From positions 124,001 to 188,000 of the forward strand of contig CAMYLK010000001.1 in assembly GCA_947259225.1 (NCBI GenBank): a stretch of 64,000 bases of DNA. Reading direction: 5' to 3'. The notes under the pieces were generated by a model. It made no database searches, had not been told where the DNA came from, and saw nothing but the letters and a program-made list of their open reading frames with translations. Source of the DNA: an uncultured Desulfobulbaceae bacterium (lineage in GTDB: Bacteria > Desulfobacterota > Desulfobulbia > Desulfobulbales > Desulfobulbaceae). Numbering within the stretch: position 1 is the first letter of the stretch; every line of letters begins with the position of its first letter. The position numbers and the translations under genes are program-made. Shown here piece after piece: positions 1-64,000 of this stretch.

Positions 1-611
1 TCCCTGAATTGTCGGAGCATCTGCCGTAAGTTCCTGTAATATTTGTGGGAAGGGGGCAAGCCGGCAAGGTGATTGGCCAGGTCCGGCGCGGCGAGTGCCT
101 GTCTGACTGTTTCAACGGGCTGGAAATTTTTGTCACCTGCTTCGGCAAATAATTCAGGATCGACCTGGAACGGGATAATCCTGCCATATCTGACATCATG
201 GGCATATTTAATAAGACCGAGAGTCAACAAGGTATCAAGCTGGGCAAGTTGTTCCGGATTACGGGATTTCCAGAGTGCACTGATTTTCTCAACATTGTAG
301 TCATTCATATTCAGCCCTTCATAATCTGCATTCTTGAGAAAATGCAGAATATCCGCGGCTTTTTCATTCGGCCCATGCTCAGAAATCCAGAGGGGTTTCA
401 TGCCTGTTGCAGCGTAAATGGTGGCAAGACACAGCTCCTCATTGCTGATGGAAATTTCCTGCTGCTGCAGATTCACAAGTTTCAAAGGCAGGCAGGTGAG
501 GTACTGTCCCATTGCGGCATGCAGTTTTTCAGCAGTCATCGAACCTGGAGGCTGAGCAAAAGCAATCCCGAAGGCCAGGAATATCAGTGGTAAAAACAGA
601 AACTTTTTCAT
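1..611 (-). CDS. L,D-transpeptidase scaffold-domain protein (N-terminal part, runs off the left edge)
   Basis: Reading the minus strand from an ATG at 611 gives an open frame to base 1 (about 203 residues) with no stop, so the gene is cut by the window edge. The first 19 residues (MKKFLFLPLIFLAFGIAFA) form a signal peptide with an AxA-like cleavage site. Later segments such as KPLWIS, NADYEGLNMNDYN, LDTLLTLGLIKYAHD and GRIIPFQVDPELF match the scaffold domain that precedes the YkuD catalytic domain in YcbB-type L,D-transpeptidases. The family cross-links peptidoglycan in the periplasm. The catalytic Cys domain would lie outside the window and is not seen. It is divergent from ettA. Confidence 0.82.
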   Translation of the reverse strand, partial: MKKFLFLPLIFLAFGIAFAQPPGSMTAEKLHAAMGQYLTCLPLKLVNLQQQEISISNEELCLATIYAATGMKPLWISEHGPNEKAADILHFLKNADYEGLNMNDYNVEKISALWKSRNPEQLAQLDTLLTLGLIKYAHDVRYGRIIPFQVDPELFAEAGDKNFQPVETVRQALAAPDLANHLAGLPPSHKYYRNLRQMLRQFR

Positions 612-849
612 AAGGATTATATGGCAGGAAGATAGTTGCTAAAAGGAATAACACTTTTTATAAACATATATTCAGAACAACATACCTTATATATTTCGAG
701 AAATCCAGACTCTGGATATGGTAGACAATTTACGGATCAGTGTTGCCTGGCAATGAGCAAAGAATTTAGTGTGCACTATCGCATGAGTGACAATGAACTG
801 AAAATGATAGTAAAGAATACATTCTGACAATCAGGAGAAGAGAAAGACC

Positions 850-2532
850 ATGAGTGACGAACCGAATAAAATTATTTACTCCATGATAGGGGTAAGTAAG
901 TTCTACAATAAAAAACCGGTATTAAAAGATATCAACCTGTCCTATTTCTACGGGGCCAAGATCGGGGTGCTGGGCCTGAACGGCTCGGGCAAGACCTCAC
1001 TGCTTAGAATTTTGGCCGGGGTAGATACGGAATTTAACGGCAAGACCACTATTTCACCTGGACTTACCGTAGGTTTCCTTGAGCAGGAACCTGACCTTGA
1101 GCAGGAAAAAACGGTCCGGGAGATAGTTGAACAGGGGGTGCAGGAGACTGTTAATTTGTTGAATGAATTCAACAATATCAATGCTAAATTTGCAGAACCA
1201 ATGTCCGATGATGAGATGAATGACCTCATTAAGCGTCAGGGAAAGGTGCAGGATAAACTTGATGCCATGGATGCCTGGGATCTGGACAGCCGTCTGGAGA
1301 TGGCCATGGATGCATTGAGATGTCCTCCAGGTGATACAACAATCAAGGTCCTGTCCGGCGGGGAAAAACGGCGGGTGGCCCTGTGCCGCCTGCTGCTGCA
1401 GAATCCCGATATCCTCCTCCTTGATGAGCCAACTAACCATCTTGATGCAGAATCAGTTGGCTGGCTGGAGCATCATCTGCAGCGGTACCCGGGTACGGTG
1501 ATCGCCGTCACCCATGATCGCTACTTTCTGGATAACGTGGCAGGGTGGATTCTGGAACTGGACCGTGGTGAGGGCATCCCCTGGAAGGGTAATTATTCAT
1601 CATGGCTGGAGCAGAAGCAGAAGCGTCTGCAGCTTGAGGACAAAAAAGAGACCGAGCGGCAGAAAACCCTGCAGCGGGAGCTTGAGTGGATCAGGATGAC
1701 GCCCAAGGGTCGGCAGGCCAAGTCAAAAGCCAGAATAAAATCGTATGAGGCGCTGCTGGAAAAAGACAGTGAAAATCATGCCAGGGACCTGGAAATTTAT
1801 ATTCCGCCGGGACCTCGTCTTGGTAAGGTTGTGATCGAGGCGGATAAGGTTGTCAAGTCTTTTGACGACCGGATTCTGGTGGAGGATATGTCCTTTAACC
1901 TGCCTCCCGGTGGCATTGTAGGAATTATCGGCCCGAACGGTGCCGGCAAGAGTACACTGTTCAAGATGATTGTCGGCACGGAGCAGCCTGATGCCGGAAC
2001 CATACGCATAGGCGAGACGGTCAAGCTTGCTTATGTTGATCAGAGTCGGGATGCCCTGGATCCTGAAAAGAGTATATGGGAGGTTATTTCCGACGGCCAG
2101 GACATGATTCAGCTTGGCAGGAGGGAAATCAACTCCCGTGCATATGTCGGGCGTTTCAATTTCTCCGGTAGTGATCAACAGCAGAAGGTGGGACAGTTGT
2201 CCGGCGGTCAGCGCAACAGGGTTCACCTGGCCCGTATGCTGAAGGAAGGGGCCAATGTCCTGCTGCTTGATGAACCCACCAATGATCTTGATGTGAACAC
2301 ACTGAGGGCTCTTGAGGATGCACTGGAGAACTTTGCCGGCTGTGCCGTGGTGATCAGTCATGACCGCTGGTTTCTGGACCGGATCGCCACCCATATCCTG
2401 GCCTTTGAGGGTGACAGCAGGGTGGTCTGGTTTGAGGGCAATTATTCAGATTATGAGAAGGACTGGAAGGCACGTATGGGCACAGAGGCCGATCAGCCGC
2501 ACCGCATCAAGTATCGGCACCTGACGAGATAG
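850..2532 (+). CDS. ettA: Energy-dependent translational throttle protein EttA (ABC-F ATPase)
   Basis: This 560-residue soluble protein carries two ABC ATPase domains in tandem and no membrane domain, as in ABC-F proteins. The first has Walker A GLNGSGKTS (about residue 43), signature LSGGEKRRV and Walker B LLLDEPTNHLD. The second has GPNGAGKST (about residue 360), LSGGQRNRVHL and LLLDEPTNDLD. Between them lies the charged linker (about 245-320) that contacts tRNA in this family. Length and the opening YSMIGVSKFY fit EttA, which binds the ribosomal E site and gates the first peptide bond according to the ATP/ADP ratio. An AGGAGAAG purine tract precedes the ATG. Confidence 0.95.
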   Translation: MSDEPNKIIYSMIGVSKFYNKKPVLKDINLSYFYGAKIGVLGLNGSGKTSLLRILAGVDTEFNGKTTISPGLTVGFLEQEPDLEQEKTVREIVEQGVQETVNLLNEFNNINAKFAEPMSDDEMNDLIKRQGKVQDKLDAMDAWDLDSRLEMAMDALRCPPGDTTIKVLSGGEKRRVALCRLLLQNPDILLLDEPTNHLDAESVGWLEHHLQRYPGTVIAVTHDRYFLDNVAGWILELDRGEGIPWKGNYSSWLEQKQKRLQLEDKKETERQKTLQRELEWIRMTPKGRQAKSKARIKSYEALLEKDSENHARDLEIYIPPGPRLGKVVIEADKVVKSFDDRILVEDMSFNLPPGGIVGIIGPNGAGKSTLFKMIVGTEQPDAGTIRIGETVKLAYVDQSRDALDPEKSIWEVISDGQDMIQLGRREINSRAYVGRFNFSGSDQQQKVGQLSGGQRNRVHLARMLKEGANVLLLDEPTNDLDVNTLRALEDALENFAGCAVVISHDRWFLDRIATHILAFEGDSRVVWFEGNYSDYEKDWKARMGTEADQPHRIKYRHLTR

Positions 2533-2580
2533 GCGGGTGTGAAAAGTTTTGAGAGTTAAGTTTGGTGCGAGGAGGAAAAA

Positions 2581-2904
2581 ATGGGTGATCAGAGTTGTCC
2601 GCTACAAGGTCCGGAACAACCTGAGATAAAAGTTGTAGCTCTTCATCCTGAAAAGAGGGTCAGTGATTATCAGGTGGCAATGGATCTTGCCAGAGGAGAA
2701 GCGCAAAAAAGGTTTGAGGATTTTATGCTTGTTTCCTGGTATGACCGGGACCGGGATTTTGAATCACCACCAAACACGACCGAGTGTGCGGAAGGCTGTG
2801 AGAAAAATGGTTATATACATTATGGTTTGAACCATGGCGCAGAACTCAAGGTTGATATCGAGGACGGCCGGTTTGTTTTTTTCTTCACTCCTGTCGAGTG
2901 GTAA
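2581..2904 (+). CDS. Small conserved protein, AF1514-like
   Basis: A 107-residue soluble protein preceded by a strong GAGGAGG ribosome-binding site. The middle part, with DLARGEAQKRFEDFMLVSWYDRDRDF, resembles the small AF1514-type family often met in sulfate reducers; that assignment is from memory and tentative. It has two Cys near residue 65 (TECAEGCEKNGY) and one near the N-terminus, so metal or redox binding is possible but unproven. It lies 49 bp after ettA and 53 bp before the C-GCAxxG-C-C selenoprotein gene on the same strand, which suggests co-transcription. Function unknown. Confidence 0.7.
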   Translation: MGDQSCPLQGPEQPEIKVVALHPEKRVSDYQVAMDLARGEAQKRFEDFMLVSWYDRDRDFESPPNTTECAEGCEKNGYIHYGLNHGAELKVDIEDGRFVFFFTPVEW

Positions 2905-2957
2905 TGTAGGTTGAAAATTGAAGAAATTTAAAAGAAAATAATAAATGAGAGGTATTA

Positions 2958-3443
2958 ATGACTCCTGAAGAAATGCGCGCCAGGGCGATCGATCTTTTTG
3001 TGAAGCGAATGCACTGAAGCCAGGCAATCCTGACCGTGGGTCAGGAGAAAATGGACATGAAGGACGAAACAGCCGTCAAGGCAGTTGGGGCGTACGGCGG
3101 GGGCATAGCAGCTTCCGGTAGTGTTTGCGGAACATTACTTGGCGGTATAGCTATGATCTCGAGTATTTACAGCAGGTCAAGTCTGGACGAGAAGGAAGAT
3201 CCCCGCATGTGGGCCATGAGCAATAAGTTTATGAGGGAGTTTGAGAACCTGACAGAATCTTTTGGTGGGATCAACTGCAGGGATATTGCCAGGGTGGACT
3301 GGAAAGACAGGAACGCAGTCAAAACATATTACTCAGAACCTGACAGCAACCGAAAGGATTGTATCAGGCTGGTTGGTGATGCGGCCTATGTTCTTGGCAC
3401 ATTGCTCGAGCAGGAAGCGGAGAGAAAAGGAGAGCGGTCCTGA
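2958..3443 (+). CDS. C-GCAxxG-C-C family selenoprotein (in-frame UGA = Sec20)
   Basis: Reading from ATG 2958 (GAGAGG ribosome-binding site 5 nt upstream) gives MTPEEMRARAIDLFVKRMH, then TGA at 3015-3017, then SQAILTVGQEKMD and onward in the same frame to 3443: 161 residues in all. The family signature begins with Cys followed by (S/A)QA(V/I)L in the first helix, and UGA sits exactly at that Cys. The other conserved cysteines are C57 (GSVCG, after YGGG), C107 and C135. Downstream of UGA is a perfect 7-bp hairpin, CCTGACC/GGTCAGG, loop GTG, 18 nt away, as expected for a bacterial SECIS. Members are redox proteins of unclear role, and selenoprotein members are known. A conventional gene caller would start at GTG 3036 and lose the redox centre. 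Confidence 0.85.
3015..3045 (+). promoter_or_regulatory. bSECIS-like element after UGA of the C-GCAxxG-C-C gene
   Basis: TGA at 3015-3017 is followed by 18 nt and then a 3-nt loop (GTG, 3036-3038) closed by the perfect stem CCTGACC (3029-3035) / GGTCAGG (3039-3045). Stem length, UGA-to-loop distance and a G at the first loop position fit the bacterial SECIS consensus recognised by SelB. Confidence 0.75.
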
Positions 3444-3539
3444 TCCTTAAAACGGTATCAATATTTTATTTCATACTATCCTCCATGCCAGGATTATGGT
3501 AGAAAATGAAATTCGAATTGAAATAAACAGGGAGGTCAC

Positions 3540-4157
3540 ATGACAGAGGTCAACCCGGAACTGGTCCTAGTTATCATAGTCGTGGCGCTGGTAATATTTG
3601 CGGGAGCTGGAATTTTTCTTGGCACCCGGATAAGCAGCGATAAGAGGCGCATCAAAGAACTTGAAGATGAGCTTAACGATACGAAGAAAGATCTGGATAA
3701 TTACCGTGGCAAGGTAAATAGTCATTTCAAGAAAACCTCAGATCTGTTCAGCAAAATGACTGACAGTTACAGGGCCGTTTATCTGCATCTTGCCGAAGGA
3801 TCACAGGAACTTTGCACCAGTGATGCTGCTCTGCTCAAACCTGGGAACAATGAATTTCTCAAGGTTGCACATGAAGAGAGTAAGAAAGATACTGAGACGC
3901 ATATTTCCGACCAGGGAGAAGAAGCAGGGGAGCAGGATAGGAAAACCGATCAGCCCGCCCAACCGGAAATAAAAACAAATGCTGCGCCCGAAAGGGAACC
4001 GGAAGAGAACCCCGCAGTCCAGGAATCAAGTCCTGTGAATGTGGATCTTAAAGAATTCATAGAAGGGGATGCAACTGGTGAAGCAAAGCCTGAAGAGAAA
4101 TCCGGAGTGAAGGTTGAAGAATTGCATTCTAACCGGCCGCTGAACCATCAAGGCTGA
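3540..4157 (+). CDS. ZapG/YhcB-like membrane protein (DUF1043)
   Basis: A 205-residue protein with one N-terminal transmembrane helix (about residues 8-28, LVLVIIVVALVIFAGAGIFLG), then a coiled coil and the YhcB-type stretch DNYRGKVNSHFKKTSDLFSKMTDSYRAVYLHLAEGSQELC (about 58-98; quoted here as consecutive short blocks of one domain). In gammaproteobacteria ZapG/YhcB links envelope growth and division. The C-terminal 100 residues are Glu/Pro/Lys-rich and probably disordered. The ATG follows a GGGAGG site. The 3' end overlaps the convergent DUF1858-like gene by 10 bp. Confidence 0.75.
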   Translation: MTEVNPELVLVIIVVALVIFAGAGIFLGTRISSDKRRIKELEDELNDTKKDLDNYRGKVNSHFKKTSDLFSKMTDSYRAVYLHLAEGSQELCTSDAALLKPGNNEFLKVAHEESKKDTETHISDQGEEAGEQDRKTDQPAQPEIKTNAAPEREPEENPAVQESSPVNVDLKEFIEGDATGEAKPEEKSGVKVEELHSNRPLNHQG

Positions 4158-4369
4158 AGTTTTTCAAGGCACCCGTTTATCTCTTTTTCAATCTGCGCTT
4201 CGGTGTCATCTCCCAGGAAATGAACTGACACAACGTCTTTCAGCAGACATGTGCCAACGGTGCATTTGATGCAGCCTATTTCATATTTGTCGAGAATCTC
4301 CCCGATTTCCGGGTGAGACTCGATCACCTCTTTTATATTTTTGTTGCCAATGTCATTGAGAAGTTTCAT
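4148..4369 (-). CDS. DUF1858-like small cysteine protein
   Basis: A 73-residue protein with the pattern VIESHPEIGEILDKYEIGC (residues about 15-33), then CxxC (GCIKC) and a further Cys in GTCLLKD. The 'HPE...GI.C..C' layout is that of DUF1858 and of the N-terminal domain of RIC/ScdA-type iron-sulfur repair proteins. The Cys set could bind an iron-sulfur cluster or other metal, but this is inference. An AGGAGAATAG purine tract precedes the ATG. Convergent with the ZapG-like gene, sharing 10 bp at the 3' ends. Confidence 0.7.
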   Translation of the reverse strand: MKLLNDIGNKNIKEVIESHPEIGEILDKYEIGCIKCTVGTCLLKDVVSVHFLGDDTEAQIEKEINGCLEKLQP

Positions 4370-4824
4370 GGACTATTCTCCTTTCTGAAGCTTTGTATTC
4401 AAAATAGACAAAGTTAAAAGAGAAAAGTATGACTTAGGTCAAGAATGGCGCGTAATTTGGAGAAATATGATGGAAAGCAAGGAGGATGAGTATAAGCAAT
4501 TATTGAAGGTTCTATAAAGATTTTTTCAATCTCCACTTAGCTGAATTATAATCAGGTTGAGATTGTAAGAACAAATCTACTTTTTGATTTAGATGAGAAT
4601 TTGTTGCACACTGATTGTCAAATATTGATTCTTTGAAACTTTTTTAAATTTCCAGGGGAAAAATGTCCTGTTTATGTCTCTAGTATCAATCTATAGGGGT
4701 AATTTGATAAGATTCAAGAAGTGAAAATTTGAGATGTACGTCGAGAGGCTAAAATTTCGGTTTGGAAGAATTTTGAGCGTCACAATAGGTATTTTTATAT
4801 TTAAACCGGTATTTTAAAGAGATT
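4370..4824. other. AT-rich intergenic region between the DUF1858-like gene and the PKS 3' end
   Basis: About 450 bp with no credible coding frame, strong terminator or recognisable regulatory element on either strand. It must hold the promoter of the DUF1858-like gene near its left end and the 3' untranslated end of the PKS transcript at its right end. I see nothing else in it. Confidence 0.5.
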
Positions 4825-7800
4825 TCATACTATAACCTTTAAAGTCACAATAGTACCTGATGGATCCTCAATCATCTGTATATTGTCAGGACTCGAGCCA
4901 GCTTGCAGAACCATCTCTTTTAATGCCTCAGGCGAACTGTAACCAAGGTAAAAATCCATAAACCATTCCATGCTGTCACGTGCTGGATGGGTGGGTAAAT
5001 ATTTTTCAGCATAGATGAGAGAACCCTTTGGCATGGAGGATAAAAGAGTGCTCATTAAGGAAATAGTCTCTGCCTCGGTTAACGCCTCAAGAATCCCTAC
5101 TGCAATGCAACATGTAATGTCATTTGCTATTTCGGAAATTCTTTTCAGGGATTCTTCTTTTTTCAGGTTTAATTGTATTGGTCTTACGGATTTATATTCG
5201 TCAGCAAGTTCCGCCTGAACAAACTCGAGGGCACGGGGCTCCATATCGACAGCAATAATGTCAATCGGAAGATCGGTTTTAAGCCGAGAGAGCCTTCTTT
5301 CAATGGGCGCCGCACCAATTCCTAAATCGAGGATTCGGAACTTGTGGCCATTTCGCATTGAAGAAATCGATAATAGTTCGTCAGAGACCCATTCCACTCT
5401 TTTTCGGCACGCAACAGAAGATGGATTGTTGAGTTGAAAACGATCAAAATGGTAACCGATACCTGTACTTTGCAAGTCATTGTTTACAAGCATATCAAGG
5501 AGCTTGAAATCACCGGCATATCCAAGAGGTTTTTCGAGACTGTGCCGCATAACAATAGAATCACCCAAATTTTGAAGAACTACCTTTTGAAAAACATTTC
5601 TCATATTTGTTAACTTGGAACTGTCAGCATTTTTTTGAAATATTTTGAGCTGCTCCGTGATAGTTGTAAGATAGGCACTGAACTCTTCATGCCTCTCGGT
5701 CGTTCCTTTTTGGAAGGGGTCTTCAGCACATAATTTACTGAAATAGTCCATCTTTTCTTGATAATCTATAAGAAGTTCCTCAAACGATTTTTCGTGCTGC
5801 TTTTCAATCACTCCTTTTTGCTGATAGCTTAAGCTTAAATAATCTGGTTTAGCTTGCATCAAGAATAGGTGACGTAATTCTTTTGGCAAAGCACCTTCTG
5901 AAACATTCCCTTCATCAGATCTGGTGACCCACAACATATCCATTTCACCTTTCGCAAGCTTTTCCCTGGCTTGGTTGGCAAAGCGATAAAAATCAAACGA
6001 TAAATTACAACCATTTTCATGGAGAGCTTTTAGCGACATTGATATATGGATCTCATCATAAACCATTGCTTCCCGCAAATATTCTACACGACTTCCAGCA
6101 CACATAAGTTCACCGTTGGCATTCTGATTTCTGCAAATGTCTGGTAAATTTTTGTGGAACCAGTTTGTCAGGGCTTCTCCTTGCCATTTAGGAAAATTGC
6201 TATAATAGATATTCCGCAAAGGTGTAGTATGCTCCTGGTTAGTTTCAAATATGGCAGTATGTATTAGCGAGGGTCCTTTGGGGTCGATTTCAGAATCATA
6301 AAGCGTCTTCCCTTGGCGGAAGCCTTTGTTGCCGAAAGTATCCGGATCTTTTTCCTTGAATGAATAAGATGACTCAAGAAACTGCTCAAAATAATCTGGT
6401 AATGGTGCCAAACGGATGAGTCCTTTACTGTCAATTTCTACCCATCCTGTTTTCATTGTTGCGGTGGCAAGAAGAACAGGGTTATCAGGGTTGGAAACTT
6501 TGTGCCATTGGCATCCAAGCAGTATATTTGAGTTAAATGGCCCTTCTTTACTTATCAGCCAGAGACTCGCTTTTATAACATCATCGACACGTGCATCGTT
6601 ATACACTTTCAGGTCTACATTATTAGTCACTAACCCCCAACGCCCGGTTTCGAAGTTTCTGGAGAGAGATCCCATAATGGGTGATAATGCCACCTCCCTC
6701 AACTTACCGAACCAGTCAAAATAATTCGTATGATAGATGCCGCCTGAAGCCCCTTGTGTTTCCTTGAAACTGAGTGGATAAATTTGGACAACTTCTTGCG
6801 ATTTCCCATCTCCCAAACTATTTATATTCATCTGCCAGATATTATCGATGTGTTGCTGAATTCCCTTTGCGTCGCTATAGGCACCTGGTTGCGACTCAGA
6901 AAAATTTGGTGAATTGACGACCAATGCAATGATTTTTTCAGGTCCGAGGGTTAAAGAGACAGAAAAAGTAAGAATATACTGATCCTTTTCAAGCTGGGGA
7001 CTTTCAAACAGGATGATATCATCTTCTAACCGTTTGGAAAATTTAATTACTGCCGTTTGAAGACCCGATGCTTTTTTAACAGCTTCCGTTGCTGCCCAAA
7101 TTCTAGTTCCCGCCCGGTCATATGTTTCTGATAAGGTGAGCAGTTGCTCAAGTAATGCTAAGCTTTTTTCCCCCAAGATTGCCAACCAGTCCTTTTTCTC
7201 TCTTGAAAGAAGGGGCGAGATGTCACATCCCTGCGGGAACTGGCCTGCAACGCACAAAATGTAATTGTCATCGTGTGCAACTGATATATCAACTGTTTTT
7301 GAGAGGGGATCTTTAATGAATGGTTTTCCTGAAATATTCCAATCTATCTCTAAAGAATCTGGCAAACTAATATCAGAATTCTGGCCGAATTCATTAACTG
7401 CATTTTTCAGTAAGGGTATTTCATGCTGGTGCCGTTTATTTTTGTCGAGGTTATGAATGCCTGGAAAGTGTTTGATGGATGCAGCCGGCAGCTGATTTTG
7501 CAATAATTTTCGAATTCGCACAAGCCCTTCTTCTATAAGCTTTTGATCTCTTGGCTCTGGAGACAATAAGTTCTCAAGGCTTGGATTTTCAGGCATGTGG
7601 TCAAGAATACGAAGTTTGTAACCATATATTTTTTCTATTAATTTTCCATTGCAATCAAAACAGGACACCTCACCGAGTAAATGTTCATTGGATTGTTCGA
7701 GCAATTCAGTTTTAATCCAGAAGGCGTCAGCCGGATGTACGTCGTTGCCTGTTCTTTCGATACGCTCAATCGCAACAGGCAGGCAGGAATATTCTGGAAC

Positions 7801-10800
7801 TAATAATTGTATCGATTGCAACATGGTATCTCTGATATAAGGATTCCCGAAAGTTTCAGCTTCTGAACGATTGGGATACTCTTTAGTGTCTTTCCCAGCA
7901 TTTGAATTTATTGGTTCTGAAAGAAAAAGACATTGTCCCGTGCCATCCTGTTTCCTTTGAAGCTCATAAACTTCTTGTATGCATTGAAAACGACCACCTT
8001 GAAATAAAAATCTTCCATAAAGGTCAAGTTGCGGGGAAATGGATAAAGGTTTTTCAGGAAAGTCAATGGTTGATATTTCATGGCGGGCAGCTTTGCCAAA
8101 CACAAAAGTAGATTGAAAGTGATTAACTCGAAATCCTGTCTGGTCAGTCCTGATACCAACCTTTAATCTATAGTCTTCATTTGTGTCTTCCCGTTCAAGC
8201 AGTTCACATTGGACCTCCATGACTGTTCCGTTTTCAGGGTTCACGGGAATTGGGCGGTCAAGTCTGATGTCTGTAAGCTTGGTTAAGTTCAGGTCAGGCT
8301 TTTCAAGGAGCCTTTCTGCCACTTGCATCATTGCTTCAAGGCCAAAAACCGTTGGGAAGAGGTATGACCCTTTCCAAACATGATCTTCCAGGTACGAATC
8401 TTTTTCCAGGGTCAAATGTGTTCTTGTCGTTAACTCTATTCCCTTTTGAAAAAATACAACCTGCTCAATAAAGGAGAGTGGATTTTTGTCGACAATATCA
8501 GTCCCTGCCGAGACCTCTCCAAAATCATGCGAATGAAATGAAGAACGGGGAGAAATAATTGTTTGTGTATTACCGGGTGATTTTTCAAGCAGCTGTATAA
8601 ACCTCGTGATTCCTTCTGATGCAGGAATTGCTTCAATACCCATATTTTTCAGCCTGTCAATGCTGCCACTTTCATAGCCCATTCCCACTTCATCCCAAAT
8701 GCCATATGCAAGGCTTTGCACCTCGGTTTGTGGATGAGTTAAGGAATACTGGTAGAGAATAACATCAAGAACCTCGTTGGAAAAACCGTACCAGGCGTTC
8801 CCCTGCATGCCGGTAACTCCAATAATGGATGAAAATCCGATCCACATTTTTAGCTGGTTTTCCCGAAGAGCCTCCATGAGATATAATGCCCCTAAGATTT
8901 TTGGCCCAACCTCTTTCAATGCTTCATCAGCACTAACCTGTTCACATCTCCTTGGAATGTTTACTGCCGCACCGTGGATTACTCCAGTAATAGAACCAAG
9001 GTCATGGTGAATCATGTTCACAGTCTCTGTAACCATGTCTGGATCAGCGACATTGCATGAATAGTAGTTACATTCAATTCCGTTTGCCTTGAATTGCTCT
9101 AAGGCCTTTTTTATTTTCGAATCCCCACTTTGGGTCCTCCCAACCAGGGCCAACTTAACTTTTTTTGTCTTTAGAAATTCTCTTACACATTCTGCCGTGA
9201 TGCCCTTGGCACCCCCGGTAACAAGAATGACATCATTGGGGAACCATTGAAGGGATCTATCTGTATAGGAAGCTGGCTCAAGAACTGAGATTTCAGGAAT
9301 ATAACGTTTAAGGTTTTGGTCATAACCGCATTTGACGTAGCTCTCATTTTGAGCAGATTCTTGAAGAACAAGAGATGCAATTTGGTCGGGCGAAACAGTA
9401 CTGTCCATATCCACGACCCTTACCTTGAGGTGTTCTCGTTCACGAAACAGGCTTTCTGCCATTGCAGATGCACAGCACTGTTCAATGGATGTCAGCTTTG
9501 TTTGCATCCCGAACGATCCATTACCAAACTGTACAAATATTATTTCCCCTGGACTTGACGAGTGCAAGCAGGATATCGCAGTATGGATACGGTTGATCAT
9601 TGATGAAATTATGGTGTTTGGTGATACATCGCTCTCCCGTTTTCGGGGCAGAATTGAAACCACGTTTGACCATTTTTGTGAGGTTAAATCATGACGAGAA
9701 CTATAGTTTTTATACGTCCTTATTTCTGATGATGCACCATATGTTGACAGTTCCTTTTGGATAGACAACGCAACTTCCATTTCATCTGTTTCGCATAGTA
9801 ATAGAAGCTGTTTTTCTGCCAAAATGTTGTTCAAATCCTCTATGTTTACCTGTGGTAGGGATTCTTCAGTATACCGTATTTCAAAGTTGCGCACCCATGA
9901 CTGACTGTACTCATCGGACAAAGTCTGCTCGGCAATAGCCTCTTCTGCCACTTGCTTATCTCGTTCTGGCAGGGATAAGGAGGTGATTTTGAATAATAAA
10001 GAAACGACTTCCGCGACGGTAGAACGTGCAAAATCTCCAGGGTCAATCTGGTCTGCGATGTTTAATTTTTGAGCAGCAGAGGAAACCAGTTCAGCAGTCT
10101 TGATGGAGTCGAGGTTGAGGTCATCCAGCATACTCATTTCCATTGTCAATGAATCGGGCGGGAATCCAGTCCGCTCAGAGATCAAGTTGATAAAAAGCTC
10201 TTCAACTTCTTTTCGATCCAGTGGTTCACTATTCTCTTTTTGAGGGATGGTAAATTCATCTCCTTTTTCGCTGGTATGAGTTTCGTTGCGGCAAAGAGTC
10301 GTGAGCGCAACGGCTACTTCTCTTATTGTCGACTGGGCAAACTGACTGGGGTCTATCTGTCCTTCGATTTTTAGTTGCTGGGCGGCTGTAGCCACAACCT
10401 CAGCAGACTTGATTGAGTCCAGATTCAAGTCATCCAGGAGACGCAAATCTAAAGAAAGGCTTTCTCGTGGAAAACCTGTACGCTTTTGAATCAATTCTAA
10501 AATTACCTGTTCTACAGGTACATTATCATTGGTTATGGCAAATTCTGTCAGTGGTTCTGTTGGAGAGGGAGGATTAAGGAGGCCTTTACTGTTTCTTTCA
10601 TCATTCATATCCCTGTTATGAATAGTTGAAGAAGAATCCGGCATATTCTCCATGTCGACACGGATAAGGCCTTCAAGAAATTTGCCTCGCTGCTCAAGAT
10701 AATGTCTCAACTGCTGGGGGGGTATATCAACCGTATCTGAAAGGGTCGATTCCAAAAGTTCAACTGTGTTAACATTAAGCTGTGCGATATCCGGATCAAC

Positions 10801-13650
10801 CGCAAACGGTCTCTCACACGGGCTTATAAAGAACTCACGCTCCTCGGTACTGAGAAAAGGTCTGATCAGGCGGTCCTGATAGAGTTCATCCCAGTTTATG
10901 TTGCCTCCCTGGACGAAGTAACGCGCCAGAAAAATATTAAAGTCCCGGGTATGACCGGGTTGAGATTCAAGAGGGACACAGAGCAGGTTCTTTGAATGGA
11001 GGTTTGCTTTTACCAGATTTGACAAAACCTTTCCCGGACCGACCTCGACAAATAAATCACATTCTTTGTGCATTGACTGTAACAGTGAAGTGAAGTCGAC
11101 CTGAGAAATAACTTGGTCTGCGAAATGGTCGGGGAGACTCTGGCCAGGCTCAATTAATTTGCCACCCATGCAGGAGAAGATTTTGGCCGCCATATTCCCT
11201 GCCTTTTCAGGTAATGGGGTGTTTCTTCCCAGCCTCTTTGCAGTCCCTTTTACATACGAAGAATGGAATGCATTCGATACCTGCAGCATGTGGGTAGAAA
11301 TATTCTGCCCCTTTGCTTTATCGACTGCAAGGGCGACGCTCCGGCTGTCACCCGAGATGATTGTCTGCGTCGGGCTGTTGATATTGGCTACAACAACATA
11401 TCCCTCAATATCTTGAATAATATCTTGAGCAGTTTCCAGGGAACAGGCAAGGCTTGCCATTTTTCCTTTTCCCTTTTTGGACATTGCCATGGACAGACCG
11501 CGTATGGCTGCCAGCTGTATAAGTGATTTCTCATCAAGTACTCCGGCGGCATAAAACGCAGTCAACTCCCCGAGACTGTGTCCGCCGACTGCTTCCGGCA
11601 GTATCCCGAGGCGGCGTAAATATTCAACATACAGCATTGAGGCAAGGCAGATGGCAGGTTGTGCAACCTGGGACTGTTTCAATTCATTTTGCCATTTCCT
11701 GATTTCCCCATGGCTCGCTGCTTTTTCAAGAGAACGGAACATAAGTGGAGCAACATTACGCTTCCTGATCTCCTTTAACCAGTCCGTTGCATCGTTTACC
11801 AGCTCCCTGGCCCATTCATACCGCTCAACAAGTCTCCTCGACATGTTCAACTGCTGCGAACCCTGACCGGGAAAAAGAAATCCCACCCTGTTTTTCTGCA
11901 CGTTATTGCCTGCGAAAATGTCCTGTCGGCGGCTGATGTATATTTCTCCTTCTTCCAGGGGATTTTTTTTGAGTCTTCTTGAAAGAAATTGAAGCCCTCC
12001 AGAAAGTATATCAGGATTCCCTGTTGCCATGCAGGCCCTGACTTTGCTGGTTGGGTCAAATTCAACCGACAACTTGTGCGCAAGATCAGGAAGCTCTCCT
12101 ATGCTCAGTCCTTGAGACAGCTTCTCCAGGTGATTTATTTTTTCCAGAAGTTCAGCTGCCGAAGGAGCCCCGAAAGGGAATATTTCAGTAGCCTGATGAG
12201 AAGCAATAAGTTTTTGTTCGGTTATGGATGTTGACAGTCGTGGTGATGGTTCACCATAACTTTCAACGGTGACATGGCAATTTATACCTCCAAACCCCAT
12301 TGCAGAAATACCGGCTCTCAGCTTTTTGGATGGAGGGCACACCTCTCCTGTTACGAGGGGGTATACATTTTTCGCAGTGTCCTGGAAAACAGGGTTTGGT
12401 TCCAGGCAATTTGCAGTAGGTGGCAGAACACGTCGGTTAACCGCTGCAACAGTTTTAATAAAGCCGCCAATACCCGAGGCGGCCTTGGTATGTCCCACAA
12501 TAGATTTTAAAGAGGTGATCCCGTGACGGCGTGAATCTGAGAGCTTTTCACTGCCAAGGGCAATGGATATTCCTTCCAGCTCTGTCCGGTCACCAACAGC
12601 TGTTCCGGTGCCGTGACCTTCGAAGAAATCAACATCATGAATACTGTATTTAGCCTTACCATAGGCCCGTTTGAGTGCAGTTGCCTGCCCCCTGGCATTC
12701 GGTGCTGTCAATCCTCCTTTGCCGTCTGAGGATATACCCCAGCCATGCAATACCGCATAAATATGATCGCTGTCATTCAAGGCATCTTCCAGTCGCTTCA
12801 GAACAACAAAACCACAACCTTCGCCCGGGAAAAAACCATCAGCACGGCGGTCATATACACTCATATCCACCATTGACAAGGCACCGGTTTTGGAGAAACC
12901 AATCAATTCGAAGGTGTCGAGGCTTATATCAACTCCGCCAGCAAGGACTATATCCAGTTCATCATTGGCAAGCGACGTCGCTGCTGTAGCCACTGCTATA
13001 AGTGAGGATGAACAGGCACCGTCAACGGTATAACCCCCGCCGTGGAAATCGAAATAGTTGCAGATCCTTCCGGCAATCGTATTGGAGAGGCCGCCTGCCA
13101 GAGTATCTTCGGTGACAGGGGCAAATGTTGATTTGTAATACTGTTCAGAAAAGTGCAGCAACTCGGCAGAGGTTCCTGATGGCAAGCCCTTTGCTTTTGC
13201 TGCGGCCTCAATGCTCTTTCTGACATAAGGCCAGCGAAGACGAAGACCTTCAGAACGGGAATACTCTCCGGTTAGTGTATTTCCAAGAACGACACCGGAT
13301 TTTTCATTGGGAACGTTACCTTTTTCATAGCCGGCATCTTTCAGAGCTTTCAGAGAAATATCAAGGGCCAGCCAGTGGGTGATGTCACTTGATTCAATGG
13401 TGGTTTTCGGAATTCTGTGCGATGCCCAGTCAAATGAAAAACCATCTATCAGAGCCGCCTTTTTGCAATACATCTTATCCGGAACAGCAGGATCCGGATC
13501 ATAATATTCTGCCAACGGCAACCTTACATCAGGCATATCTCTGAATTGCCGCCTTCTGGCCAAAATATTTTCCCAGAATGACTTCAGGTCATCTGCACCC
13601 GGATACCGGCAGGCCATACCGACTATTGCTATAGGAGTTCCCTTGCTCAT
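4825..13650 (-). CDS. Enediyne/PUFA-type iterative polyketide synthase with fused PPTase, hotdog thioesterase-like segments and methyltransferase
   Basis: One 2941-residue chain. Order seen: ketosynthase (1-460; C213 in DGACSSS, H346 in EGHGTGT, H387 in GHTKAA); acyltransferase (about 590-900; S692 in GHSLG); two acyl carrier domains (S1079 and S1182, each in LDDLNLDSIK); ketoreductase (TGGAKGI at 1478, later WYGFSNE); dehydratase-like hotdog (H1757 in EDHVWKG, then LFPTVFGLEAM); phosphopantetheinyl transferase-like region (H2126, W2185 and E2189); a hotdog thioesterase-like segment (D2312 in YFDWFGKLRE); a second similar one (YYSNFPKWQGE, about 2485); and a class I methyltransferase (PLGYAGDF about 2707, DLGIGA from D2775). 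The KS segment SLDTFELIGFSKTGALS and KS-AT-ACP-KR-DH-PPTase order match enediyne PKSE and the related PUFA synthases. Those end at the PPTase, so the C-terminal fusion is extra. No tailoring genes are adjacent. The product is unknown. Confidence 0.88.
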   Translation of the reverse strand: MSKGTPIAIVGMACRYPGADDLKSFWENILARRRQFRDMPDVRLPLAEYYDPDPAVPDKMYCKKAALIDGFSFDWASHRIPKTTIESSDITHWLALDISLKALKDAGYEKGNVPNEKSGVVLGNTLTGEYSRSEGLRLRWPYVRKSIEAAAKAKGLPSGTSAELLHFSEQYYKSTFAPVTEDTLAGGLSNTIAGRICNYFDFHGGGYTVDGACSSSLIAVATAATSLANDELDIVLAGGVDISLDTFELIGFSKTGALSMVDMSVYDRRADGFFPGEGCGFVVLKRLEDALNDSDHIYAVLHGWGISSDGKGGLTAPNARGQATALKRAYGKAKYSIHDVDFFEGHGTGTAVGDRTELEGISIALGSEKLSDSRRHGITSLKSIVGHTKAASGIGGFIKTVAAVNRRVLPPTANCLEPNPVFQDTAKNVYPLVTGEVCPPSKKLRAGISAMGFGGINCHVTVESYGEPSPRLSTSITEQKLIASHQATEIFPFGAPSAAELLEKINHLEKLSQGLSIGELPDLAHKLSVEFDPTSKVRACMATGNPDILSGGLQFLSRRLKKNPLEEGEIYISRRQDIFAGNNVQKNRVGFLFPGQGSQQLNMSRRLVERYEWARELVNDATDWLKEIRKRNVAPLMFRSLEKAASHGEIRKWQNELKQSQVAQPAICLASMLYVEYLRRLGILPEAVGGHSLGELTAFYAAGVLDEKSLIQLAAIRGLSMAMSKKGKGKMASLACSLETAQDIIQDIEGYVVVANINSPTQTIISGDSRSVALAVDKAKGQNISTHMLQVSNAFHSSYVKGTAKRLGRNTPLPEKAGNMAAKIFSCMGGKLIEPGQSLPDHFADQVISQVDFTSLLQSMHKECDLFVEVGPGKVLSNLVKANLHSKNLLCVPLESQPGHTRDFNIFLARYFVQGGNINWDELYQDRLIRPFLSTEEREFFISPCERPFAVDPDIAQLNVNTVELLESTLSDTVDIPPQQLRHYLEQRGKFLEGLIRVDMENMPDSSSTIHNRDMNDERNSKGLLNPPSPTEPLTEFAITNDNVPVEQVILELIQKRTGFPRESLSLDLRLLDDLNLDSIKSAEVVATAAQQLKIEGQIDPSQFAQSTIREVAVALTTLCRNETHTSEKGDEFTIPQKENSEPLDRKEVEELFINLISERTGFPPDSLTMEMSMLDDLNLDSIKTAELVSSAAQKLNIADQIDPGDFARSTVAEVVSLLFKITSLSLPERDKQVAEEAIAEQTLSDEYSQSWVRNFEIRYTEESLPQVNIEDLNNILAEKQLLLLCETDEMEVALSIQKELSTYGASSEIRTYKNYSSRHDLTSQKWSNVVSILPRKRESDVSPNTIISSMINRIHTAISCLHSSSPGEIIFVQFGNGSFGMQTKLTSIEQCCASAMAESLFREREHLKVRVVDMDSTVSPDQIASLVLQESAQNESYVKCGYDQNLKRYIPEISVLEPASYTDRSLQWFPNDVILVTGGAKGITAECVREFLKTKKVKLALVGRTQSGDSKIKKALEQFKANGIECNYYSCNVADPDMVTETVNMIHHDLGSITGVIHGAAVNIPRRCEQVSADEALKEVGPKILGALYLMEALRENQLKMWIGFSSIIGVTGMQGNAWYGFSNEVLDVILYQYSLTHPQTEVQSLAYGIWDEVGMGYESGSIDRLKNMGIEAIPASEGITRFIQLLEKSPGNTQTIISPRSSFHSHDFGEVSAGTDIVDKNPLSFIEQVVFFQKGIELTTRTHLTLEKDSYLEDHVWKGSYLFPTVFGLEAMMQVAERLLEKPDLNLTKLTDIRLDRPIPVNPENGTVMEVQCELLEREDTNEDYRLKVGIRTDQTGFRVNHFQSTFVFGKAARHEISTIDFPEKPLSISPQLDLYGRFLFQGGRFQCIQEVYELQRKQDGTGQCLFLSEPINSNAGKDTKEYPNRSEAETFGNPYIRDTMLQSIQLLVPEYSCLPVAIERIERTGNDVHPADAFWIKTELLEQSNEHLLGEVSCFDCNGKLIEKIYGYKLRILDHMPENPSLENLLSPEPRDQKLIEEGLVRIRKLLQNQLPAASIKHFPGIHNLDKNKRHQHEIPLLKNAVNEFGQNSDISLPDSLEIDWNISGKPFIKDPLSKTVDISVAHDDNYILCVAGQFPQGCDISPLLSREKKDWLAILGEKSLALLEQLLTLSETYDRAGTRIWAATEAVKKASGLQTAVIKFSKRLEDDIILFESPQLEKDQYILTFSVSLTLGPEKIIALVVNSPNFSESQPGAYSDAKGIQQHIDNIWQMNINSLGDGKSQEVVQIYPLSFKETQGASGGIYHTNYFDWFGKLREVALSPIMGSLSRNFETGRWGLVTNNVDLKVYNDARVDDVIKASLWLISKEGPFNSNILLGCQWHKVSNPDNPVLLATATMKTGWVEIDSKGLIRLAPLPDYFEQFLESSYSFKEKDPDTFGNKGFRQGKTLYDSEIDPKGPSLIHTAIFETNQEHTTPLRNIYYSNFPKWQGEALTNWFHKNLPDICRNQNANGELMCAGSRVEYLREAMVYDEIHISMSLKALHENGCNLSFDFYRFANQAREKLAKGEMDMLWVTRSDEGNVSEGALPKELRHLFLMQAKPDYLSLSYQQKGVIEKQHEKSFEELLIDYQEKMDYFSKLCAEDPFQKGTTERHEEFSAYLTTITEQLKIFQKNADSSKLTNMRNVFQKVVLQNLGDSIVMRHSLEKPLGYAGDFKLLDMLVNNDLQSTGIGYHFDRFQLNNPSSVACRKRVEWVSDELLSISSMRNGHKFRILDLGIGAAPIERRLSRLKTDLPIDIIAVDMEPRALEFVQAELADEYKSVRPIQLNLKKEESLKRISEIANDITCCIAVGILEALTEAETISLMSTLLSSMPKGSLIYAEKYLPTHPARDSMEWFMDFYLGYSSPEALKEMVLQAGSSPDNIQMIEDPSGTIVTLKVIV

Positions 13651-14104
13651 TTAGTTTACCTCAATAAAAGATGCATAATAATCAAAATTGATTATGAATT
13701 CAAAGAGAGAACTTTTTCTGTCAGCTTGGGATGCTAATCCAGAAACCTTGTCCTTTGTTTCAACAGTCTGCGCATTGAGTTCCTGGTGGTTATCCATGAT
13801 ATTTTAATAATACCAGATTAAGATAATTCTCTTCTAGTAAAAAATACCACATTGTGCCACAGTAAATCTTAATATATTGTCTCGCCGACGCATAAATATA
13901 CGATTTGGTAAGATAGGGCAATCTTCTTTTATCGGCACATTTGGTATGACTGGTTTGTAGTTTCCTCTGTTCAGTCGTTATAAATAAATGTAGGTTTGAA
14001 TTACTTAACTGTAAGCTCGGGGTATTTTTCGGGTATCTATTGAATAATTAATTGACAATCAACAACGTGGTGTCTTAGGCTTGCTATTAAAGATTATTTA
14101 TCTG
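13651..14104. other. Divergent intergenic region between the PKS and the riboswitch/lipoprotein gene
   Basis: About 450 bp, AT-rich, with no convincing coding frame. It should hold the minus-strand PKS promoter and the plus-strand promoter for the riboswitch transcript. A TTGACA hexamer at 14052-14057 could be a -35 box, but no good -10 lies at normal spacing, so no promoter is called. Confidence 0.4.
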
Positions 14105-14182
14105 GGAAATATACGATAAAGCCACCCCTGCTGCAGGCAGGGACGGAAAGCCACGGGTCTTCAAAGATAGCCGGGTTGCCTT
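14105..14182 (+). ncRNA. GEMM-I-type (cyclic di-GMP-I / cGAMP) riboswitch aptamer
   Basis: The stretch contains GGGACGGAAAGCC, then ACGGGTCT, then ATAGCCGGGTTGCC, in the order and spacing of the GEMM-I core, whose consensus is close to GGGACGCAAAGCC...GGGTCT...AGCCGGGTTGCC. A P2-like hairpin CCTGC/GCAGG precedes the core. The same arrangement recurs at 16890-16973. The ligand (c-di-GMP or 3',3'-cGAMP) cannot be decided by eye. It lies directly before a lipoprotein gene, and its 3' strand is shared with a terminator, so it probably switches transcription. Confidence 0.78.
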
Positions 14183-14212
14183 GGTCAAAGGTAGCTCGGC
14201 TATTATTTTTTT
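14167..14212 (+). terminator. Riboswitch expression-platform terminator
   Basis: Arms ATAGCCGGGTTGCC (14167-14180) and GGTAGCTCGGCTAT (14190-14203) pair over 14 bp with G-U wobbles, followed by a T-rich tract to 14212. The left arm is the 3' strand of the aptamer, so ligand-bound aptamer and terminator exclude each other. That predicts gene expression ON with ligand. Confidence 0.8.
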
Positions 14213-14229
14213 GGTGCCGGAGAAATTAA

Positions 14230-14712
14230 ATGAGATACTATCCATCCAGAATTCTGTTCAGTCTTCTTGTCCTTTCTATGTATGTTTTCATTCATGGCTG
14301 TGCTGCCAAACAGGAAAAAATAGATTCTTCCAGTGATGGAACATATGGCGCGCTTCGATATGTGGGACAGGAAATATGCCGTGAAGCGAAAACCGGTAGG
14401 ATGTGGCAGGTGATAAAAGGTGGACCATTTTCCTCTCAACGAGAGGCAGATGAATATGTCGAGAATCTTGAATTGGGAGGATACAGTGACTGGCGTCTTC
14501 CAACAGAGGATGAATTGTTTAACCTGCATTATATATATTTCTGGGAGAAAAACGGTGCATGTGTCATGAATCGTAAAGGCGAATACTGGACTGCGGCAGA
14601 TGGCCGCGAACCGACTCCGGGACATTGGAAAACTTATTTTCTCTGCAGCCCGGAACATCAGTTTGTTCATTCGCCGGGTAAAAGAGGATACGTTCGTGCA
14701 GTTCGTCCATAA
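14230..14712 (+). CDS. DUF1566-like lipoprotein under GEMM riboswitch control
   Basis: A 160-residue protein beginning with a lipoprotein signal (FSLLVLSMYVFIHGC, lipobox Cys24). The mature part has the pattern of the Lcl/DUF1566 domain: KTGRMWQVIKGGPFSSQREADEY, then LGGYSDWRLPTEDEL, then GEYWTAADGRE and a C-terminal RGYVRAVRP. Such domains are C-type-lectin-like and occur on cell-surface and adhesion proteins. It begins 18 nt after the riboswitch terminator T-tract, so envelope display is probably tied to cyclic dinucleotide level, consistent with a surface or biofilm role (inference). Confidence 0.8.
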   Translation: MRYYPSRILFSLLVLSMYVFIHGCAAKQEKIDSSSDGTYGALRYVGQEICREAKTGRMWQVIKGGPFSSQREADEYVENLELGGYSDWRLPTEDELFNLHYIYFWEKNGACVMNRKGEYWTAADGREPTPGHWKTYFLCSPEHQFVHSPGKRGYVRAVRP

Positions 14713-15112
14713 AGAAATTCCTGCCTGCCCGAAAAATGCTACAATTAATCTCACATGCATCAACTCTTATGAGGCTGATATTGCCAGTGCGATTCATTTA
14801 AACAACATATCCCCTTTGTCCAAGTACTTTACTTTGCGAAGTAAATACATTAAAATACAATAAGTATGGTTATATTGGAGGCAATTGCTTGATAGCTACA
14901 GTGTGGTACTTTGTTGTTCAGTGCTATACGATTTTTTACAACAACCCCCAACCTGTTTCTGATAGGCTGATATCCGAGAGTCCTTATAAATAGCCATTTC
15001 TATAAATGAGAAGGCAGCAGGGATATCTGTTTTTGCTGAATTTACAAAAGACATCCTGGGCAGGTAAATACAGTTCAATAAAGCATGTTCATCTTTTACA
15101 GGATAAAGCCTC
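14713..15112. other. Intergenic region upstream of the TPR/MshEN-like gene
   Basis: About 400 bp without a supported gene. Open frames here have poor starts and no recognisable family. An AGGA at 15100-15103 serves as ribosome-binding site for the TTG start at 15113. No GEMM-like motif is visible in this gap. Confidence 0.4.
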
Positions 15113-16561
15113 TTGATCGATAAAGCTAAACTATATAACAAGCAAGGGTTACGACTTTTTCGTGACGGGCAATTACAAGAGGCGATAGATTTCTTTACCA
15201 AGGCCATCAATATTGACCCCCAATTTCCTGATGCATACCAAAACCGCGGGGGAGTCCTCCTGCAGATCAATCGTATCATTGAAGCTAATACCGACATCCA
15301 GATGGCAAAGGATCTGCGTTCAGCAAAATTCAAGGGGATATCCAGGGGAAAATCCGGAGAAAAGAACAATAACAAGCCTGTCAGGCTGAACTGGCTGGAA
15401 GTTGATTGTATTTATGATAACGTTTACCCGGACGACTCCCAGGATACTGAGAATGACGCTCAGGAGTTTGATGACAGTTTTTATGATGACTTTTTCTCAA
15501 GCGATACCATTGAAACGGAAGAAGCAAGGGAAGGATTTGTCAAACCCGCCTCTGAAACTAGTCATTATCCTGCAATCATTGAATTTATTAACGGTAAAAC
15601 CTTAGAAGTTGCCAGAGCCAGGCTGTTCGAGCCGACCAAAAATGATATATCAATTATCAGGCAGGACGGTCATGTGGAACGCGTGATCCCTCTGGAGCAT
15701 ATAACATGTATCCGGAACGCTGAAATACCTTCGAAGCTTACCAAGGATAAAAATTCTTCGTGTCATGTTGAAATCATCGAAACGGTTGACGGTAAAATTT
15801 ACAACGAAGCCATCCATCCTGAACAGGACATTGAAAATGTCCTGTTTGGTTTCTCTACCAGTGAACAGACCCGTTTTATCTACTCCTTCCTCCCGGTCGT
15901 AAACATAAAGAAGCGCTGCCAGCACCGTTATCTCGGGGAAATTCTCATGGAGAAGCAATTCATTGGGGATGAGATTCTCAAGCATGCCCTGGATAAACAC
16001 CAGCAGACAAAAAGTATGAAACTCGGCAAGATCATTGCCCTGCGAGCCAAAGTCAATTGCTCGGTCATTGAAGAGGAACTTGAACAGGCTAAACAGGCAA
16101 AAGTCCAGGAAGGTTTAAAGACAGGAGAAATACTTCTCACTGCCGGTCTGGTGGATGAAAAACAGGTATCGGAGTCCCTCAAGTACCAGGAGTGCTTGCA
16201 GAACATGAAGATTGGGCAGTTCCTGATCAAAAAGGGCATTGTCCAGGAAAAAGAAGTTTTCATAGCGCTTGCGGAAAAATTCAGGATTCCGTTTGTTGAC
16301 CTGGGGAAGCAGAAAATTTCCAGAAAAGCACTTAAGCTTCTCTCTAAGAAATTCGTTCTGCAGAACGAATTCCTGCCCATCTCACTCGACAATGAAAGAC
16401 TTACGGTTGCTACTAAGCATCCCGATGTTTCACGCCTATATGATGCAGTCATTAAAGAGAGCAAGTGCAAAGATGTCCAATTTGTCCTGACTCTGCCCTC
16501 CCAACTCAGAAGTATCATCAACCTGCTGAACAAAAAGATAGGGTTTGGGCTGGACCACTGA
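15113..16561 (+). CDS. TPR protein with MshEN/PilB-N-like C-terminal repeats
   Basis: 482 residues from a TTG start, chosen because the opening KAKLYNKQGLRLFRDGQLQEA lines up with the ATG start of the paralogue at 41230. Residues 1-60 form TPR helices. Residues about 100-140 are acidic and low-complexity. About 145-265 is a domain of unknown function shared with the paralogue (IIETVDGKIYNEAIHPEQD). The C-terminal 220 residues resemble the GspE/PilB N-terminal MshEN region (YLGEILMEKQFI, KIGQFLIKKGI, FRIPFVDL). MshEN can bind c-di-GMP through RLG-type motifs; here the Arg is not conserved, so binding is uncertain. No ATPase domain follows. It lies between two GEMM-I-type riboswitches. Confidence 0.75.
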   Translation: MIDKAKLYNKQGLRLFRDGQLQEAIDFFTKAINIDPQFPDAYQNRGGVLLQINRIIEANTDIQMAKDLRSAKFKGISRGKSGEKNNNKPVRLNWLEVDCIYDNVYPDDSQDTENDAQEFDDSFYDDFFSSDTIETEEAREGFVKPASETSHYPAIIEFINGKTLEVARARLFEPTKNDISIIRQDGHVERVIPLEHITCIRNAEIPSKLTKDKNSSCHVEIIETVDGKIYNEAIHPEQDIENVLFGFSTSEQTRFIYSFLPVVNIKKRCQHRYLGEILMEKQFIGDEILKHALDKHQQTKSMKLGKIIALRAKVNCSVIEEELEQAKQAKVQEGLKTGEILLTAGLVDEKQVSESLKYQECLQNMKIGQFLIKKGIVQEKEVFIALAEKFRIPFVDLGKQKISRKALKLLSKKFVLQNEFLPISLDNERLTVATKHPDVSRLYDAVIKESKCKDVQFVLTLPSQLRSIINLLNKKIGFGLDH

Positions 16562-16843
16562 TTCTCTACGCTAACTGCAACTCAACAATACAGGATTTCC
16601 GTGCATTGCCCGTTTGCTCTTGTTAATGAAAAGTATCCCCTATCATTGCAAAGGCAGGAAAAATTTAACTTTGCTGAACACCCTCCATCAGTACAATTAC
16701 CAGGGAGCGAGCCACAGAATTTTTCAGGCCGTCAGGTTTGATATTTATGAATTAAGGATTTTGGGCCGGTGACATTTATATCTCAACTTGCCTAAACAAC
16801 ATTTAAGTTGATGCTGCGATAATTCATATTAATTCAACACCGT
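16562..16843. other. Intergenic region before the cooS promoter
   Basis: About 280 bp after the TPR/MshEN-like gene with no supported coding frame and no clear terminator. The cooS promoter and riboswitch follow it. Confidence 0.4.
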
Positions 16844-16873
16844 TTGACTTCAATCCCATCCATCTCATATAAT
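16844..16873 (+). promoter_or_regulatory. Sigma-70 promoter of the riboswitch-cooS transcript
   Basis: TTGACT (16844-16849) and TATAAT (16868-16873) are separated by 18 bp. This predicts a start near 16880, just before the aptamer. Almost the same box arrangement, with the shared words TTGACTTC and CATATAAT, occurs at 21188-21217. Confidence 0.7.
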
Positions 16874-16889
16874 CAAAGAATAGAAAACA

Positions 16890-16973
16890 GTAACAATCAA
16901 AGATAAGGTTAAATCTGTCTTGAGGTAGGGGCGGAAAGCTACGGATCTTCCAAATATAGCCGGGTTGCGTTTG
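16890..16973 (+). ncRNA. GEMM-I-type (cyclic di-GMP-I / cGAMP) riboswitch aptamer upstream of cooS
   Basis: Core words GGGGCGGAAAGCTACGG, ATCTTC and ATAGCCGGGTTGC run in the same order and spacing as in the element at 14105-14182, with a short hairpin CTGTC/GGTAG where P2 belongs. It starts about 10-30 nt after a good sigma-70 promoter and ends in a terminator sharing its 3' strand. It lies 125 nt before the carbon monoxide dehydrogenase start codon. P2 and P1 contain wobble pairs, so a covariance-model score would be useful. Confidence 0.75.
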
Positions 16974-16997
16974 TAAAGAGCAGTCCGGCTTTTTTTG
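16958..16997 (+). terminator. Riboswitch terminator upstream of cooS
   Basis: Arms AGCCGGGTTGC (16958-16968) and GCAGTCCGGCT (16980-16990) pair fully over 11 bp with two G-U pairs, followed by seven T. The left arm overlaps the aptamer 3' strand, which implies an ON switch upon ligand binding. Confidence 0.8.
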
Positions 16998-17121
16998 TTG
17001 AAGGTCGACAGAACAAGTCGATTAATCTGACGATGCAGTTTTGTGAGGAATATTTACGTTTATATCCGGGCAGCGTATTTCTATGGTCCGGAATAACAAA
17101 CAACCATGCAAGGAGAATGTA

Positions 17122-18999
17122 ATGGCAACTGAGAAAAAACCTGTTGAGGAGAAAACAATTTGGGATGATGCGCGGCAGATGCTGCGCAAGGCTGAACAAG
17201 ACGATGTAGAAACTGCATGGGACCGCCTGGATAAACAAACTCCCCACTGTACATTTTGTGAAAGCGGCCTTTCCTGCCGAAACTGCACCATGGGGCCGTG
17301 CCGAATCAGCAAGAAAGCCCCCCTGGGGGTTTGCGGTGCAGATGCAGACGTGATTGTGGCCCGCAACTTCGGCCGCTTTGTCGCCGGAGGTTCCGCCGGC
17401 CATTCCGACCATGGCCGTGACTGTATTGAGGCCCTGCATGCCGTGGCACACGGATTGACAGAAGATTATACTATCAATGATGAAGCAAAACTGTTCCGTA
17501 TTGCCAATGAATTGGGGATTGCTACTGAAGGGAGGCCGGTACTTGACGTCGCAAAGGATTTAAGCGCTGAATTTTATGCCAATTACGGCAGCGTACTGAG
17601 CGAGCTTTCTTTTTTATGCCGGGTTCCGGAAAAACGAAAACAAATATGGAAAGATCTTGGCATTACCCCCCGCGGTGTTGATCGTGAAATTGCCGAAATG
17701 ATGCATCGCACTCATATGGGCTGTGATAATGACGCCCCCAACACCATGCTGCACAGTGCCCGCACATGCCTGGCCGATGGTTGGGCCGGATCGATGATAG
17801 CCACCGAGATCTGCGATATCCTATTTGGTACGCCAAGTCCCAGGAAATCAAGAGTAAACCTCGGCGTTATCAAAGAAGACCAGGTCAATATCCTGGTGCA
17901 TGGACATAACCCTATAGTTTCAGAGAAAATAGTCGAAGCGGTCAACGACCCTGAACTCATTGCTCTGGCCAGAGAAAAAGGAGCTGCAGGCATCAATCTG
18001 GCAGGGCTTTGCTGCACCGGTAATGAGTTGATGATGCGCCGGGGCATTCCCATGGCCGGGAACCACCTGATGACAGAGCTGGTCATCGTTACCGGCGCGG
18101 TAGAACTCATCGTCGTTGATTATCAGTGCATCATGCCCAGCCTGGTAACTATTGGAGACTGTTACCACACCAAGATGGTCACGACTGCTGACAAGGCTAA
18201 GTTTACAGGGGCCGAGCATGTAAAATTCGAGATGCATAACGGTATGGAGCAGGCACGTAAAGTCGTGCGTATGGCCATTGAACGTTTTCCTCTACGCAAT
18301 AAAGATCGGGTTGAAATTCCCCAGGGACCGGTTGAACTGATGACCGGATTTTCCAACGAAGCACTCCTGGGCGCATTGGGCGGCACTCTGACACCATTAA
18401 TTGATGCGATAAAGGCGGGCAAAGTAAGGGGCGCGGTTGCCATTGTCGGGTGTAACAATCCCAAGTTCAAACAGGACTACTGCAATGTCAACCTTACTAA
18501 GGAACTTATTAAAAAAGACATTCTGGTGCTGGTGACCGGCTGTGTTACAACCGCCACCGGCAAGGCAGGGCTTCTGGTTCCGGAGGCCATTGAGATGGCT
18601 GGGCCCGGCCTCAAGGAAATTTGTGGTTCTTTAGGCGTTCCGCCGGTCCTGCATATGGGGAGTTGTGTTGATAATGCGCGGATCATTCAACTTGCCGCCC
18701 TCCTTGCCAATGAGCTTGGTACGGATATTTCCGACCTGCCGCTGGCCGGATCGTCTCCGGAATGGTATTCGGAGAAAGCAGCAGCAATTGGCACGTACTG
18801 TGTTGCCTCCGGAATTTATACTCACCTCGGTCATCCTCCCAACATAACAGGTTCCGAAGTAGTGACCAACCTGGCTCTTGAAGGACTCGACAATCTCCTC
18901 GGTGCCTGTTTCGGCATTGAACCGGACCCCTACAAGGCTGCTGAACTCATTGATAATCGGATCAAGCAAAAACGCCGGGCCTTGGGGCTTGGCGAATAA
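17122..18999 (+). CDS. cooS: Anaerobic Ni-Fe carbon-monoxide dehydrogenase catalytic subunit
   Basis: The start at 17122 is chosen because AGGAG lies 6 nt upstream; an earlier in-frame start at 17083 has no such site. The 625-residue product has the N-terminal D/B-cluster cysteines (CTFCESGLSCRNC, MGPCRI, VCG; about residues 40-80), then the C-cluster ligand segments AGLCCTGNE, VGCNNPK, VTGCVTTATGKAGL and MGSCVDNARI. It oxidises CO with water to CO2, or reduces CO2, passing electrons to a ferredoxin. No cooC, cooF or acetyl-CoA synthase gene is adjacent, so it looks like a monocistronic CODH. Expression is probably controlled by the upstream riboswitch and ends at the terminator at 19028. Confidence 0.95.
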   Translation: MATEKKPVEEKTIWDDARQMLRKAEQDDVETAWDRLDKQTPHCTFCESGLSCRNCTMGPCRISKKAPLGVCGADADVIVARNFGRFVAGGSAGHSDHGRDCIEALHAVAHGLTEDYTINDEAKLFRIANELGIATEGRPVLDVAKDLSAEFYANYGSVLSELSFLCRVPEKRKQIWKDLGITPRGVDREIAEMMHRTHMGCDNDAPNTMLHSARTCLADGWAGSMIATEICDILFGTPSPRKSRVNLGVIKEDQVNILVHGHNPIVSEKIVEAVNDPELIALAREKGAAGINLAGLCCTGNELMMRRGIPMAGNHLMTELVIVTGAVELIVVDYQCIMPSLVTIGDCYHTKMVTTADKAKFTGAEHVKFEMHNGMEQARKVVRMAIERFPLRNKDRVEIPQGPVELMTGFSNEALLGALGGTLTPLIDAIKAGKVRGAVAIVGCNNPKFKQDYCNVNLTKELIKKDILVLVTGCVTTATGKAGLLVPEAIEMAGPGLKEICGSLGVPPVLHMGSCVDNARIIQLAALLANELGTDISDLPLAGSSPEWYSEKAAAIGTYCVASGIYTHLGHPPNITGSEVVTNLALEGLDNLLGACFGIEPDPYKAAELIDNRIKQKRRALGLGE

Positions 19000-19027
19000 A
19001 TCGAATGTCTCGTCATTGATTGCGAAG

Positions 19028-19060
19028 GTGCCGGGCAGCAAAACTGCCCGGCACTTTTTT
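19028..19060 (+). terminator. Rho-independent terminator after cooS
   Basis: A perfect 11-bp stem GTGCCGGGCAG / CTGCCCGGCAC with loop CAAAA is followed by TTTTTT. It lies 29 nt after the cooS stop, supporting a monocistronic cooS transcript. Confidence 0.95.
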
Positions 19061-19223
19061 GTAATCAGGAGATTTTCGTTGATGTTTACTGCTGGCAATT
19101 TTTATCCTTAATACACAAAATATCCTGACAGGGGTAAGTTGACTTGATACATAAAGAGTAAGCTGGTTGAGGCACACAGCAGATAATGTGAAATGAATAC
19201 CATGGCAAAAGTAGAGAACAGGA

Positions 19224-21086
19224 ATGACAAGTAGAGTTGCCGGCATTTGGAAGGATGTATCTCTGTCCTTAAGTAAAAGCATTGGACTGATATTCACAGT
19301 ACACCTTGCATATGTAGCCTTGGGTGTGGTTCTGTTCGCTCCGCTGGTGGGCATTATCGGTCAGTTTCTACTGAAATTATCCGGGAAACCTGTACTTGCC
19401 GACCAGGATATTATCTTTTTTTTTCTGACACCATTCGGGATGGCAGCGCTTATATTGTTTGGTGCTTTACTGATTACTATCATTGCTTTCGAACAGGCCT
19501 CAATGATGGCTATCAGTGCCGGAACAATTCAAGGCTTGCGCATTGGCATAATGCAGGCATTGTATTTCACAGCCAGGCGATCACTCAGTATTTTATCGTT
19601 TTCGATCCGGTTGGTCACACGGGTTCTCATGATTACGCTGCCGTTCCTTGCAGCCGGCGGGGCAGTGGCCTGGCTTCTGATTACTGAATATGACATCAAT
19701 TATTACCTGACCGAAAAACCACCAGTGTTTCTGGTCGCAGCCACTTTCATCGGGCTGATACTGCTTACAATGATAATAGTGCTGGTTCGCAAACTTTTTT
19801 GCTGGTCACTTTCACTTCCCCTGATTCTGTTTGGTGGTATATCTCCGGCCCGTTCTTTTGTAGAAAGTGAGAACCTGATTAAGGGGCAAAAGCGGCTATT
19901 GTTTGTGGCACTCGGAATCTGGGCTGTGACAGCACTTTTTCTTGGTGCGATTGTAATGGCCGGTGTTCAATTTCTTGGGTCGCAACTGGCCCCCTTGTTC
20001 TTTGACTCGATCAGCTTGCTGGTGTTTGTGCTGGGAGGACTTGTGGCGCTGTGGTCACTCGGAAATCTTTTGATCACAACGATTACCTCGGGAAGCTTCG
20101 CTTGTCTACTCATGAATTTTCATGAGCGATATGGATTGGATATAAATACAAGCGATCTCGTAGATACTCAGCAAGGTAAGTTGTGGCGATTGACTGCACC
20201 CCGTTTCGTCTTGCTGCTGATCGGTGGAGCAGTGGTTGCGCTGCTGGTCGGGACGTGGCTCCTGAACGGTATTCAGGCCCGCGACGATGTCATTGTCGTT
20301 GCTCATCGCGGCGCTGCCGGCAAGGCGCCTGAGAATACTCTTGCTGCCATACGCCAGGCTATGAAGGATGAAGCGGACTGGATTGAAATCGATGTTCAGG
20401 AATCCGCTGATGGCGAAGTTGTGGTGATCCATGACAGCGATTTCATGAAACTGGCAGGGGTTGATCTGAAGGTCTGGGATGGTACCCTGAAGCAGTTGCA
20501 GGATATTGATGTCGGCAGCTGGTTTGACCCTGAGTTCTCTGCTGAACGGGTACCGACACTGTCCGAGGTCTTGGAGGAGACCAGTGGTAGCTCCCGCGTT
20601 GTGATCGAACTCAAGTATTATGGTCATGACCGGCAGTTGGAACAACGAGTTGTAGACATCGTTGAGCAGGCCGGCATGGTTGACGACGTTGCCATCATGT
20701 CATTAAAATACGATGGTATCCGGAAAATCAGGGCCCTTCGGCCTGACTGGCGTGTCGGACTGTTGTCGGCCACAGCAATCGGCAATTTAGCAGGATTGGA
20801 TTTGAATTTTCTGGCTGTCAACATGGGAATGGCGACGCCTGGTTTTATACGTAGGGCTCAGTTGGCCGGAAAGAAGGTGTTTGTCTGGACCGTAAATGAC
20901 CAGGTGTCCATGTCCCGGATGATGTCACTGGGTGTAGATGGAATTATCACCGATGAACCGGAACTGGCCCGTAAGGTAATTGCCGAACGGTCCGACCTGA
21001 GTTCGATCGAGCGTTTGCTGATACACACTACAGTGCTGCTAGGCCAGTCAGTCCCGCAGCGAACATACCGCGACCAGTCACCTTGA
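19224..21086 (+). CDS. Membrane glycerophosphodiester phosphodiesterase
   Basis: 620 residues. The N-terminal part, about 1-350, holds roughly seven or eight hydrophobic helices of the kind found in membrane-anchored GDPD proteins. The C-terminal part, from VIVVAHRGAAGKAPENTLAA (about residue 357), is a GDPD TIM barrel with HRG, the ligand pair in DWIEIDVQ, VVIHD and the family ending VDGIITDEPE. The enzyme hydrolyses glycerophosphodiesters to glycerol-3-phosphate and an alcohol, with the active site probably outside the membrane. The start has only a weak AGGA just upstream. No operon partner is evident. Confidence 0.88.
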   Translation: MTSRVAGIWKDVSLSLSKSIGLIFTVHLAYVALGVVLFAPLVGIIGQFLLKLSGKPVLADQDIIFFFLTPFGMAALILFGALLITIIAFEQASMMAISAGTIQGLRIGIMQALYFTARRSLSILSFSIRLVTRVLMITLPFLAAGGAVAWLLITEYDINYYLTEKPPVFLVAATFIGLILLTMIIVLVRKLFCWSLSLPLILFGGISPARSFVESENLIKGQKRLLFVALGIWAVTALFLGAIVMAGVQFLGSQLAPLFFDSISLLVFVLGGLVALWSLGNLLITTITSGSFACLLMNFHERYGLDINTSDLVDTQQGKLWRLTAPRFVLLLIGGAVVALLVGTWLLNGIQARDDVIVVAHRGAAGKAPENTLAAIRQAMKDEADWIEIDVQESADGEVVVIHDSDFMKLAGVDLKVWDGTLKQLQDIDVGSWFDPEFSAERVPTLSEVLEETSGSSRVVIELKYYGHDRQLEQRVVDIVEQAGMVDDVAIMSLKYDGIRKIRALRPDWRVGLLSATAIGNLAGLDLNFLAVNMGMATPGFIRRAQLAGKKVFVWTVNDQVSMSRMMSLGVDGIITDEPELARKVIAERSDLSSIERLLIHTTVLLGQSVPQRTYRDQSP

Positions 21087-21187
21087 GAATTTATGCTATC
21101 GAAACTGAATGCAATAGGTATTTGTTTTCTTAACATTATTTTCACCCTCTTAAATCATCATCAAAATCAATATTGATATCATCTCCT

Positions 21188-21217
21188 TTGACTTCCATCT
21201 CCCTCGTTTCATATAAT
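21188..21217 (+). promoter_or_regulatory. Sigma-70 promoter upstream of the Tat-signal fragment gene
   Basis: TTGACT (21188-21193) and TATAAT (21212-21217) with 18-bp spacing, closely resembling the cooS promoter. Unlike that site, no riboswitch is visible between it and the start codon at 21287. Confidence 0.6.
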
Positions 21218-21286
21218 TAAAGAATACTTTGGCTTTTGGATAACTCGTTCCTTGTTTTCTCATATCGTTATGGAGGTCATGTTCTC

Positions 21287-21652
21287 ATGAGTTTGAATAA
21301 CATCATAAAAACAGATTTGTCGAGGCGTCGATTTATACAGATCATGGCCGGAGCCTCTGTTGCTTCTTTAGGCGGAATTTTACCAACCACTCAGGTTCAG
21401 GAAAAATCACCACCTAAGCGTAGTGTCCCTTTACCTAAGTTCAAAGTGCATCAAGTAAACAAAACAGCAGCTGAAATCTACCAATGCAAATCTGACCTCA
21501 AACGATTTGGCAGTGAAAAAATGGCCTTTAAGATTGTTTCAGAAGACCTGAACGGTTCCTCGGCAAAAGCCATGGCAGCCAATATGATCGGCAACATAAA
21601 GGAGGGTGAGATTGACCATGGTTGGCCTGTAAAAAATCAGGAGCTTGCCTGA
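21287..21652 (+). pseudogene. Tat-signal protein resembling a truncated reductive dehalogenase N-terminus
   Basis: 121 residues from ATG 21287 (GGAGG 10 nt upstream). The Tat motif SRRRFIQIMAG is at residues 12-22, followed by a hydrophobic stretch. The rest, with YQCKSDLKRFGSEKMAFKIVSEDL and later IGNIKEGEIDHGW, resembles the segment just after the signal in RdhA-type reductive dehalogenases, where 'KRF...N.aF' and 'NI..G..Gy' are typical. The frame ends at 21652, before any catalytic or iron-sulfur region, and stops accumulate just downstream. It therefore looks like a 5' remnant with an intact promoter, or a small exported protein derived from one. It overlaps the convergent tesA-like gene by 16 bp. 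The family call is tentative. Confidence 0.45.
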
Positions 21653-22332
21653 ACAGCTTTGAGCACGTAGGGATACATTGTATCCAGGATGATTTTGTGA
21701 CCATGTTTGTTTGGGTGGATGGTATCTGCCTGGTTCAAGGAAGGCTCTCCAGCTACCCCCTGCAGAAAAAAAGGGACGAGAATAACATCCTTTTCTCCGG
21801 CAACAGCCGGATAAATACCGGCAAAGTCTGCGGTGTATTCCTGGCCGAGGTTCTGGACTATCCGCATGCCGGCAAGAACCACGGTCACATTACCCTCATT
21901 GAGTATTTGCACAGTACTGCTGATGTTTTCCTTAATTACCTGTGGCGGTACGCCACGCAATCCGTCATTTGCACCGGTTTCCAGGATGACAATATCCGGT
22001 TTCTGCGCCGTTATCCATTTTATTCGCGACAGGGTGCCGCTGCTTGTCTCACCACTTATGCCCGCGTTTAACACCTGCCAGTGATAGCCGTTTTTTTTGA
22101 GTCTTTTTTCCAGGAGTGCCGGCCAGGCTTCCTCTTCTGACACTCCCAGACCCGCGGTAAGGCTGTCACCTACTGTTATAATGGTCCCTGTAAATTTCGG
22201 TTCTGTTTTTGTGTCACCAGTCGTCGGTGTTTCGTTCTGCAGGTCACAGCTAATGAGAAATATGGATAGGAGCAGCCAGCATGTGAACAATAGAGAGATG
22301 TGCATTCTACTCTTGCGGTGTAGTGACTTCAT
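21637..22332 (-). CDS. tesA: TesA-like SGNH arylesterase/lysophospholipase lipoprotein
   Basis: 231 residues. The signal (LLFTCWLLLSIFLISC) ends in a lipobox Cys, so it is probably a membrane-anchored periplasmic lipoprotein. SGNH blocks: GDSLTAGLG (block I Ser), NAGISGETSSG, GANDGLRGVP (Asn block), and DTIHPNKHGH (catalytic Asp/His). This is the TesA acyl-CoA thioesterase/arylesterase family. It follows the ybbP-like permease by 3 bp on the same strand, reproducing the common tesA-ybbA-ybbP association, here as one operon. Confidence 0.92.
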   Translation of the reverse strand: MKSLHRKSRMHISLLFTCWLLLSIFLISCDLQNETPTTGDTKTEPKFTGTIITVGDSLTAGLGVSEEEAWPALLEKRLKKNGYHWQVLNAGISGETSSGTLSRIKWITAQKPDIVILETGANDGLRGVPPQVIKENISSTVQILNEGNVTVVLAGMRIVQNLGQEYTADFAGIYPAVAGEKDVILVPFFLQGVAGEPSLNQADTIHPNKHGHKIILDTMYPYVLKAVQASS

Positions 22333-22335
22333 TAT

Positions 22336-24849
22336 TTACTCATGCTCCTCGTCTCTAAGAAAGGCGATTGGCTTCTGTTTAAGTATTGAGATCGATGCGC
22401 CAAGTCCCACTGCGATGACCAGCAGAAGAGTTGCTGCTATCATCACAAAAGTACCTCCCAGCAGGGGACGGTAGGTAATGTCAAAAACCTGGCGGCAGAC
22501 AATCCAGCTGCCGGCCTGGGCGATAGAAGTTGCCAGCAATCCACAGATGAGCGCAATGATCAGGTTTTCATATGTAAACACTTTTAAGACAAAAGATGCC
22601 TTGGCACCGAGTATCTTATAATACACGGCTTCCCGTATCCTGGCGAGGCGGGTAGCAAAGACCGAACTGATGATGATCAGCAGGCCGGCGATAATAGAAA
22701 ATGATGTGAAAAACTGAATGATGGACGACATTTTTCCCATTATCCGGGCCAATACTTCGATGGTTGATCCAATGTCGATAACGCTGATATTGGGAAGTCG
22801 GGACGCGAGAATATTCTGTATCTCTGTCAGCCGGTCCCTGTCTATCCTGGCTGCACTGAAAATGGTTTGAGGGGCATCCCTGAGGGTTTCCTCCGGAAAG
22901 ACGAAATAGAAAAAGGGACGTACCCTGGACTCTGTCCTGGTCCGCATGCTTGTCACCCGTGCTTTGAGCGGGATGCCCTGCACCTTGAACATGAGAAGAT
23001 CGCCGACTTTGATACTGCCCATATCTGCCACGGTGTCAAGGACTGAGACCGGAACTTCTCCACGATTGAGCAGTTCCCGGGTACGGTTGCCGAAAAAAGT
23101 TTTTCCTACCAGCATCTGTTCATCATCGAGCAGGTGGTCGCGATAGGTAAGGTTGAATTCACGTGCCAGGTTATCGCGTTTTCGTTCAAGCTCCTTTTTA
23201 CGGTCAACCTTTCTGTTATTTATGGAAACAAGCCGGGCCCTGATAATCGGATAATAGCTGGCATCCTTACCGAGGATATTGGCAAAGTCGTTTTTCTGGT
23301 CCGGCTGGATGTCAAGGAAGTAGGCATTGGGCAGGTTAGGGGGATAAGACTGTATAAATGTCGCTCGCAGGTTCTGATCCACCAGGTAAATTGAAAAAAT
23401 GACGGCCAGTGACGCACTGAGAGTAATGATGATGGAGCGAGTGGCATTGTTTGGCCGGAACAGACCCCGGAAAGCCTGACGCAGGTGCAGTTGGTGAGGC
23501 GTTTTTGTTCGCATGAAAACCAGCGACCCCTGGGTGACAACTGTGGACAGACCGATAAGCACAAAAATCCCCAGCATGAAATAGAGACCGGTTTTGACGT
23601 CTTCCAACTGCCAGATAACGAGGCCGGCAAAGAAGAAAATAATCAGAATTATGGTACCGTAGTGCATCCATCCCTTTGGAGCGGCATCGATCTCTTTCCT
23701 GAAAATAAATGCCGGCTTCAGGCCTTTAATTCTCTGCAGCGGCATAAAAGAGAACAGGGCGACCACAATGGCCCCCAGGACGAGCCCCTCAAAAACAACA
23801 TCCCAGGCTATAACCAGGGAGATGTTGGCTGGAAGAATGCCCGCAAAAAGAGAGGGTAAGTATAATTGCATCAGGTAACTCAGAGCAAGCCCAAGGATGG
23901 TCCCTGCTGTGCCGAGCAGCATGGTAATAACAATAAAATGGATCATGATAAAGCGGCTGGTGGCGCCGACGGATTTCATTATGGCAATGGTATTAAAGCT
24001 CTTCCGCAGCAGGGCAAGCAGAGATGTTCGTATGCCAATACCGGCGAGCAAAAGTGTGAAAATACCGATAAGGTTCAGGAAAAAGAGAAAATTATCAAAA
24101 AATCTTTTAACACGGGAGTCAGCATTGCGGAAGGTTTGTACGTTTTCCTGCCGCTCGACAGCGACGGTTGAAAGCTGCCTGGCAACCTGATCAATCTGGT
24201 CCGGATCACGCACCTTCAGCAGGTAGTCGTAATGAATCCTGCTGCCCTTCCTGATCAGGTCCAGCTTGTCAAGGTCATCTGCAGAAATAAAAATCCTCGG
24301 GCCGAAAGAAAAAAAAGAAACAGGTCGGTCCGGTTCCAGTGTAACCACATCGGCAATGGTCAGTGAGGCGGAGCCGATGTTCAACCTGGAACCGATTTGG
24401 GCCTGCAGCCTGTCCAGCAGCACCTGTTCGACTATAACTGATCCCTGGGTAAGAACATCACGAAATTCGCGTCCTGAAACCAGTTCGACTTTTCCGTAAA
24501 AAGGGTATCCCCGTTCAACCACTTTCAAGTCGCTGAGAATGGATTTGTCCTGGACCGAATTCCTGGCCATAGTGTAGAATTCGTTGATCAGGGCGCTTTG
24601 CACTTTTCCTTCTTGTTCATATTCTTTGATGGCTCTGGTTAGCGGTTCGGAAATTGGGTAGTGGGAGTGGATTGTGATATCAGCCGCATGAAGCTGCCGG
24701 GCATCCTGAAGCATGGTTCGACGCACACTGCTGCTGAATCCACCCAGGGATGTTAGAGTAAGGAGGGAGAGCGTCACGCAGAGAACAAAAATAACCGCCT
24801 GTGTACGGGAATTGTTGATCTCGCGAAAGATGAAACGATAGTGCACCAT
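22336..24849 (-). CDS. ybbP: FtsX-family ABC transporter permease (YbbP-like)
   Basis: 837 residues with helices near the N-terminus, two FtsX-type permease blocks (about 265-400 and 705-830) and large periplasmic segments between. Hallmarks are SFNTIAIMKSVGATSRFI in the first block and REAVYYKILGAKASFVLKVF in the second, the coupling-helix regions of MacB/FtsX permeases. Its ATG immediately follows the stop of the ATPase gene, implying translational coupling. Role: probably extraction or release of lipid or lipoprotein substrates from the inner membrane with YbbA and TesA (family inference). Confidence 0.9.
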   Translation of the reverse strand: MVHYRFIFREINNSRTQAVIFVLCVTLSLLTLTSLGGFSSSVRRTMLQDARQLHAADITIHSHYPISEPLTRAIKEYEQEGKVQSALINEFYTMARNSVQDKSILSDLKVVERGYPFYGKVELVSGREFRDVLTQGSVIVEQVLLDRLQAQIGSRLNIGSASLTIADVVTLEPDRPVSFFSFGPRIFISADDLDKLDLIRKGSRIHYDYLLKVRDPDQIDQVARQLSTVAVERQENVQTFRNADSRVKRFFDNFLFFLNLIGIFTLLLAGIGIRTSLLALLRKSFNTIAIMKSVGATSRFIMIHFIVITMLLGTAGTILGLALSYLMQLYLPSLFAGILPANISLVIAWDVVFEGLVLGAIVVALFSFMPLQRIKGLKPAFIFRKEIDAAPKGWMHYGTIILIIFFFAGLVIWQLEDVKTGLYFMLGIFVLIGLSTVVTQGSLVFMRTKTPHQLHLRQAFRGLFRPNNATRSIIITLSASLAVIFSIYLVDQNLRATFIQSYPPNLPNAYFLDIQPDQKNDFANILGKDASYYPIIRARLVSINNRKVDRKKELERKRDNLAREFNLTYRDHLLDDEQMLVGKTFFGNRTRELLNRGEVPVSVLDTVADMGSIKVGDLLMFKVQGIPLKARVTSMRTRTESRVRPFFYFVFPEETLRDAPQTIFSAARIDRDRLTEIQNILASRLPNISVIDIGSTIEVLARIMGKMSSIIQFFTSFSIIAGLLIIISSVFATRLARIREAVYYKILGAKASFVLKVFTYENLIIALICGLLATSIAQAGSWIVCRQVFDITYRPLLGGTFVMIAATLLLVIAVGLGASISILKQKPIAFLRDEEHE

Positions 24850-25521
24850 CTAGGAATCTATCCTGCCGTCAGCCAGTTGTATAGTACTGTCAGCTTTTGT
24901 GCTGATTTCTCTGCTGTGGGTCGCCAGCACCAGCGTGGTCTTGAGTTCGTGACGAAGCTCCAGGAGCAGCTGAAGAATAATGTCGCCGTTGGTTGAATCC
25001 AGGTTGCCTGTCGGTTCATCGGCAAATACAATCTGCGGGCTGTTTACCAGGGCGCGGCAGATAGCAACACGCTGTTTTTCGCCGCCGGACAGCTGGTGTG
25101 GGAAATTGTTCATCCTGTCAGCCAGTTCAACCCTCTGCAGCAATTCCTGTGCCTTGCTGGCAGCATTCTTGTCAGCGCTTAATTCGGCAGGAAACATGAT
25201 ATTCTCGTATGCAGTCAATGAAGGAACAAGATGAAAGGACTGGAATACGTAACCGATGGTTTGATTGCGGAACGGGGCAAGTTCGTCTTCGCTTAAGGTG
25301 GTGATGTCAGTACCGGCGAGGATGATTCGTCCTGAATCAGGGTGATCCAGACCGGAGAGGAGGCTCAGCAGCGTAGATTTGCCGCTGCCGCTTTTTCCCT
25401 CGATCACAACAAATTCACCACCCTGGATTGTCAGGCTGACATTGTCAATCACAGCAATTTTTCTGGCATCGACAGTGTATGATTTTGAAAGCCCGATCGC
25501 TTCCAGGCCATTGGCAGACAT
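24850..25521 (-). CDS. ybbA: ABC transporter ATPase, LolD/YbbA-like
   Basis: 223 residues with Walker [10 protein letters not shown] (about 41-49), the Q-loop in [17 protein letters not shown], signature [11 protein letters not shown] and Walker [14 protein letters not shown]. The 'EPTGNLD' variant is typical of the LolD/MacB/YbbA class that partners FtsX-type permeases. It is the first gene of a three-gene minus-strand operon with ybbP and tesA. Confidence 0.93.
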
Positions 25522-25582
25522 GTTTTACAAGCCGGAATAGGAGTTTTTGCTTATATCTTTTTATAACCAGGGTGAGGTCAAC

Positions 25583-25801
25583 CTATCCTTCCTTAACCGG
25601 AATACCGCGTTTGGAAAGGTCTTTACATGCCTTTATAACCTGGGCCCTGTCGCAATCGATAATTTCATAGGTATCCCTTACCCCGTCCATGAAGAAAAAG
25701 GTAACATGACCTTTATGGTCAATGGATACACTCCGAATGTAGTTATTATCAAGCCAGGGATCGAGACTGTCCATAAAGTTATCCAAGCTGCATTGTTTCA
25801 T
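25583..25801 (-). CDS. Small conserved hypothetical protein
   Basis: 72 residues, soluble, acidic N-terminal half: LDNFMDSLDPWLDNNYIRSVSIDHKGHVTF, then VRDTYEIIDCDRAQVIKACKDLSKRGIPV. Composition and the regular beta-beta-alpha pattern suggest a real protein, but I do not recognise a family. It lies 61 bp upstream of the ybbA operon on the same strand and could be its first gene. Confidence 0.6.
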   Translation of the reverse strand: MKQCSLDNFMDSLDPWLDNNYIRSVSIDHKGHVTFFFMDGVRDTYEIIDCDRAQVIKACKDLSKRGIPVKEG

Positions 25802-26127
25802 GGGGTTACTCCTGTATTGTGGTTAAACTTTCATACAGTTTGCGACCATGCTGAAAATTATTCCGGTCAATTAATATTTAATTATACCTTGTAAACCACT
25901 TCCAGCACAGCCTGTATGTATCAGTTGCTTAATTTTACTTATATAATAAACATTTCTACCTGCATTGTCACAATTTCGACATGGGATTGGAGAGATGAGG
26001 GAATTTGAATTAATTTTATGTTGGAAAAATATTTGTTGTTTATACCGGAACTGTATTACTAATCCGGTGAACGAGTTTTCATCCGAATGGGCAAAAAGCC
26101 TGGTTATTTATAAAAATGAGACTAAAC
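25802..26127. other. Divergent intergenic region
   Basis: About 325 bp between the small minus-strand protein and the SUI1-like gene. AT-rich, no supported gene or distinct regulatory element seen. Confidence 0.4.
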
Positions 26128-26493
26128 ATGGCACAATCCAGAAAAAAAGAGAGTAACTTTGTCTACTCTACGGAGCAGGGAAAAATGTGTGCATTTTGCG
26201 GACAGGAAAAGCAGATGTGCATCTGTGCAAAGAAAACCAGTGTTCCGAAAGGTGATGGCATTGTGCGGGTCGGGCGCGAAACAAAGGGGCGTAAAGGCAA
26301 GGGAGTAACCATTGTCAAAGGACTGCTATTGGATAATAACAGCCTGAAAAGTCTTGCCAAACAGCTTAAACAGAAATGCGGCAGTGGAGGGACGGTGAAG
26401 GACGGAATCATTGAGATTCAAGGTGATCATCGGGAGACTGTAATACGGGAACTCGAGAAGCAGGGCTTGAAAGCCAAACTGGCGGGTGGCTGA
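26128..26493 (+). CDS. yciH: SUI1/eIF1-like translation factor (YciH)
   Basis: About 121 residues from ATG 26128 (an ATG at 26116 is possible; neither has a strong ribosome-binding site). The N-terminal part has a Cys-rich CAFCGQEKQMCIC that could bind zinc. The C-terminal SUI1 fold is marked by GRKGKGVTIVKGL, LAKQLKQKCGSGGTVKDG and IEIQGDHRE. YciH proteins take part in start-site fidelity during initiation. It overlaps the following DUF2007-like gene. Confidence 0.9.
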   Translation: MAQSRKKESNFVYSTEQGKMCAFCGQEKQMCICAKKTSVPKGDGIVRVGRETKGRKGKGVTIVKGLLLDNNSLKSLAKQLKQKCGSGGTVKDGIIEIQGDHRETVIRELEKQGLKAKLAGG

Positions 26494-26779
26494 TGAAGGG
26501 GAGAAATCCGTATACTCTATGAGAAATCTGGTCAACCCTGATAATGCAGCTGAAGCGCATGCACTGCAATCGCTATTAAAAGAGCATGGCATTCATGCTG
26601 AGGTTGAGTCCTTTCATGATACTGCTTATGATGGCCTTTTTCAGGCGCAGTATGGGTGGGGCGTTATACGTGTGGCTGGCACTGATTTTAAGGAGGCCCG
26701 GCAAATAGTAGAGGACTGGAAAGGTTCATCCCCTGGGGGAGAGGTGCCATGGGATGGTGACACGGACTCAAAGGGCTGA
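26486..26779 (+). CDS. DUF2007-like signal-transducing-type protein
   Basis: 97 residues from a GTG overlapping the end of yciH; an ATG at 26519 is an alternative start. The pattern AAEAHALQSLLKEHGIHAEVES and WGVIRVAGTDFKEARQIVEDW is that of the small DUF2007 family, a ferredoxin-like fold linked to PII-type folds. Translational coupling with yciH is likely. Specific role unknown. Confidence 0.75.
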   Translation: MADEGEKSVYSMRNLVNPDNAAEAHALQSLLKEHGIHAEVESFHDTAYDGLFQAQYGWGVIRVAGTDFKEARQIVEDWKGSSPGGEVPWDGDTDSKG

Positions 26780-26805
26780 GGATATTTAAAAACCTTTCTA
26801 AAAGT

Positions 26806-27513
26806 CTATAGAAGCGATGATTTCCGTTTGCGGGATTTGCCAGTCATCATGCCGATGATCCAGCCGACGATCACCAGAAAACCTCCTGCCAGAACCCACA
26901 TGAGGGTGGTGTTTCTTCTCAGATCACTATTTTCCTGCTCAATGGCGGCCAGTTTCTGCCTGGCTTCCTGGGCTTCCTGAATTTTATCCGCCAGGTCATT
27001 TTTGATCTTTATAACATCAGCAGTATCTTCCTGCAGGGTTTGATATTCTTGTTGTACATTATTTCTATCTGCCAGGCAGATCTGCAGTTCCTCTTCGCTC
27101 TTGGTTTGTGCTGCCGAGATTTCGACCAGCTGCCGGTTTATTTCCTCGTTTTTTGTTTCCAGTTCTGTTTTCTGGGCCGTAAGGGATGCGACAGCTTCTG
27201 ACAATGGCCGGTCGCCGCTCAAATATCTCTTCAGCATCCAACCCTCGGTTCCTCCGGGAGTACGAACCTTTGCCCAGGGGTCCACTTCTTCTAAAAGCTC
27301 AACCTTGAGCCCGTCTGCAACAACAGCAAGGATTTTATATTCAGTTCCTTGACCAGACCTGATCGGTACTTCCGAGCTTGGTTTGACATACCAGGCTGCG
27401 CCATAAGCAGCTGGAACAGAAAAAAAGACAGCAATCAATAACAAAAAGACAGAATAAGGGGAAAAGACATGTGAAAGTCGGTTTAAAGTCTTTTGCTGTT
27501 TTTTCATAAGCAT
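26806..27513 (-). CDS. SH3-domain, coiled-coil membrane protein (TIGR04211/YgiM-like)
   Basis: 235 residues from ATG 27513, chosen for a GGAG 11 nt upstream; a longer frame to 27612 has no such support. Order: signal or membrane helix (VFLLLIAVFFSVPAAYG), bacterial SH3 domain (WYVKPSSEVPIRSGQGTEY to GTEGWMLKRYLSG), long coiled coil rich in Glu/Gln, then a C-terminal transmembrane helix (VLAGGFLVIVGWIIGMM) and a basic tail. This is the TIGR04211/YgiM architecture of envelope proteins. Confidence 0.85.
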   Translation of the reverse strand: MLMKKQQKTLNRLSHVFSPYSVFLLLIAVFFSVPAAYGAAWYVKPSSEVPIRSGQGTEYKILAVVADGLKVELLEEVDPWAKVRTPGGTEGWMLKRYLSGDRPLSEAVASLTAQKTELETKNEEINRQLVEISAAQTKSEEELQICLADRNNVQQEYQTLQEDTADVIKIKNDLADKIQEAQEARQKLAAIEQENSDLRRNTTLMWVLAGGFLVIVGWIIGMMTGKSRKRKSSLL

Positions 27514-27892
27514 TATCTTGCTCACTCCAAAGCGTGGCTGAAGGTGATCAGTTGGTGATAGAACAGGCATTTGCCGTTCCCTGTATGATAACAAAAATTG
27601 CAACTGGAGCAAGAGGTGATTTCGGTATTTTTTTGAGACAGGTGTTTATCCTGATTATAATAATCAACCCGATACAGTTTCTTAAGGGGCATTTTTGGTC
27701 TTTCATGAATTTTATACTATAATAACAGTACGAGAAGAGGTCATGTCTTTCTCTGCCATTTGGCAAGTCTGTAAAAAATGCTTAATATTGACTTAGATAG
27801 ACGGGGACAGACGAGAAAGCTGTATGGAAAATGGAACTGTAAAACAAATAAAGATATATTCCGGTTATCCCTTCTAATAAAAGGAGTTGGTC

Positions 27893-28483
27893 ATGGAAAA
27901 TGAAGAAAAGAAACAGGCGGAAAACGCGGAAGAGGAACTGGCGGCGTATGAGAAATTGCGGTTGCGAGTGATCAAGAGTTTTGGAGAACTCAATGAAAAG
28001 GTCAGCAAGGAGTCCATCGGCCAGGTTATGGACAAAGCGATGGGTGACTTGAAGGAGATGGGTGAACACTCCAAAGAGGCAATTGCCAAGGCAGGAGAGA
28101 CCCTGAAAAAGGATGTCGCCTCAACGACAGAAAATATCAAACCCAAGGTAGATAAGGTTACAGGGCCTGCTAAAGAGCAGTTTGATCATCTGCTTAACAA
28201 AGGTGGGGCGCTGTGGCATGATATTGCCAACGAGGCTGGATATATCAAGGAGTTGTCCCGTGACAAAGGCGGAGCCTTCTTTTTTAATATCACAAAAGCA
28301 TTGAGTGAATGGAGCGGGGGCGTAACTGACAAGCTGGGGACTTCTCTGCAGTATAAAACAGGTGAGATGACCCATGGAGGCGAATTTGTCTGCAAGAGTT
28401 GTGAGGGCAAGATACACCTGAAAAAACCGGGTAGAATACCGCCATGCCCGAAATGCAGTGGTTCAGAATTTCGACGGTCCTGA
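27893..28483 (+). CDS. Zinc-ribbon protein of the DUF1451 type
   Basis: 196 residues; ATG 27893 has AAGGAG 6 nt upstream. The N-terminal 150 residues are charged helices. The C-terminus is a zinc ribbon, with CKSC at about residue 168 and CPKC at about 190 (FVCKSCEGKIHLKKP, PPCPKCSGSEF), preceded by TGEMTHGGE, as in DUF1451 proteins. Function unknown. The gene ends just before a bidirectional terminator shared with cspA. Confidence 0.8.
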   Translation: MENEEKKQAENAEEELAAYEKLRLRVIKSFGELNEKVSKESIGQVMDKAMGDLKEMGEHSKEAIAKAGETLKKDVASTTENIKPKVDKVTGPAKEQFDHLLNKGGALWHDIANEAGYIKELSRDKGGAFFFNITKALSEWSGGVTDKLGTSLQYKTGEMTHGGEFVCKSCEGKIHLKKPGRIPPCPKCSGSEFRRS

Positions 28484-28520
28484 TGTATTTTTGATTGTTG
28501 ACCGGATAAAAAAAAGACAA

Positions 28521-28550
28521 AAAAAACCCCGCAAAAAGCGGGGTTTTTTT
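28521..28550. terminator. Bidirectional Rho-independent terminator
   Basis: AAAAAACCCCGC - AAAAA - GCGGGGTTTTTTT: a stem flanked by A- and T-runs that can end both the plus-strand zinc-ribbon gene and the minus-strand cspA. Confidence 0.95.
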
Positions 28551-28569
28551 GTTTCAGTTGTCAATGGGA

Positions 28570-28770
28570 TTAGACGGCAACAACGTTAGCCGCGGCAGGT
28601 CCCTTAGCGCCGTCAACGACGTCGAAACTTACTCGCTGGCCTTCCTGGAGGCTTTTAAAGCCCTGTGCCTGGATAGCTGAATGGTGGACAAAAACGTCTT
28701 TACCACCATCCTGCTCAATAAAGCCAAATCCCTTAGAATCATTAAACCATTTTACTGTTCCTTCTACCAT
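28570..28770 (-). CDS. cspA: Cold-shock protein (CspA family)
   Basis: 66 residues with both nucleic-acid-binding motifs, KGFGFIEQ and DVFVHHSAI, and the ending [10 protein letters not shown]. It is a single-stranded RNA/DNA-binding chaperone. It lies downstream of the DEAD-box helicase on the same strand, a functionally sensible pair for cold adaptation, although the 107-bp gap may hold its own promoter. Confidence 0.95.
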
Positions 28771-28877
28771 TTGTAATACTCCTTACTACGCGGTTTCATT
28801 TTGAAACCATTTATTAATAAACCGGATTTCTGTTAATGAAACCCGGCATGCAGTCTGATGGTTCAGACTGCGGTCCA

Positions 28878-30149
28878 TTATTTTGATGCAGCTGACAGGC
28901 CGAAATCAAATGCGGCCGCCCGCTGACGGGTCTTATTTTTTCTTTTATGGGCCGGTACGTGGGGACGTCTTGATCCTTTTGGTACGCCGGCATTTCTTCG
29001 TGGTCTGGCTGTTGGAATAGGAGCGTCAACGCCGTAATCAAAATCACCAATATCTTCGCGATGCAATTTTTGACCGAGAAAGCGTTCAACGACCTGGATT
29101 ATTCTACCATCGCCAGATGTCACAAACGTAAATGCTTTTCCTGTTCTTTCGGCCCTGCCAGTACGCCCGGTCCTATGGGTGTATGCCTCAACGGTATCGG
29201 GAACATCGAAATTGACGACATGGGAAATTCCGGATACATCAATTCCCCTTGCTGCAATGTCCGTGGCGACAAGTATGTTGAACTTGCCTGTCCTGAAACC
29301 TTCCATGGCCACCTTTCTCTGGTTTTGAGACAGATTGCCCTGGAGTGAGGTCGCCCTGAAGCCTGCTTTCTGCAGGTGACGGGCCAGATTTTTTGCTTTA
29401 TATTTCGTGCGTGTGAAAACAAGAGTGGTTGGCATTTCCTTTTGCTGCAGAATAGTTTGCAGCAAAGCTGTTTTGCGACTCTGCGTAACCTGAAAAAGAG
29501 AATGACTGATTGTTTCCGCCGGTTTCTCATGGTCTATCTGGACCCGTACCGGGTCTGACAACATGTCTTCAGCGAGATGCCGGATTTCTCCCGGCATAGT
29601 TGCGGAGAAAACCATGGTCTGTCTTTTTTGCGGAACGTGTTTGAGGATACGGCGGATGTCGGGTAAAAACCCTTTGTCGAACATCTGGTCGGCCTCATCA
29701 AGGATCAGTACCTCGATATCGGACAGGTCAATCGATCTGCTGTTAATGTGATCAAGCAGCCGTCCCGGACAGGCCACTATAATCTCTACCCCCCGTTCAA
29801 TATTTTTTAGCTGTCCATACTTGCTGACGCCACCGAAAACTGTACAGCTGTGCAGTTTTGTGTTGCCGGCCATCTGTTTGACATTATCATGGATCTGTTC
29901 AGCCAGCTCCCTCGTTGGAGCAAGGATGAGAGCCCGGATTTTTTTCCGGGGGCCGTCCAGGAGATGCTGCAGGGTGGGCAGGACAAATGCCGCAGTTTTT
30001 CCGGTACCTGTCTGGGCAAGCCCGAGCAGGTCTTTACCCATCAGGAGATGGGGGATTGCCTGCTGCTGTATTGGAGTTGGTTTTGTGAAATTGCATTTCT
30101 GCAGTGCTTCATCAATTGATTGATGAAAGTTAAATTGGGAAAAATTCAT
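28878..30149 (-). CDS. rhlE: DEAD-box RNA helicase (RhlE-like)
   Basis: 423 residues with all helicase motifs: Q motif (FTKPTPIQQQAIP), motif I AQTGTGKT, PTRELA, DEAD in LILDEADQMF, SAT, motif V ATDIAARGID and motif VI HRTGRTGRA. The basic tail after residue 375 fits the RhlE class. It unwinds structured RNA in ribosome assembly and mRNA turnover. Paired with cspA. Confidence 0.93.
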   Translation of the reverse strand: MNFSQFNFHQSIDEALQKCNFTKPTPIQQQAIPHLLMGKDLLGLAQTGTGKTAAFVLPTLQHLLDGPRKKIRALILAPTRELAEQIHDNVKQMAGNTKLHSCTVFGGVSKYGQLKNIERGVEIIVACPGRLLDHINSRSIDLSDIEVLILDEADQMFDKGFLPDIRRILKHVPQKRQTMVFSATMPGEIRHLAEDMLSDPVRVQIDHEKPAETISHSLFQVTQSRKTALLQTILQQKEMPTTLVFTRTKYKAKNLARHLQKAGFRATSLQGNLSQNQRKVAMEGFRTGKFNILVATDIAARGIDVSGISHVVNFDVPDTVEAYTHRTGRTGRAERTGKAFTFVTSGDGRIIQVVERFLGQKLHREDIGDFDYGVDAPIPTARPRRNAGVPKGSRRPHVPAHKRKNKTRQRAAAFDFGLSAASK

Positions 30150-30764
30150 GTATATCCTTAGTAATACTGTATTTGGTATTTTATTATTCGGTGATCTATA
30201 CGATTATTTTCGTTGTGATCCTACCGGAGTGTTGTTCTGTTGTTGATTTTTTACTTTGTTGGGAAAAACTGAATATCCGTAGGGGGGGAACTGCCTGTTG
30301 GGTCAATAACTAAACTGATCCTGGTCTCGCCGGATGGCAATCTTTCTTGCTTTTGTCTACTGATAATTAACTATTACTCATGTTACTGGTTTTCATAAAA
30401 AGTGAAGAGCAGATACTTTAATAGCATCCTAGGATGCGGGAATCACAACAGGAAAGGGGTGTGACGGAAAAGAAAATGCTTTTACTTAGCTGAAATATTA
30501 AGCCACAATACAGTGTTCTTCTAAATTATGCAATAAAATAATACTGATAGCGCTGTAATAATTCTCCATCGATACTATTGTGCTTCATTCGATACCAGTT
30601 TTGCGGCTTGGTTTGCCAGGTTGCATGGTCGCCATAGTTGCCAGTGTTACAGCGGTGTGACGATGTATAATTTTTCAATTTCACGAGATGCCTCTCAGTT
30701 ATTCATAAATAAACTATGCGAGGGTAAAAAAATAATTTATCTTCGGGACAGGAGATACTAATTA
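30150..30764. other. Long divergent intergenic region between rhlE and the ABC transporter
   Basis: About 615 bp with no supported coding frame on either strand. It should hold the rhlE promoter and 5' leader, and the ABC-transporter promoter. No strong hairpin, riboswitch motif or repeat was recognised. Confidence 0.45.
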
Positions 30765-31652
30765 ATGAAACACCCTGTGCTTGAAGTAAAACATTTAGTC
30801 AAACAATACAGGACTGTAGAGGCGGTCAACGGTATCAGTTTTTCAATTTCCCGTGGGACCTGTTTTGGACTGCTGGGCCCGAACGGCGCGGGCAAAACAA
30901 CCGCCCTTGAAGTTATTGAGGGTATCATCCCTCCAACCGCGGGCGAAGTTCTTTACAACGGTGCCTATAAAACCGATTCATTCCGGGAGGAGATAGGTAT
31001 TCAGTTCCAGCACACCACACTGCTCAATTTTATGACCGTTCGGGAGACCCTGCTTACCTTCAAGAGCCTCTACCTGGATACAGAAAACATTGACTACCTG
31101 ATCGATACCTGCAAACTGCACGATATTCTCCATCAGATGAATAATAAAATATCAGGCGGTCAAGCCCAGCGGTTGATGCTGGCTTTGGCCCTGATCAACA
31201 AACCGAAACTGATTTTTCTTGATGAGCCATCCACCGGTCTTGACCCCCAGGCTCGCCGATACCTGTGGGAGATTATTCGGAAAATTAAAGATAAGGGCAA
31301 AACAATAGTTCTCACAACCCACTCGATGGATGAAGCGGAATACCTGTGCGACGAGATAGCCATCATGGATCATGGCAGAATCATTGCTCAGGGCTCGCCA
31401 CCCGAGTTGGTCGAGCGTTATTGCGAGGGAGGAACAATTTCCCTGCCGCGGGATAATGTTTTCATGTCGCTGACTGACCTGCCATTTCCGTACCGTGAGG
31501 TCAATGGCCGTGTCGAGATCATGATTGACAAGGTCAACACCGGCATTGAGAAATTACTGGCCATGGATATAGACCTGGCAGAGATGACTGTCCATTCTCC
31601 CAACCTGGAAGATGTGTTTTTAACTTTAACCGGGCGAAAGTTACGCGACTGA
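30765..31652 (+). CDS. ABC-2 type transporter ATPase
   Basis: 295 residues with Walker A GPNGAGKTT (about residue 38), signature ISGGQAQRL, Walker B LIFLDEPSTGLD and the His switch TTHSMDEAEYLCD. The C-terminal 80 residues are the extension seen in DrrA/NatA-type exporters. It pairs with the permease 7 bp downstream. Substrate unknown. Confidence 0.92.
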   Translation: MKHPVLEVKHLVKQYRTVEAVNGISFSISRGTCFGLLGPNGAGKTTALEVIEGIIPPTAGEVLYNGAYKTDSFREEIGIQFQHTTLLNFMTVRETLLTFKSLYLDTENIDYLIDTCKLHDILHQMNNKISGGQAQRLMLALALINKPKLIFLDEPSTGLDPQARRYLWEIIRKIKDKGKTIVLTTHSMDEAEYLCDEIAIMDHGRIIAQGSPPELVERYCEGGTISLPRDNVFMSLTDLPFPYREVNGRVEIMIDKVNTGIEKLLAMDIDLAEMTVHSPNLEDVFLTLTGRKLRD

Positions 31653-31659
31653 TGCTGTT

Positions 31660-32706
31660 ATGAGTCTGAAACGTATGTGGGCCATGTTCAAGGCCAGAAA
31701 TTATGAATTTTTCAGGGATAAAGCTGCATTCGGCTGGAATTTTCTTTTCCCGTTTCTGATCATTGCCGGGTTTGGCATCATTTTCGGCGGACAGGATTAT
31801 TCAGGTTTCAAGGTAGGCGTTTTCCCATCGGCTACACAGTCAGTCATGCTGGCGGAGACGAACCTGCCGCAGAAGTTCATCGAGACAAACCATCTGGAAT
31901 TTATAGGTTTTCAGGGTTTAGAACAGGGGCTTGATAAATTGCGGCATCATAAGATCGATTTTCTGATCAGGCTTGATTCATCAACCATGCAATACTGGCT
32001 GCTTGATTCGTCACCAAAGGGATATATTGTGGAACGCCTTTTTCAGGCAGGACGTATTCCCGAGGGAGAAGGGTATGGCGAGAGGGTCGAAGTGGAGGGC
32101 GGAGACATACGGTATATTGACTGGCTGTTTCCAGGTATCCTGGCGATGAACATGATGTTCAGCGCGCTGTGGGGGGTTGGCTACATCATTGTCCGCTACA
32201 GAAAAAATGGCGTGCTTAAGCGCTTGAAGGCCACACCACTTACTGCCTTCGAATATCTTTCTGCCCAGGCGCTGTCGCGCATCTTTCTGCTGATGTTCAC
32301 CCTGGTCGTTGTCTGGATCGGATCAGACCTGCTCTTTTCATTTTATGTTGCCGGATCGTATCTTGATCTGTTTATAGTTTTTTTCTTTGGCAGCCTGAGC
32401 CTGACCTCTATCGGATTACTGTTGGCGGCAAGGGGTATCAGCGAGGAATTTACCAGCGGTGCATTGAATTTTATTGCCTGGCCTATGATGTTTCTCTCTG
32501 AAGTCTGGTTTTCATTGGAAGGAGCCCCGCAATGGGTCAAGACCTTCTCCCAGGTGCTGCCGCTTACCCACCTGCTGCAAGCGGCCAGGAAGATAATGAA
32601 CGACGGTGCAACGCTTGCCGAAGTAAGCGGCGAGTGCTTTATCATGCTTGCTATAACTTTAATCTGTCTCGTGCTCGGTGCAGCCCTTTTTTCCTGGAAC
32701 GAATAA
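31660..32706 (+). CDS. ABC-2 type transporter permease
   Basis: 348 residues with one N-terminal helix (FLFPFLIIAGFGIIF), an extracytoplasmic domain (about 45-150) and five C-terminal helices from about residue 155, the ABC2_membrane_3 layout. Motifs include GVLKRLKATPL, before the main helix bundle, and PLTHLLQAARKI near the end. It forms an exporter with the preceding ATPase. Without neighbouring biosynthetic genes the substrate cannot be named. Confidence 0.88.
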   Translation: MSLKRMWAMFKARNYEFFRDKAAFGWNFLFPFLIIAGFGIIFGGQDYSGFKVGVFPSATQSVMLAETNLPQKFIETNHLEFIGFQGLEQGLDKLRHHKIDFLIRLDSSTMQYWLLDSSPKGYIVERLFQAGRIPEGEGYGERVEVEGGDIRYIDWLFPGILAMNMMFSALWGVGYIIVRYRKNGVLKRLKATPLTAFEYLSAQALSRIFLLMFTLVVVWIGSDLLFSFYVAGSYLDLFIVFFFGSLSLTSIGLLLAARGISEEFTSGALNFIAWPMMFLSEVWFSLEGAPQWVKTFSQVLPLTHLLQAARKIMNDGATLAEVSGECFIMLAITLICLVLGAALFSWNE

Positions 32707-32852
32707 ATTTGCGGTGATGGTGTGAAAAGCCTGTCGCAGGATCAACGGAAAGATTTGACAGCCTCAGATGGGTCAGGTAAGGAAATACTGTCCGGTTTAC
32801 GGAATATTATTGATTGTCGATTATTTTTTTCTGCATACAAGTGGAGGTGAAT

Positions 32853-33044
32853 ATGGATGAACAGATGGCATATGAACTTGTTAAGGTCCTCAAAAAACCG
32901 CAGGAGGCTGAAAATGGCGAAGCTTTTGAAAGAGCGTATGAACTGACAAAAATCTATGCCGGTTCAGCTGGAGCCCAAGCCTCTGCAATCCCTGTTCTGT
33001 TTGAGAAGCTGTTCGAACTTTTTGCTACAGGGTATTCACAGTAA
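32853..33044 (+). CDS. Small hypothetical protein
   Basis: 63 residues from ATG 32853, with a strong GGAGG 5 nt upstream. Helical: MAYELVKVLKKPQEAENGEAFERAYELTK and a C-terminal IPVLFEKLFELFATGY. No family recognised. The good ribosome-binding site and codon use argue that it is real. It converges with the NrfD-CBS gene; GGAC/GTCC between A-rich runs near 33043-33075 may be a weak shared terminator. Confidence 0.5.
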   Translation: MDEQMAYELVKVLKKPQEAENGEAFERAYELTKIYAGSAGAQASAIPVLFEKLFELFATGYSQ

Positions 33045-33072
33045 AAAAAGGACAAATGGTCCAATAAAAAAA

Positions 33073-34767
33073 TTATTTTTCGTGGTGGGACTTCACAATA
33101 TCAATCTGGGTGACTATCCCGGCCAGGCGATTTTCACTGTCAACTATAATTATCCGTTTTATCCGTCTTTCTGTTACAATTTCAATGAGTTCTGTCAGGG
33201 GAGTATTTGCCAGTGCAGTAATTGGCGGTGAAGTCATAACTTCAGATGCGGTATCTCCGCTCCTTTTCTCTCTTCTCCGTCTTCCCGGCAGAATGATCTC
33301 TTTTAATTTTTCGGCAATCTGCGGCTCCTGATGGAGCAGACTGAAAACAATATCAGTCTCTGATACAACGCCAATGACTTTGTTGTCAGTGCTGACAACA
33401 GGAACACCACTTATCCCGTTTGAAACAAGGAGTTTACGGATTTCCTCGATTGGAGTTTCCTCTGAGACTGAGAAAACTTTTTTCGACATAATGTCTCCGG
33501 CCAGCAGTCCCTCATCATCATCCAGGACAAAAGGCGGTGCAGAACGGTGGCGGATTCTTCCGGTATCTATAGCAATAAGTATCCGGACCAGAAAGGTGTA
33601 AAAGAGAGCACCAAAGGCCCATATGCCTATACCTACAAGGAACTCTATCGTGGAAGGTGTGTATTCATAGATTTCACCCAGGGCGTCGGGTATGAAGCCT
33701 GGAATGATAAGCCCCATTCCCTTTTCAATCCAGATGCCTATAAAAACAAGGACGCAGCCAATGTTCAAGGTAATGAAGTTTTTCCGTGTTTTGGGAATGA
33801 GGAAGAGCAGGAAGCCGATAGTATTAAAGATCGTTGCGGTCCAGATCCAGGGGACGAGATTGTTGTGTCCGTTCAACCCTTTGAAAAGATAGATCATGGG
33901 GGTGAAAAGAGCTGTATCCGAGTAGAATTCTTTATATACCTCGGCGCACAGGAGAAAAAGATTGATCGCCATGGCATAGGAAATGATTTCCGCAAGTTTG
34001 AAAATAGCCGAGTCGCGTATGTTGAAAATTGTCACCTTTCTGAGTACCTGAAAGATAATAATCATCATGGCCGGCCCGGCGCAGAAGGCAGTAGCCAGGA
34101 ATCTGGGCGTCAGGATTGACGCGTTCCAGAATGGGCGTGCCACCAGGCCATTGTAGATAAAGGCGGTGACGCTGTGCAGCATGACTGCCCATGGTATCGA
34201 TATGAGAATCAGTGGAACGATGATTCGCCGGTTGGGTTCACGACCGTAATATGCTGTTCCGGCAACATAGGAAACCGATACAATGTTGATCAGCAGATAA
34301 CCGGTCAGGACAATGATATCCCACCCCAGGATGGAATGGGGTAGGTTGATCGAGCCAAATGGGGGAATGGCATGCCAGAAGCGCTCCGGTCTTCCGGTAT
34401 CGACATTCAGGAACAGCATGGACATTATTACTGCCGTAATAGCCAGGAGTTCTCCAAAGGCAACGATTTTTTTGATAGCTTTGAAGTGATAGAGATATGC
34501 TGGTATGACCAACAGGACCGCTGCAGCGGCAACACCAACGAGAAAGGAAAAGTTGGAAATATAAAATCCCCAGGAGACCTGTTCCCGCATGTTGGTAACC
34601 ACCAATCCTTCCAGGCTCTGGTAAACATAACTTATGATTCCTGTCAGCAGCAGGATCCCGAGGGTGGATATCCACCAATAGAAAACCCTGTCGCCCACGA
34701 ACAGGACCCTGAATAGAGAATATTGGCCGTTGTGCAGGCCTGGAGACTCAATGGAATCACTGTTCAT
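33073..34767 (-). CDS. NrfD/DsrP-family membrane subunit fused to a CBS-domain pair
   Basis: 564 residues. About 1-425 is an NrfD/PsrC/HmcC-type membrane protein with ten or so helices, including WGFYISNFSFLVGVAAAAVLL, LFLNVDTGRPERFWH and IEKGMGLIIPGFIPD, the quinone-site region of the family. About 435-564 is a tandem CBS pair (DIMSKKVFSVSEETPIEEI, GVVSETDIV; MTSPPITALANTPLTEL, GIVTQIDIVKSH). The family exchanges electrons between menaquinone and periplasmic iron-sulfur/haem subunits. CBS domains normally sense adenine nucleotides, so activity may follow energy status (inference). Last gene of the cytochrome-FeS-NrfD unit. Confidence 0.9.
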   Translation of the reverse strand: MNSDSIESPGLHNGQYSLFRVLFVGDRVFYWWISTLGILLLTGIISYVYQSLEGLVVTNMREQVSWGFYISNFSFLVGVAAAAVLLVIPAYLYHFKAIKKIVAFGELLAITAVIMSMLFLNVDTGRPERFWHAIPPFGSINLPHSILGWDIIVLTGYLLINIVSVSYVAGTAYYGREPNRRIIVPLILISIPWAVMLHSVTAFIYNGLVARPFWNASILTPRFLATAFCAGPAMMIIIFQVLRKVTIFNIRDSAIFKLAEIISYAMAINLFLLCAEVYKEFYSDTALFTPMIYLFKGLNGHNNLVPWIWTATIFNTIGFLLFLIPKTRKNFITLNIGCVLVFIGIWIEKGMGLIIPGFIPDALGEIYEYTPSTIEFLVGIGIWAFGALFYTFLVRILIAIDTGRIRHRSAPPFVLDDDEGLLAGDIMSKKVFSVSEETPIEEIRKLLVSNGISGVPVVSTDNKVIGVVSETDIVFSLLHQEPQIAEKLKEIILPGRRRREKRSGDTASEVMTSPPITALANTPLTELIEIVTERRIKRIIIVDSENRLAGIVTQIDIVKSHHEK

Positions 34768-34774
34768 GAGATAT

Positions 34775-35677
34775 TTATCCTGCAGAAAAAAAGTAAAAAC
34801 ATTTGGGGTCGGTGTTTAATTCATTCTTCAGTTTAAAGGCCCTGAACCTGTCAAGAGCACGGCGTATCTGACTGTTTTCGTCAAGCAGGTTCCCGAATTT
34901 CCAGGCCCCGGTGGGGCAGGCTTCAGCACACGCAGGGTATAATCCCTTCCTGGTCCTGTGCAGGCAGCCATGACATTTTTCCACAATACCCCTGATCCGA
35001 GGGCGATTACTCAGGTAGTGGGTATCGGTGTTGAGTTCCTCCTCAGGAATAGCCGGTCCAGTCCAATTGAATTTGATTGCTCTGTAAGGGCACGCCGCCA
35101 TGCAGTCACGACAGCCAATACACCAGTCATAATCAATTGCGACAACCCCATCCGGTTCCTGCCACATAGCATTGACAGGGCAGACCTTTACACAGGGTGG
35201 ATTATCACACTGCATGCAGGTGACCGGCAGATAATAAAAGCCATCCTCCGGAACCTTGACTGATTCGTAGTAGTGATCTCCTGACTCGAGGTCGGACTCT
35301 CCTTTCTGCATCCGTATTACCCTGATATAATGGATTTGAACATCACGGGAAATATTGTTCTCTCGTACGCAGGCATATACACACTCCCGGCAGCCGATAC
35401 ATTTAGAAATGTCCAGGCCGTAGCCGAAAAGGGTGTTTTCTTTTGCTGGGGTTGCTGTAACAGTGAACTGTTTTCCGTACTTTTCAGTATATTTTTTTTC
35501 AAGCCGCTTGAGGACTTTGGCAATTTCATCCGGTGTCATTTCCTGAAAATTCTTTTGGAAATATGATGACCAGTCAAAACCGTCCGTGCACCCGTTCATA
35601 ATGGTGCCCCCCAGAACGGCAGTAGAGAGTTGGAGGAATTTTCTCCTTGATACTGGGTGCCGTTTCATCGTAGTCAC
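34775..35677 (-). CDS. Tat-exported four-cluster iron-sulfur subunit (DsrO/HmcB-like)
   Basis: 300 residues with a Tat signal (SRRKFLQLSTAVLGG). Four [4Fe-4S] motifs follow: CIGCRECVYAC, CMQCDNPPCVKVC, CIGCRDCMAACPYRA and CHGC...CAEACPTGA, the usual set for periplasmic electron-transfer subunits such as DsrO, HmcB and PsrB. It would wire the tetraheme cytochrome to the NrfD-like quinone subunit. It overlaps the cytochrome gene by 4 bp (ATGA) and lies 7 bp before the NrfD-CBS gene. Confidence 0.9.
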   Translation of the reverse strand: MTTMKRHPVSRRKFLQLSTAVLGGTIMNGCTDGFDWSSYFQKNFQEMTPDEIAKVLKRLEKKYTEKYGKQFTVTATPAKENTLFGYGLDISKCIGCRECVYACVRENNISRDVQIHYIRVIRMQKGESDLESGDHYYESVKVPEDGFYYLPVTCMQCDNPPCVKVCPVNAMWQEPDGVVAIDYDWCIGCRDCMAACPYRAIKFNWTGPAIPEEELNTDTHYLSNRPRIRGIVEKCHGCLHRTRKGLYPACAEACPTGAWKFGNLLDENSQIRRALDRFRAFKLKNELNTDPKCFYFFSAG

Positions 35678-36231
35678 CGTAAGGTATTTTCCGGCCGGAT
35701 GGGAGGTGGGGCTGATAGCTGTGACTTGAATTCAGGTTGATGAGGGTCATGGCAGCCGGTACAGGGAGTGTACTGATGATCTCTATCCCAATTTCCGATA
35801 ATTTTGCCATGGATCCCTGACTGCCAGTTAGTGTAAACAGAGGTGTGGCATTGTCCGCATAAAATGGATGATGCTGAGAGGTCGATCCGGCGACCACTGA
35901 AAAGTTGCAACTTGTCCGGCTCTTTAATGTTGTGACATCCTGAGCAGCTATGATCCGGGCCGATATGACCATCTACTTCGATCTTGGCATGAACGGACCC
36001 GGCTGGACGGTCACCTGAAGTTGAACCGTCAGGACGGTGGCATTGAGAACAGGGGAAATATTCTGATGTGGTTACCGGAGGTTGTGTAACGGAAAAATCA
36101 TTACTGCTTATGTTGTTTTCCCAGGTATTCGCAGGGTCATCTGGATTTATTATTTCCTGGCTGGAAGGATTGCCCGGGACAAGAACCAGATAGAGGAAAG
36201 CTGGGACTGATATGACAGAATACCAACGCAT
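35674..36231 (-). CDS. Periplasmic tetraheme cytochrome c
   Basis: 185 residues with a signal-like N-terminus (VISVPAFLYLVLVPG) and four haem-binding motifs CSQCH, CSGCH, CGQCH and CTGCH, plus spare His residues for bis-His ligation. First gene of a three-gene unit with the iron-sulfur and NrfD-CBS subunits. By analogy with Hmc, Tmc, Qrc and DsrMKJOP complexes it should link the menaquinone pool to periplasmic electron carriers; direction of flow is not deducible. Confidence 0.88.
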   Translation of the reverse strand: MRWYSVISVPAFLYLVLVPGNPSSQEIINPDDPANTWENNISSNDFSVTQPPVTTSEYFPCSQCHRPDGSTSGDRPAGSVHAKIEVDGHIGPDHSCSGCHNIKEPDKLQLFSGRRIDLSASSILCGQCHTSVYTNWQSGIHGKIIGNWDRDHQYTPCTGCHDPHQPEFKSQLSAPPPIRPENTLR

Positions 36232-36380
36232 TATTCGCAGTTAAAACCTTAGAGTTTAAGATTGTTCTCTGGGAATTAGATAATGCTTCCAATACTATAT
36301 GATATCACATAAAACTGGACAGTATTACTAAAAATAAAACCGGAACGGATAGTTGCAGCCCGGCACCTGGTCAGACTCGA

Positions 36381-38282
36381 TTATTTCGGTTCGAGGGTAA
36401 GAAGACCCTCGTCAGCCTGCAGGTCCAGCCGGAATCTGTTGAGGTAGCTGAGCCCCAGAAGACCAAGGCCAGGACGGTTGGGAAGATCAATGACAAGGGC
36501 CTTGACATCGTTGACGACCCAGCCCTCCAGTTCAATTGATGAGAGAGTTATGGCATTGGCGGTGACTGTACCGCCGGCAGTCTGTACATCCTGTTGATGG
36601 GGACTCATTTCATCCTCCAGGCCCAGGGCTTCAACAGTAGAATATGGAACCGTTACAAAAGACGCACCGGTATCGACAAGGAAGTCATGATCAAGGTCGT
36701 TATTGACAGTGGCAGTAACCGGGACCTCTCTGGAACCGGCCTGGAACCTGATGACAATTTTATTTTCCTGGCCCTTCAATTCTGAAATACTCTTTGCCAG
36801 AACCATCCTTGTTTCCCTGAGTGCGGCAGGGTATTTTTTCTGATACAGGATTTTCTCGGCTTCTGCCCAATTTCCCTCGGACAGTGCAAGCTCCACAGCA
36901 AGCAGGTTCAACTCCGGGGCATCGCTGAAGCGGTTTCGTGCCCTGTTATAAATCTGCCGGCCCTTTAATGTCTCGCCATTGTCCAGAAGGTTTTTTATCC
37001 AGTCAAGGTAGAGTTCAATGTGAAGCTGATCCAGCCGGCTATTTTCTCCTTCAATTGTCCGGCGGATATCAGCGCCGGAACCCTCGATAAAATTAACAGC
37101 AGTTTCGGTTCCATAACTGAACTGGGTGGCCCGGATAACATTCATCAACAACTCGGTGTCTCCGATTTCCCAGAGTAAAGGCTCTTCTGCAAGAGATGCT
37201 ATATTATTATAGGCTTTCTGGCTCATCAGGTAGCTTACCAGTTTCGTAATATACGGATATACTGTTTCAACCTGGAGATATTGGGGTGTATCTTGAGGTG
37301 ACAGTTTTGGGGGAAACCAGAACCCTTCAGTGAACATCTGTAATTGCATTTGGGGAGTGGAGTCGCCTCCCATTAAAAGCGCGGTGGAAAAATATTCTTC
37401 CCTGCCGCCGGCAAAAGTTTCATTGTAGAAATCTTTTACATAAATCTCAATGAGCAGATCCTTATCAGGCCCGAGGGTCCACATATAGGCGCCGTCCACT
37501 ACATCGCCGAATGTCCAGCCAACAACTCTTCTGTTTTGAATAAATACACCGGTTCCCAACGGGTCGGTGAGGGGACAGTAAATGAAGGCTCCCTGCATAC
37601 CGGATGGAGTCAGTTCCATCGCTTCGGACATGGAACCTGTTTCAATTGACAGGAACCTGACCGGTTGGTCCTGTTGCCAGGTCGCAAAGTCCGGGCCCTG
37701 AAATTCCTGTTCACCTTCAATCCTCCAGAACCCAATAGCATCTTCTCTGCCCCAGAGTCCTCCTTCGATTGGCATAGCTTCATCAGTGTCGGTTTTGAAT
37801 AACCATTTGTCACCGCCGACACATGCGCGGGTCGGCAGCGCAAGCCAGGTGCCGCCTATCACAGCGGCCGGAAATTCTGCGATTGTCGCATCATCCATGT
37901 TAATGATAGATACGCTGCCGACTGTAAGCTGCTCTATTTTTTCGTTTTGCTGTTCTTCCTGGAAAAGCTGGCCAGTGGATTTTTCAATGACCCTTTGTGG
38001 TGCAGGTTCAATCGCTTGCGGCCGGGCAGTGGCTTCCCTATGTGCAACCTGATTCTGTGCTTCAGTGGATGGATGGTCGATTTGATGGGACTTGAAAAAT
38101 TGAATACCTGACGTCATGACAAAACTCAGTATCAAAGACATCACGACTATTAACAGCCACTGTCTCTTGCGTATCCTTACAGGTATCCCTTTACGCATGG
38201 GTGAACCGCACTGGCAGCAATAAACTGCGTTGTCCAGGTTTTCAGAATTGCATGCAGGGCAGTGGATCAGTTTTTCTGTCAT
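36381..38282 (-). CDS. Zinc-ribbon membrane protein with retropepsin-like aspartic protease domain
   Basis: 633 residues from ATG 38282; a TTG at 38315 is also possible. Order: zinc ribbon (CPACNSENLDNAVYCCQCG), one transmembrane helix (WLLIVVMSLILSFVMTSGI), a region resembling a degenerate trypsin-like fold (GGTWLALPTRACVGGDKW, about 140-290), TPR-like helices (about 350-510), and a C-terminal single-domain aspartic protease with the catalytic DTGAS and the hydrophobic GLGLLGLSYLNRF of clan AA. The active site would be outside the cytoplasm. The multi-domain arrangement is unfamiliar to me; substrates unknown. Confidence 0.75.
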   Translation of the reverse strand: MTEKLIHCPACNSENLDNAVYCCQCGSPMRKGIPVRIRKRQWLLIVVMSLILSFVMTSGIQFFKSHQIDHPSTEAQNQVAHREATARPQAIEPAPQRVIEKSTGQLFQEEQQNEKIEQLTVGSVSIINMDDATIAEFPAAVIGGTWLALPTRACVGGDKWLFKTDTDEAMPIEGGLWGREDAIGFWRIEGEQEFQGPDFATWQQDQPVRFLSIETGSMSEAMELTPSGMQGAFIYCPLTDPLGTGVFIQNRRVVGWTFGDVVDGAYMWTLGPDKDLLIEIYVKDFYNETFAGGREEYFSTALLMGGDSTPQMQLQMFTEGFWFPPKLSPQDTPQYLQVETVYPYITKLVSYLMSQKAYNNIASLAEEPLLWEIGDTELLMNVIRATQFSYGTETAVNFIEGSGADIRRTIEGENSRLDQLHIELYLDWIKNLLDNGETLKGRQIYNRARNRFSDAPELNLLAVELALSEGNWAEAEKILYQKKYPAALRETRMVLAKSISELKGQENKIVIRFQAGSREVPVTATVNNDLDHDFLVDTGASFVTVPYSTVEALGLEDEMSPHQQDVQTAGGTVTANAITLSSIELEGWVVNDVKALVIDLPNRPGLGLLGLSYLNRFRLDLQADEGLLTLEPK

Positions 38283-38326
38283 AGTATGCACAGTGAAACG
38301 GTTTTGTTCTACCAAAAGACTCAGAG

Positions 38327-38360
38327 TATACAGGCCGGACTCAACTGTCCGGCCTGTATA
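38327..38360 (-). terminator. Hairpin downstream of rubrerythrin
   Basis: A perfect 14-bp inverted repeat TATACAGGCCGGAC / GTCCGGCCTGTATA with a 6-nt loop, 20 bp past the rubrerythrin stop. The downstream T-run on the minus strand is weak, so it may act as a terminator or an mRNA-stabilising hairpin. Confidence 0.7.
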
Positions 38361-38380
38361 GTATATCGTGCTTTAGAAAA

Positions 38381-38875
38381 TCAGTCTACTTTTGTGAAAG
38401 CAATCCTGTCGGCACCACAGACGGGGCACTTTTCCGGGGCTTCGTTTTCATGGGTATGGCCACAAACTTTGCAGACGTAGTAGTCGGTTTCGGTTGGATT
38501 GTCGAGGCTGTCCAAAGCCTTCTGATACAGGGCTGCATGGGTTTGTTCCACCTCATTGGCATAGGTGAAAGAGCGCTCCGCAGCATTGTGTCCCTCTTCT
38601 TTTGCAGCCGTGATCATGTCGGGGTACATGTTTTTGAATTCATGAGTTTCGCCGGCAATAGCTTCCTTCAGGTTGGCGGCAGTATCACCGACTGCTTTCA
38701 ACGCGCGGAGGTGGGCATGGGCGTGCACGGTTTCGGCATGGGCAGCAGCCCTGAAAAGCTTCGCTGCCTGGGAATGCCCCTCTCTGTCCGCCTTTTCGGC
38801 AAAAGCAAGATATTTCCTGTTGGCCTGTGATTCCCCTGCAAATGCTTCCAATAGGTTCTGTTCCGTTGTGCTCAT
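38381..38875 (-). CDS. rbr: Rubrerythrin
   Basis: 164 residues. The N-terminal four-helix bundle carries the diiron ligands (AFAGESQANRKYLAFAEKA, AAHAETVHAHAHL, AIAGETHEFKNMYPDM, ANEVEQTHAALY), and the C-terminus is a rubredoxin-type Fe(Cys)4 site (YYVCKVCGHTH, KCPVCGADRIAF). It reduces hydrogen peroxide to water in anaerobes. Monocistronic, with its own 3' hairpin. Confidence 0.96.
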   Translation of the reverse strand: MSTTEQNLLEAFAGESQANRKYLAFAEKADREGHSQAAKLFRAAAHAETVHAHAHLRALKAVGDTAANLKEAIAGETHEFKNMYPDMITAAKEEGHNAAERSFTYANEVEQTHAALYQKALDSLDNPTETDYYVCKVCGHTHENEAPEKCPVCGADRIAFTKVD

Positions 38876-39019
38876 TTTTTTCTCCTTTTGTCTGTCTAGA
38901 TGTGTTTATTATTTTACAATGTGCGTGAGCAAAAATTGCAATTCATCAGTAAACATGATTTATGGTGCTCTTTTAATTTTACCAAAAAGGTTGAATAAGA
39001 TACAGCATCTTTGCTTTCT

Positions 39020-39589
39020 TTATAAGAGGGTATGTTCAACAAGTATTTTACATCCTATTCCAATCAGGATCAGCCCGCCGGCCAGCTCTATTTTATCTTC
39101 AAAAACATGGCCGAAGAATTCACCGATATATGTTCCTGCCAGTGAAAAAATGAATGTCACGATGCCGATGACGATTACCGGTTCTATGATGGATAAATCC
39201 AGAAAGGAAAAGGTGACCCCGACTGCAAGTGCATCAATGCTTGTGGCAATGGCCAGTGAGAAAAGGACATAAATATTAAGGGGATCAGCCGATTTTTCAA
39301 TCTCCTCCTCAAGCTTGCGAGACTCATAGATCATCTTTCCTCCGATAAAGCACAGTATTCCGAAAGCCAGCCAATGATCAATTGAGCGGATCATGTCGCT
39401 GGCCAGGCTGCCCACTCTCCAGCCGATCCAGGGCATGATGCCCTGAACGAAACCGAAAAAGACAGCAATGCGCAAGGCGTGGCGGAGATGCAGCTTTTCA
39501 ATAATGGCACCACTGCTGACTGATACCGCGAAAGAGTCGGCAGCAAGGCCCACTGCAATGAAAATGACCTGGTACATCTGCATAGTCAA
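39020..39589 (-). CDS. mntP: Manganese efflux pump MntP
   Basis: 189 residues, six predicted helices, with LAADSFAVSVSSGAI in the first helix pair and ATSIDALAVGVTFSFL in the second, the duplicated Asp-bearing motifs of MntP/YebN. It exports Mn2+. Several ATGs cluster at the start (39589, 39583 and 39577). No yybP-ykoY riboswitch is visible in the short upstream gap. Confidence 0.92.
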   Translation of the reverse strand: MTMQMYQVIFIAVGLAADSFAVSVSSGAIIEKLHLRHALRIAVFFGFVQGIMPWIGWRVGSLASDMIRSIDHWLAFGILCFIGGKMIYESRKLEEEIEKSADPLNIYVLFSLAIATSIDALAVGVTFSFLDLSIIEPVIVIGIVTFIFSLAGTYIGEFFGHVFEDKIELAGGLILIGIGCKILVEHTLL

Positions 39590-39646
39590 TATCTGCGCGT
39601 TAAAGAGGAATAACTTTTTTCACAAAAAAAATACGAGTTCAGATCA

Positions 39647-41230
39647 TTACTTCCTTTGAGCGCATAACAATTTAATTATATTTTTTATCTGTGCAGGTGG
39701 AGACAGAACATATTTCACATGCTTGCAGCCAGCGGCTTTTACAATTTCTTCATTCAAGTGCGTCATGTCGACATAATGCGCTGCAACCAGCAGTATGTCA
39801 TCCTTCATCGCCAGTGGCAGAATTTCATGGTTTACAATCATATTCTCAGGAAGAAGGGTAAGAGATGTTTTGGAGATTTTTCTCCCTTTCAAGTCAACAA
39901 ATGGTATTTTGTGTTTCTCTGCAAGGGAAATATATACCTCCCGTTCCTTGACAATCCCCCTGTCGATAAGGAAATGACTAATTCTTAAATTTTGAATAGA
40001 TTCAAGGTATTCAACAGCATCAAGAATTTGCTTCTCATTAACGAGCCCTGAAAACAGCAGGATTTCCTCCTTCCGCATTCCTTGCATGGGACCCTGCTCA
40101 GCCTGGTTAAGTGCCTCCTCAATTTCTGCAAGTGGGATACGTGCTTTCTTTGCAATAATTTTTTCGAGCGTCATGCTTTTAATTTGCTCATACTCATGAA
40201 TAGCCCTTTGAAGCATAGCTTTACTGACGAATCGTTTTTCCAACAGAATGTCAATTACCTGTTTATCCAGGGTTCTTTTTTTGATGTTTGATTTCGGTAA
40301 AAGAGTGACAGGGAAACGGGTTTGATCGTCTGTAGAAAAACAAATAAGGACGCTATCTAAATCCTGCTCAGGATGGACAAGTTCGTGATAAATTTTTCCA
40401 TCCACTGTTTCGATGATTTCTTTGGTGCAGGATTCTTTTTGTTGATCAGATATGCTTGCGGGAAGGTTTGAAACCCGTAAGCATGTTAATTGATCAAAAA
40501 AAACTGCCTGCTCTTCATTTGTTTCTTCATCAATTATTAGAAGGGAATTTTCCAGTGGTTCAAACAATCTTGCATTGGTAACTTCTTGCCGCATACCTCC
40601 AATATATTCAAGCATTGCTGAAGAAACATCTGATTCAGAGGTGACAGATGCATCTTCCTCTGCAATTTGTTCATCTCCGGTTGTATCTTCTGAAGATATT
40701 TCATCATGGAGATTGTCGTCACCGGCAAATTGATCGTCAACGGTGTCGAAGGCTTGTTCATCCTCTAATGTACTGTCAGAATAGTTGTCATCATAGAGTA
40801 GATCGTCACCTTCAAATTGGTCATAATCAGTGTCGTAGTCTTTTTCATCTTCTGATGCATCGTCAGGATAGTTGTCGTCATAAAGAAGGTCGTCAAGAAA
40901 CAGGTCATCATCACTGTCAGGGCTTTCATCTGATAAAACATCACCCCAAAGATCTTCAGCCTCATGCAGGTTATACTTCTCGACAACTTTTTTTTGTTTT
41001 TCAATCGTTTTGCCAGGTTTCTTCTTTGGGCCCTCAGACTTTTGAATATCCTTCTCTCCTTCGGCAACTTTATTGAGCTTGATGAGAGTTTCCCCTCGAT
41101 TTTTATATGCTTCCAGGAATTCGGGATCCTCTTCAATGGCCTTTGTAAAAAATTTTATCGCAACTTCAAGTCTGCCGGCATTTACAAGTTCTAGTCCTTG
41201 AGAATTATAATTGTCCGCTGCTTTATTCAT
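39647..41230 (-). CDS. TPR protein with acidic repeats and MshEN/PilB-N-like C-terminus (paralogue of 15113-16561)
   Basis: 527 residues, same architecture as the gene at 15113: TPR helices (1-65), acidic linker, shared domain of unknown function (IIETVDGKIYHELVHPEQDLDSVLICFSTDDQTRF is one block), then MshEN-like repeats (ILLFSGLVNEKQIL, RISHFLIDRGIVKEREVYISLAEKHKIPFVDL). The linker has expanded to about three degenerate 29-residue repeats beginning DDLLYDDNY, DDLLYDDNY and DDNLHDEI; the paralogue has one. The Arg of the c-di-GMP-binding RLG motif is replaced, so ligand binding is uncertain. No ATPase domain. Function unknown. Confidence 0.75.
   Translation of the reverse strand: MNKAADNYNSQGLELVNAGRLEVAIKFFTKAIEEDPEFLEAYKNRGETLIKLNKVAEGEKDIQKSEGPKKKPGKTIEKQKKVVEKYNLHEAEDLWGDVLSDESPDSDDDLFLDDLLYDDNYPDDASEDEKDYDTDYDQFEGDDLLYDDNYSDSTLEDEQAFDTVDDQFAGDDNLHDEISSEDTTGDEQIAEEDASVTSESDVSSAMLEYIGGMRQEVTNARLFEPLENSLLIIDEETNEEQAVFFDQLTCLRVSNLPASISDQQKESCTKEIIETVDGKIYHELVHPEQDLDSVLICFSTDDQTRFPVTLLPKSNIKKRTLDKQVIDILLEKRFVSKAMLQRAIHEYEQIKSMTLEKIIAKKARIPLAEIEEALNQAEQGPMQGMRKEEILLFSGLVNEKQILDAVEYLESIQNLRISHFLIDRGIVKEREVYISLAEKHKIPFVDLKGRKISKTSLTLLPENMIVNHEILPLAMKDDILLVAAHYVDMTHLNEEIVKAAGCKHVKYVLSPPAQIKNIIKLLCAQRK
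40640..40895 (-). repeat. Degenerate 87-bp tandem repeats inside the TPR/MshEN-like gene
   Basis: Two clear in-frame 87-bp units (about 40720-40806 and 40807-40893) and a third decayed one toward 40640 encode acidic Asp/Glu/Tyr-rich repeats starting DDLLYDDNY. They preserve the reading frame and lengthen the linker relative to the paralogue. Confidence 0.7.
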
Positions 41231-42008
41231 TATGTCAGTTGAAATGCTTTTTAAGCCGTCAAAGATAAATAATATTCAGAATTCTGTTTTGTTGAAATTG
41301 GAATGAGTCCTACAAATGTTTCAATTTAATATATATTCGTCGGTTGGGCATGTAAAACTTATTTTTCCTCGTTGAAAAAATTTTGGGAATCTTAACTTAA
41401 TTGTTTTTTTCAGTCTGGCTTTTGCCATTTTCTGAGTGAAATTTATGTGTAGATAATCGATAGCTGGCCAGGATGGGATTATGTTTACGTTTGTATTCAT
41501 AGATTATCTCAACAAGTGAAGAACTACTTTTTAATTATGGTTTGAGTCGGTACTCATTCACTTGATGAATAAAAGGAAAGCTGGAGATTTATCGTAGTAA
41601 CATTCTTCGGATAAGCTTCAATCTAGAAAAGCAGCTCTTAGTTTGAGATTTGATGTGGCAGTCTTGGCGTTTAATGCAACCAACTTGGAAGAAGAATAGA
41701 ATAAAATGATTCATCGACTAAAGGGCAGGTCGATTTAACTTGTTATGTTAAAGTTTCCCACTCATCAAATATTTTCAGGTGGGTAATAATTATCCAATTA
41801 TCCTGTCATTGTTCAGAATATTGTATATTTTTTTTACATTTTTATTATAAATATTTATTCAACATGTCTACCTTAACTTTTTTTATCTTGTTCTTTAAAG
41901 GCTTAGACAGATCAGTTAAGCATTGTGGCATATTTTTTGCTAATTAACTCTGATTGGACAAATTTGAAAAAAAACTTTGCCAGTAATTTTAAAAGAAGAG
42001 TTCTTGAA
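41231..42008. other. AT-rich divergent intergenic region
   Basis: About 780 bp, the longest gene-free stretch in the window. AT-rich, no supported coding frame, no clear hairpin-plus-T-run. It must contain the promoters of the TPR/MshEN-like gene (minus) and dsbB (plus). A frame reaching 41925 upstream of dsbB lacks a ribosome-binding site. Confidence 0.5.
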
Positions 42009-42446
42009 ATGTCAAAAACAGAAAAAAAAGCCGATACAAATTGGACCATACTGTTCCTATGTTGGCTTTTAGCCGGCATATCAACCTTGGGGAGTTTATT
42101 TTTTAGTCATGTTATTGGTTTTGCTCCCTGTGTGTTGTGCTGGTACCAGAGAATATCTTTGTTCCCCTTGGTCATAATTTTAGCAATGGGGCTTTTTCCG
42201 TTTGACAAAGGTGTCGTGAAATATGCTCTCCCCCTGGCTATAGCAGGCTGGCTGACAGCACTATACCATAACCTTCTGTATTCAGAAATTATCCCGGAGA
42301 GCATACAACCTTGCAGTCAGGGGGTTTCGTGTACCGAAGAATACATAGACCTGTTTGGTTTCATTACAATCCCAATGCTTTCTTTACTTTCATTTTCAAC
42401 AATAATTGCACTTTTGATTTACTTAAAAAGAAGGATGTCGACATGA
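42009..42446 (+). CDS. dsbB: Disulfide-bond formation protein B (DsbB/BdbC)
   Basis: 145 residues, four helices. ATG 42009 is chosen for AGAAGAG 9 nt upstream. The first redox pair is FAPCVLCWYQR (CxxC after helix 1) and the second is PCSQGVSC in the second periplasmic loop. It reoxidises a DsbA-type partner and passes electrons to quinone. Its stop overlaps the start of the DsbA-like gene (ATGA). Confidence 0.93.
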   Translation: MSKTEKKADTNWTILFLCWLLAGISTLGSLFFSHVIGFAPCVLCWYQRISLFPLVIILAMGLFPFDKGVVKYALPLAIAGWLTALYHNLLYSEIIPESIQPCSQGVSCTEEYIDLFGFITIPMLSLLSFSTIIALLIYLKRRMST

Positions 42447-43099
42447 AGAAATATGCTATCTTTGGGACTGCGTGCCTCGCCCTTATCCTGGTGTTTGTAG
42501 CCGCCAGTTCCTATTACAAAAAACAACAGGCTGAAAAGTTCGGTTTCATGGCCAAAGAGAACGCTTCCATATTTATACGGGACCATTCACAAACACTTGG
42601 CAGTGATGATGCAAAAGTCTACATCATTGAGTTTATGGACCCTGCGTGTGAAACCTGTGCAGCCTTTTACCCTTTTGTCAAGAAAATGATGGCTGCCAAT
42701 CCCGGTAGAATTAAGCTTGTTCTCCGGTATGCGCCCTTTCATGAAGGTGCTGATTATTTTGTCAAGATTCTCGAAGCAGCAAAAAAGCAGGGGAAATACT
42801 GGGAGACGTTGGAAGTCATGTACAAGTCTCAATCCTATTGGGCAAGCCATCACAATCCCCAACCCCAAAAAATATGGAGGTTTCTACCGATGGCAGGACT
42901 TGATCTCGAACGGATCAAACAAGACATGAATGACCCTGCAATTGTAAATATAATCGCACAGGACCTTGCTGATGCCAAAACGCTTAACGTTCAGAAAACT
43001 CCAGGATTTTTTGCCAATGGCAAACCGCTGCAGGAATTTGGATACCAGCAATTACAGGACCTGGTTTATTCGGAACTTAAGGCAAATTACTCAAATTAA
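42443..43099 (+). CDS. DsbA/BdbD-like thiol:disulfide oxidoreductase
   Basis: 218 residues. The N-terminal signal anchor (AIFGTACLALILVFVAAS) is followed by a thioredoxin fold with active site CETC in FMDPACETCAAFYPFV (about residue 67), the helical insert, and the cis-Pro segment VQKTPGFFANGKPL. It oxidises periplasmic cysteines and is recycled by the overlapping upstream DsbB. The third gene of the cluster is TlpA-like, so the three may serve cytochrome c or extracytoplasmic thiol maturation. Confidence 0.92.
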   Translation: MKKYAIFGTACLALILVFVAASSYYKKQQAEKFGFMAKENASIFIRDHSQTLGSDDAKVYIIEFMDPACETCAAFYPFVKKMMAANPGRIKLVLRYAPFHEGADYFVKILEAAKKQGKYWETLEVMYKSQSYWASHHNPQPQKIWRFLPMAGLDLERIKQDMNDPAIVNIIAQDLADAKTLNVQKTPGFFANGKPLQEFGYQQLQDLVYSELKANYSN

Positions 43100-43139
43100 C
43101 TATGATCGTTTATACGTTCTTTATACTGGTGGGGTACTG

Positions 43140-43652
43140 GTGATTATAAAAAAAATATCACTTATATTCATAGTGTTTTTATTATCTCTCTTCATTGCCG
43201 CATGTGGAGAAGGGCCCAAGGTAGCTAAAGTCGGAGAGCCTGCCCCGGACTTTACCCTTACGGATCTGCAGGGCAAAACATGGACTCTATCCGAACTCAA
43301 GGGGCAGGTGGTATTTATTAATTTTTGGGCGACCTGGTGTGCACCTTGCCGTGAGGAAATGCCTTCAATGGAAAAGCTTTATACTACCCTGCCAGGTGAT
43401 AAATTTATAATGCTTGCTCTCATTAACAGGGACGCTCCGTCAATGGGTAAATCCTTTGCCAAGAAACTTGGCCTTACCATGCCGATACTTAATGACCAGG
43501 GGAATGAGGTTGGATTGAAATATGGGCTCACAGGGCTGCCTGAGACCTTTATAGTAGGTAAACAGGGTATGGTCCGTGAAAAATTTATTGGTCCTGCTCA
43601 ATGGGACTCTCAAGAGGCAGTTCAAATGATGATGAAATATATTAACGAGTAG
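43140..43652 (+). CDS. TlpA-like thioredoxin lipoprotein
   Basis: 170 residues from a GTG start at 43140, preceded by GGGG. The signal ends in lipobox Cys (FLLSLFIAAC). The thioredoxin fold has FWATWCAPCREEMPSM (WCAPC active site) and a cis-Pro in GLPETFIV. Membrane-anchored TlpA/ResA proteins reduce extracytoplasmic disulfides, often for cytochrome c maturation. A close paralogue lies at 48641-49177. Confidence 0.92.
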   Translation: MIIKKISLIFIVFLLSLFIAACGEGPKVAKVGEPAPDFTLTDLQGKTWTLSELKGQVVFINFWATWCAPCREEMPSMEKLYTTLPGDKFIMLALINRDAPSMGKSFAKKLGLTMPILNDQGNEVGLKYGLTGLPETFIVGKQGMVREKFIGPAQWDSQEAVQMMMKYINE

Positions 43653-43899
43653 TATGTAAATATTTGTGACAGTGCAAAATATATTGTTCGTAAATTTTAT
43701 AACTCTCATGCCAACAAGAAAAGTTGGTGTAAGCATTAGACATCTCAACCTGATAGTTATTTTGATAACTAAAGATTCATCGTAAAATAACCCTCAGTTT
43801 TTACAAAATGAAAAACCCCCAACCGGAACGATGAGGGTTGATTGTAGCTTAATAGCAAATAACCTTAACTTGAGGGTACTTTTCAATTAGGCAGCCCGG

Positions 43900-44409
43900 C
43901 TATTTGATTATGACCCTGGGTTTTTCGCCCCTGTCTCTCAACTGGTTAGTCTTATCCTCCCCCAAATATTTATTATGCATCCAATAACCTGTCTTGTCTT
44001 TACCATCTGGATAACTTTCAACACCGTATCCATGTTGCTTACCTTTTTCCCATTCACCAACATATTTTTTCCCATCTGGAAAAATAGCGGTTCCCTGACC
44101 GTGAATAAATCCACTTCTCATTTCTCCTTCATACTTGGTGCCATCAGGGTGAGTAAATGTTCCCTGTCCATGTGGCGCGCCGTCCTTCCATTCGCCCACG
44201 TATCTTGAGCCATCAGGACGAGTAAAGTTTCCTTGTCCATTCTCCTTTCCATTCTTCCAGTGCCCCACATATTTATTCCCATTAGACAAGACTTTAGTAC
44301 CCTGACCGTTTGTACAATCTCCTGCAACACAAACACCCTTTGCACTCAAATTGTTCGCAGGCAAAAGAAACATTACGAATAGAAAGAAAGTATATTTAGC
44401 AAATTTCAA
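43900..44409 (-). CDS. MORN-repeat exported protein
   Basis: 169 residues with a signal peptide (FFLFVMFLLPANNLSAKG) and about five 23-residue MORN repeats of the form 'DG.kYvGeWkdGk.hGqGt', from NGNKYVGHWKNGKENGQG to PDGKDKTGYWMHNKYLG. MORN repeats are extended beta structures found on envelope and membrane-associated proteins. A weak minus-strand terminator (CAACC/GGTTG then T5) lies near 43803-43835. Confidence 0.88.
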   Translation of the reverse strand: MKFAKYTFFLFVMFLLPANNLSAKGVCVAGDCTNGQGTKVLSNGNKYVGHWKNGKENGQGNFTRPDGSRYVGEWKDGAPHGQGTFTHPDGTKYEGEMRSGFIHGQGTAIFPDGKKYVGEWEKGKQHGYGVESYPDGKDKTGYWMHNKYLGEDKTNQLRDRGEKPRVIIK

Positions 44410-44792
44410 GGTTCCCTCCTGGTAAATCGGAATTCACACGATTTTTTTAACAAACCAATTTTCCGAAAGAAAATCAAAATAGAGAACTTGATGTTGGCAA
44501 CCTCAACCTAAAAGAAATTGATCCAGGTTTAGATTTATCGTAATAATATTCTGAGAGAGTGATAGTTCTTAATACCCTAACCTACCCTTGTTGTTCTGGA
44601 ATTTCAGACATCAGTACATAATGGATTCCTGCTTTCACAGGAATGAAAGAAAACTCCTGATTTGTACATTTCCAGTTCAATACCGTCAGGTTTTCTTGAT
44701 TTCATCCGATCGTCGCAGGGGATAAGGACATGCATTGTAGATGTTATTACAAAGTAGCATAATTGTGTTGAAAAATGATACCCATCAAGAAC
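44410..44792. other. Intergenic region with one short palindromic element
   Basis: About 380 bp between the MORN gene and the terminator of the aldo/keto reductase gene. Apart from the palindrome at 44625-44644 nothing is supported; an apparent reading frame across it is the palindrome's reverse strand and lacks a family or ribosome-binding site. Confidence 0.45.
44625..44644. repeat. Short intergenic palindrome (ATTCCTG-N6-CAGGAAT)
   Basis: A perfect 7-bp inverted repeat with loop CTTTCA inside GGATTCCTGCTTTCACAGG-type sequence. This type of word is dispersed in many proteobacterial genomes as a short intergenic repeat. Only one copy was noticed here. Confidence 0.5.
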
Positions 44793-44841
44793 AAAAAAAC
44801 CCTCCTTGCTGTTGAGGGGGGGGAAGGAAGCAAGGAGGGTT
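44793..44841 (-). terminator. Terminator of the aldo/keto reductase gene
   Basis: On the minus strand, AACCCTCCTTGC pairs perfectly with GCAAGGAGGGTT (12 bp, long G/A-rich loop), followed by TTTTTTTGT. Confidence 0.85.
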
Positions 44842-44953
44842 ATATCACTCACATAGGAGCTTGGGTAATAATAGTAATCATTGATATTTTTTACCGCAAG
44901 TTTATTTGACGTTTTTTTTGAATGTATTGTAATTTTAAAGAGATAGAAGTTGT

Positions 44954-45814
44954 TTATCGAATGTAATCAAGCTTTTTCTTCGACTTCACCTGCCTTCCGT
45001 ACTGTTGTACCCAGCTTAATTCTTCGGAAGAAAGTGCTCCCTGTTGTATAGCTTTCAAATTCTGTCTCAGTTGTTCCCTGTCTTTCGGACCGGTGAGGAC
45101 CATGTGAACATGGGGATTTGTCAGGACAAACCTGTAGCAGAGTTCTGGCGTCAGAGGGGGAACGTCCGTTTGTTCTTTGCCTGGCCAGGGCACCATGTCG
45201 ACTCCATTCAAAGGTCTGGTCAATTGTCCCCATGCCAACGCCGTGTAAGTTATCACAGCGGGATTTCGTTTTGCCAGATACGGGAAGATATCCTGCTCTG
45301 CGCCGGTATGTTTGGCATTGTAACGGATCATGAAAAGGTCAATTTCAGACTCCAGCGCCATTCTGCCTGCACGCTTTCGGTTATGGATGCTGGTCCCGAT
45401 GGTTTTAATCTTTCCTTCATGCTTGAGTTCAAGCAATGTATCAACAATACCCTGTGTGTAAAATGAAGTCCTGCCTAACCAGCCTAATTTGAAGACATCC
45501 AGATAATCCGTTGCCAACTTTTGCAGGGCGTTTTCAACACTTTTGCGAACCTGCCAGCCGAAGATTCCCCAACCAAGCATAGCCACGACATGTTTATCCC
45601 TGTCAGGTTTGATTACGTTTTTTATTCCCTCTGTGACTTTATTAAAACTGGCACCCCAAAGCCAGTAATTGGCACCATGTTCCGCTGCCCACTGGATGTC
45701 CGAGGAGTCAATCCCATAATTACCGGCCACCCCCATTCGAAATACCTTTTTCTCAACGTGCGGCAGCAGTGTAATGGAAAAGTCTTCAGATGAATTATTT
45801 ACTGCAGCTGACAA
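44954..45814 (-). CDS. Aldo/keto reductase-like protein
   Basis: 286 residues with a recognisable AKR barrel: KKVFRMGVAGNYGIDSSD, NALQKLATDYLDVFKLGWLG, IKTIGTSIHNRKRAGRMA, FMIRYNAKHTGAEQDIFPYL and a C-terminal HMVLTGPKDREQLRQNL. The usual 'fDTA..YG' catalytic Asp/Tyr segment is replaced by NYWLWGASFN, so classic carbonyl reduction is doubtful. Monocistronic with its own terminator. Substrate unknown. Confidence 0.8.
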   Translation of the reverse strand: MSAAVNNSSEDFSITLLPHVEKKVFRMGVAGNYGIDSSDIQWAAEHGANYWLWGASFNKVTEGIKNVIKPDRDKHVVAMLGWGIFGWQVRKSVENALQKLATDYLDVFKLGWLGRTSFYTQGIVDTLLELKHEGKIKTIGTSIHNRKRAGRMALESEIDLFMIRYNAKHTGAEQDIFPYLAKRNPAVITYTALAWGQLTRPLNGVDMVPWPGKEQTDVPPLTPELCYRFVLTNPHVHMVLTGPKDREQLRQNLKAIQQGALSSEELSWVQQYGRQVKSKKKLDYIR

Positions 45815-46079
45815 TTGATGACCCTCCTGGTTGAGGTTTTTTCTGTCGGATGCTTGCGGAAGAAGTCACTATTAATATGAATGATATACGAGATGAAACG
45901 TGATTGCAAAGCTCTGAAACATTAAGCGAATTTGTCGGGGGCATGCATTTTTCATTTTCGCCCACAGGCTGTATACTTAAAGATGAAGACACCGGTAGAA
46001 TATGAAGTCCGGGTTCTATTAAACAGTTGCTTCACTCTTACTGTTTACAGACTGGTCATAACTTCGTAAGGGAATATAT

Positions 46080-47390
46080 ATGGGGCACACGGGAGCAAAA
46101 GACATATATCAGGAGTTGGGAGACAGTCTCGACAGCCTGACAACACGGACCCCCGGGAACAAGGCTTTTCAGGCCATCATTACCGAGCTCTACACACCCG
46201 AAGAAGCAGAGTTCATTGTCAGAATGCCCACCGGACTCTCATCACTTGATCAGTTGATGAAAACGACGGGGATGCAGCGTCCGCAACTTGAGCATCTGCT
46301 GACAGAATCCTGCGACAAGGGGCTGGTGGTCGATTTCTGGCTGCAGGACAATTACTACTATGCTCCCGCACCGTTTATCATAGGGCTTTTCGAGTTTACC
46401 ATGATGCGTACCGGAGAAGGGTGCGATTATAAAAAATGGGCCGGGCTCTTTCACGACTATCTTTCAGGAAACGATGATTTTTACAGGGCTAACAGCGGCG
46501 ACAACAATCTGGTTTCCCTGATGCGGACCCTGCCGCATGAAGAGGCAGTTTCAGAATACATAGAAGTCCTTGACTACGAGAAGGCGAAAGCAATTATAGA
46601 GGCACAGGAGAAACTCGCTGTCGGTTTCTGCTCATGCCGCCACGAAAAACATCACCTCGGCCTCAAAAAGTGCGATACGCCCATGGACAACTGTACCTCA
46701 ATGGGAATGTCTGCCGACTACCTGGTCCGGCACAAGATGGCCCGGTCCATTTCAAAAACAGAGATGCTTGAAATTCTGGATCGTTCCAGGGAACTCTGCC
46801 TGGTGTTCAATGCTGATAATGTCAAACAGAACGTCAGTTTTATATGTCATTGTTGCAAATGCTGCTGTAATGCCCTGGCAGGAATCAGCAAGTGGGGTTA
46901 TGTCAACTCAGTTGTAAGCTCAACACTGATTGCCGAATGCGATGAGGTAAAATGTGAAGCATGCGGCAAGTGCGTCAAAGCCTGTCCAGTTGACGGTGTT
47001 TCGCTGATAGATCAGAGCGCCGGTGAAAGGGATCGGACGAAAAAGACCGTTCACGTAGATCGTGATTTCTGTCTTGGTTGCGGGGTATGTGCACTTAAAT
47101 GTTCTACAGGCGCCATGAGACTCAAGAAGCGTGAACAAAGGGTTTTTCATCCGGAAAATATCTTTGAAAAAATAATGCTGACAGCACTTGAACGCGGAAC
47201 TTTACAAAACCAGCTTTTTCCAAACCCGAACCTGTTTACCCACAAGTTTATGAGGGGACTGGTGGGTGGTTTCTGCCGGTTACCGGCTGTCAAAAAAGCC
47301 TTGATGAGCAATCAGCTTCGTTCGCGCTTTCTGAAATCCATTGAAACAGGCGCCAGGATCCAGGGCAGGGGATGGATGACGCAGTTATAA
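46080..47390 (+). CDS. 4Fe-4S protein with N-terminal winged-helix-like region
   Basis: 436 residues. The first 110 (IITELYTPEEAEFIVRMPTGLSSLDQL, then LEHLLTESCDKGLVVDF) look like a winged helix. The middle is very Cys-rich: CSCRHEKHHLGLKKC...NC, then CHCCKCCCNAL. Two [4Fe-4S] ferredoxin motifs follow: CEACGKCVKACPVDG (about residue 297) and CLGCGVCALKCSTGA (about 337). Related multi-cluster ferredoxins are common in Desulfobacterota, where they are thought to transfer electrons; partner unknown. It stands alone between two minus-strand genes. Confidence 0.8.
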   Translation: MGHTGAKDIYQELGDSLDSLTTRTPGNKAFQAIITELYTPEEAEFIVRMPTGLSSLDQLMKTTGMQRPQLEHLLTESCDKGLVVDFWLQDNYYYAPAPFIIGLFEFTMMRTGEGCDYKKWAGLFHDYLSGNDDFYRANSGDNNLVSLMRTLPHEEAVSEYIEVLDYEKAKAIIEAQEKLAVGFCSCRHEKHHLGLKKCDTPMDNCTSMGMSADYLVRHKMARSISKTEMLEILDRSRELCLVFNADNVKQNVSFICHCCKCCCNALAGISKWGYVNSVVSSTLIAECDEVKCEACGKCVKACPVDGVSLIDQSAGERDRTKKTVHVDRDFCLGCGVCALKCSTGAMRLKKREQRVFHPENIFEKIMLTALERGTLQNQLFPNPNLFTHKFMRGLVGGFCRLPAVKKALMSNQLRSRFLKSIETGARIQGRGWMTQL

Positions 47391-47412
47391 AGCATAAACA
47401 CAGAAAGGGTTG

Positions 47413-48378
47413 TCATCCTGACTCGTATGTATTGAATTCAGGGTAAAGTTTTTCAGCACATTTCGGACATATACCATGAGAAAATTGTATTTCAGCATGG
47501 GCGCTGATATATTCCTCAACCTGCGTCCAATACCCCTCGTCATTACGAATGCTTTTACAGGAACAGCAGATAGGCAGAAGCCCTGACAGCTGTTTGACCT
47601 CTTTCAGCGACAGCTGCAGTTTTTCAATTATTTCAGTTCGTTCCCTGTCATTTTTATGTATGTGCACACTACATGAACCAATGGCAAGAAAGCCTATGAG
47701 CCAGATTGCCAGGTAGGAAATCAGCAGGGTTTTTATGTGATCGTTCTGTGTGGCAATAAAAGGTTGGGCAGCGATGGAAACACTTATGCCGCCACGCTTA
47801 TCTCCCAGTTTATCGCCGTAACGCTCATGGCACTCAAGACACATTGGCTCTATAACAAGGGTGGAAAAGTAGCGGAACTGTTTTTCTCCTTCAGAACCTG
47901 ATACCAGTTCAAAATATTCGTCCTGGCTATTTATTTTCCGGAGTACTTCTTCTTCCCAAAGATCAGGTGAATTTTCAGGGTTAATCGGTTTGAGTCCTGT
48001 CAAATGAAATTGCACATTGCCCTTCTCTTTTGCAACATCAGATATCTGGCGGGTCATATATGCCGGATTGAGCTTGGTCAGGGTCATGCCTGATGTTGTA
48101 AACAGATCCCTGTATGGGTCATCTTCCAGGAATGGGTTAGGCTGAGTATCTTCTGTGACAGGGACATAGACCCCTCTGTGCATGGCATTCCAGAACCGGG
48201 TCATGAGAAATTCATGGAAAAATGCACTGGTCTGAGCAAATGCCAGGTCAGAGGATTGCCTGATTTCTTTTGCTGCGCTCCAGTAAAAAAGACCACCGAG
48301 AGTGACCGTCCAGAGCAGTGCTGAAACAACAGCAATTTTTATGAGAGGAGAGGAAGGAGAACTGATATAATCTTTCAT
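47413..48378 (-). CDS. DUF3365 haem-binding sensor-like membrane protein
   Basis: 321 residues: N-terminal helix (IAVVSALLWTVTLGGLFYW), an extracytoplasmic DUF3365/Tll0287-like domain ending in a covalent haem motif CLECH (about residue 194) and GGISVSIAAQPF, a second helix (LLISYLAIWLIGFLAIGS), then a cytoplasmic tail with LPICCSCKSIRNDEGYW and SHGICPKCAEKLYPEF. That tail is a Cys-pair module often found at the end of sensor proteins. Likely a redox or ligand sensor; no kinase or cyclase domain is present. Confidence 0.83.
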   Translation of the reverse strand: MKDYISSPSSPLIKIAVVSALLWTVTLGGLFYWSAAKEIRQSSDLAFAQTSAFFHEFLMTRFWNAMHRGVYVPVTEDTQPNPFLEDDPYRDLFTTSGMTLTKLNPAYMTRQISDVAKEKGNVQFHLTGLKPINPENSPDLWEEEVLRKINSQDEYFELVSGSEGEKQFRYFSTLVIEPMCLECHERYGDKLGDKRGGISVSIAAQPFIATQNDHIKTLLISYLAIWLIGFLAIGSCSVHIHKNDRERTEIIEKLQLSLKEVKQLSGLLPICCSCKSIRNDEGYWTQVEEYISAHAEIQFSHGICPKCAEKLYPEFNTYESG

Positions 48379-48640
48379 AACGCACCCACATTATGGTGAA
48401 AGAAAACTTGCGAGCAGCCGGAACAAACGATTCAGTCTACGGCTTTATATATGAGCATTTCATTCGTAGTTTACATCGACTCTTTCTGCCTTAAATAGAA
48501 AAAAAACGGGCTGACTACTGTAGATACAGTAAAAAACCAGAGCAGCATAACGCCTGACATAGCGGTCTGGTCGGAACGTGATAATTTCAGTACGGGTTTA
48601 TCTTTTAATTATATCACAGGGGAAAATTATTTGTAAAATA

Positions 48641-49177
48641 TCAGCGTGGGAGGTTGGGGAGATATTTCTGCAGCATTGCCAAAGCTTCAGGAGAGTTCCA
48701 TTTTTGAGGGCCGATAAATTTTTCACGGAGGATCCCCTGGGTGTCTATGATGAAAGTTTCGGGTACACCGGTGAGCCCAAATTGTGCCGCCATATCTGAG
48801 GAATTTTCCGCTATAATAGGTGCGGAAAACCCGATTTTTTCTGCCATTTTGAACGCGAATTCAGGACGATCATTATAAAGGATGGTAAGCATTTGAAATG
48901 ATGTTTCAGGCAGGCGACGGTTCAGAGCTTCCATGGAAGGCATTTCCTCCAGGCATGGGGCACACCATGTTGCCCAGAAATTGATAAAAACAACTTTTCC
49001 GCGAAGCTCTGATAGTTTCCATACCTTGCCTTTGATATCTGTCAGTACAAACTCCGGTACAGGCTGATTTTTGATCACTTTGGTTGTATCACCAGGCCCG
49101 CAGCCTGCTAACAGGAAGGCAGAATACGCTAGAACTATGCATGAAACAAAATATAAAGTTCCTTTTATTCGACTCAT
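48641..49177 (-). CDS. TlpA-like thioredoxin lipoprotein (second copy)
   Basis: 178 residues with a lipobox (AYSAFLLAGC) and the active site FWATWCAPCLEEMPSM, then GVPETFIIDTQG. It is a close paralogue of the protein at 43140: both share LREKFIGP/VREKFIGP and the same domain limits. Expected role is extracytoplasmic disulfide reduction. It stands alone rather than with dsb genes. Confidence 0.9.
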   Translation of the reverse strand: MSRIKGTLYFVSCIVLAYSAFLLAGCGPGDTTKVIKNQPVPEFVLTDIKGKVWKLSELRGKVVFINFWATWCAPCLEEMPSMEALNRRLPETSFQMLTILYNDRPEFAFKMAEKIGFSAPIIAENSSDMAAQFGLTGVPETFIIDTQGILREKFIGPQKWNSPEALAMLQKYLPNLPR

Positions 49178-49280
49178 TTTTATTTTATCCTCAAAATATG
49201 ATTATTCAGTATCGTCAAGCAAATCATAATTTATCCCCATCCTATGGAAAATCCAAGGGGAAAGGAAAAAATAATATATT

Positions 49281-49664
49281 ATGAAAACCGCGCTGAACAT
49301 AATAGCTGAAAGAAAAATAGAAGAATTTTTCCGAAACAATGATGGACCAGACCTGAGCCACTGGAAAAACAAGACTCTTCCGGTAGAGGACATGAGCAAT
49401 GTACCGGCTGATTTACGTATGGCCTATAAGATGTTGAAAAATGCCGGGTATATTCCAGAGGAGGTGGCACTGAAAAAGGAAATTGCTCGAACCGAAGATC
49501 TGCTTGCTCACTGCAAGGATGAGAAAATGAAGTTCAAGCAATTGAAAAAATTGAGTTTTTTGCAGTTCAAGCTGGAGTGTCACATGGGGAGAAGCCTCAG
49601 GCTGGAGAGTGATTCAACTTACTATGACAAGGTGGTAGATAAGGTCGAGGTGAACAACAGGTAA
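49281..49664 (+). CDS. DUF1992-like (DnaJC28-type) small protein
   Basis: 127 residues. The N-terminal MKTALNIIAERKIEEFFRNN and the following DLSHWKNKTLPVED resemble the DUF1992 domain, whose pattern is 'iaE.kIreA...G.fdnLpg.GkPL'. Later, PADLRMAYKMLKNAGYIPEEV matches the usual 'p.elrla.k.lkn.G..P'. Function unknown. Confidence 0.7.
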   Translation: MKTALNIIAERKIEEFFRNNDGPDLSHWKNKTLPVEDMSNVPADLRMAYKMLKNAGYIPEEVALKKEIARTEDLLAHCKDEKMKFKQLKKLSFLQFKLECHMGRSLRLESDSTYYDKVVDKVEVNNR

Positions 49665-49784
49665 TGGACAGGGCGGGAATTGAGAGTTGCTTGGTATTGA
49701 GGTGTTACAAGTGCCGAGCTTTTACTTTCAGCATCATGACTGGCGCAGAACCTGGTTCCGGGCAGCGCCAGTCATGATTCATCA

Positions 49785-49970
49785 TTACATTTCAGTAACA
49801 GTGATGGCCTCTTCCGGGCAAACTTCAATGCATGTCTCGCAACCGAGGCATTCATCCATGTTCACTGGATCCGATTTGCCGTCTACCATTTCAAAAACCT
49901 GGGCAGGGCAAGCGTTAACACATTCTTCATCGCCATTACATTTATCTTTGTCTACAACTACATCCCACAT
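49785..49970 (-). CDS. Small ferredoxin with one Asp-containing cluster site
   Basis: 61 residues. ATG 49970 is chosen for the GGAGGTG site just upstream; a longer frame to 50162 is unlikely. The second site is a full CLGCETCIEVC. The first is CNGDEECVNAC, where the second Cys is Asp, a D-type site that can hold an easily interconverted [3Fe-4S]/[4Fe-4S] cluster. Close relatives are common in sulfate reducers as soluble electron carriers. Confidence 0.9.
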   Translation of the reverse strand: MWDVVVDKDKCNGDEECVNACPAQVFEMVDGKSDPVNMDECLGCETCIEVCPEEAITVTEM

Positions 49971-49986
49971 GGTTACACCTCCGTGA

Positions 49987-50442
49987 ATAGGTTGTTTAGC
50001 TTTGTAAGCTCTAGCGGTTCTTATATCTCCATTCAGAGTATAAATTACTTTCTGGAGCCGGAATTTTTCGCAGCTCTTTTTTATATCAGAATCTCCTATA
50101 CCAAATATGAGAAAAAAATAATATATTTTTTCAACACCCTGATGACCCATTGTCATGTCCATCGCTTAGGAGGCTGGAAAGACGCCCTTTTTCAGGTGTC
50201 TTTTCTTTCTGTTAAACAGAAAAACAGAATGTAAGAAAACAGTAGGACAAATTTATTCATCTGTTACAGTCAATCATATTGTCTCTTAAGCTTCTTTTGA
50301 TGGCAATGAAATGATGCTGACCTGCGAAAGATGATGAATTCATAAACAGCTTTACAGGTTGAGTAAGAACTATGGTTAAGTATCTGGTCGCAACGCTCAA
50401 CCATTGGTTAAAGTAACATTTTCCCGAAACCAGCCATTGCAA
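49987..50442. other. Intergenic region between ferredoxin and the Cys-rich gene
   Basis: About 450 bp, no supported gene. A hairpin AAAGACGCC/GGTGTCTTT (loop CTTTTTCA) at about 50178-50203 followed by TCTTTCTG could be a terminator or part of the ferredoxin promoter region. Nothing else recognised. Confidence 0.4.
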
Positions 50443-50724
50443 ATGATAAACAAAACATCTCCTCCGGAAGATACATTGCAGATAAGGTGTCCCAGGCTCG
50501 GACATCAAATTCATTTTTCCTACTGCCGGAGAGAGAATTTCGGGCTTCCCTGTATGAAAATCCTTAATTGCTGGTATCCGCACTTCCAGGTAGAGGCGTA
50601 TCTCCGTAAAGAACTCTCACAGGATGAATGGCGTGAAGCATTTGAAAAGCCTGTTAAACCGAAAATACAGACACTCATGGAACTGATTAATCAAGCGCAA
50701 AAGGGGAAGAAAGAGAAAAAGTGA
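50443..50724 (+). CDS. Cysteine-rich small protein preceding an aldo/keto reductase
   Basis: 93 residues from ATG 50443; the ribosome-binding site is weak. The core IRCPRLGHQIHFSYCRRENFGLPCMKILNCWYPHF holds four spaced Cys (about residues 16, 26, 35 and 41) and looks like a metal site; the C-terminal half is charged helix. I have seen this kind of motif in Desulfobacterota hypothetical proteins but know no function. Its stop overlaps the GTG start of the aldo/keto reductase by 4 bp. Confidence 0.7.
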   Translation: MINKTSPPEDTLQIRCPRLGHQIHFSYCRRENFGLPCMKILNCWYPHFQVEAYLRKELSQDEWREAFEKPVKPKIQTLMELINQAQKGKKEKK

Positions 50725-51560
50725 AAACCGTGAATTTTGGCCGTTCAGAAAAGAAAGTAACGCATATCGGTTTGGGTGGTGAAGGGGTATTGAGGACCTT
50801 TGACAGGTTAGATGAGGCCAGGGCTGTGATACTCGAAGCAATTGAACTGGGCGTGACCTACTTTGATTCGGCGCAGGCATATTCCGATAGCGAGATTTAT
50901 TACGGCAGCGTCTGGAAAGAGGAACCTGGTCTGAGGAAATCTGTTTTCCAGACCAGTAAATCAGCTTCACGAAGTAAAGAGGGTGCCCTGGAGGATTTAC
51001 AGAACTCCCTTAATCGACTGCATACGGATTACCTCGACCTCTGGCAGATACATGATGTACGTACTGATGATGATCTGCAGGTAATTTCAGGCCCGGGTGG
51101 AGCTCTGGAGGCTTTTATCGAGGCTAGGGAAAAAGGAATAGTCCGGTATATCGGAGTTACCGGTCATCATGACCCGACTATCCTTACCCGGGCAGTGAAC
51201 GAATGGCCTCTGGACGCCGTGCTGCTTCCTGTCAACCCGATCGAGGGTTTACTCGGCGGTTTTTTAACCCAGACACTTTCGTTAGCTAAGGAGAAAGGCC
51301 TCGCGATTATCGGGATGAAAGTCCTGGGAGGAGGACATTATATTCTTCCTCAGTTAAATATTACTACGGAAATGCTTGTTCGTTATGCCATGACTTTTGA
51401 CATAACACTGTCGATTATCGGCTGCGCTCTTCCGGAGGAAGTACGTGAAGTGGTTGCAGCGGTAGAAAATGGGAAGCTTCCCGGGCAGGAAAAGGACATC
51501 ATGGAGGACAGTCTTAAAACGTATGCATCCGGACTGGCCTTTTATAGAGGTGTTAAATAG
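50721..51560 (+). CDS. Aldo/keto reductase
   Basis: 279 residues from a GTG overlapping the upstream stop. AKR features: HIGLGGEGVLRTF, the catalytic-Asp/Tyr region GVTYFDSAQAYSDSE (D and Y present), Lys in VFQTSK, LQNSLNRLHTDYLDLWQIHDV with the catalytic His segment, GIVRYIGVTGHHDP and GMKVLGGG. NAD(P)H-dependent carbonyl reduction is expected. Unlike AKRs of this clade that end in a ferredoxin domain, it stops after the barrel. Confidence 0.9.
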   Translation: MKTVNFGRSEKKVTHIGLGGEGVLRTFDRLDEARAVILEAIELGVTYFDSAQAYSDSEIYYGSVWKEEPGLRKSVFQTSKSASRSKEGALEDLQNSLNRLHTDYLDLWQIHDVRTDDDLQVISGPGGALEAFIEAREKGIVRYIGVTGHHDPTILTRAVNEWPLDAVLLPVNPIEGLLGGFLTQTLSLAKEKGLAIIGMKVLGGGHYILPQLNITTEMLVRYAMTFDITLSIIGCALPEEVREVVAAVENGKLPGQEKDIMEDSLKTYASGLAFYRGVK

Positions 51561-51695
51561 CAGGGTAGAAAACACACGACGGGATTCACGTTTTGGTCTA
51601 TCCGGACATCCGATGAAGGCAAGGGGTATTTTTTGTAAAGTTGACAGTGAAAGATATTTTATGAAGTCGATAAAATCCAGGAAGGAGGGATTGGT

Positions 51696-52916
51696 ATGAA
51701 CAGAAGAAAAATGAGCTTATCCCTGATTATGGGGACGATTTTTTTAATGTTTCCTCTGCTGGCAGGAGCTGAAGAGAGCATATGCATTGCCTGTCACAAT
51801 GATGTGACTCCGGGCATTGTGAAAGATTTCCTCAGCGGGGCAATGGGAAAAAGCGGAATGGATTGCTCTGATTGCCATGGCTCGGAACACAAGACCGCAA
51901 ATGATTCATCCAGGGTTCAACTTCCGACGGAAAAAACCTGCCAGAAGTGTCATGAAATTCAAGTTGAACAGTATATGTCCGGCAAACATTCCCTGGGCTG
52001 GATTGCTTTGACCGCTATGCCGGAAACCGGCTTTCAACCCCATGCCTATATTCAGGGTCTTAAAGGGTGCGGCGGCTGTCATAAAATAGGTGTAAGGGAC
52101 GAGAAAACAAAGGCCGAGGGCAGGTATGGCTCACCCTGTGATTCCTGCCATACACGGCATAAATTTTCAAAGGAAGAAGCTAACAGTCCCCAAGCCTGCA
52201 GGACATGTCACATGGGTTTTGACCACCCCCAGTGGGAGATGTGGTCAAGTTCCAAACATGGTGTGATATACAGTACTGAGGGTGATACCGGGAGGGCTCC
52301 TAAATGCCAGACCTGCCATATGGTTGAGGGGGATCATCGTGTTATGACCGCCTGGGGATTTCTGGCCCTTCGGCTGCCAGAGGAAGATGAAGAGTGGATG
52401 GGATATCGCACGACTATTTTAAAGGGCCTACATATACTTGATCCGGAAGGTAACCCCACTCCTCGGCTTGATGTGGTGAAAGCCGGTAAAGTCGCCCGCC
52501 TGAGTAAAGAAGAATGGCAGGCGGAGCGTGACAGCATGCTGGACGTCTGCGCGAATTGTCACAGCAAGTCCTATGCGAGAAGAAATTTGAAAAATGGTGA
52601 TGAGATGATCAAGGAGGCCGATAAGCTCATGGCCGAGGCTATTGAGATTGTCGCAGACCTGTACGAGCGCGGCCTGATAAAGCCCCAAGAGGGGAAGGCG
52701 GCCTATCCTGATCTTCTGGCCTTTTATGGAGCAGTTACACCAATTGAACAGACATTGTACGTAATGTTTCTGGAGCACAGGATGCGGGCCTTCCAGGGTG
52801 CCTTTCATATGAACCCGGATTATACAACCTGGTACGGCCTGGCGGAATTGAACAAGGATCTTGTGGAGATAAAGGCAGAGGCTGAGAGAATGATCAGGGA
52901 ATCAGAAAGAAAGTGA
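51696..52916 (+). CDS. Octaheme cytochrome c of the hydroxylamine oxidoreductase (HAO) family
   Basis: 406 residues, signal peptide (LIMGTIFLMFPLLAGAEE), AGGAGGG before ATG. Eight CXXCH sites start at residues 30, 57, 82, 125, 148, 168, 204 and 285 (CIACH, CSDCH, CQKCH, CGGCH, CDSCH, CRTCH, CQTCH, CANCH), the spacing pattern of HAO-type octahemes, followed by a long helical C-terminus. Bacterial relatives outside nitrifiers often work in reverse as nitrite or hydroxylamine reductases. Whether the Tyr that cross-links the P460 haem is present cannot be judged without alignment. It ends at a good terminator. Confidence 0.83.
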   Translation: MNRRKMSLSLIMGTIFLMFPLLAGAEESICIACHNDVTPGIVKDFLSGAMGKSGMDCSDCHGSEHKTANDSSRVQLPTEKTCQKCHEIQVEQYMSGKHSLGWIALTAMPETGFQPHAYIQGLKGCGGCHKIGVRDEKTKAEGRYGSPCDSCHTRHKFSKEEANSPQACRTCHMGFDHPQWEMWSSSKHGVIYSTEGDTGRAPKCQTCHMVEGDHRVMTAWGFLALRLPEEDEEWMGYRTTILKGLHILDPEGNPTPRLDVVKAGKVARLSKEEWQAERDSMLDVCANCHSKSYARRNLKNGDEMIKEADKLMAEAIEIVADLYERGLIKPQEGKAAYPDLLAFYGAVTPIEQTLYVMFLEHRMRAFQGAFHMNPDYTTWYGLAELNKDLVEIKAEAERMIRESERK

Positions 52917-52951
52917 TACAAGCAGGTTTGAATACAGCTTGTTAATGATAA

Positions 52952-52992
52952 AAAGCGAAGGTTTCTGTTTGGATAGACCTTCGCTTTATTTT
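52952..52992 (+). terminator. Terminator after the octaheme cytochrome gene
   Basis: An 11-bp stem AAAGCGAAGGT / ACCTTCGCTTT with a 14-nt loop, then ATTTT. Confidence 0.8.
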
Positions 52993-53112
52993 GCAGAAAT
53001 GGAAAAGATTTGATTCAAGTCAATGGAAAATGAGTGCAGTGGGTTAAAATAAAGGCAAATTGATAAAAGATAACTCAGTAGTTTTTAGCTTTGGTCTGAA
53101 AAGAGGTGTGTG

Positions 53113-54069
53113 ATGGAATTTACAAGATGGGATGATTTTCTGGTAGCGGAACATGAAATGATAGAACGGAGCATGGCGGTATTGAAATCCTGCCTGGAAA
53201 ATCTTGATGAATCAGCCGTAAATCCTGTTCAGATGATGAGGGCCATGGATTTTTTGCTCGAGTTTGGCGACAAGGTTCACAATCGCAAGGAAGAGGAACT
53301 TCTATTTCCGTTGATGCAGGAGAGAGGTATCCCGGTTGAAGGAGGCCCCTTGGGGGTCATGCTCATGGAGCATCAGGCGGAACGCGAGCTGCTTGGTGCC
53401 ATGATGATGCAGGCCAAGGGCCTCAAGGATGCATCGGGTACTGAAATAGAGGAATACAGGAGTAAGGGTCTCGAATACCTGCAGATCCGGGCTGAACATA
53501 TCTGGAAAGAAAATGATGTCCTGTTCAAGATGGGTGCAAAAGTCACCGGTGATGAAGATAATACGGCCTTGCTAGAGGGATTTGCCAGGATCGACAGTGA
53601 GACATACGGAGCGACGGCACGGGATAAATTTCAGCAGATGCTGAAAGAGGTTGAAGAAGGGGCCCGGATCAGGACAAGGCTTATAGAAAATCTGTCGTAT
53701 GACCAGATCCATGCCATTATGGAGGCCATGCCCTTTGAGGTGACCTTTGTGGACGCGGATGATGTGGTAGCCTATTTCAACAGGCTGGACAGGGAAAAGC
53801 TTTTTCCCAGGACCCGATCCGTTATCGGTCGTACGGTAACAAAGTGTCACCCGGAAAAAAGTGTTGATACCGTGCATGCCATTGTTGATGGCTTTAAAAA
53901 TAAAACCCGTGAGAGTGCAGAGTTCTGGATTGATTTTCGTGATGATAAGATCCTGATCCGTTACTTTCCAGTCTATGACGATCATGGTGCATACATGGGA
54001 GTCCTGGAGGTAACACAGGCCATCGGGTGGATTCAGGTCATTGAAGGGCAGAAACGGTTGCTGGATTGA
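53113..54069 (+). CDS. Hemerythrin-domain plus PAS-domain protein (DUF438-like)
   Basis: 318 residues. About 1-150 is a hemerythrin-like four-helix bundle with the metal-binding His/Glu set (EHEMIERSMAVL, KVHNRKEEELLFPLM, MEHQAERELLGAM, RAEHIWKENDVLF). About 200-315 is a PAS domain (IMEAMPFEVTFVDADDVVAYFN, RTVTKCHPEKSVDTV, YMGVLEVTQ) of the DUF438 type. Such proteins are thought to sense oxygen, nitric oxide or redox state. It follows the HAO-like cytochrome, which would fit nitrogen-oxide stress, but a terminator separates them. Confidence 0.88.
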   Translation: MEFTRWDDFLVAEHEMIERSMAVLKSCLENLDESAVNPVQMMRAMDFLLEFGDKVHNRKEEELLFPLMQERGIPVEGGPLGVMLMEHQAERELLGAMMMQAKGLKDASGTEIEEYRSKGLEYLQIRAEHIWKENDVLFKMGAKVTGDEDNTALLEGFARIDSETYGATARDKFQQMLKEVEEGARIRTRLIENLSYDQIHAIMEAMPFEVTFVDADDVVAYFNRLDREKLFPRTRSVIGRTVTKCHPEKSVDTVHAIVDGFKNKTRESAEFWIDFRDDKILIRYFPVYDDHGAYMGVLEVTQAIGWIQVIEGQKRLLD

Positions 54070-54154
54070 GTTGAGGGTCCTGATACATAGGTTCCGCTAT
54101 CTTCCTGTAGCTTTCGTACAGGCCTGATTTAGAACTTGACCGCTGATAAATACC

Positions 54155-54625
54155 ATGAAGATTTTTATCCACGGATTGGAAAGCACAAGTAAAGGAACCA
54201 AGGGGAAATGGTTCAGTAAACATATTCCAGATATTCGTATTCCGGACTTTCCGGGCAGTCTTGATGAGCGTATGACAAAGCTGAATGATCTTCTTGCCGG
54301 CCAGGAAAATATTGTGCTGGTCGGTTCCAGCTTCGGTGGCCTCATGGCGACCATCTATGCCCTGGAGAACGAAGGCAGGGTGAGTGAGATGTTCCTCCTT
54401 GCCCCTGCCTTGAATTTTCCTGATTTTTCAAGATACTCGGGAAGGAAAACAGGAGTACCGACCCAGCTTTTTATCGGCAGGCAGGATGATATCTGCCCGC
54501 CTGACACAGTTATACCGAGAGCACGGGAGACCTTCACAAATCTTACCGTCCACAAATCAGACGACGATCATCCGCTGCGCAATACTTTTCCCAATATCGA
54601 CTGGAAAGGACTCTTGCCAGTATAG
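54155..54625 (+). CDS. Small alpha/beta hydrolase (YqiA/UPF0227-like)
   Basis: 156 residues, starting MKIFIHGLESTSKGTKG, with nucleophile elbow GSSFGGLMA (Ser about residue 54), the Asp segment LFIGRQDDICPP and the His segment SDDDHPL. Size and the opening IHGL fit the YqiA esterase group. It converges with the nitroreductase gene 5 bp away. Substrate unknown. Confidence 0.85.
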   Translation: MKIFIHGLESTSKGTKGKWFSKHIPDIRIPDFPGSLDERMTKLNDLLAGQENIVLVGSSFGGLMATIYALENEGRVSEMFLLAPALNFPDFSRYSGRKTGVPTQLFIGRQDDICPPDTVIPRARETFTNLTVHKSDDDHPLRNTFPNIDWKGLLPV

Positions 54626-54630
54626 CTAAC

Positions 54631-55149
54631 CTACCACTGCTCCCTGTGGACCTTGTCCGGGTTTAAGCGGGTGCGGGCCGGAGGCGGTTCTTTTGGCCAG
54701 CCGATGGCAATGCCGCACATGGGGATGATGTTGTCGGGCAGATTAAAGAGTTTCCTGATTCCTTCCATTCTTTCCTGCCTGGGATGCACCCCCAGCCAGC
54801 AGGTGCCAAGGCCGAGAGCGTTTGCCGCCAGAAGGATATTCTCAACCGCCGCGCTCAGATCCTGCAGCATATATGATTCAAGTCCGTCGTGGGCCTGAGT
54901 GATATCACCGCACACGACAAAAGCAGCGGTGGCCTGCCTCAGCATCTGGCCATGGGTCAGTACATCAGCAAGCTTGTTAATGGTCTCTCTGTTCTTTAAA
55001 ACAATGAAATGCCATGGATCTTTTGCAACAGCAGAGGGAGCGGCCATCCCGGCTTCTAGAAGGTCATGGATCATGTCATCCGATACTTCTCTGTCTTGGT
55101 ATTGACGAACACTGCGCCGTGTAAAAATAAAATCAAGCTTCTGGTTCAT
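54631..55149 (-). CDS. Nitroreductase-family FMN protein
   Basis: 172 residues with FTRRSVRQYQDREVSDD (phosphate-binding Arg), GMAAPSAVAKDPWHFIVLKN, AAVENILLAANALGLGTCWLG and MCGIAIGWPKEP, the set for the nitroreductase fold. It is an NAD(P)H-dependent FMN oxidoreductase of unknown natural substrate. Confidence 0.9.
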   Translation of the reverse strand: MNQKLDFIFTRRSVRQYQDREVSDDMIHDLLEAGMAAPSAVAKDPWHFIVLKNRETINKLADVLTHGQMLRQATAAFVVCGDITQAHDGLESYMLQDLSAAVENILLAANALGLGTCWLGVHPRQERMEGIRKLFNLPDNIIPMCGIAIGWPKEPPPARTRLNPDKVHREQW

Positions 55150-55249
55150 AGCTTTTTCCTTTCAAGTTGGTGTGTAGGTTTCGCTTTATTTTAATCTTAA
55201 AAACCTTGTCCTTTGGGCCAGGGCAGAGATTTTTGGCTTGTCCACTTTG

Positions 55250-55462
55250 TAAACAATATTATTTTCCTATACGCTCATTTTCTTTGCTTGCCCAAAGAAA
55301 ATGAGCGTCGTGTGGTCTACGCCACACCACTACAAAAAAGGCACCCGTGTCTCTTGCCCCTTCGGGGCTACCCTCCGCTTCTCGAATCTGCCGGGGATTT
55401 TCAAACTCGCAGAGTTTATGCTCGAATGAGTGCACAGACAGTGAAAATCCATTTATAGGCAT
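55250..55462. repeat. Structured non-coding repeat-like element
   Basis: The region holds three hairpins in a row: a perfect 15-bp stem CGCTCATTTTCTTTG/CAAAGAAAATGAGCG (55272-55307, loop CTTGCC), GTGTGG/CCACAC (55310-55327) and GCCCC-TTC-GGGGC (55356-55368), then CTTCTCGAATCTGCCGG and TTTTCAAACTCGCAGAG. This word order recalls dispersed intergenic repeats of many proteobacteria that are often mis-annotated as short hypothetical proteins. No second copy is in the window. The rest of the gap 55150-55734 shows nothing else. Confidence 0.6.
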
Positions 55463-55734
55463 CTCCTGCGGTAATCAGCGACTGCCAATGGGAAAATTAT
55501 TAAATTGTTCTTTTATGAGACAGCTTCGTCCTGGTCATCCGGGTCCGAATATTTACTATTTCCAGTTGCCTTCATGCTTTGCTCTTTTCGTCATGGTATA
55601 ATACAAACTCGTATTATGGCAATTTTTTTCAGCGTGCTGTTGAACAAACTCGTAATATATCTGAAGGCGCGTTAATGTCATCGCCATGGCTCAAGGCTGA
55701 AAAGGGGAATTTAAAGTATGGAAAGGAAATAATA

Positions 55735-56385
55735 ATGGATATTTCACTCAATGAAACGGAAGCCCGGGTGCTGGGCTGTTTGATCGAAAAAGATATGGCT
55801 ACGCCGGAGTATTATCCATTATCCCTGAATGGACTCCAAAACGCATGTAATCAGAAATCCAACAGGAATCCGGTTGTTTCGTATGATGAAGAGACGGTGG
55901 TGCTGGCCCTGGACGGTTTGAAGGAGAAGAGGCTGGCGTGGCAGAGTGATACCGCACGGGTGCCGAAATATGCCCATCAGGTCGACAAGAAGTTCAACCT
56001 GGTGGCCCGGGAATCTGCTCTGGTTTGTCTGCTTCTGCTGCGCGGACCACAGACAATGGGTGAACTCAGAAGCCGGTCTGAAAGATTGTATAGCTATAAG
56101 GAGTTGGACGAAGTTGCCGAGACCCTGCAGGGCCTGGAGGAAGTGGGCCTGGTTAAGAAAATGCCCAGGCAGCCCGGGAGGAAAGAACCACGTTATGCGC
56201 AACTTTTGTCAGGTGAGCCGGAAATCCTTGAAGAAGGGGGTACCGCTGTACTCGAGAAAGCAACCATTAAGGTCCGGGCAGACAATGAAAGGGTGGCTGC
56301 CCTGGAAAAAGAAGTAGAGTGTTTACGAGGCGAGCTGGAGGAATTGAAACAAACGTTTATAGATTTTAAAGGCCAGTTTGACTGA
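55735..56385 (+). CDS. yceH: YceH/DUF480 winged-helix protein
   Basis: 216 residues from ATG 55735, with AAAGGA 7 nt upstream; a longer frame to 55579 is not supported. Paired winged helices: ARVLGCLIEKDMATPEYYPLSLNGLQNACNQKSNRNPV (several consecutive short motifs) and LLLRGPQTMGELRSRSERLY, then GLVKKMPRQPGRKEPRYAQLL, all typical of YceH (UPF0502). A C-terminal coiled coil follows. Role unknown. Confidence 0.92.
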   Translation: MDISLNETEARVLGCLIEKDMATPEYYPLSLNGLQNACNQKSNRNPVVSYDEETVVLALDGLKEKRLAWQSDTARVPKYAHQVDKKFNLVARESALVCLLLLRGPQTMGELRSRSERLYSYKELDEVAETLQGLEEVGLVKKMPRQPGRKEPRYAQLLSGEPEILEEGGTAVLEKATIKVRADNERVAALEKEVECLRGELEELKQTFIDFKGQFD

Positions 56386-56499
56386 TCTGTATGTAACCCT
56401 GCAAATCAGTATGGTGAATATTCACAATTGGCGGAAGGAAAAGATACCGGATTCATCATTTCAGATCCTATCCACGATTAAACAAACAGGAACAGAAAA

Positions 56500-57087
56500 A
56501 TGAATATGCTGAATGTTTTTTCAGACTATCTTTGACCCTTCTGCTGGCTGGCGGAGCCGGCCATCAAGGAACTTGAACAACTCAGCTCTGATATTACTGT
56601 CAGATGGCGGGCATTTGAACTTCGTCCTGATCCGGTTCCTCTTCTTGATCCACAAGGTGAATACCTGACCCGCGTGTGGCGTGATCATGTCTACCCTCTG
56701 GCCCAACAGATGAACATGCCATTACAACGCCCAACGGTGCAGCCCCGTTCACGTCTTGCTCATGAGGCGGCTAAATGGGCCGGCAGGCAAAAGAGATTTG
56801 ACGAATACAATCTTGCCCTTTTTCAGGCTTTTTTTCAGCATGGCCTCGATATCGGTAAACAGGGGATACTCAAGCAGCTGGCCGAAGAACTGGATCTTGA
56901 TCCATCTGGTTTGTTAACATCGCTCGCCAATGAAACATTTACCCCAGAGGTGCTGGCCGACCAGGAGGAAGCCAGGCAGATCGGAGTCAGTGCTGTTCCG
57001 GCCTTTGCCTTGGATGGCCGGGTAATAGCAACGGGAGTACAGACGGTTGATACCCTGAAGAATCTCCTCAACCTCAGGCCATTATAG
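56500..57087 (+). CDS. FrnE/DsbA-like selenoprotein (in-frame UGA = Sec12, U-P-F-C active site)
   Basis: ATG 56500 has AGGA 8 nt upstream. Reading through TGA at 56533-56535 gives MNMLNVFSDYL-U-PFCWLAEPAIKEL, then WRAFELRPDPVP, and on to the stop at 57087 (195 residues). FrnE proteins (DsbA clan, 'FSDfvCPWCwig' then 'W.aFeLrP') have a CPxC redox site at exactly this position, so Sec replaces the nucleophilic Cys. The cis-Pro segment is VSAVPAFALDGR. A hairpin TGGCTGGC/GCCGGCCA with loop GGA lies 17 nt after UGA. A conventional caller would start at 56674 and remove the active site. Predicted thiol/selenol oxidoreductase or isomerase of unknown substrate. Confidence 0.88.
56533..56563 (+). promoter_or_regulatory. 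bSECIS-like element in the FrnE-like gene
   Basis: After TGA (56533-56535) come 17 nt and the loop GGA (56553-56555), closed by an 8-bp stem TGGCTGGC (56545-56552) / GCCGGCCA (56556-56563) with one G-U pair. Distance, stem and the G-rich loop match the other two UGA sites in the window. Confidence 0.78.
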
Positions 57088-57209
57088 GTTAAAAGAAATT
57101 GTACACAAAATGAGTGTGGTATGAGGCGCATCATTACCCTCCAGGTCTTTATTGTAGTGCATGAGTCCTCTTTCAGGAATTTTGACCGGTTACCGGAGCT
57201 TCAGGTGCA

Positions 57210-58400
57210 GTGAATCGACAGATACTTATTACAGTGCTACTGTCTGTCATGATCGCCCTGTTCGGCATCGGCATCATAGTGCCTATAATACCGGTTTACG
57301 CCGTCAGTTTAGGGGCAAGCGGCCTGGCTCTCGGGCTCATTATCGCATCGTTTTCCATCACGCGGGGTATCATCCAACCCTTTGTCGGTAACTTTTCAGA
57401 TCGCATGGGCAGAAAAGGATTTATGCTTGGCGGGCTGCTTATATATTCCCTGGTGGGACTTCTGCTTGCCTCAGCGGACACTGTGGTCAACCTCGTCGCC
57501 ATTCGTGCTCTGCACGGGGTAGGATCGGCCATGATCGTCCCGGTTGCCATGGCCTATGTCGGAGACATGTCGCCTCTGGGTCAGGAAGGACGCTATATGT
57601 CCATGCTCAATATTGCCATTTTTATCGGCATTGGCGGCGGTCCTTTGTTCGGGGGTGTTTTTTCCGACCTTTGGGGTATGGATGCCGCCTTCTACGCCAT
57701 GTCTGGTCTAAGCTTCATAGCCCTGCTGCTGGTTCTTTTCAACATGCCGGTCTTCAAAGTCCATGAGAGCCGAAAGGCTCAGCCCGGAGTTATCATACTC
57801 CTGGGCAGAATGCTGGCAAGGCGCCGGACCAGAGGACTCCTTCTGGCCCGGATGAGCACGATAATCATCATGGTCCCGACCATGGCTTTTCTTCCTTTGC
57901 TTATGGACCAGTGGTTTAACGCCAGCGGTAAACAGATCGGTATTGTTATAGCCTGCCGGACGTTTGTCAATGCAATAATGCAGCCCCCGGGGGGCAGGAT
58001 GGCGGATCGTTTTGATAAGGTCAGGCTCCTGGTAATAGGCTGTCTGATTATCTGCAGTGTTATGTTTTTGATTCCCCTTGCTGTAAATTTCTGGTGGCTG
58101 CTTGTTTTGTTTGTCATCCTTGGACTTGGGGAAGCAATTATCTGGCCGGTACTTGGAGCGGTGGCTACTCAGGAAGGAAGAACATACGGCCAGGGTACAA
58201 TGATGGGGGTCTACAGTCTGGCCATGAGCATCGGCATTTTTCTGGGGGCTCTGGTGGCAGGCGTCAGTATGGACCTGTTCGGCCTGCAATGGTCGTTTAT
58301 CTCCAGCGGGATCATAGTCCTTATATTAACAATGATCGCCGCCGGGTTAATAAGGGGAGGGAGTTTGCCCCTGGAAGGTGAAAGCGAAGAGGTCACCTGA
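57210..58400 (+). CDS. MFS transporter
   Basis: 396 residues from a GTG start with an AGGTG just upstream. Twelve helices. Motif A is present as GNFSDRMGRKGFML in loop 2-3, with a partial repeat GGRMADRFDKVRLLV in loop 8-9. LHGVGSAMIVPVAMAYVGDM in helices 4-5 is typical of drug-efflux MFS proteins. Substrate unknown. It converges on hgcB with 17 bp between stops, so it is not part of the hgc operon. Confidence 0.9.
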   Translation: MNRQILITVLLSVMIALFGIGIIVPIIPVYAVSLGASGLALGLIIASFSITRGIIQPFVGNFSDRMGRKGFMLGGLLIYSLVGLLLASADTVVNLVAIRALHGVGSAMIVPVAMAYVGDMSPLGQEGRYMSMLNIAIFIGIGGGPLFGGVFSDLWGMDAAFYAMSGLSFIALLLVLFNMPVFKVHESRKAQPGVIILLGRMLARRRTRGLLLARMSTIIIMVPTMAFLPLLMDQWFNASGKQIGIVIACRTFVNAIMQPPGGRMADRFDKVRLLVIGCLIICSVMFLIPLAVNFWWLLVLFVILGLGEAIIWPVLGAVATQEGRTYGQGTMMGVYSLAMSIGIFLGALVAGVSMDLFGLQWSFISSGIIVLILTMIAAGLIRGGSLPLEGESEEVT

Positions 58401-58417
58401 GAGAATGTTAAACTGGT

Positions 58418-58711
58418 TCAGCAACTGCAGACGTTAACCGGTTTTCCCCGTATCTTTGATATCCAGCTGTTGATAATGTAGGCGGCACATCCGCAGCCAT
58501 CGTCCGGGTTTACGTAAATAGCCCCGGTCGGGCAATTAGTAGCGCATGCTCCGCATTCCATGCAGGCGTTGTAATCAACAATTCGTGCCTTTTTATCATG
58601 CAGTTCAAAAATACGGTGCGGGCAGACTGTTTCGCACATGCCGCAGCCGATACAGGCATCCTCATCGAGCTTGAGAATTGCTGCGCCGTCAATATATCTG
58701 AAATTTTTCAT
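58418..58711 (-). CDS. hgcB: Mercury methylation ferredoxin HgcB
   Basis: 97 residues from ATG 58711, with AGGAG 8 nt upstream, 11 bp after hgcA. Two [4Fe-4S] motifs, CIGCGMCETVCPHRI and CMECGACATNCPTGA, are followed by GCGCAAYIINSW and a C-terminal Cys pair (VCSC) that is a hallmark of HgcB and is proposed to bind Hg(II). HgcB is thought to reduce the HgcA corrinoid so that it can accept a methyl group. Part of arsR-hgcA-hgcB. Confidence 0.96.
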   Translation of the reverse strand: MKNFRYIDGAAILKLDEDACIGCGMCETVCPHRIFELHDKKARIVDYNACMECGACATNCPTGAIYVNPDDGCGCAAYIINSWISKIRGKPVNVCSC

Positions 58712-58722
58712 CCGTTCTGCTC

Positions 58723-59928
58723 CTAGGCCATAAATGGGGCCGCTATCCACAGTACAAGCGCAATGAGCGTTCCGATTATCTGAATCGTCAAGCCTTTGCG
58801 CATTTCCAGCTCAACCCCGGAAAGTGAGGTGTAAGGGGTTGCTCCAGTGAAGTTCATGGCCATATAAGATGTTGTAGCGGTGATCCAGAGCCACAGGCTG
58901 AAGTTTTCGAACAAGTTGCTGTTTACGGTAAGCAACATTACGTAAACTAAACCTGCAAGTCCTCCGATCAGTAGACCTTTAAACCAGAACTGGCGTCCTG
59001 GTATCCAGGGGAGAAGTGCCGGGGTCACCAGGGCTCCGGCCAAAATGGCAAAGAATGTAGCTCCGGCAGCGTTAGTTCCCCTGTTCAAGGCGGTCTGCAG
59101 GGAATAGATTTCCGTGCCGATGCCGGAAAGAATAAATATAGCGATGGTAACGAGGGCAAAAATTTTCCAGATCAGTGCTATCTCCACAGGTACGAGAACC
59201 AGCCGTTCCCACATGGTAAAGGTCACTGAACGCATAGTTTCATCTGCCTGCTTACCGTTGGTGATAAATTGTGGCAGGTCCTCCGCCCTGAGAGGGCCAT
59301 ACGTCCCTTTAAATCCGCATTTTTTATTGAGTTCATGCGAGGCTATACCGGTTGCCGCAAACTGGGGGAGAATAAGTTCCCTGTGGGATACGATTCTATC
59401 AAGGCCGGTTCTCTGTACCTGCAGGGCAACCTCGTCTGCTGAAAAAGTTCCTTTGCCGGCAGCACACCACACATTGATTCCTCGTGTGTCAGCAACCAGG
59501 ATCCAGGCATCAAGTCCTTTCATTTCCTTGCGTAATGCATCAAAGCTAAGCTTATAGTTGGCTGTGACGAAGACGGGTGAATCGGGAACAGGGTTACCTG
59601 CACAATAGAGACCGGGATTGATTTTGTATTGATTACGGGCGATGCCGATACGGGCCCTTAAAGTACCAAGATGGTCCCTTAAATTCATGGCAGTTCTTAC
59701 TTGAGGTACATGTCCGGCCGGGGTTTCGATAAAATCCTCTACATAAGACTGTATACTGTATCCCGGCAGATTGTAGACCCCGGACCTGGGGTCTGTTTTA
59801 GGGCCTCAGCAGGGAGCATCGTCTGCGCAGTCTGCCAAGACAACAGGAATGGCGTTCCCGAAGCCCTGCTGGCCTATTGGCTGCAGATTCAAAAGGTCTG
59901 GAGGAGACTGTTCGCCGATCGTTTTCAT
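58723..59928 (-). CDS. hgcA: Mercury methylation corrinoid protein HgcA, predicted selenoprotein (Sec41)
   Basis: From ATG 59928 the frame reads MKTIGEQSPPDLL... to APC, then TGA at 59808-59806, then GPKTDPRSGVYNLPGYSIQSYVEDFIETPAGHVP and on to the known HgcA body; 401 residues in all. The extension matches the HgcA N-terminus as I recall it ('CCG...PGY..fVe.f..T.aG.VP.V.T'), with UGA at the second Cys. The cobalamin domain has the cap-helix motif NVWCAAGK (Cys155, the Co ligand); five helices follow from about residue 245. ATG 59928 overlaps the arsR stop (ATGA) and has GAGGT upstream, whereas ATG 59688, the conventional start, has no good site. A SECIS-like hairpin follows UGA. HgcA methylates Hg(II) to methylmercury. 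Confidence 0.85.
59775..59808 (-). promoter_or_regulatory. bSECIS-like element in hgcA
   Basis: On the minus strand, TGA (59808-59806) is followed after 18 nt by loop AGGTCC (59787-59782), closed by the perfect 7-bp stem AGACCCC/GGGGTCT. The loop nearly equals the AGGUCU apical loop of Escherichia coli fdhF, which sits 17 nt after its UGA, including the G and U contacted by SelB. Confidence 0.82.
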
Positions 59929-60257
59929 TTCATTACCTCACAGTTCAACAAGGCGTACATGGATTTGCATACCGAAGCCAGCCTTTTTTTGTCTATACAG
60001 TAGCAGGTTTTGGGGCCTTCAACTTCACCCTGGACCAGACCTGATTCCTTGAGAATTTTTAAATGCTGACTTACGGTTGATTGCGCCAGTGGCAGAACCT
60101 CAACAATTCGTCCGCAGACGCATCGGTCTTCATCAAGCAGATGTTTGAAAATTGTAATACGGGCCGGATGTGCAAGTGCTTTGAACATCATTGCCAGTTC
60201 GTCCGTATCTATCTGTTCTGTGTCAGAGTCCATATCCAGTGAAGACTGATAGCTCAT
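59925..60257 (-). CDS. ArsR-family metalloregulator of the hgc operon
   Basis: 110 residues, AAGGAG before ATG. Winged helix with ALAHPARITIFKHLL and the recognition helix LAQSTVSQHLKILKESGLV. Cys pair DRCVCGRIVEVL sits where ArsR has its ELCVCDL arsenite site, and the C-terminus has four more Cys (TCYC, VC, NC), so metalloid or metal sensing is likely. Such regulators commonly precede hgcA. Its stop overlaps the proposed hgcA start by 4 bp, which implies translational coupling. A large inverted repeat directly upstream is the probable operator. Confidence 0.92.
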   Translation of the reverse strand: MSYQSSLDMDSDTEQIDTDELAMMFKALAHPARITIFKHLLDEDRCVCGRIVEVLPLAQSTVSQHLKILKESGLVQGEVEGPKTCYCIDKKRLASVCKSMYALLNCEVMK

Positions 60258-60262
60258 ATCTG

Positions 60263-60299
60263 CTCCTTTATCGTTGATCTACGATAGACGATAAAGGAG
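60263..60299 (-). promoter_or_regulatory. Inverted repeat covering the arsR ribosome-binding site (probable ArsR operator)
   Basis: Perfect 12-bp arms CTCCTTTATCGT (60263-60274) and ACGATAAAGGAG (60288-60299), 13-bp spacer, with an internal TATCGT-N6-ACGATA repeat. One arm contains the AAGGAG ribosome-binding site of arsR, so it could act as DNA operator, as RNA hairpin hiding that site, or both. Confidence 0.75.
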
Positions 60300-60328
60300 G
60301 CGATGTCAAGGGGAGTTTTGGTGCCGGA

Positions 60329-60526
60329 TTAAATTGAATGAGAGGAGCTGTTTTTTTTCTTGATATTATCCTGACAAGAGGAACACATGGTTCCACCATC
60401 TTTGTGGCACATTCCGGTCAGCCCGTGCGGGGTTTTCCTGAGTCGACGGCGGCAGTAATTGATGAGAAAAGCAATGGCTGTAATGGCAATAAAGGAAATA
60501 AAGAAGGTGGTGAGAAATTCAGACAT
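60329..60526 (-). CDS. nqrM: NqrM-like Na+-NQR maturation protein
   Basis: 65 residues from ATG 60526, starting 11 bp after the nqrF stop. One N-terminal helix (FFISFIAITAIAFLINYC), then a Cys-rich tail: MCHKDGGTMCSSCQ. This is the size, topology and Cys arrangement of NqrM (DUF539), which helps deliver the iron centre between NqrD and NqrE. Position at the end of the nqr operon supports the call. Confidence 0.82.
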   Translation of the reverse strand: MSEFLTTFFISFIAITAIAFLINYCRRRLRKTPHGLTGMCHKDGGTMCSSCQDNIKKKNSSSHSI

Positions 60527-60536
60527 TTCTATACTT

Positions 60537-61760
60537 TCAGCCGCCAAAATCGTCAAAGTGGATGTTTTCCTGCTCAACTCCCAGGTTGTCGAGCATCTCC
60601 AGCGCAGCTTTGGCCATCATGGGCGGGCCGCACATGTAATAGTTGATATCTTCCGGGGCCGGGTGGTCCTGCAGATAATTGTCAAGAAGAACCTGGTGAA
60701 TAAATCCGGTCAAACCCTGCCAGTTGTCCTCAGGTAGAGGCTCTGAAAGGGCCAGGTGGAATGAAAAGTTTTCGTGTTCACTGGCAAGTTTCTCGAACTC
60801 ATCGTCGTAAAAAACTTCCTGCATGCTTCTCCCTCCGTACCAGTAAGAAACCCTACGTTTTGTATCACGGGCCTTGAAAAGGTCAAAGATATGACTCCGA
60901 AGCGGGGCCATGCCGGCACCTCCTCCTATGTACACCATTTCCGAATCGCTTTCTTCGATGAAGAATTCACCGAATGGCCCGGATATGATGACCTCGTCAC
61001 CGGGTTTCAGATTGAAAATATACGATGAAACCTGACCCGGCGGGATATCAACAGGACCGCCGGGCGGAGGACTGGCAATCCTGATATTGAGTTTGATAAT
61101 TCCTTTTTCACCAGGATAGTTGGCCATGGAGTAGGCTCTTGTCACTGGAGTGTGTACATGGGATGTATATTGGAACATTTTGAATTTCTTCCAGTCTGCC
61201 AGAAACCGTTCATCTATGTCAAAGCTGGAATAGGAGAGAGCATGGGGAGGTACCTCAATCTGGATGAAACCGCCCGGCTTAAAATTGACCTCTTCACCGG
61301 GAGGCAGTTCCAGAACAAGTTCCTTGATAAATGTTGCCACGTTGTTATTGGACCGGACCTTACAAGACCATTTTCTTGCGTCCATCATTTCTGCCGGGAC
61401 ATGTATTTTAAGGTCTTGTTTTACCGGTACCTGGCAGGATAATCGGACTCCGGATCTGGCTTCGACATTATTAATCAGGGAGCGTTCAGTCGGCAGGATT
61501 GCTCCCCCGCCTTCGTCAACCACAACCCTGCATTGGCCGCAGGTTCCACCACCACCGCAGGCAGAGGAAAGATAAATTTCCTGTTCGGCCAAAGCTGTCA
61601 GGAGTTTTCCACCCGGCACGGTGGAAACTTTTTTGTCATCATTGATCAGGATGGAAATGTCTCCACTGGGAACAAGTGTCTTCTTGGCCAGAACGATCAG
61701 GGTGACCAGAATCAGTTGAATGATAAGAAAGCAGGTTACGCCGAAGATGATTTCATTCAT
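60537..61760 (-). CDS. nqrF: Na+-translocating NADH:quinone reductase subunit F
   Basis: 407 residues: one N-terminal helix, a [2Fe-2S] domain ([10 protein letters not shown], later RLSCQV; about residues 70-115), then an FAD/NADH reductase domain with RAYSMANYP (FAD), [23 protein letters not shown] (NADH) and the ending [15 protein letters not shown]. It is the electron-input subunit that oxidises NADH. The 2Fe-2S/FAD layout distinguishes NQR from Rnf. Confidence 0.96.
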
Positions 61761-61814
61761 TTTTACAGTATTTGTTTTTTATACAGGCTTTACTGCCTGA
61801 ACTGATTATTGTTA

Positions 61815-62417
61815 CTAAAATCCTGCCAGTCCCATGAACGCAAGGGCCATAAGGCCTGCACATATAAAGGTCAGGCCAAGTCCCCGCAGTCCGGCTGGGG
61901 GATCAGCATATTCAAGTTTTTCTCTGATGCCTGCCAGTAGTACTACGGCCAGGAAAAATCCGGCCCCGGCCCCAAAACCGTAAGCCACACTCTCCAGGAA
62001 AGTATAGTCGCGTTCAACCATGAACAGTGATCCGCCGAAGATAGCGCAGTTGACTGTAAGTAACGGTAGAAAGATGCCCAGTGTGTTGTACAGAGCTGGT
62101 GAGAAGCGGTCCAAAAACATTTCCAGGATCTGGACTACTGCAGCAATGACGCCGATGTATGAAAGCAGGCCGATAAAGGTGAGATCAAGATTCGGCTGCC
62201 CGGCCCAGGCAAGAGCCCCAGGTTTTAATACGAAGTTGAGGATCAGGTTGTTAATCGGCACTGTAATAGCGAGGAGGACAATAACTGCAAAACCAAGACC
62301 GATCGCGGTCGAAACCTTCCTGGAAATAGCCAGGAAGGTACACATTCCAAGGAAAAAGGTCAGCGGCAGGTTTTCAATAAAAACAGACCTGAATATGATA
62401 TCAAAATAATGGCCCAT
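61815..62417 (-). CDS. nqrE: Na+-translocating NADH:quinone reductase subunit E
   Basis: 200 residues, six helices, with [12 protein letters not shown] in helix 1-2 and [11 protein letters not shown] in helix 4. These conserved Cys, with those of NqrD, hold an iron centre in the membrane. Followed by nqrF after 54 bp. An unusual 165-bp spacer separates it from nqrD. Confidence 0.95.
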
Positions 62418-62503
62418 CAGTTCAGCTACTCAAAGGGTTTATATATTTACAGGTATCACCTGCTCCATGTTTGTAAGTGGGCTTGAGTGCTGCAGATTTG
62501 AGC

Positions 62504-62548
62504 AATCGCGATTGTCTGTAATAGCCAGTTATGCAGACAGGCGCGATT
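62504..62548. other. Hairpin in the nqrD-nqrE spacer
   Basis: AATCGCG (62504-62510) and CGCGATT (62542-62548) flank an inner TGTCTG/CAGACA stem. The 165-bp spacer (62418-62582) is odd because nqrD and nqrE usually abut. It could tune relative expression or be an inserted repeat. Confidence 0.5.
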
Positions 62549-62582
62549 CCACAAAGATGTGGTGCACAAGACCACTTACCCA

Positions 62583-63206
62583 TCAGTTTTTCTCCTGTTG
62601 CTCAGGGTCAACAGTCCTGAACAGCCAGATAAGCGCGGCAATAAGAAAAAAAGCACTGACCGGTAGAATAAAGAGACCGTTTCTGGGATACCAGCCGCCT
62701 TCTGAAGAAAGTTTCAGTATTTCGTAACCGAAAAGAGAACCGGAACCCAGCAGTTCACGGAAAAAGGCAACGAACATCAAAACAAGACTATAGCCAAGGC
62801 CGTTGCCGATTCCGTCAATGAAACTTGGGACGGGAGGATTGCTCATGGCAAAACCCTCCGCCCGGCCCATGACAATACAGTTGGTGATGATGAGCCCCAC
62901 ATAGATGGAAAGCTGTTTGGAGAGGTCAAAATAAAAAGCCCTGAGAAACTGATCTATGAGGATAACCAGGGTCGCGATAACTGTTATCTGGATACCGATC
63001 CTGACAGTATTAGGTATCTGGAAACGGACAATACTGATGGTGAGGCTGGAAAAGGCAATGACCAGGATCACACAGATGGACATAACCAGGGCGGTTATCA
63101 TCTGGGAAGTAACCGCCAGGGCAGAACACACACCAAGAACAAGCAGCGCGATGGGGTTGCGGCGAAAGATTGAAAGGGTCAGCAGTTCTCTGTTGGATTC
63201 AGCCAT
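62583..63206 (-). CDS. nqrD: Na+-translocating NADH:quinone reductase subunit D
   Basis: 207 residues from ATG 63206, with AAGGGAG upstream, overlapping the nqrC end by 8 bp. Six helices; [15 protein letters not shown] and [22 protein letters not shown] carry the conserved Cys and the family signature. It forms the Na+ channel core with NqrE and NqrB. Confidence 0.95.
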
Positions 63207-63984
63207 TGTTGTCTCCCTTGTTATGAAGACGGAGGAGAAATGGTTTGAAACCATGATCCCCAAACCAGAAATGCATAAGGTCATTGACGCCGTCTGCGGT
63301 CATGGTGGCTCCCGAAAGACCGTCAACCTGATACTGGGCCTCCTCTCCTGTGGTAGGTGCCTTTCCTTTGACCACAGCGAGAGCGAGCGTCTGTTCGGGA
63401 CTATACATTTTCTTACCCTGCCAGCCGGCCAGCCATTTTTCGTTCTCTATCTCGCCACCAAGCCCCGGGGTTTCACCATGTTCATAAAAACTGATACCGC
63501 GGATGGTTGTGAGATCTGCATCCAGGGAGACATAACCGTACATGGTTGACCACAATCCTTTCCCGCGGACGGGCAGAATGATCTGGACGGTTTCATCGTC
63601 ATCCTTGACCTGGTAGACCAGTGAATATTTTTCAAGCCGCCGCAGTCCTGCAAGGTCATCTTCAGCGTTCAGAGGGCGGCCAAGGTCAGCACTGAGTGCT
63701 GCCTTCAGCTGGTTGTAGGATTCAGGAGAAACCTGACTTTCGGGAACGAATTCCCCGGTGGCCAGTTCAACGATTTTCGTTTTTATATTAGAGAATTGGC
63801 TGTCAACCGGTTTGTCTTTGTCGTACAGGCCGGCCGCGCGCAGGATGTTTTTCCTCTGGTCTTGCTGACGGTTCGCCTCCTGGAGGGGTCGCAGACCAAC
63901 TGCGGCACCGGCAACAAGCGCTGAGCAGACAAAGGCCAGTACCAGGACGGAATAAAAAGGTTTGGCTGCCGGCTCTTTACCCAT
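63199..63984 (-). CDS. nqrC: Na+-translocating NADH:quinone reductase subunit C
   Basis: 261 residues: N-terminal helix ([19 protein letters not shown]), periplasmic FMN-binding domain with [26 protein letters not shown] and the covalent-FMN motif LSGATMT (Thr flavinylated by ApbE). nqrB is expected just beyond the right edge; the last 16 bases of the window carry only its possible 3' end. Confidence 0.95.
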
Positions 63985-64000
63985 GACGGAGTACCCTACG

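Follow-up and report, generated by a model that had tools for sequence, protein, structure and literature searches.

We suggest that hgcA in the window, by which we mean the whole 64,000-nucleotide stretch of Desulfobulbaceae DNA analysed here, encodes a selenocysteine (Sec)-containing HgcA with an N-terminal Cys-Sec pair that serves as a mercury ligand. As a whole we hold this explanation to be probable, and its parts differ in strength: the insertion of Sec at codon 41, predicted from the sequence, is almost certain, and the role of the pair as a ligand stands at about even chances. SelB would read the UGA at codon 41 as Sec, aided by a hairpin just behind it, and the product would be a 401-residue HgcA whose flexible tail, N-terminal to the corrinoid domain, carries the pair. 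There the pair may serve as a thiolate-selenolate ligand for Hg(II), or for methylmercury as the product, near the corrinoid and hand the metal to or from it, by analogy with the C-terminal Cys pair of HgcB, which is proposed to carry Hg(II) in the available part of PMC7305189. Sec insertion is supported by the open frame, the exchange of Cys and UGA among relatives, an excess of hairpin stability, purifying selection and the presence of selA, selB and selD. Among the points against the explanation are that selC was not found and that a Shine-Dalgarno word stands before the upstream start in only 19 of the 67 Sec loci.

The frame, read directly on the minus strand (58723..59928), is open over 401 codons from ATG 59928-59926 to TAG 58725-58723. 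Its sole interruption is the TGA at 59808-59806, the predicted Sec41 of Cys40-Sec41-Gly42, with which Cys or UGA is aligned in relatives. The read-through product matched the NCBIfam model of HgcA (NF040863) with 429.8 bits, against a cut-off of 275, over residues 74-399. It contains the cap helix N-V-W-C with its cobalt-facing cysteine (NVWCA), encoded at 59464..59466 as Cys155, which is Cys93 in ND132 numbering. The genes on the minus strand are arranged in the order arsR (60257-59925), hgcA (59928-58723) and hgcB (58711-58418). The arsR-type metalloregulator gene (PF01022, NF033788) is directly upstream, and its stop codon (59927-59925) has a 4-nt overlap, ATGA, with the ATG at 59926..59928. 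This ATG is the likely start of hgcA, and GAGGT at 59935..59939, 6 nt ahead, is its likely ribosome-binding site. The conventional start, ATG at 59686..59688 (codon 81), is without such a site and begins the 321-aa database protein, which is how the window's own HgcA appears in the protein set (P0001). The first-pass annotation had therefore read the locus correctly: the frame runs 80 codons upstream of ATG 59688 to an ATG overlapping the arsR stop, the UGA follows Cys and precedes Gly, ATG 59688 has no decent ribosome-binding site, and conventional calling yields an N-terminally truncated HgcA. Two other origins of the UGA were considered and rejected. A sequencing error does not fit the recurrence of the same UGA in many separate assemblies, and a genetic code in which UGA simply has a sense meaning does not fit homologues that have Cys, nor the window's arsR and hgcB, which themselves end at UGA.

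Sec-HgcA is already in print as a prediction, and the window gene is another member of this group. It was predicted by Haft & Gwadz 2023, as cited in the portion of PMC11588087 available to us, and a table in the accessible part of a 2026 review (PMC13188914) includes HgcA with the motif CU and HgcB with the motif GVGU. Both sources contradict the claim of the first-pass annotation that no Sec-containing HgcA had been described; the rest of its reading, a Sec insertion and a truncated record, is well supported in the first point and true in the second. The window protein agrees with the Sec-HgcA of that table (NF040863, after Haft & Gwadz 2023) in being a corrinoid protein with predicted Sec after Cys. 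Two other papers that cite Haft & Gwadz do not mention HgcA in the text available. With the Sec-HgcB tabulated there (NF040864) it shares the pathway and the kind of recoding, but in Sec-HgcB the Sec replaces the essential Cys73, whereas the window's HgcB has Cys (GCGC). Cys-Cys HgcA (e.g. P0104 and P0114) is the same protein with CCGPK instead of C-UGA-GPK; it has a Cys codon, little hairpin excess and often several CC pairs in the tail.

The exchange of UGA and Cys was evident in loci picked for their closeness to the window's gene, so that the share of UGA among them is not that of HgcA at large. In an alignment of 110 loci, the column held UGA in 44 and Cys in 49, the latter count including L101, which is poorly aligned, and L123, which has its UGA elsewhere. 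Some HgcA match was obtained in 51 of the 73 genomes of the window's family, and in 32 it was over the cut-off; among 30 loci fetched from this family, 18 had UGA and 2 had Cys. The other 10 had neither a residue at the column nor a pair in the tail, and the pair is thus not indispensable. The best 80 of 577 named loci, three of which also belong to the same-family set, comprised 26 with UGA, 47 with Cys, 3 with Arg, one each with Ser and Tyr, and 2 with a gap. In the UGA loci of these sets, Cys stands directly before the UGA and Gly-Pro directly after it. Its position is nearly invariant: the UGA lies exactly 107 codons before the search motif in 43 of 44 UGA loci (3 of the 44 are duplicates) and 106 codons before it in L099. 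Among the 38 loci parsed from L150-L188 there were 28 with UGA, two of them duplicates, and in 26 of the 28 the distance to the cap cysteine was 114 codons, as in the window, with 115 in L164 and L165. Homologues thus hold C-C-G or C-UGA-G in one register, the Cys forms reading through in one frame, which is the outcome for a comparison that the first-pass annotation had proposed together with a search for downstream hairpins; these were found as well. A separate case is L070 (Desulfobulbaceae BM004), whose hgcA is of the Cys form and has a UGA off the motif, within the part that encodes the corrinoid domain; this is a broken gene or a sequence error.

If the UGA were a real stop, a 40-codon leader peptide would be made and a shorter HgcA would re-initiate downstream, here at ATG 59688. 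The lengths of deposited proteins agree with this, because 103 of the 120 matches listed (of 7979) are 306-351 aa long, and none of these 103 spans more than 88% of the read-through protein. The part of PMC11588087 available also describes a HgcA produced in E. coli, about 37 kDa in size, that accepts methyl groups from SAM, and reports methylmercury formation in E. coli lysates containing HgcAB; should this construct be the 338-aa form, a tail-less HgcA is active. However, pN/pS pooled over 13 close pairs was 0.29 in the 39 codons after the UGA and 0.28 in the core, so that the stretch from the UGA to the downstream start is under the same constraint as the core, and the Cys homologues run through this region in one frame with CCG. 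The ratio was 0.48 before the UGA; judging from this, the codons there are under purifying selection as well, and the relatives do not show the lack of conservation upstream of the UGA that would have spoken against the first reading. The called starts also differ by species, being codon 81 here and a GTG 22 codons after the UGA in ND132-like genes. In the Sec loci, with L160 and L181 left out, a 5-nt Shine-Dalgarno word preceded 23 of the 146 candidate starts that lie upstream of the UGA, compared with 3 of the 160 that lie downstream; counted per locus, the 19 of 67 with a word before an upstream start compare with 3 of 67 before a downstream one. We consider a real stop very improbable and keep Sec insertion as the preferred reading.

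The 7-bp SECIS-like hairpin (59775..59794, minus strand) has the loop AGGUCC at 59787-59782, which we take to resemble the SECIS loop of fdhF. The first-pass annotation had the stem length and the loop right; its spacing of 18 nt after the UGA applies to the start of the loop and was wrong for the stem, which begins after 11 nt. The hairpin is the minimum-energy structure and makes up 0.89 of the ensemble. Against dinucleotide shuffles it was only moderately unusual (z -1.92, 14 of 200 as good). It was strongly unusual against synonymous-codon shuffles, in which nucleotides +10 to +33 after the UGA were folded with the protein kept and the gene's own codon usage applied (observed -13.0, mean -3.7, z -4.79, 0 of 300). 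By the same measure, 38 of 40 Sec forms had a negative z (mean -1.85, 18 at p<=0.05), and two hairpins, those of L042 and L095, were weaker than their own shuffles. The non-Sec forms (n=51) had a mean z of -0.35, with 4 at p<=0.05. All of 26 further Sec loci, from the family of G073 and the genus of G148, were negative (mean z -2.13, 15 at p<=0.05); the loci are related by descent and so are not independent trials. The stems vary in letters and keep their pairing (GACCCC/GGGGUC, GUGUCC/GGACAC, UCCAC/GUGGA). Residue +7, which is encoded by the loop, was Arg in 38 of 39 Sec forms compared with 7 of 51 non-Sec forms. L123, L022, L101 and identical stretches were dropped from both comparisons, and L099 from that of residue +7 only. 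Since many relatives have the UGA and hairpin at the same distance from the cap-helix cysteine, the motif is not a matter of chance. A hairpin shortly after the UGA is what is required of a SECIS in a bacterial selenoprotein, and we predict that this one is the SelB element.

The genome that contains the window is a 4.28-Mb draft of 288 contigs, 93.3% complete. In it we found SelA (630.1 bits), SelB (350.7) and SelD (338.9), each above its cut-off. Its own selD (L018, C4:163775-164704) has an in-frame UGA followed by a hairpin, and the selenophosphate synthetase of this genome is likely a selenoprotein itself. The search for the sel genes that had been proposed earlier thus succeeded for selA, selB and selD and failed for selC: no tRNA-Sec in this 93%-complete assembly exceeded the cut-off, and in one scan, in which 150 of 351 candidates were scored, the eight at the top of the list proved to be ordinary tRNAs. 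By comparison, tRNA-Sec was present in 6 of 6 genomes of the same genus. In one of these, L059, it adjoins a gene that we take, by name, to be glyQ. A search with the glyQ protein of L059, run without a positive control, gave no match in the window's genome, and the absence of both neighbours fits a gap in the assembly.

In a tree of 107 rows, the 41 Sec rows lay on one side of a branch with a support of 84, which implies 1 change. In a tree of 144 rows, the 67 Sec rows needed 3 changes, 1 of them forced by branches with good support. The duplicates L066, L088 and L100 were dropped from the trees, and L160, L181, L158 and L171 from the second; L167 and L191 were not parsed. Because the label needs 1 change in one tree and 3 in the other, a single origin is not settled by the trees, and Sec in HgcA arose once or a few times and was kept widely.

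The genus of G148 was taken to be Pseudodesulfovibrio because named records of that genus (L083 and L107) are among its genomes, and it likely includes the standard laboratory methylator. HgcA was found in 21 of 36 genomes of this group, and the UGA was present in all 20 hgcA genes in which the motif could be read; the contig of the remaining locus, L187, ends just after the motif. Twelve of the 20 have a GTG 22 codons past the UGA from which the cap cysteine would be residue 93, and in 4 of these 12 the protein from that GTG would have 338 aa. The deposited HgcA of P. mercurii (P0153), whose record we assume to be that of strain ND132, is alike in the core and also has 338 aa; it starts with MDGF aligned with that GTG and has its cysteine at 93. 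By its core it falls into a starred set of 6 rows that also contains P. indicus and four Sec forms. From these relatives and the deposited protein, the HgcA of ND132 is very probably a Sec form truncated in annotation. P0153 is on a long branch (0.58), and for this reason a loss of Sec in ND132 is possible. Neither the UGA in all 20 genes of the group nor the truncation in ND132 was found in the papers that could be read.

The AlphaFold2 model of HgcA (mean pLDDT 88.4) consists of a corrinoid domain and five long helices from residue 246, which in prediction gives the HgcA architecture of a corrinoid domain with five membrane helices. The best Foldseek match was 9a0b, a model of HgcAB, followed by CFeSP. 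The large subunit of CFeSP (2ycl, 2h9a) is alike in sequence and fold, but its match is limited to the corrinoid domain, with the tail and the membrane part of HgcA outside. In the model there is no secondary structure before residue 63; pLDDT was below 50 in residues 1-23, and it averaged 59 in residues 31-40 and 72 in residues 41-50. Counted from the first Met of the frame, the tails of 46 rows called Cys had no vicinal pair in 7, one in 16, two in 19, three in 3 and four in 1, so that Cys at the column does not always mean a CC pair. The Sec forms had one pair in 40 of 41. The HgcA of SAR324 L123 (L123:2405, cluster MAG) has eight vicinal pairs, and in the last, UGA-Cys, Sec would be first and not second. 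This UGA has a hairpin of its own (z -2.01, p 0.05), and a separate origin of Sec is possible there; another HgcA of the SAR324 family, L190, has plain CC pairs.

The repeated CC pairs of the Cys-form tails, up to 4 and in SAR324 8, together with the unstructured N-terminus of the model, favour a ligand role. The pair could instead be a redox or corrinoid-reactivating element that reduces or frees a thiolate-bound corrinoid or forms a selenenylsulfide. Sec is more often redox-active than metal-binding. The accessible text of PMC7305189 also proposes a crosslinked Co-thiolate intermediate that needs reduction. However, repeated pairs look more like metal binding, HgcB carries iron-sulfur clusters for electron supply, and the Sec form L174 has Gly in place of the partner Cys before the UGA. 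A redox function is therefore unlikely, though of all alternatives it has the strongest claim. It is less likely still that the tail acts in sensing or protection and takes no part in catalysis, scavenging Hg(II) or As(III) in order to protect the enzyme or inform ArsR. The arsR-type gene that overlaps hgcA in the window would suit such a role, as would the lack of the pair in some homologues. Yet nothing was found that links HgcA and ArsR, and UGA in 69 of 145 parsed rows, which were chosen for closeness to the window's gene or by clade, suggests a chemical need. We prefer the ligand role to both.

The window's hgcB (58418..58711, minus strand; NF040864, 107.9 bits against a cut-off of 99) has Cys rather than Sec where ND132 has Cys73. 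Of the 98 loci in which hgcB could be read, 10 have UGA at this codon (L105, L108, L115, L122, L125, L127, L128, L129, L130 and L135). Each of these UGAs is followed by a 7-bp hairpin over GGU[CAU], which becomes the loop AGGU[CAU]U when the last A-U pair is opened; z against synonymous shuffles ranged from -1.94 to -2.49, with 6 of 10 at p<=0.05. All 10 Sec-HgcB loci lacked Sec in HgcA, and Sec in HgcB was absent from all 37 Sec-HgcA loci whose hgcB could be read; every HgcB read in L151-L188 likewise had Cys at this position. The never-both pattern rests on few origins on each side and may be an accident. It was not found in the papers that could be read. Around Cys73, the window's HgcB has GCGC instead of GVGC and so an extra cysteine; this occurred in 20 of the 37 Sec-HgcA loci and in 0 of 61 others. 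Tentatively, and with somewhat less than even confidence, we combine these results in the proposal that ND132 and its whole genus make Sec-HgcA, that the enzyme numbered by Cys93 lacks the Cys-Sec tail, and that a Sec-using HgcAB needs one selenol as a ligand to move Hg(II) or methylmercury past the corrinoid, this selenol being located either at HgcB Cys73 or in the tail of HgcA and never at the two sites together.

A Cys-Sec pair carried by a flexible tail would be a direct candidate for the route of Hg(II) to the corrinoid and for the exit of methylmercury. It is missing from deposited sequences, and also from the proteins studied if these were made from the annotated start. Gene calls and models based on deposited N-termini omit a conserved part of the protein in a large group of likely methylators. 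The supply of selenium might, through HgcA itself, influence the formation of methylmercury.

Reading UGA as sense opened 74 frames in the whole window, of which hgcA and a DsbA-like gene were the two examined for homology. In the latter (56500-57087, plus strand), the UGA at 56533-56535 replaces the first Cys of CxxC (U-P-F-C); the read-through matched profile positions 2-190 of PF01323 with 107 bits, and a hairpin follows (z -2.24 and -2.03). By sequence it is likely a second selenoprotein gene in the window, and UxxC DsbA selenoproteins are known from the available part of PMC2398784. The viral contigs searched contained no relative of this protein. Upstream of arsR-hgcAB, the minus-strand region 60537-63984 includes nqrF (TIGR01941), and three further frames beyond it are presumably other nqr genes, by their position. 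There were c-di-GMP-I riboswitch matches at 14111-14183 and 16898-16972 (plus strand) and a cspA thermoregulator match at 28519-28838 (minus strand), and a very long open frame of about 2940 codons occupies 4804-13650 on the minus strand.
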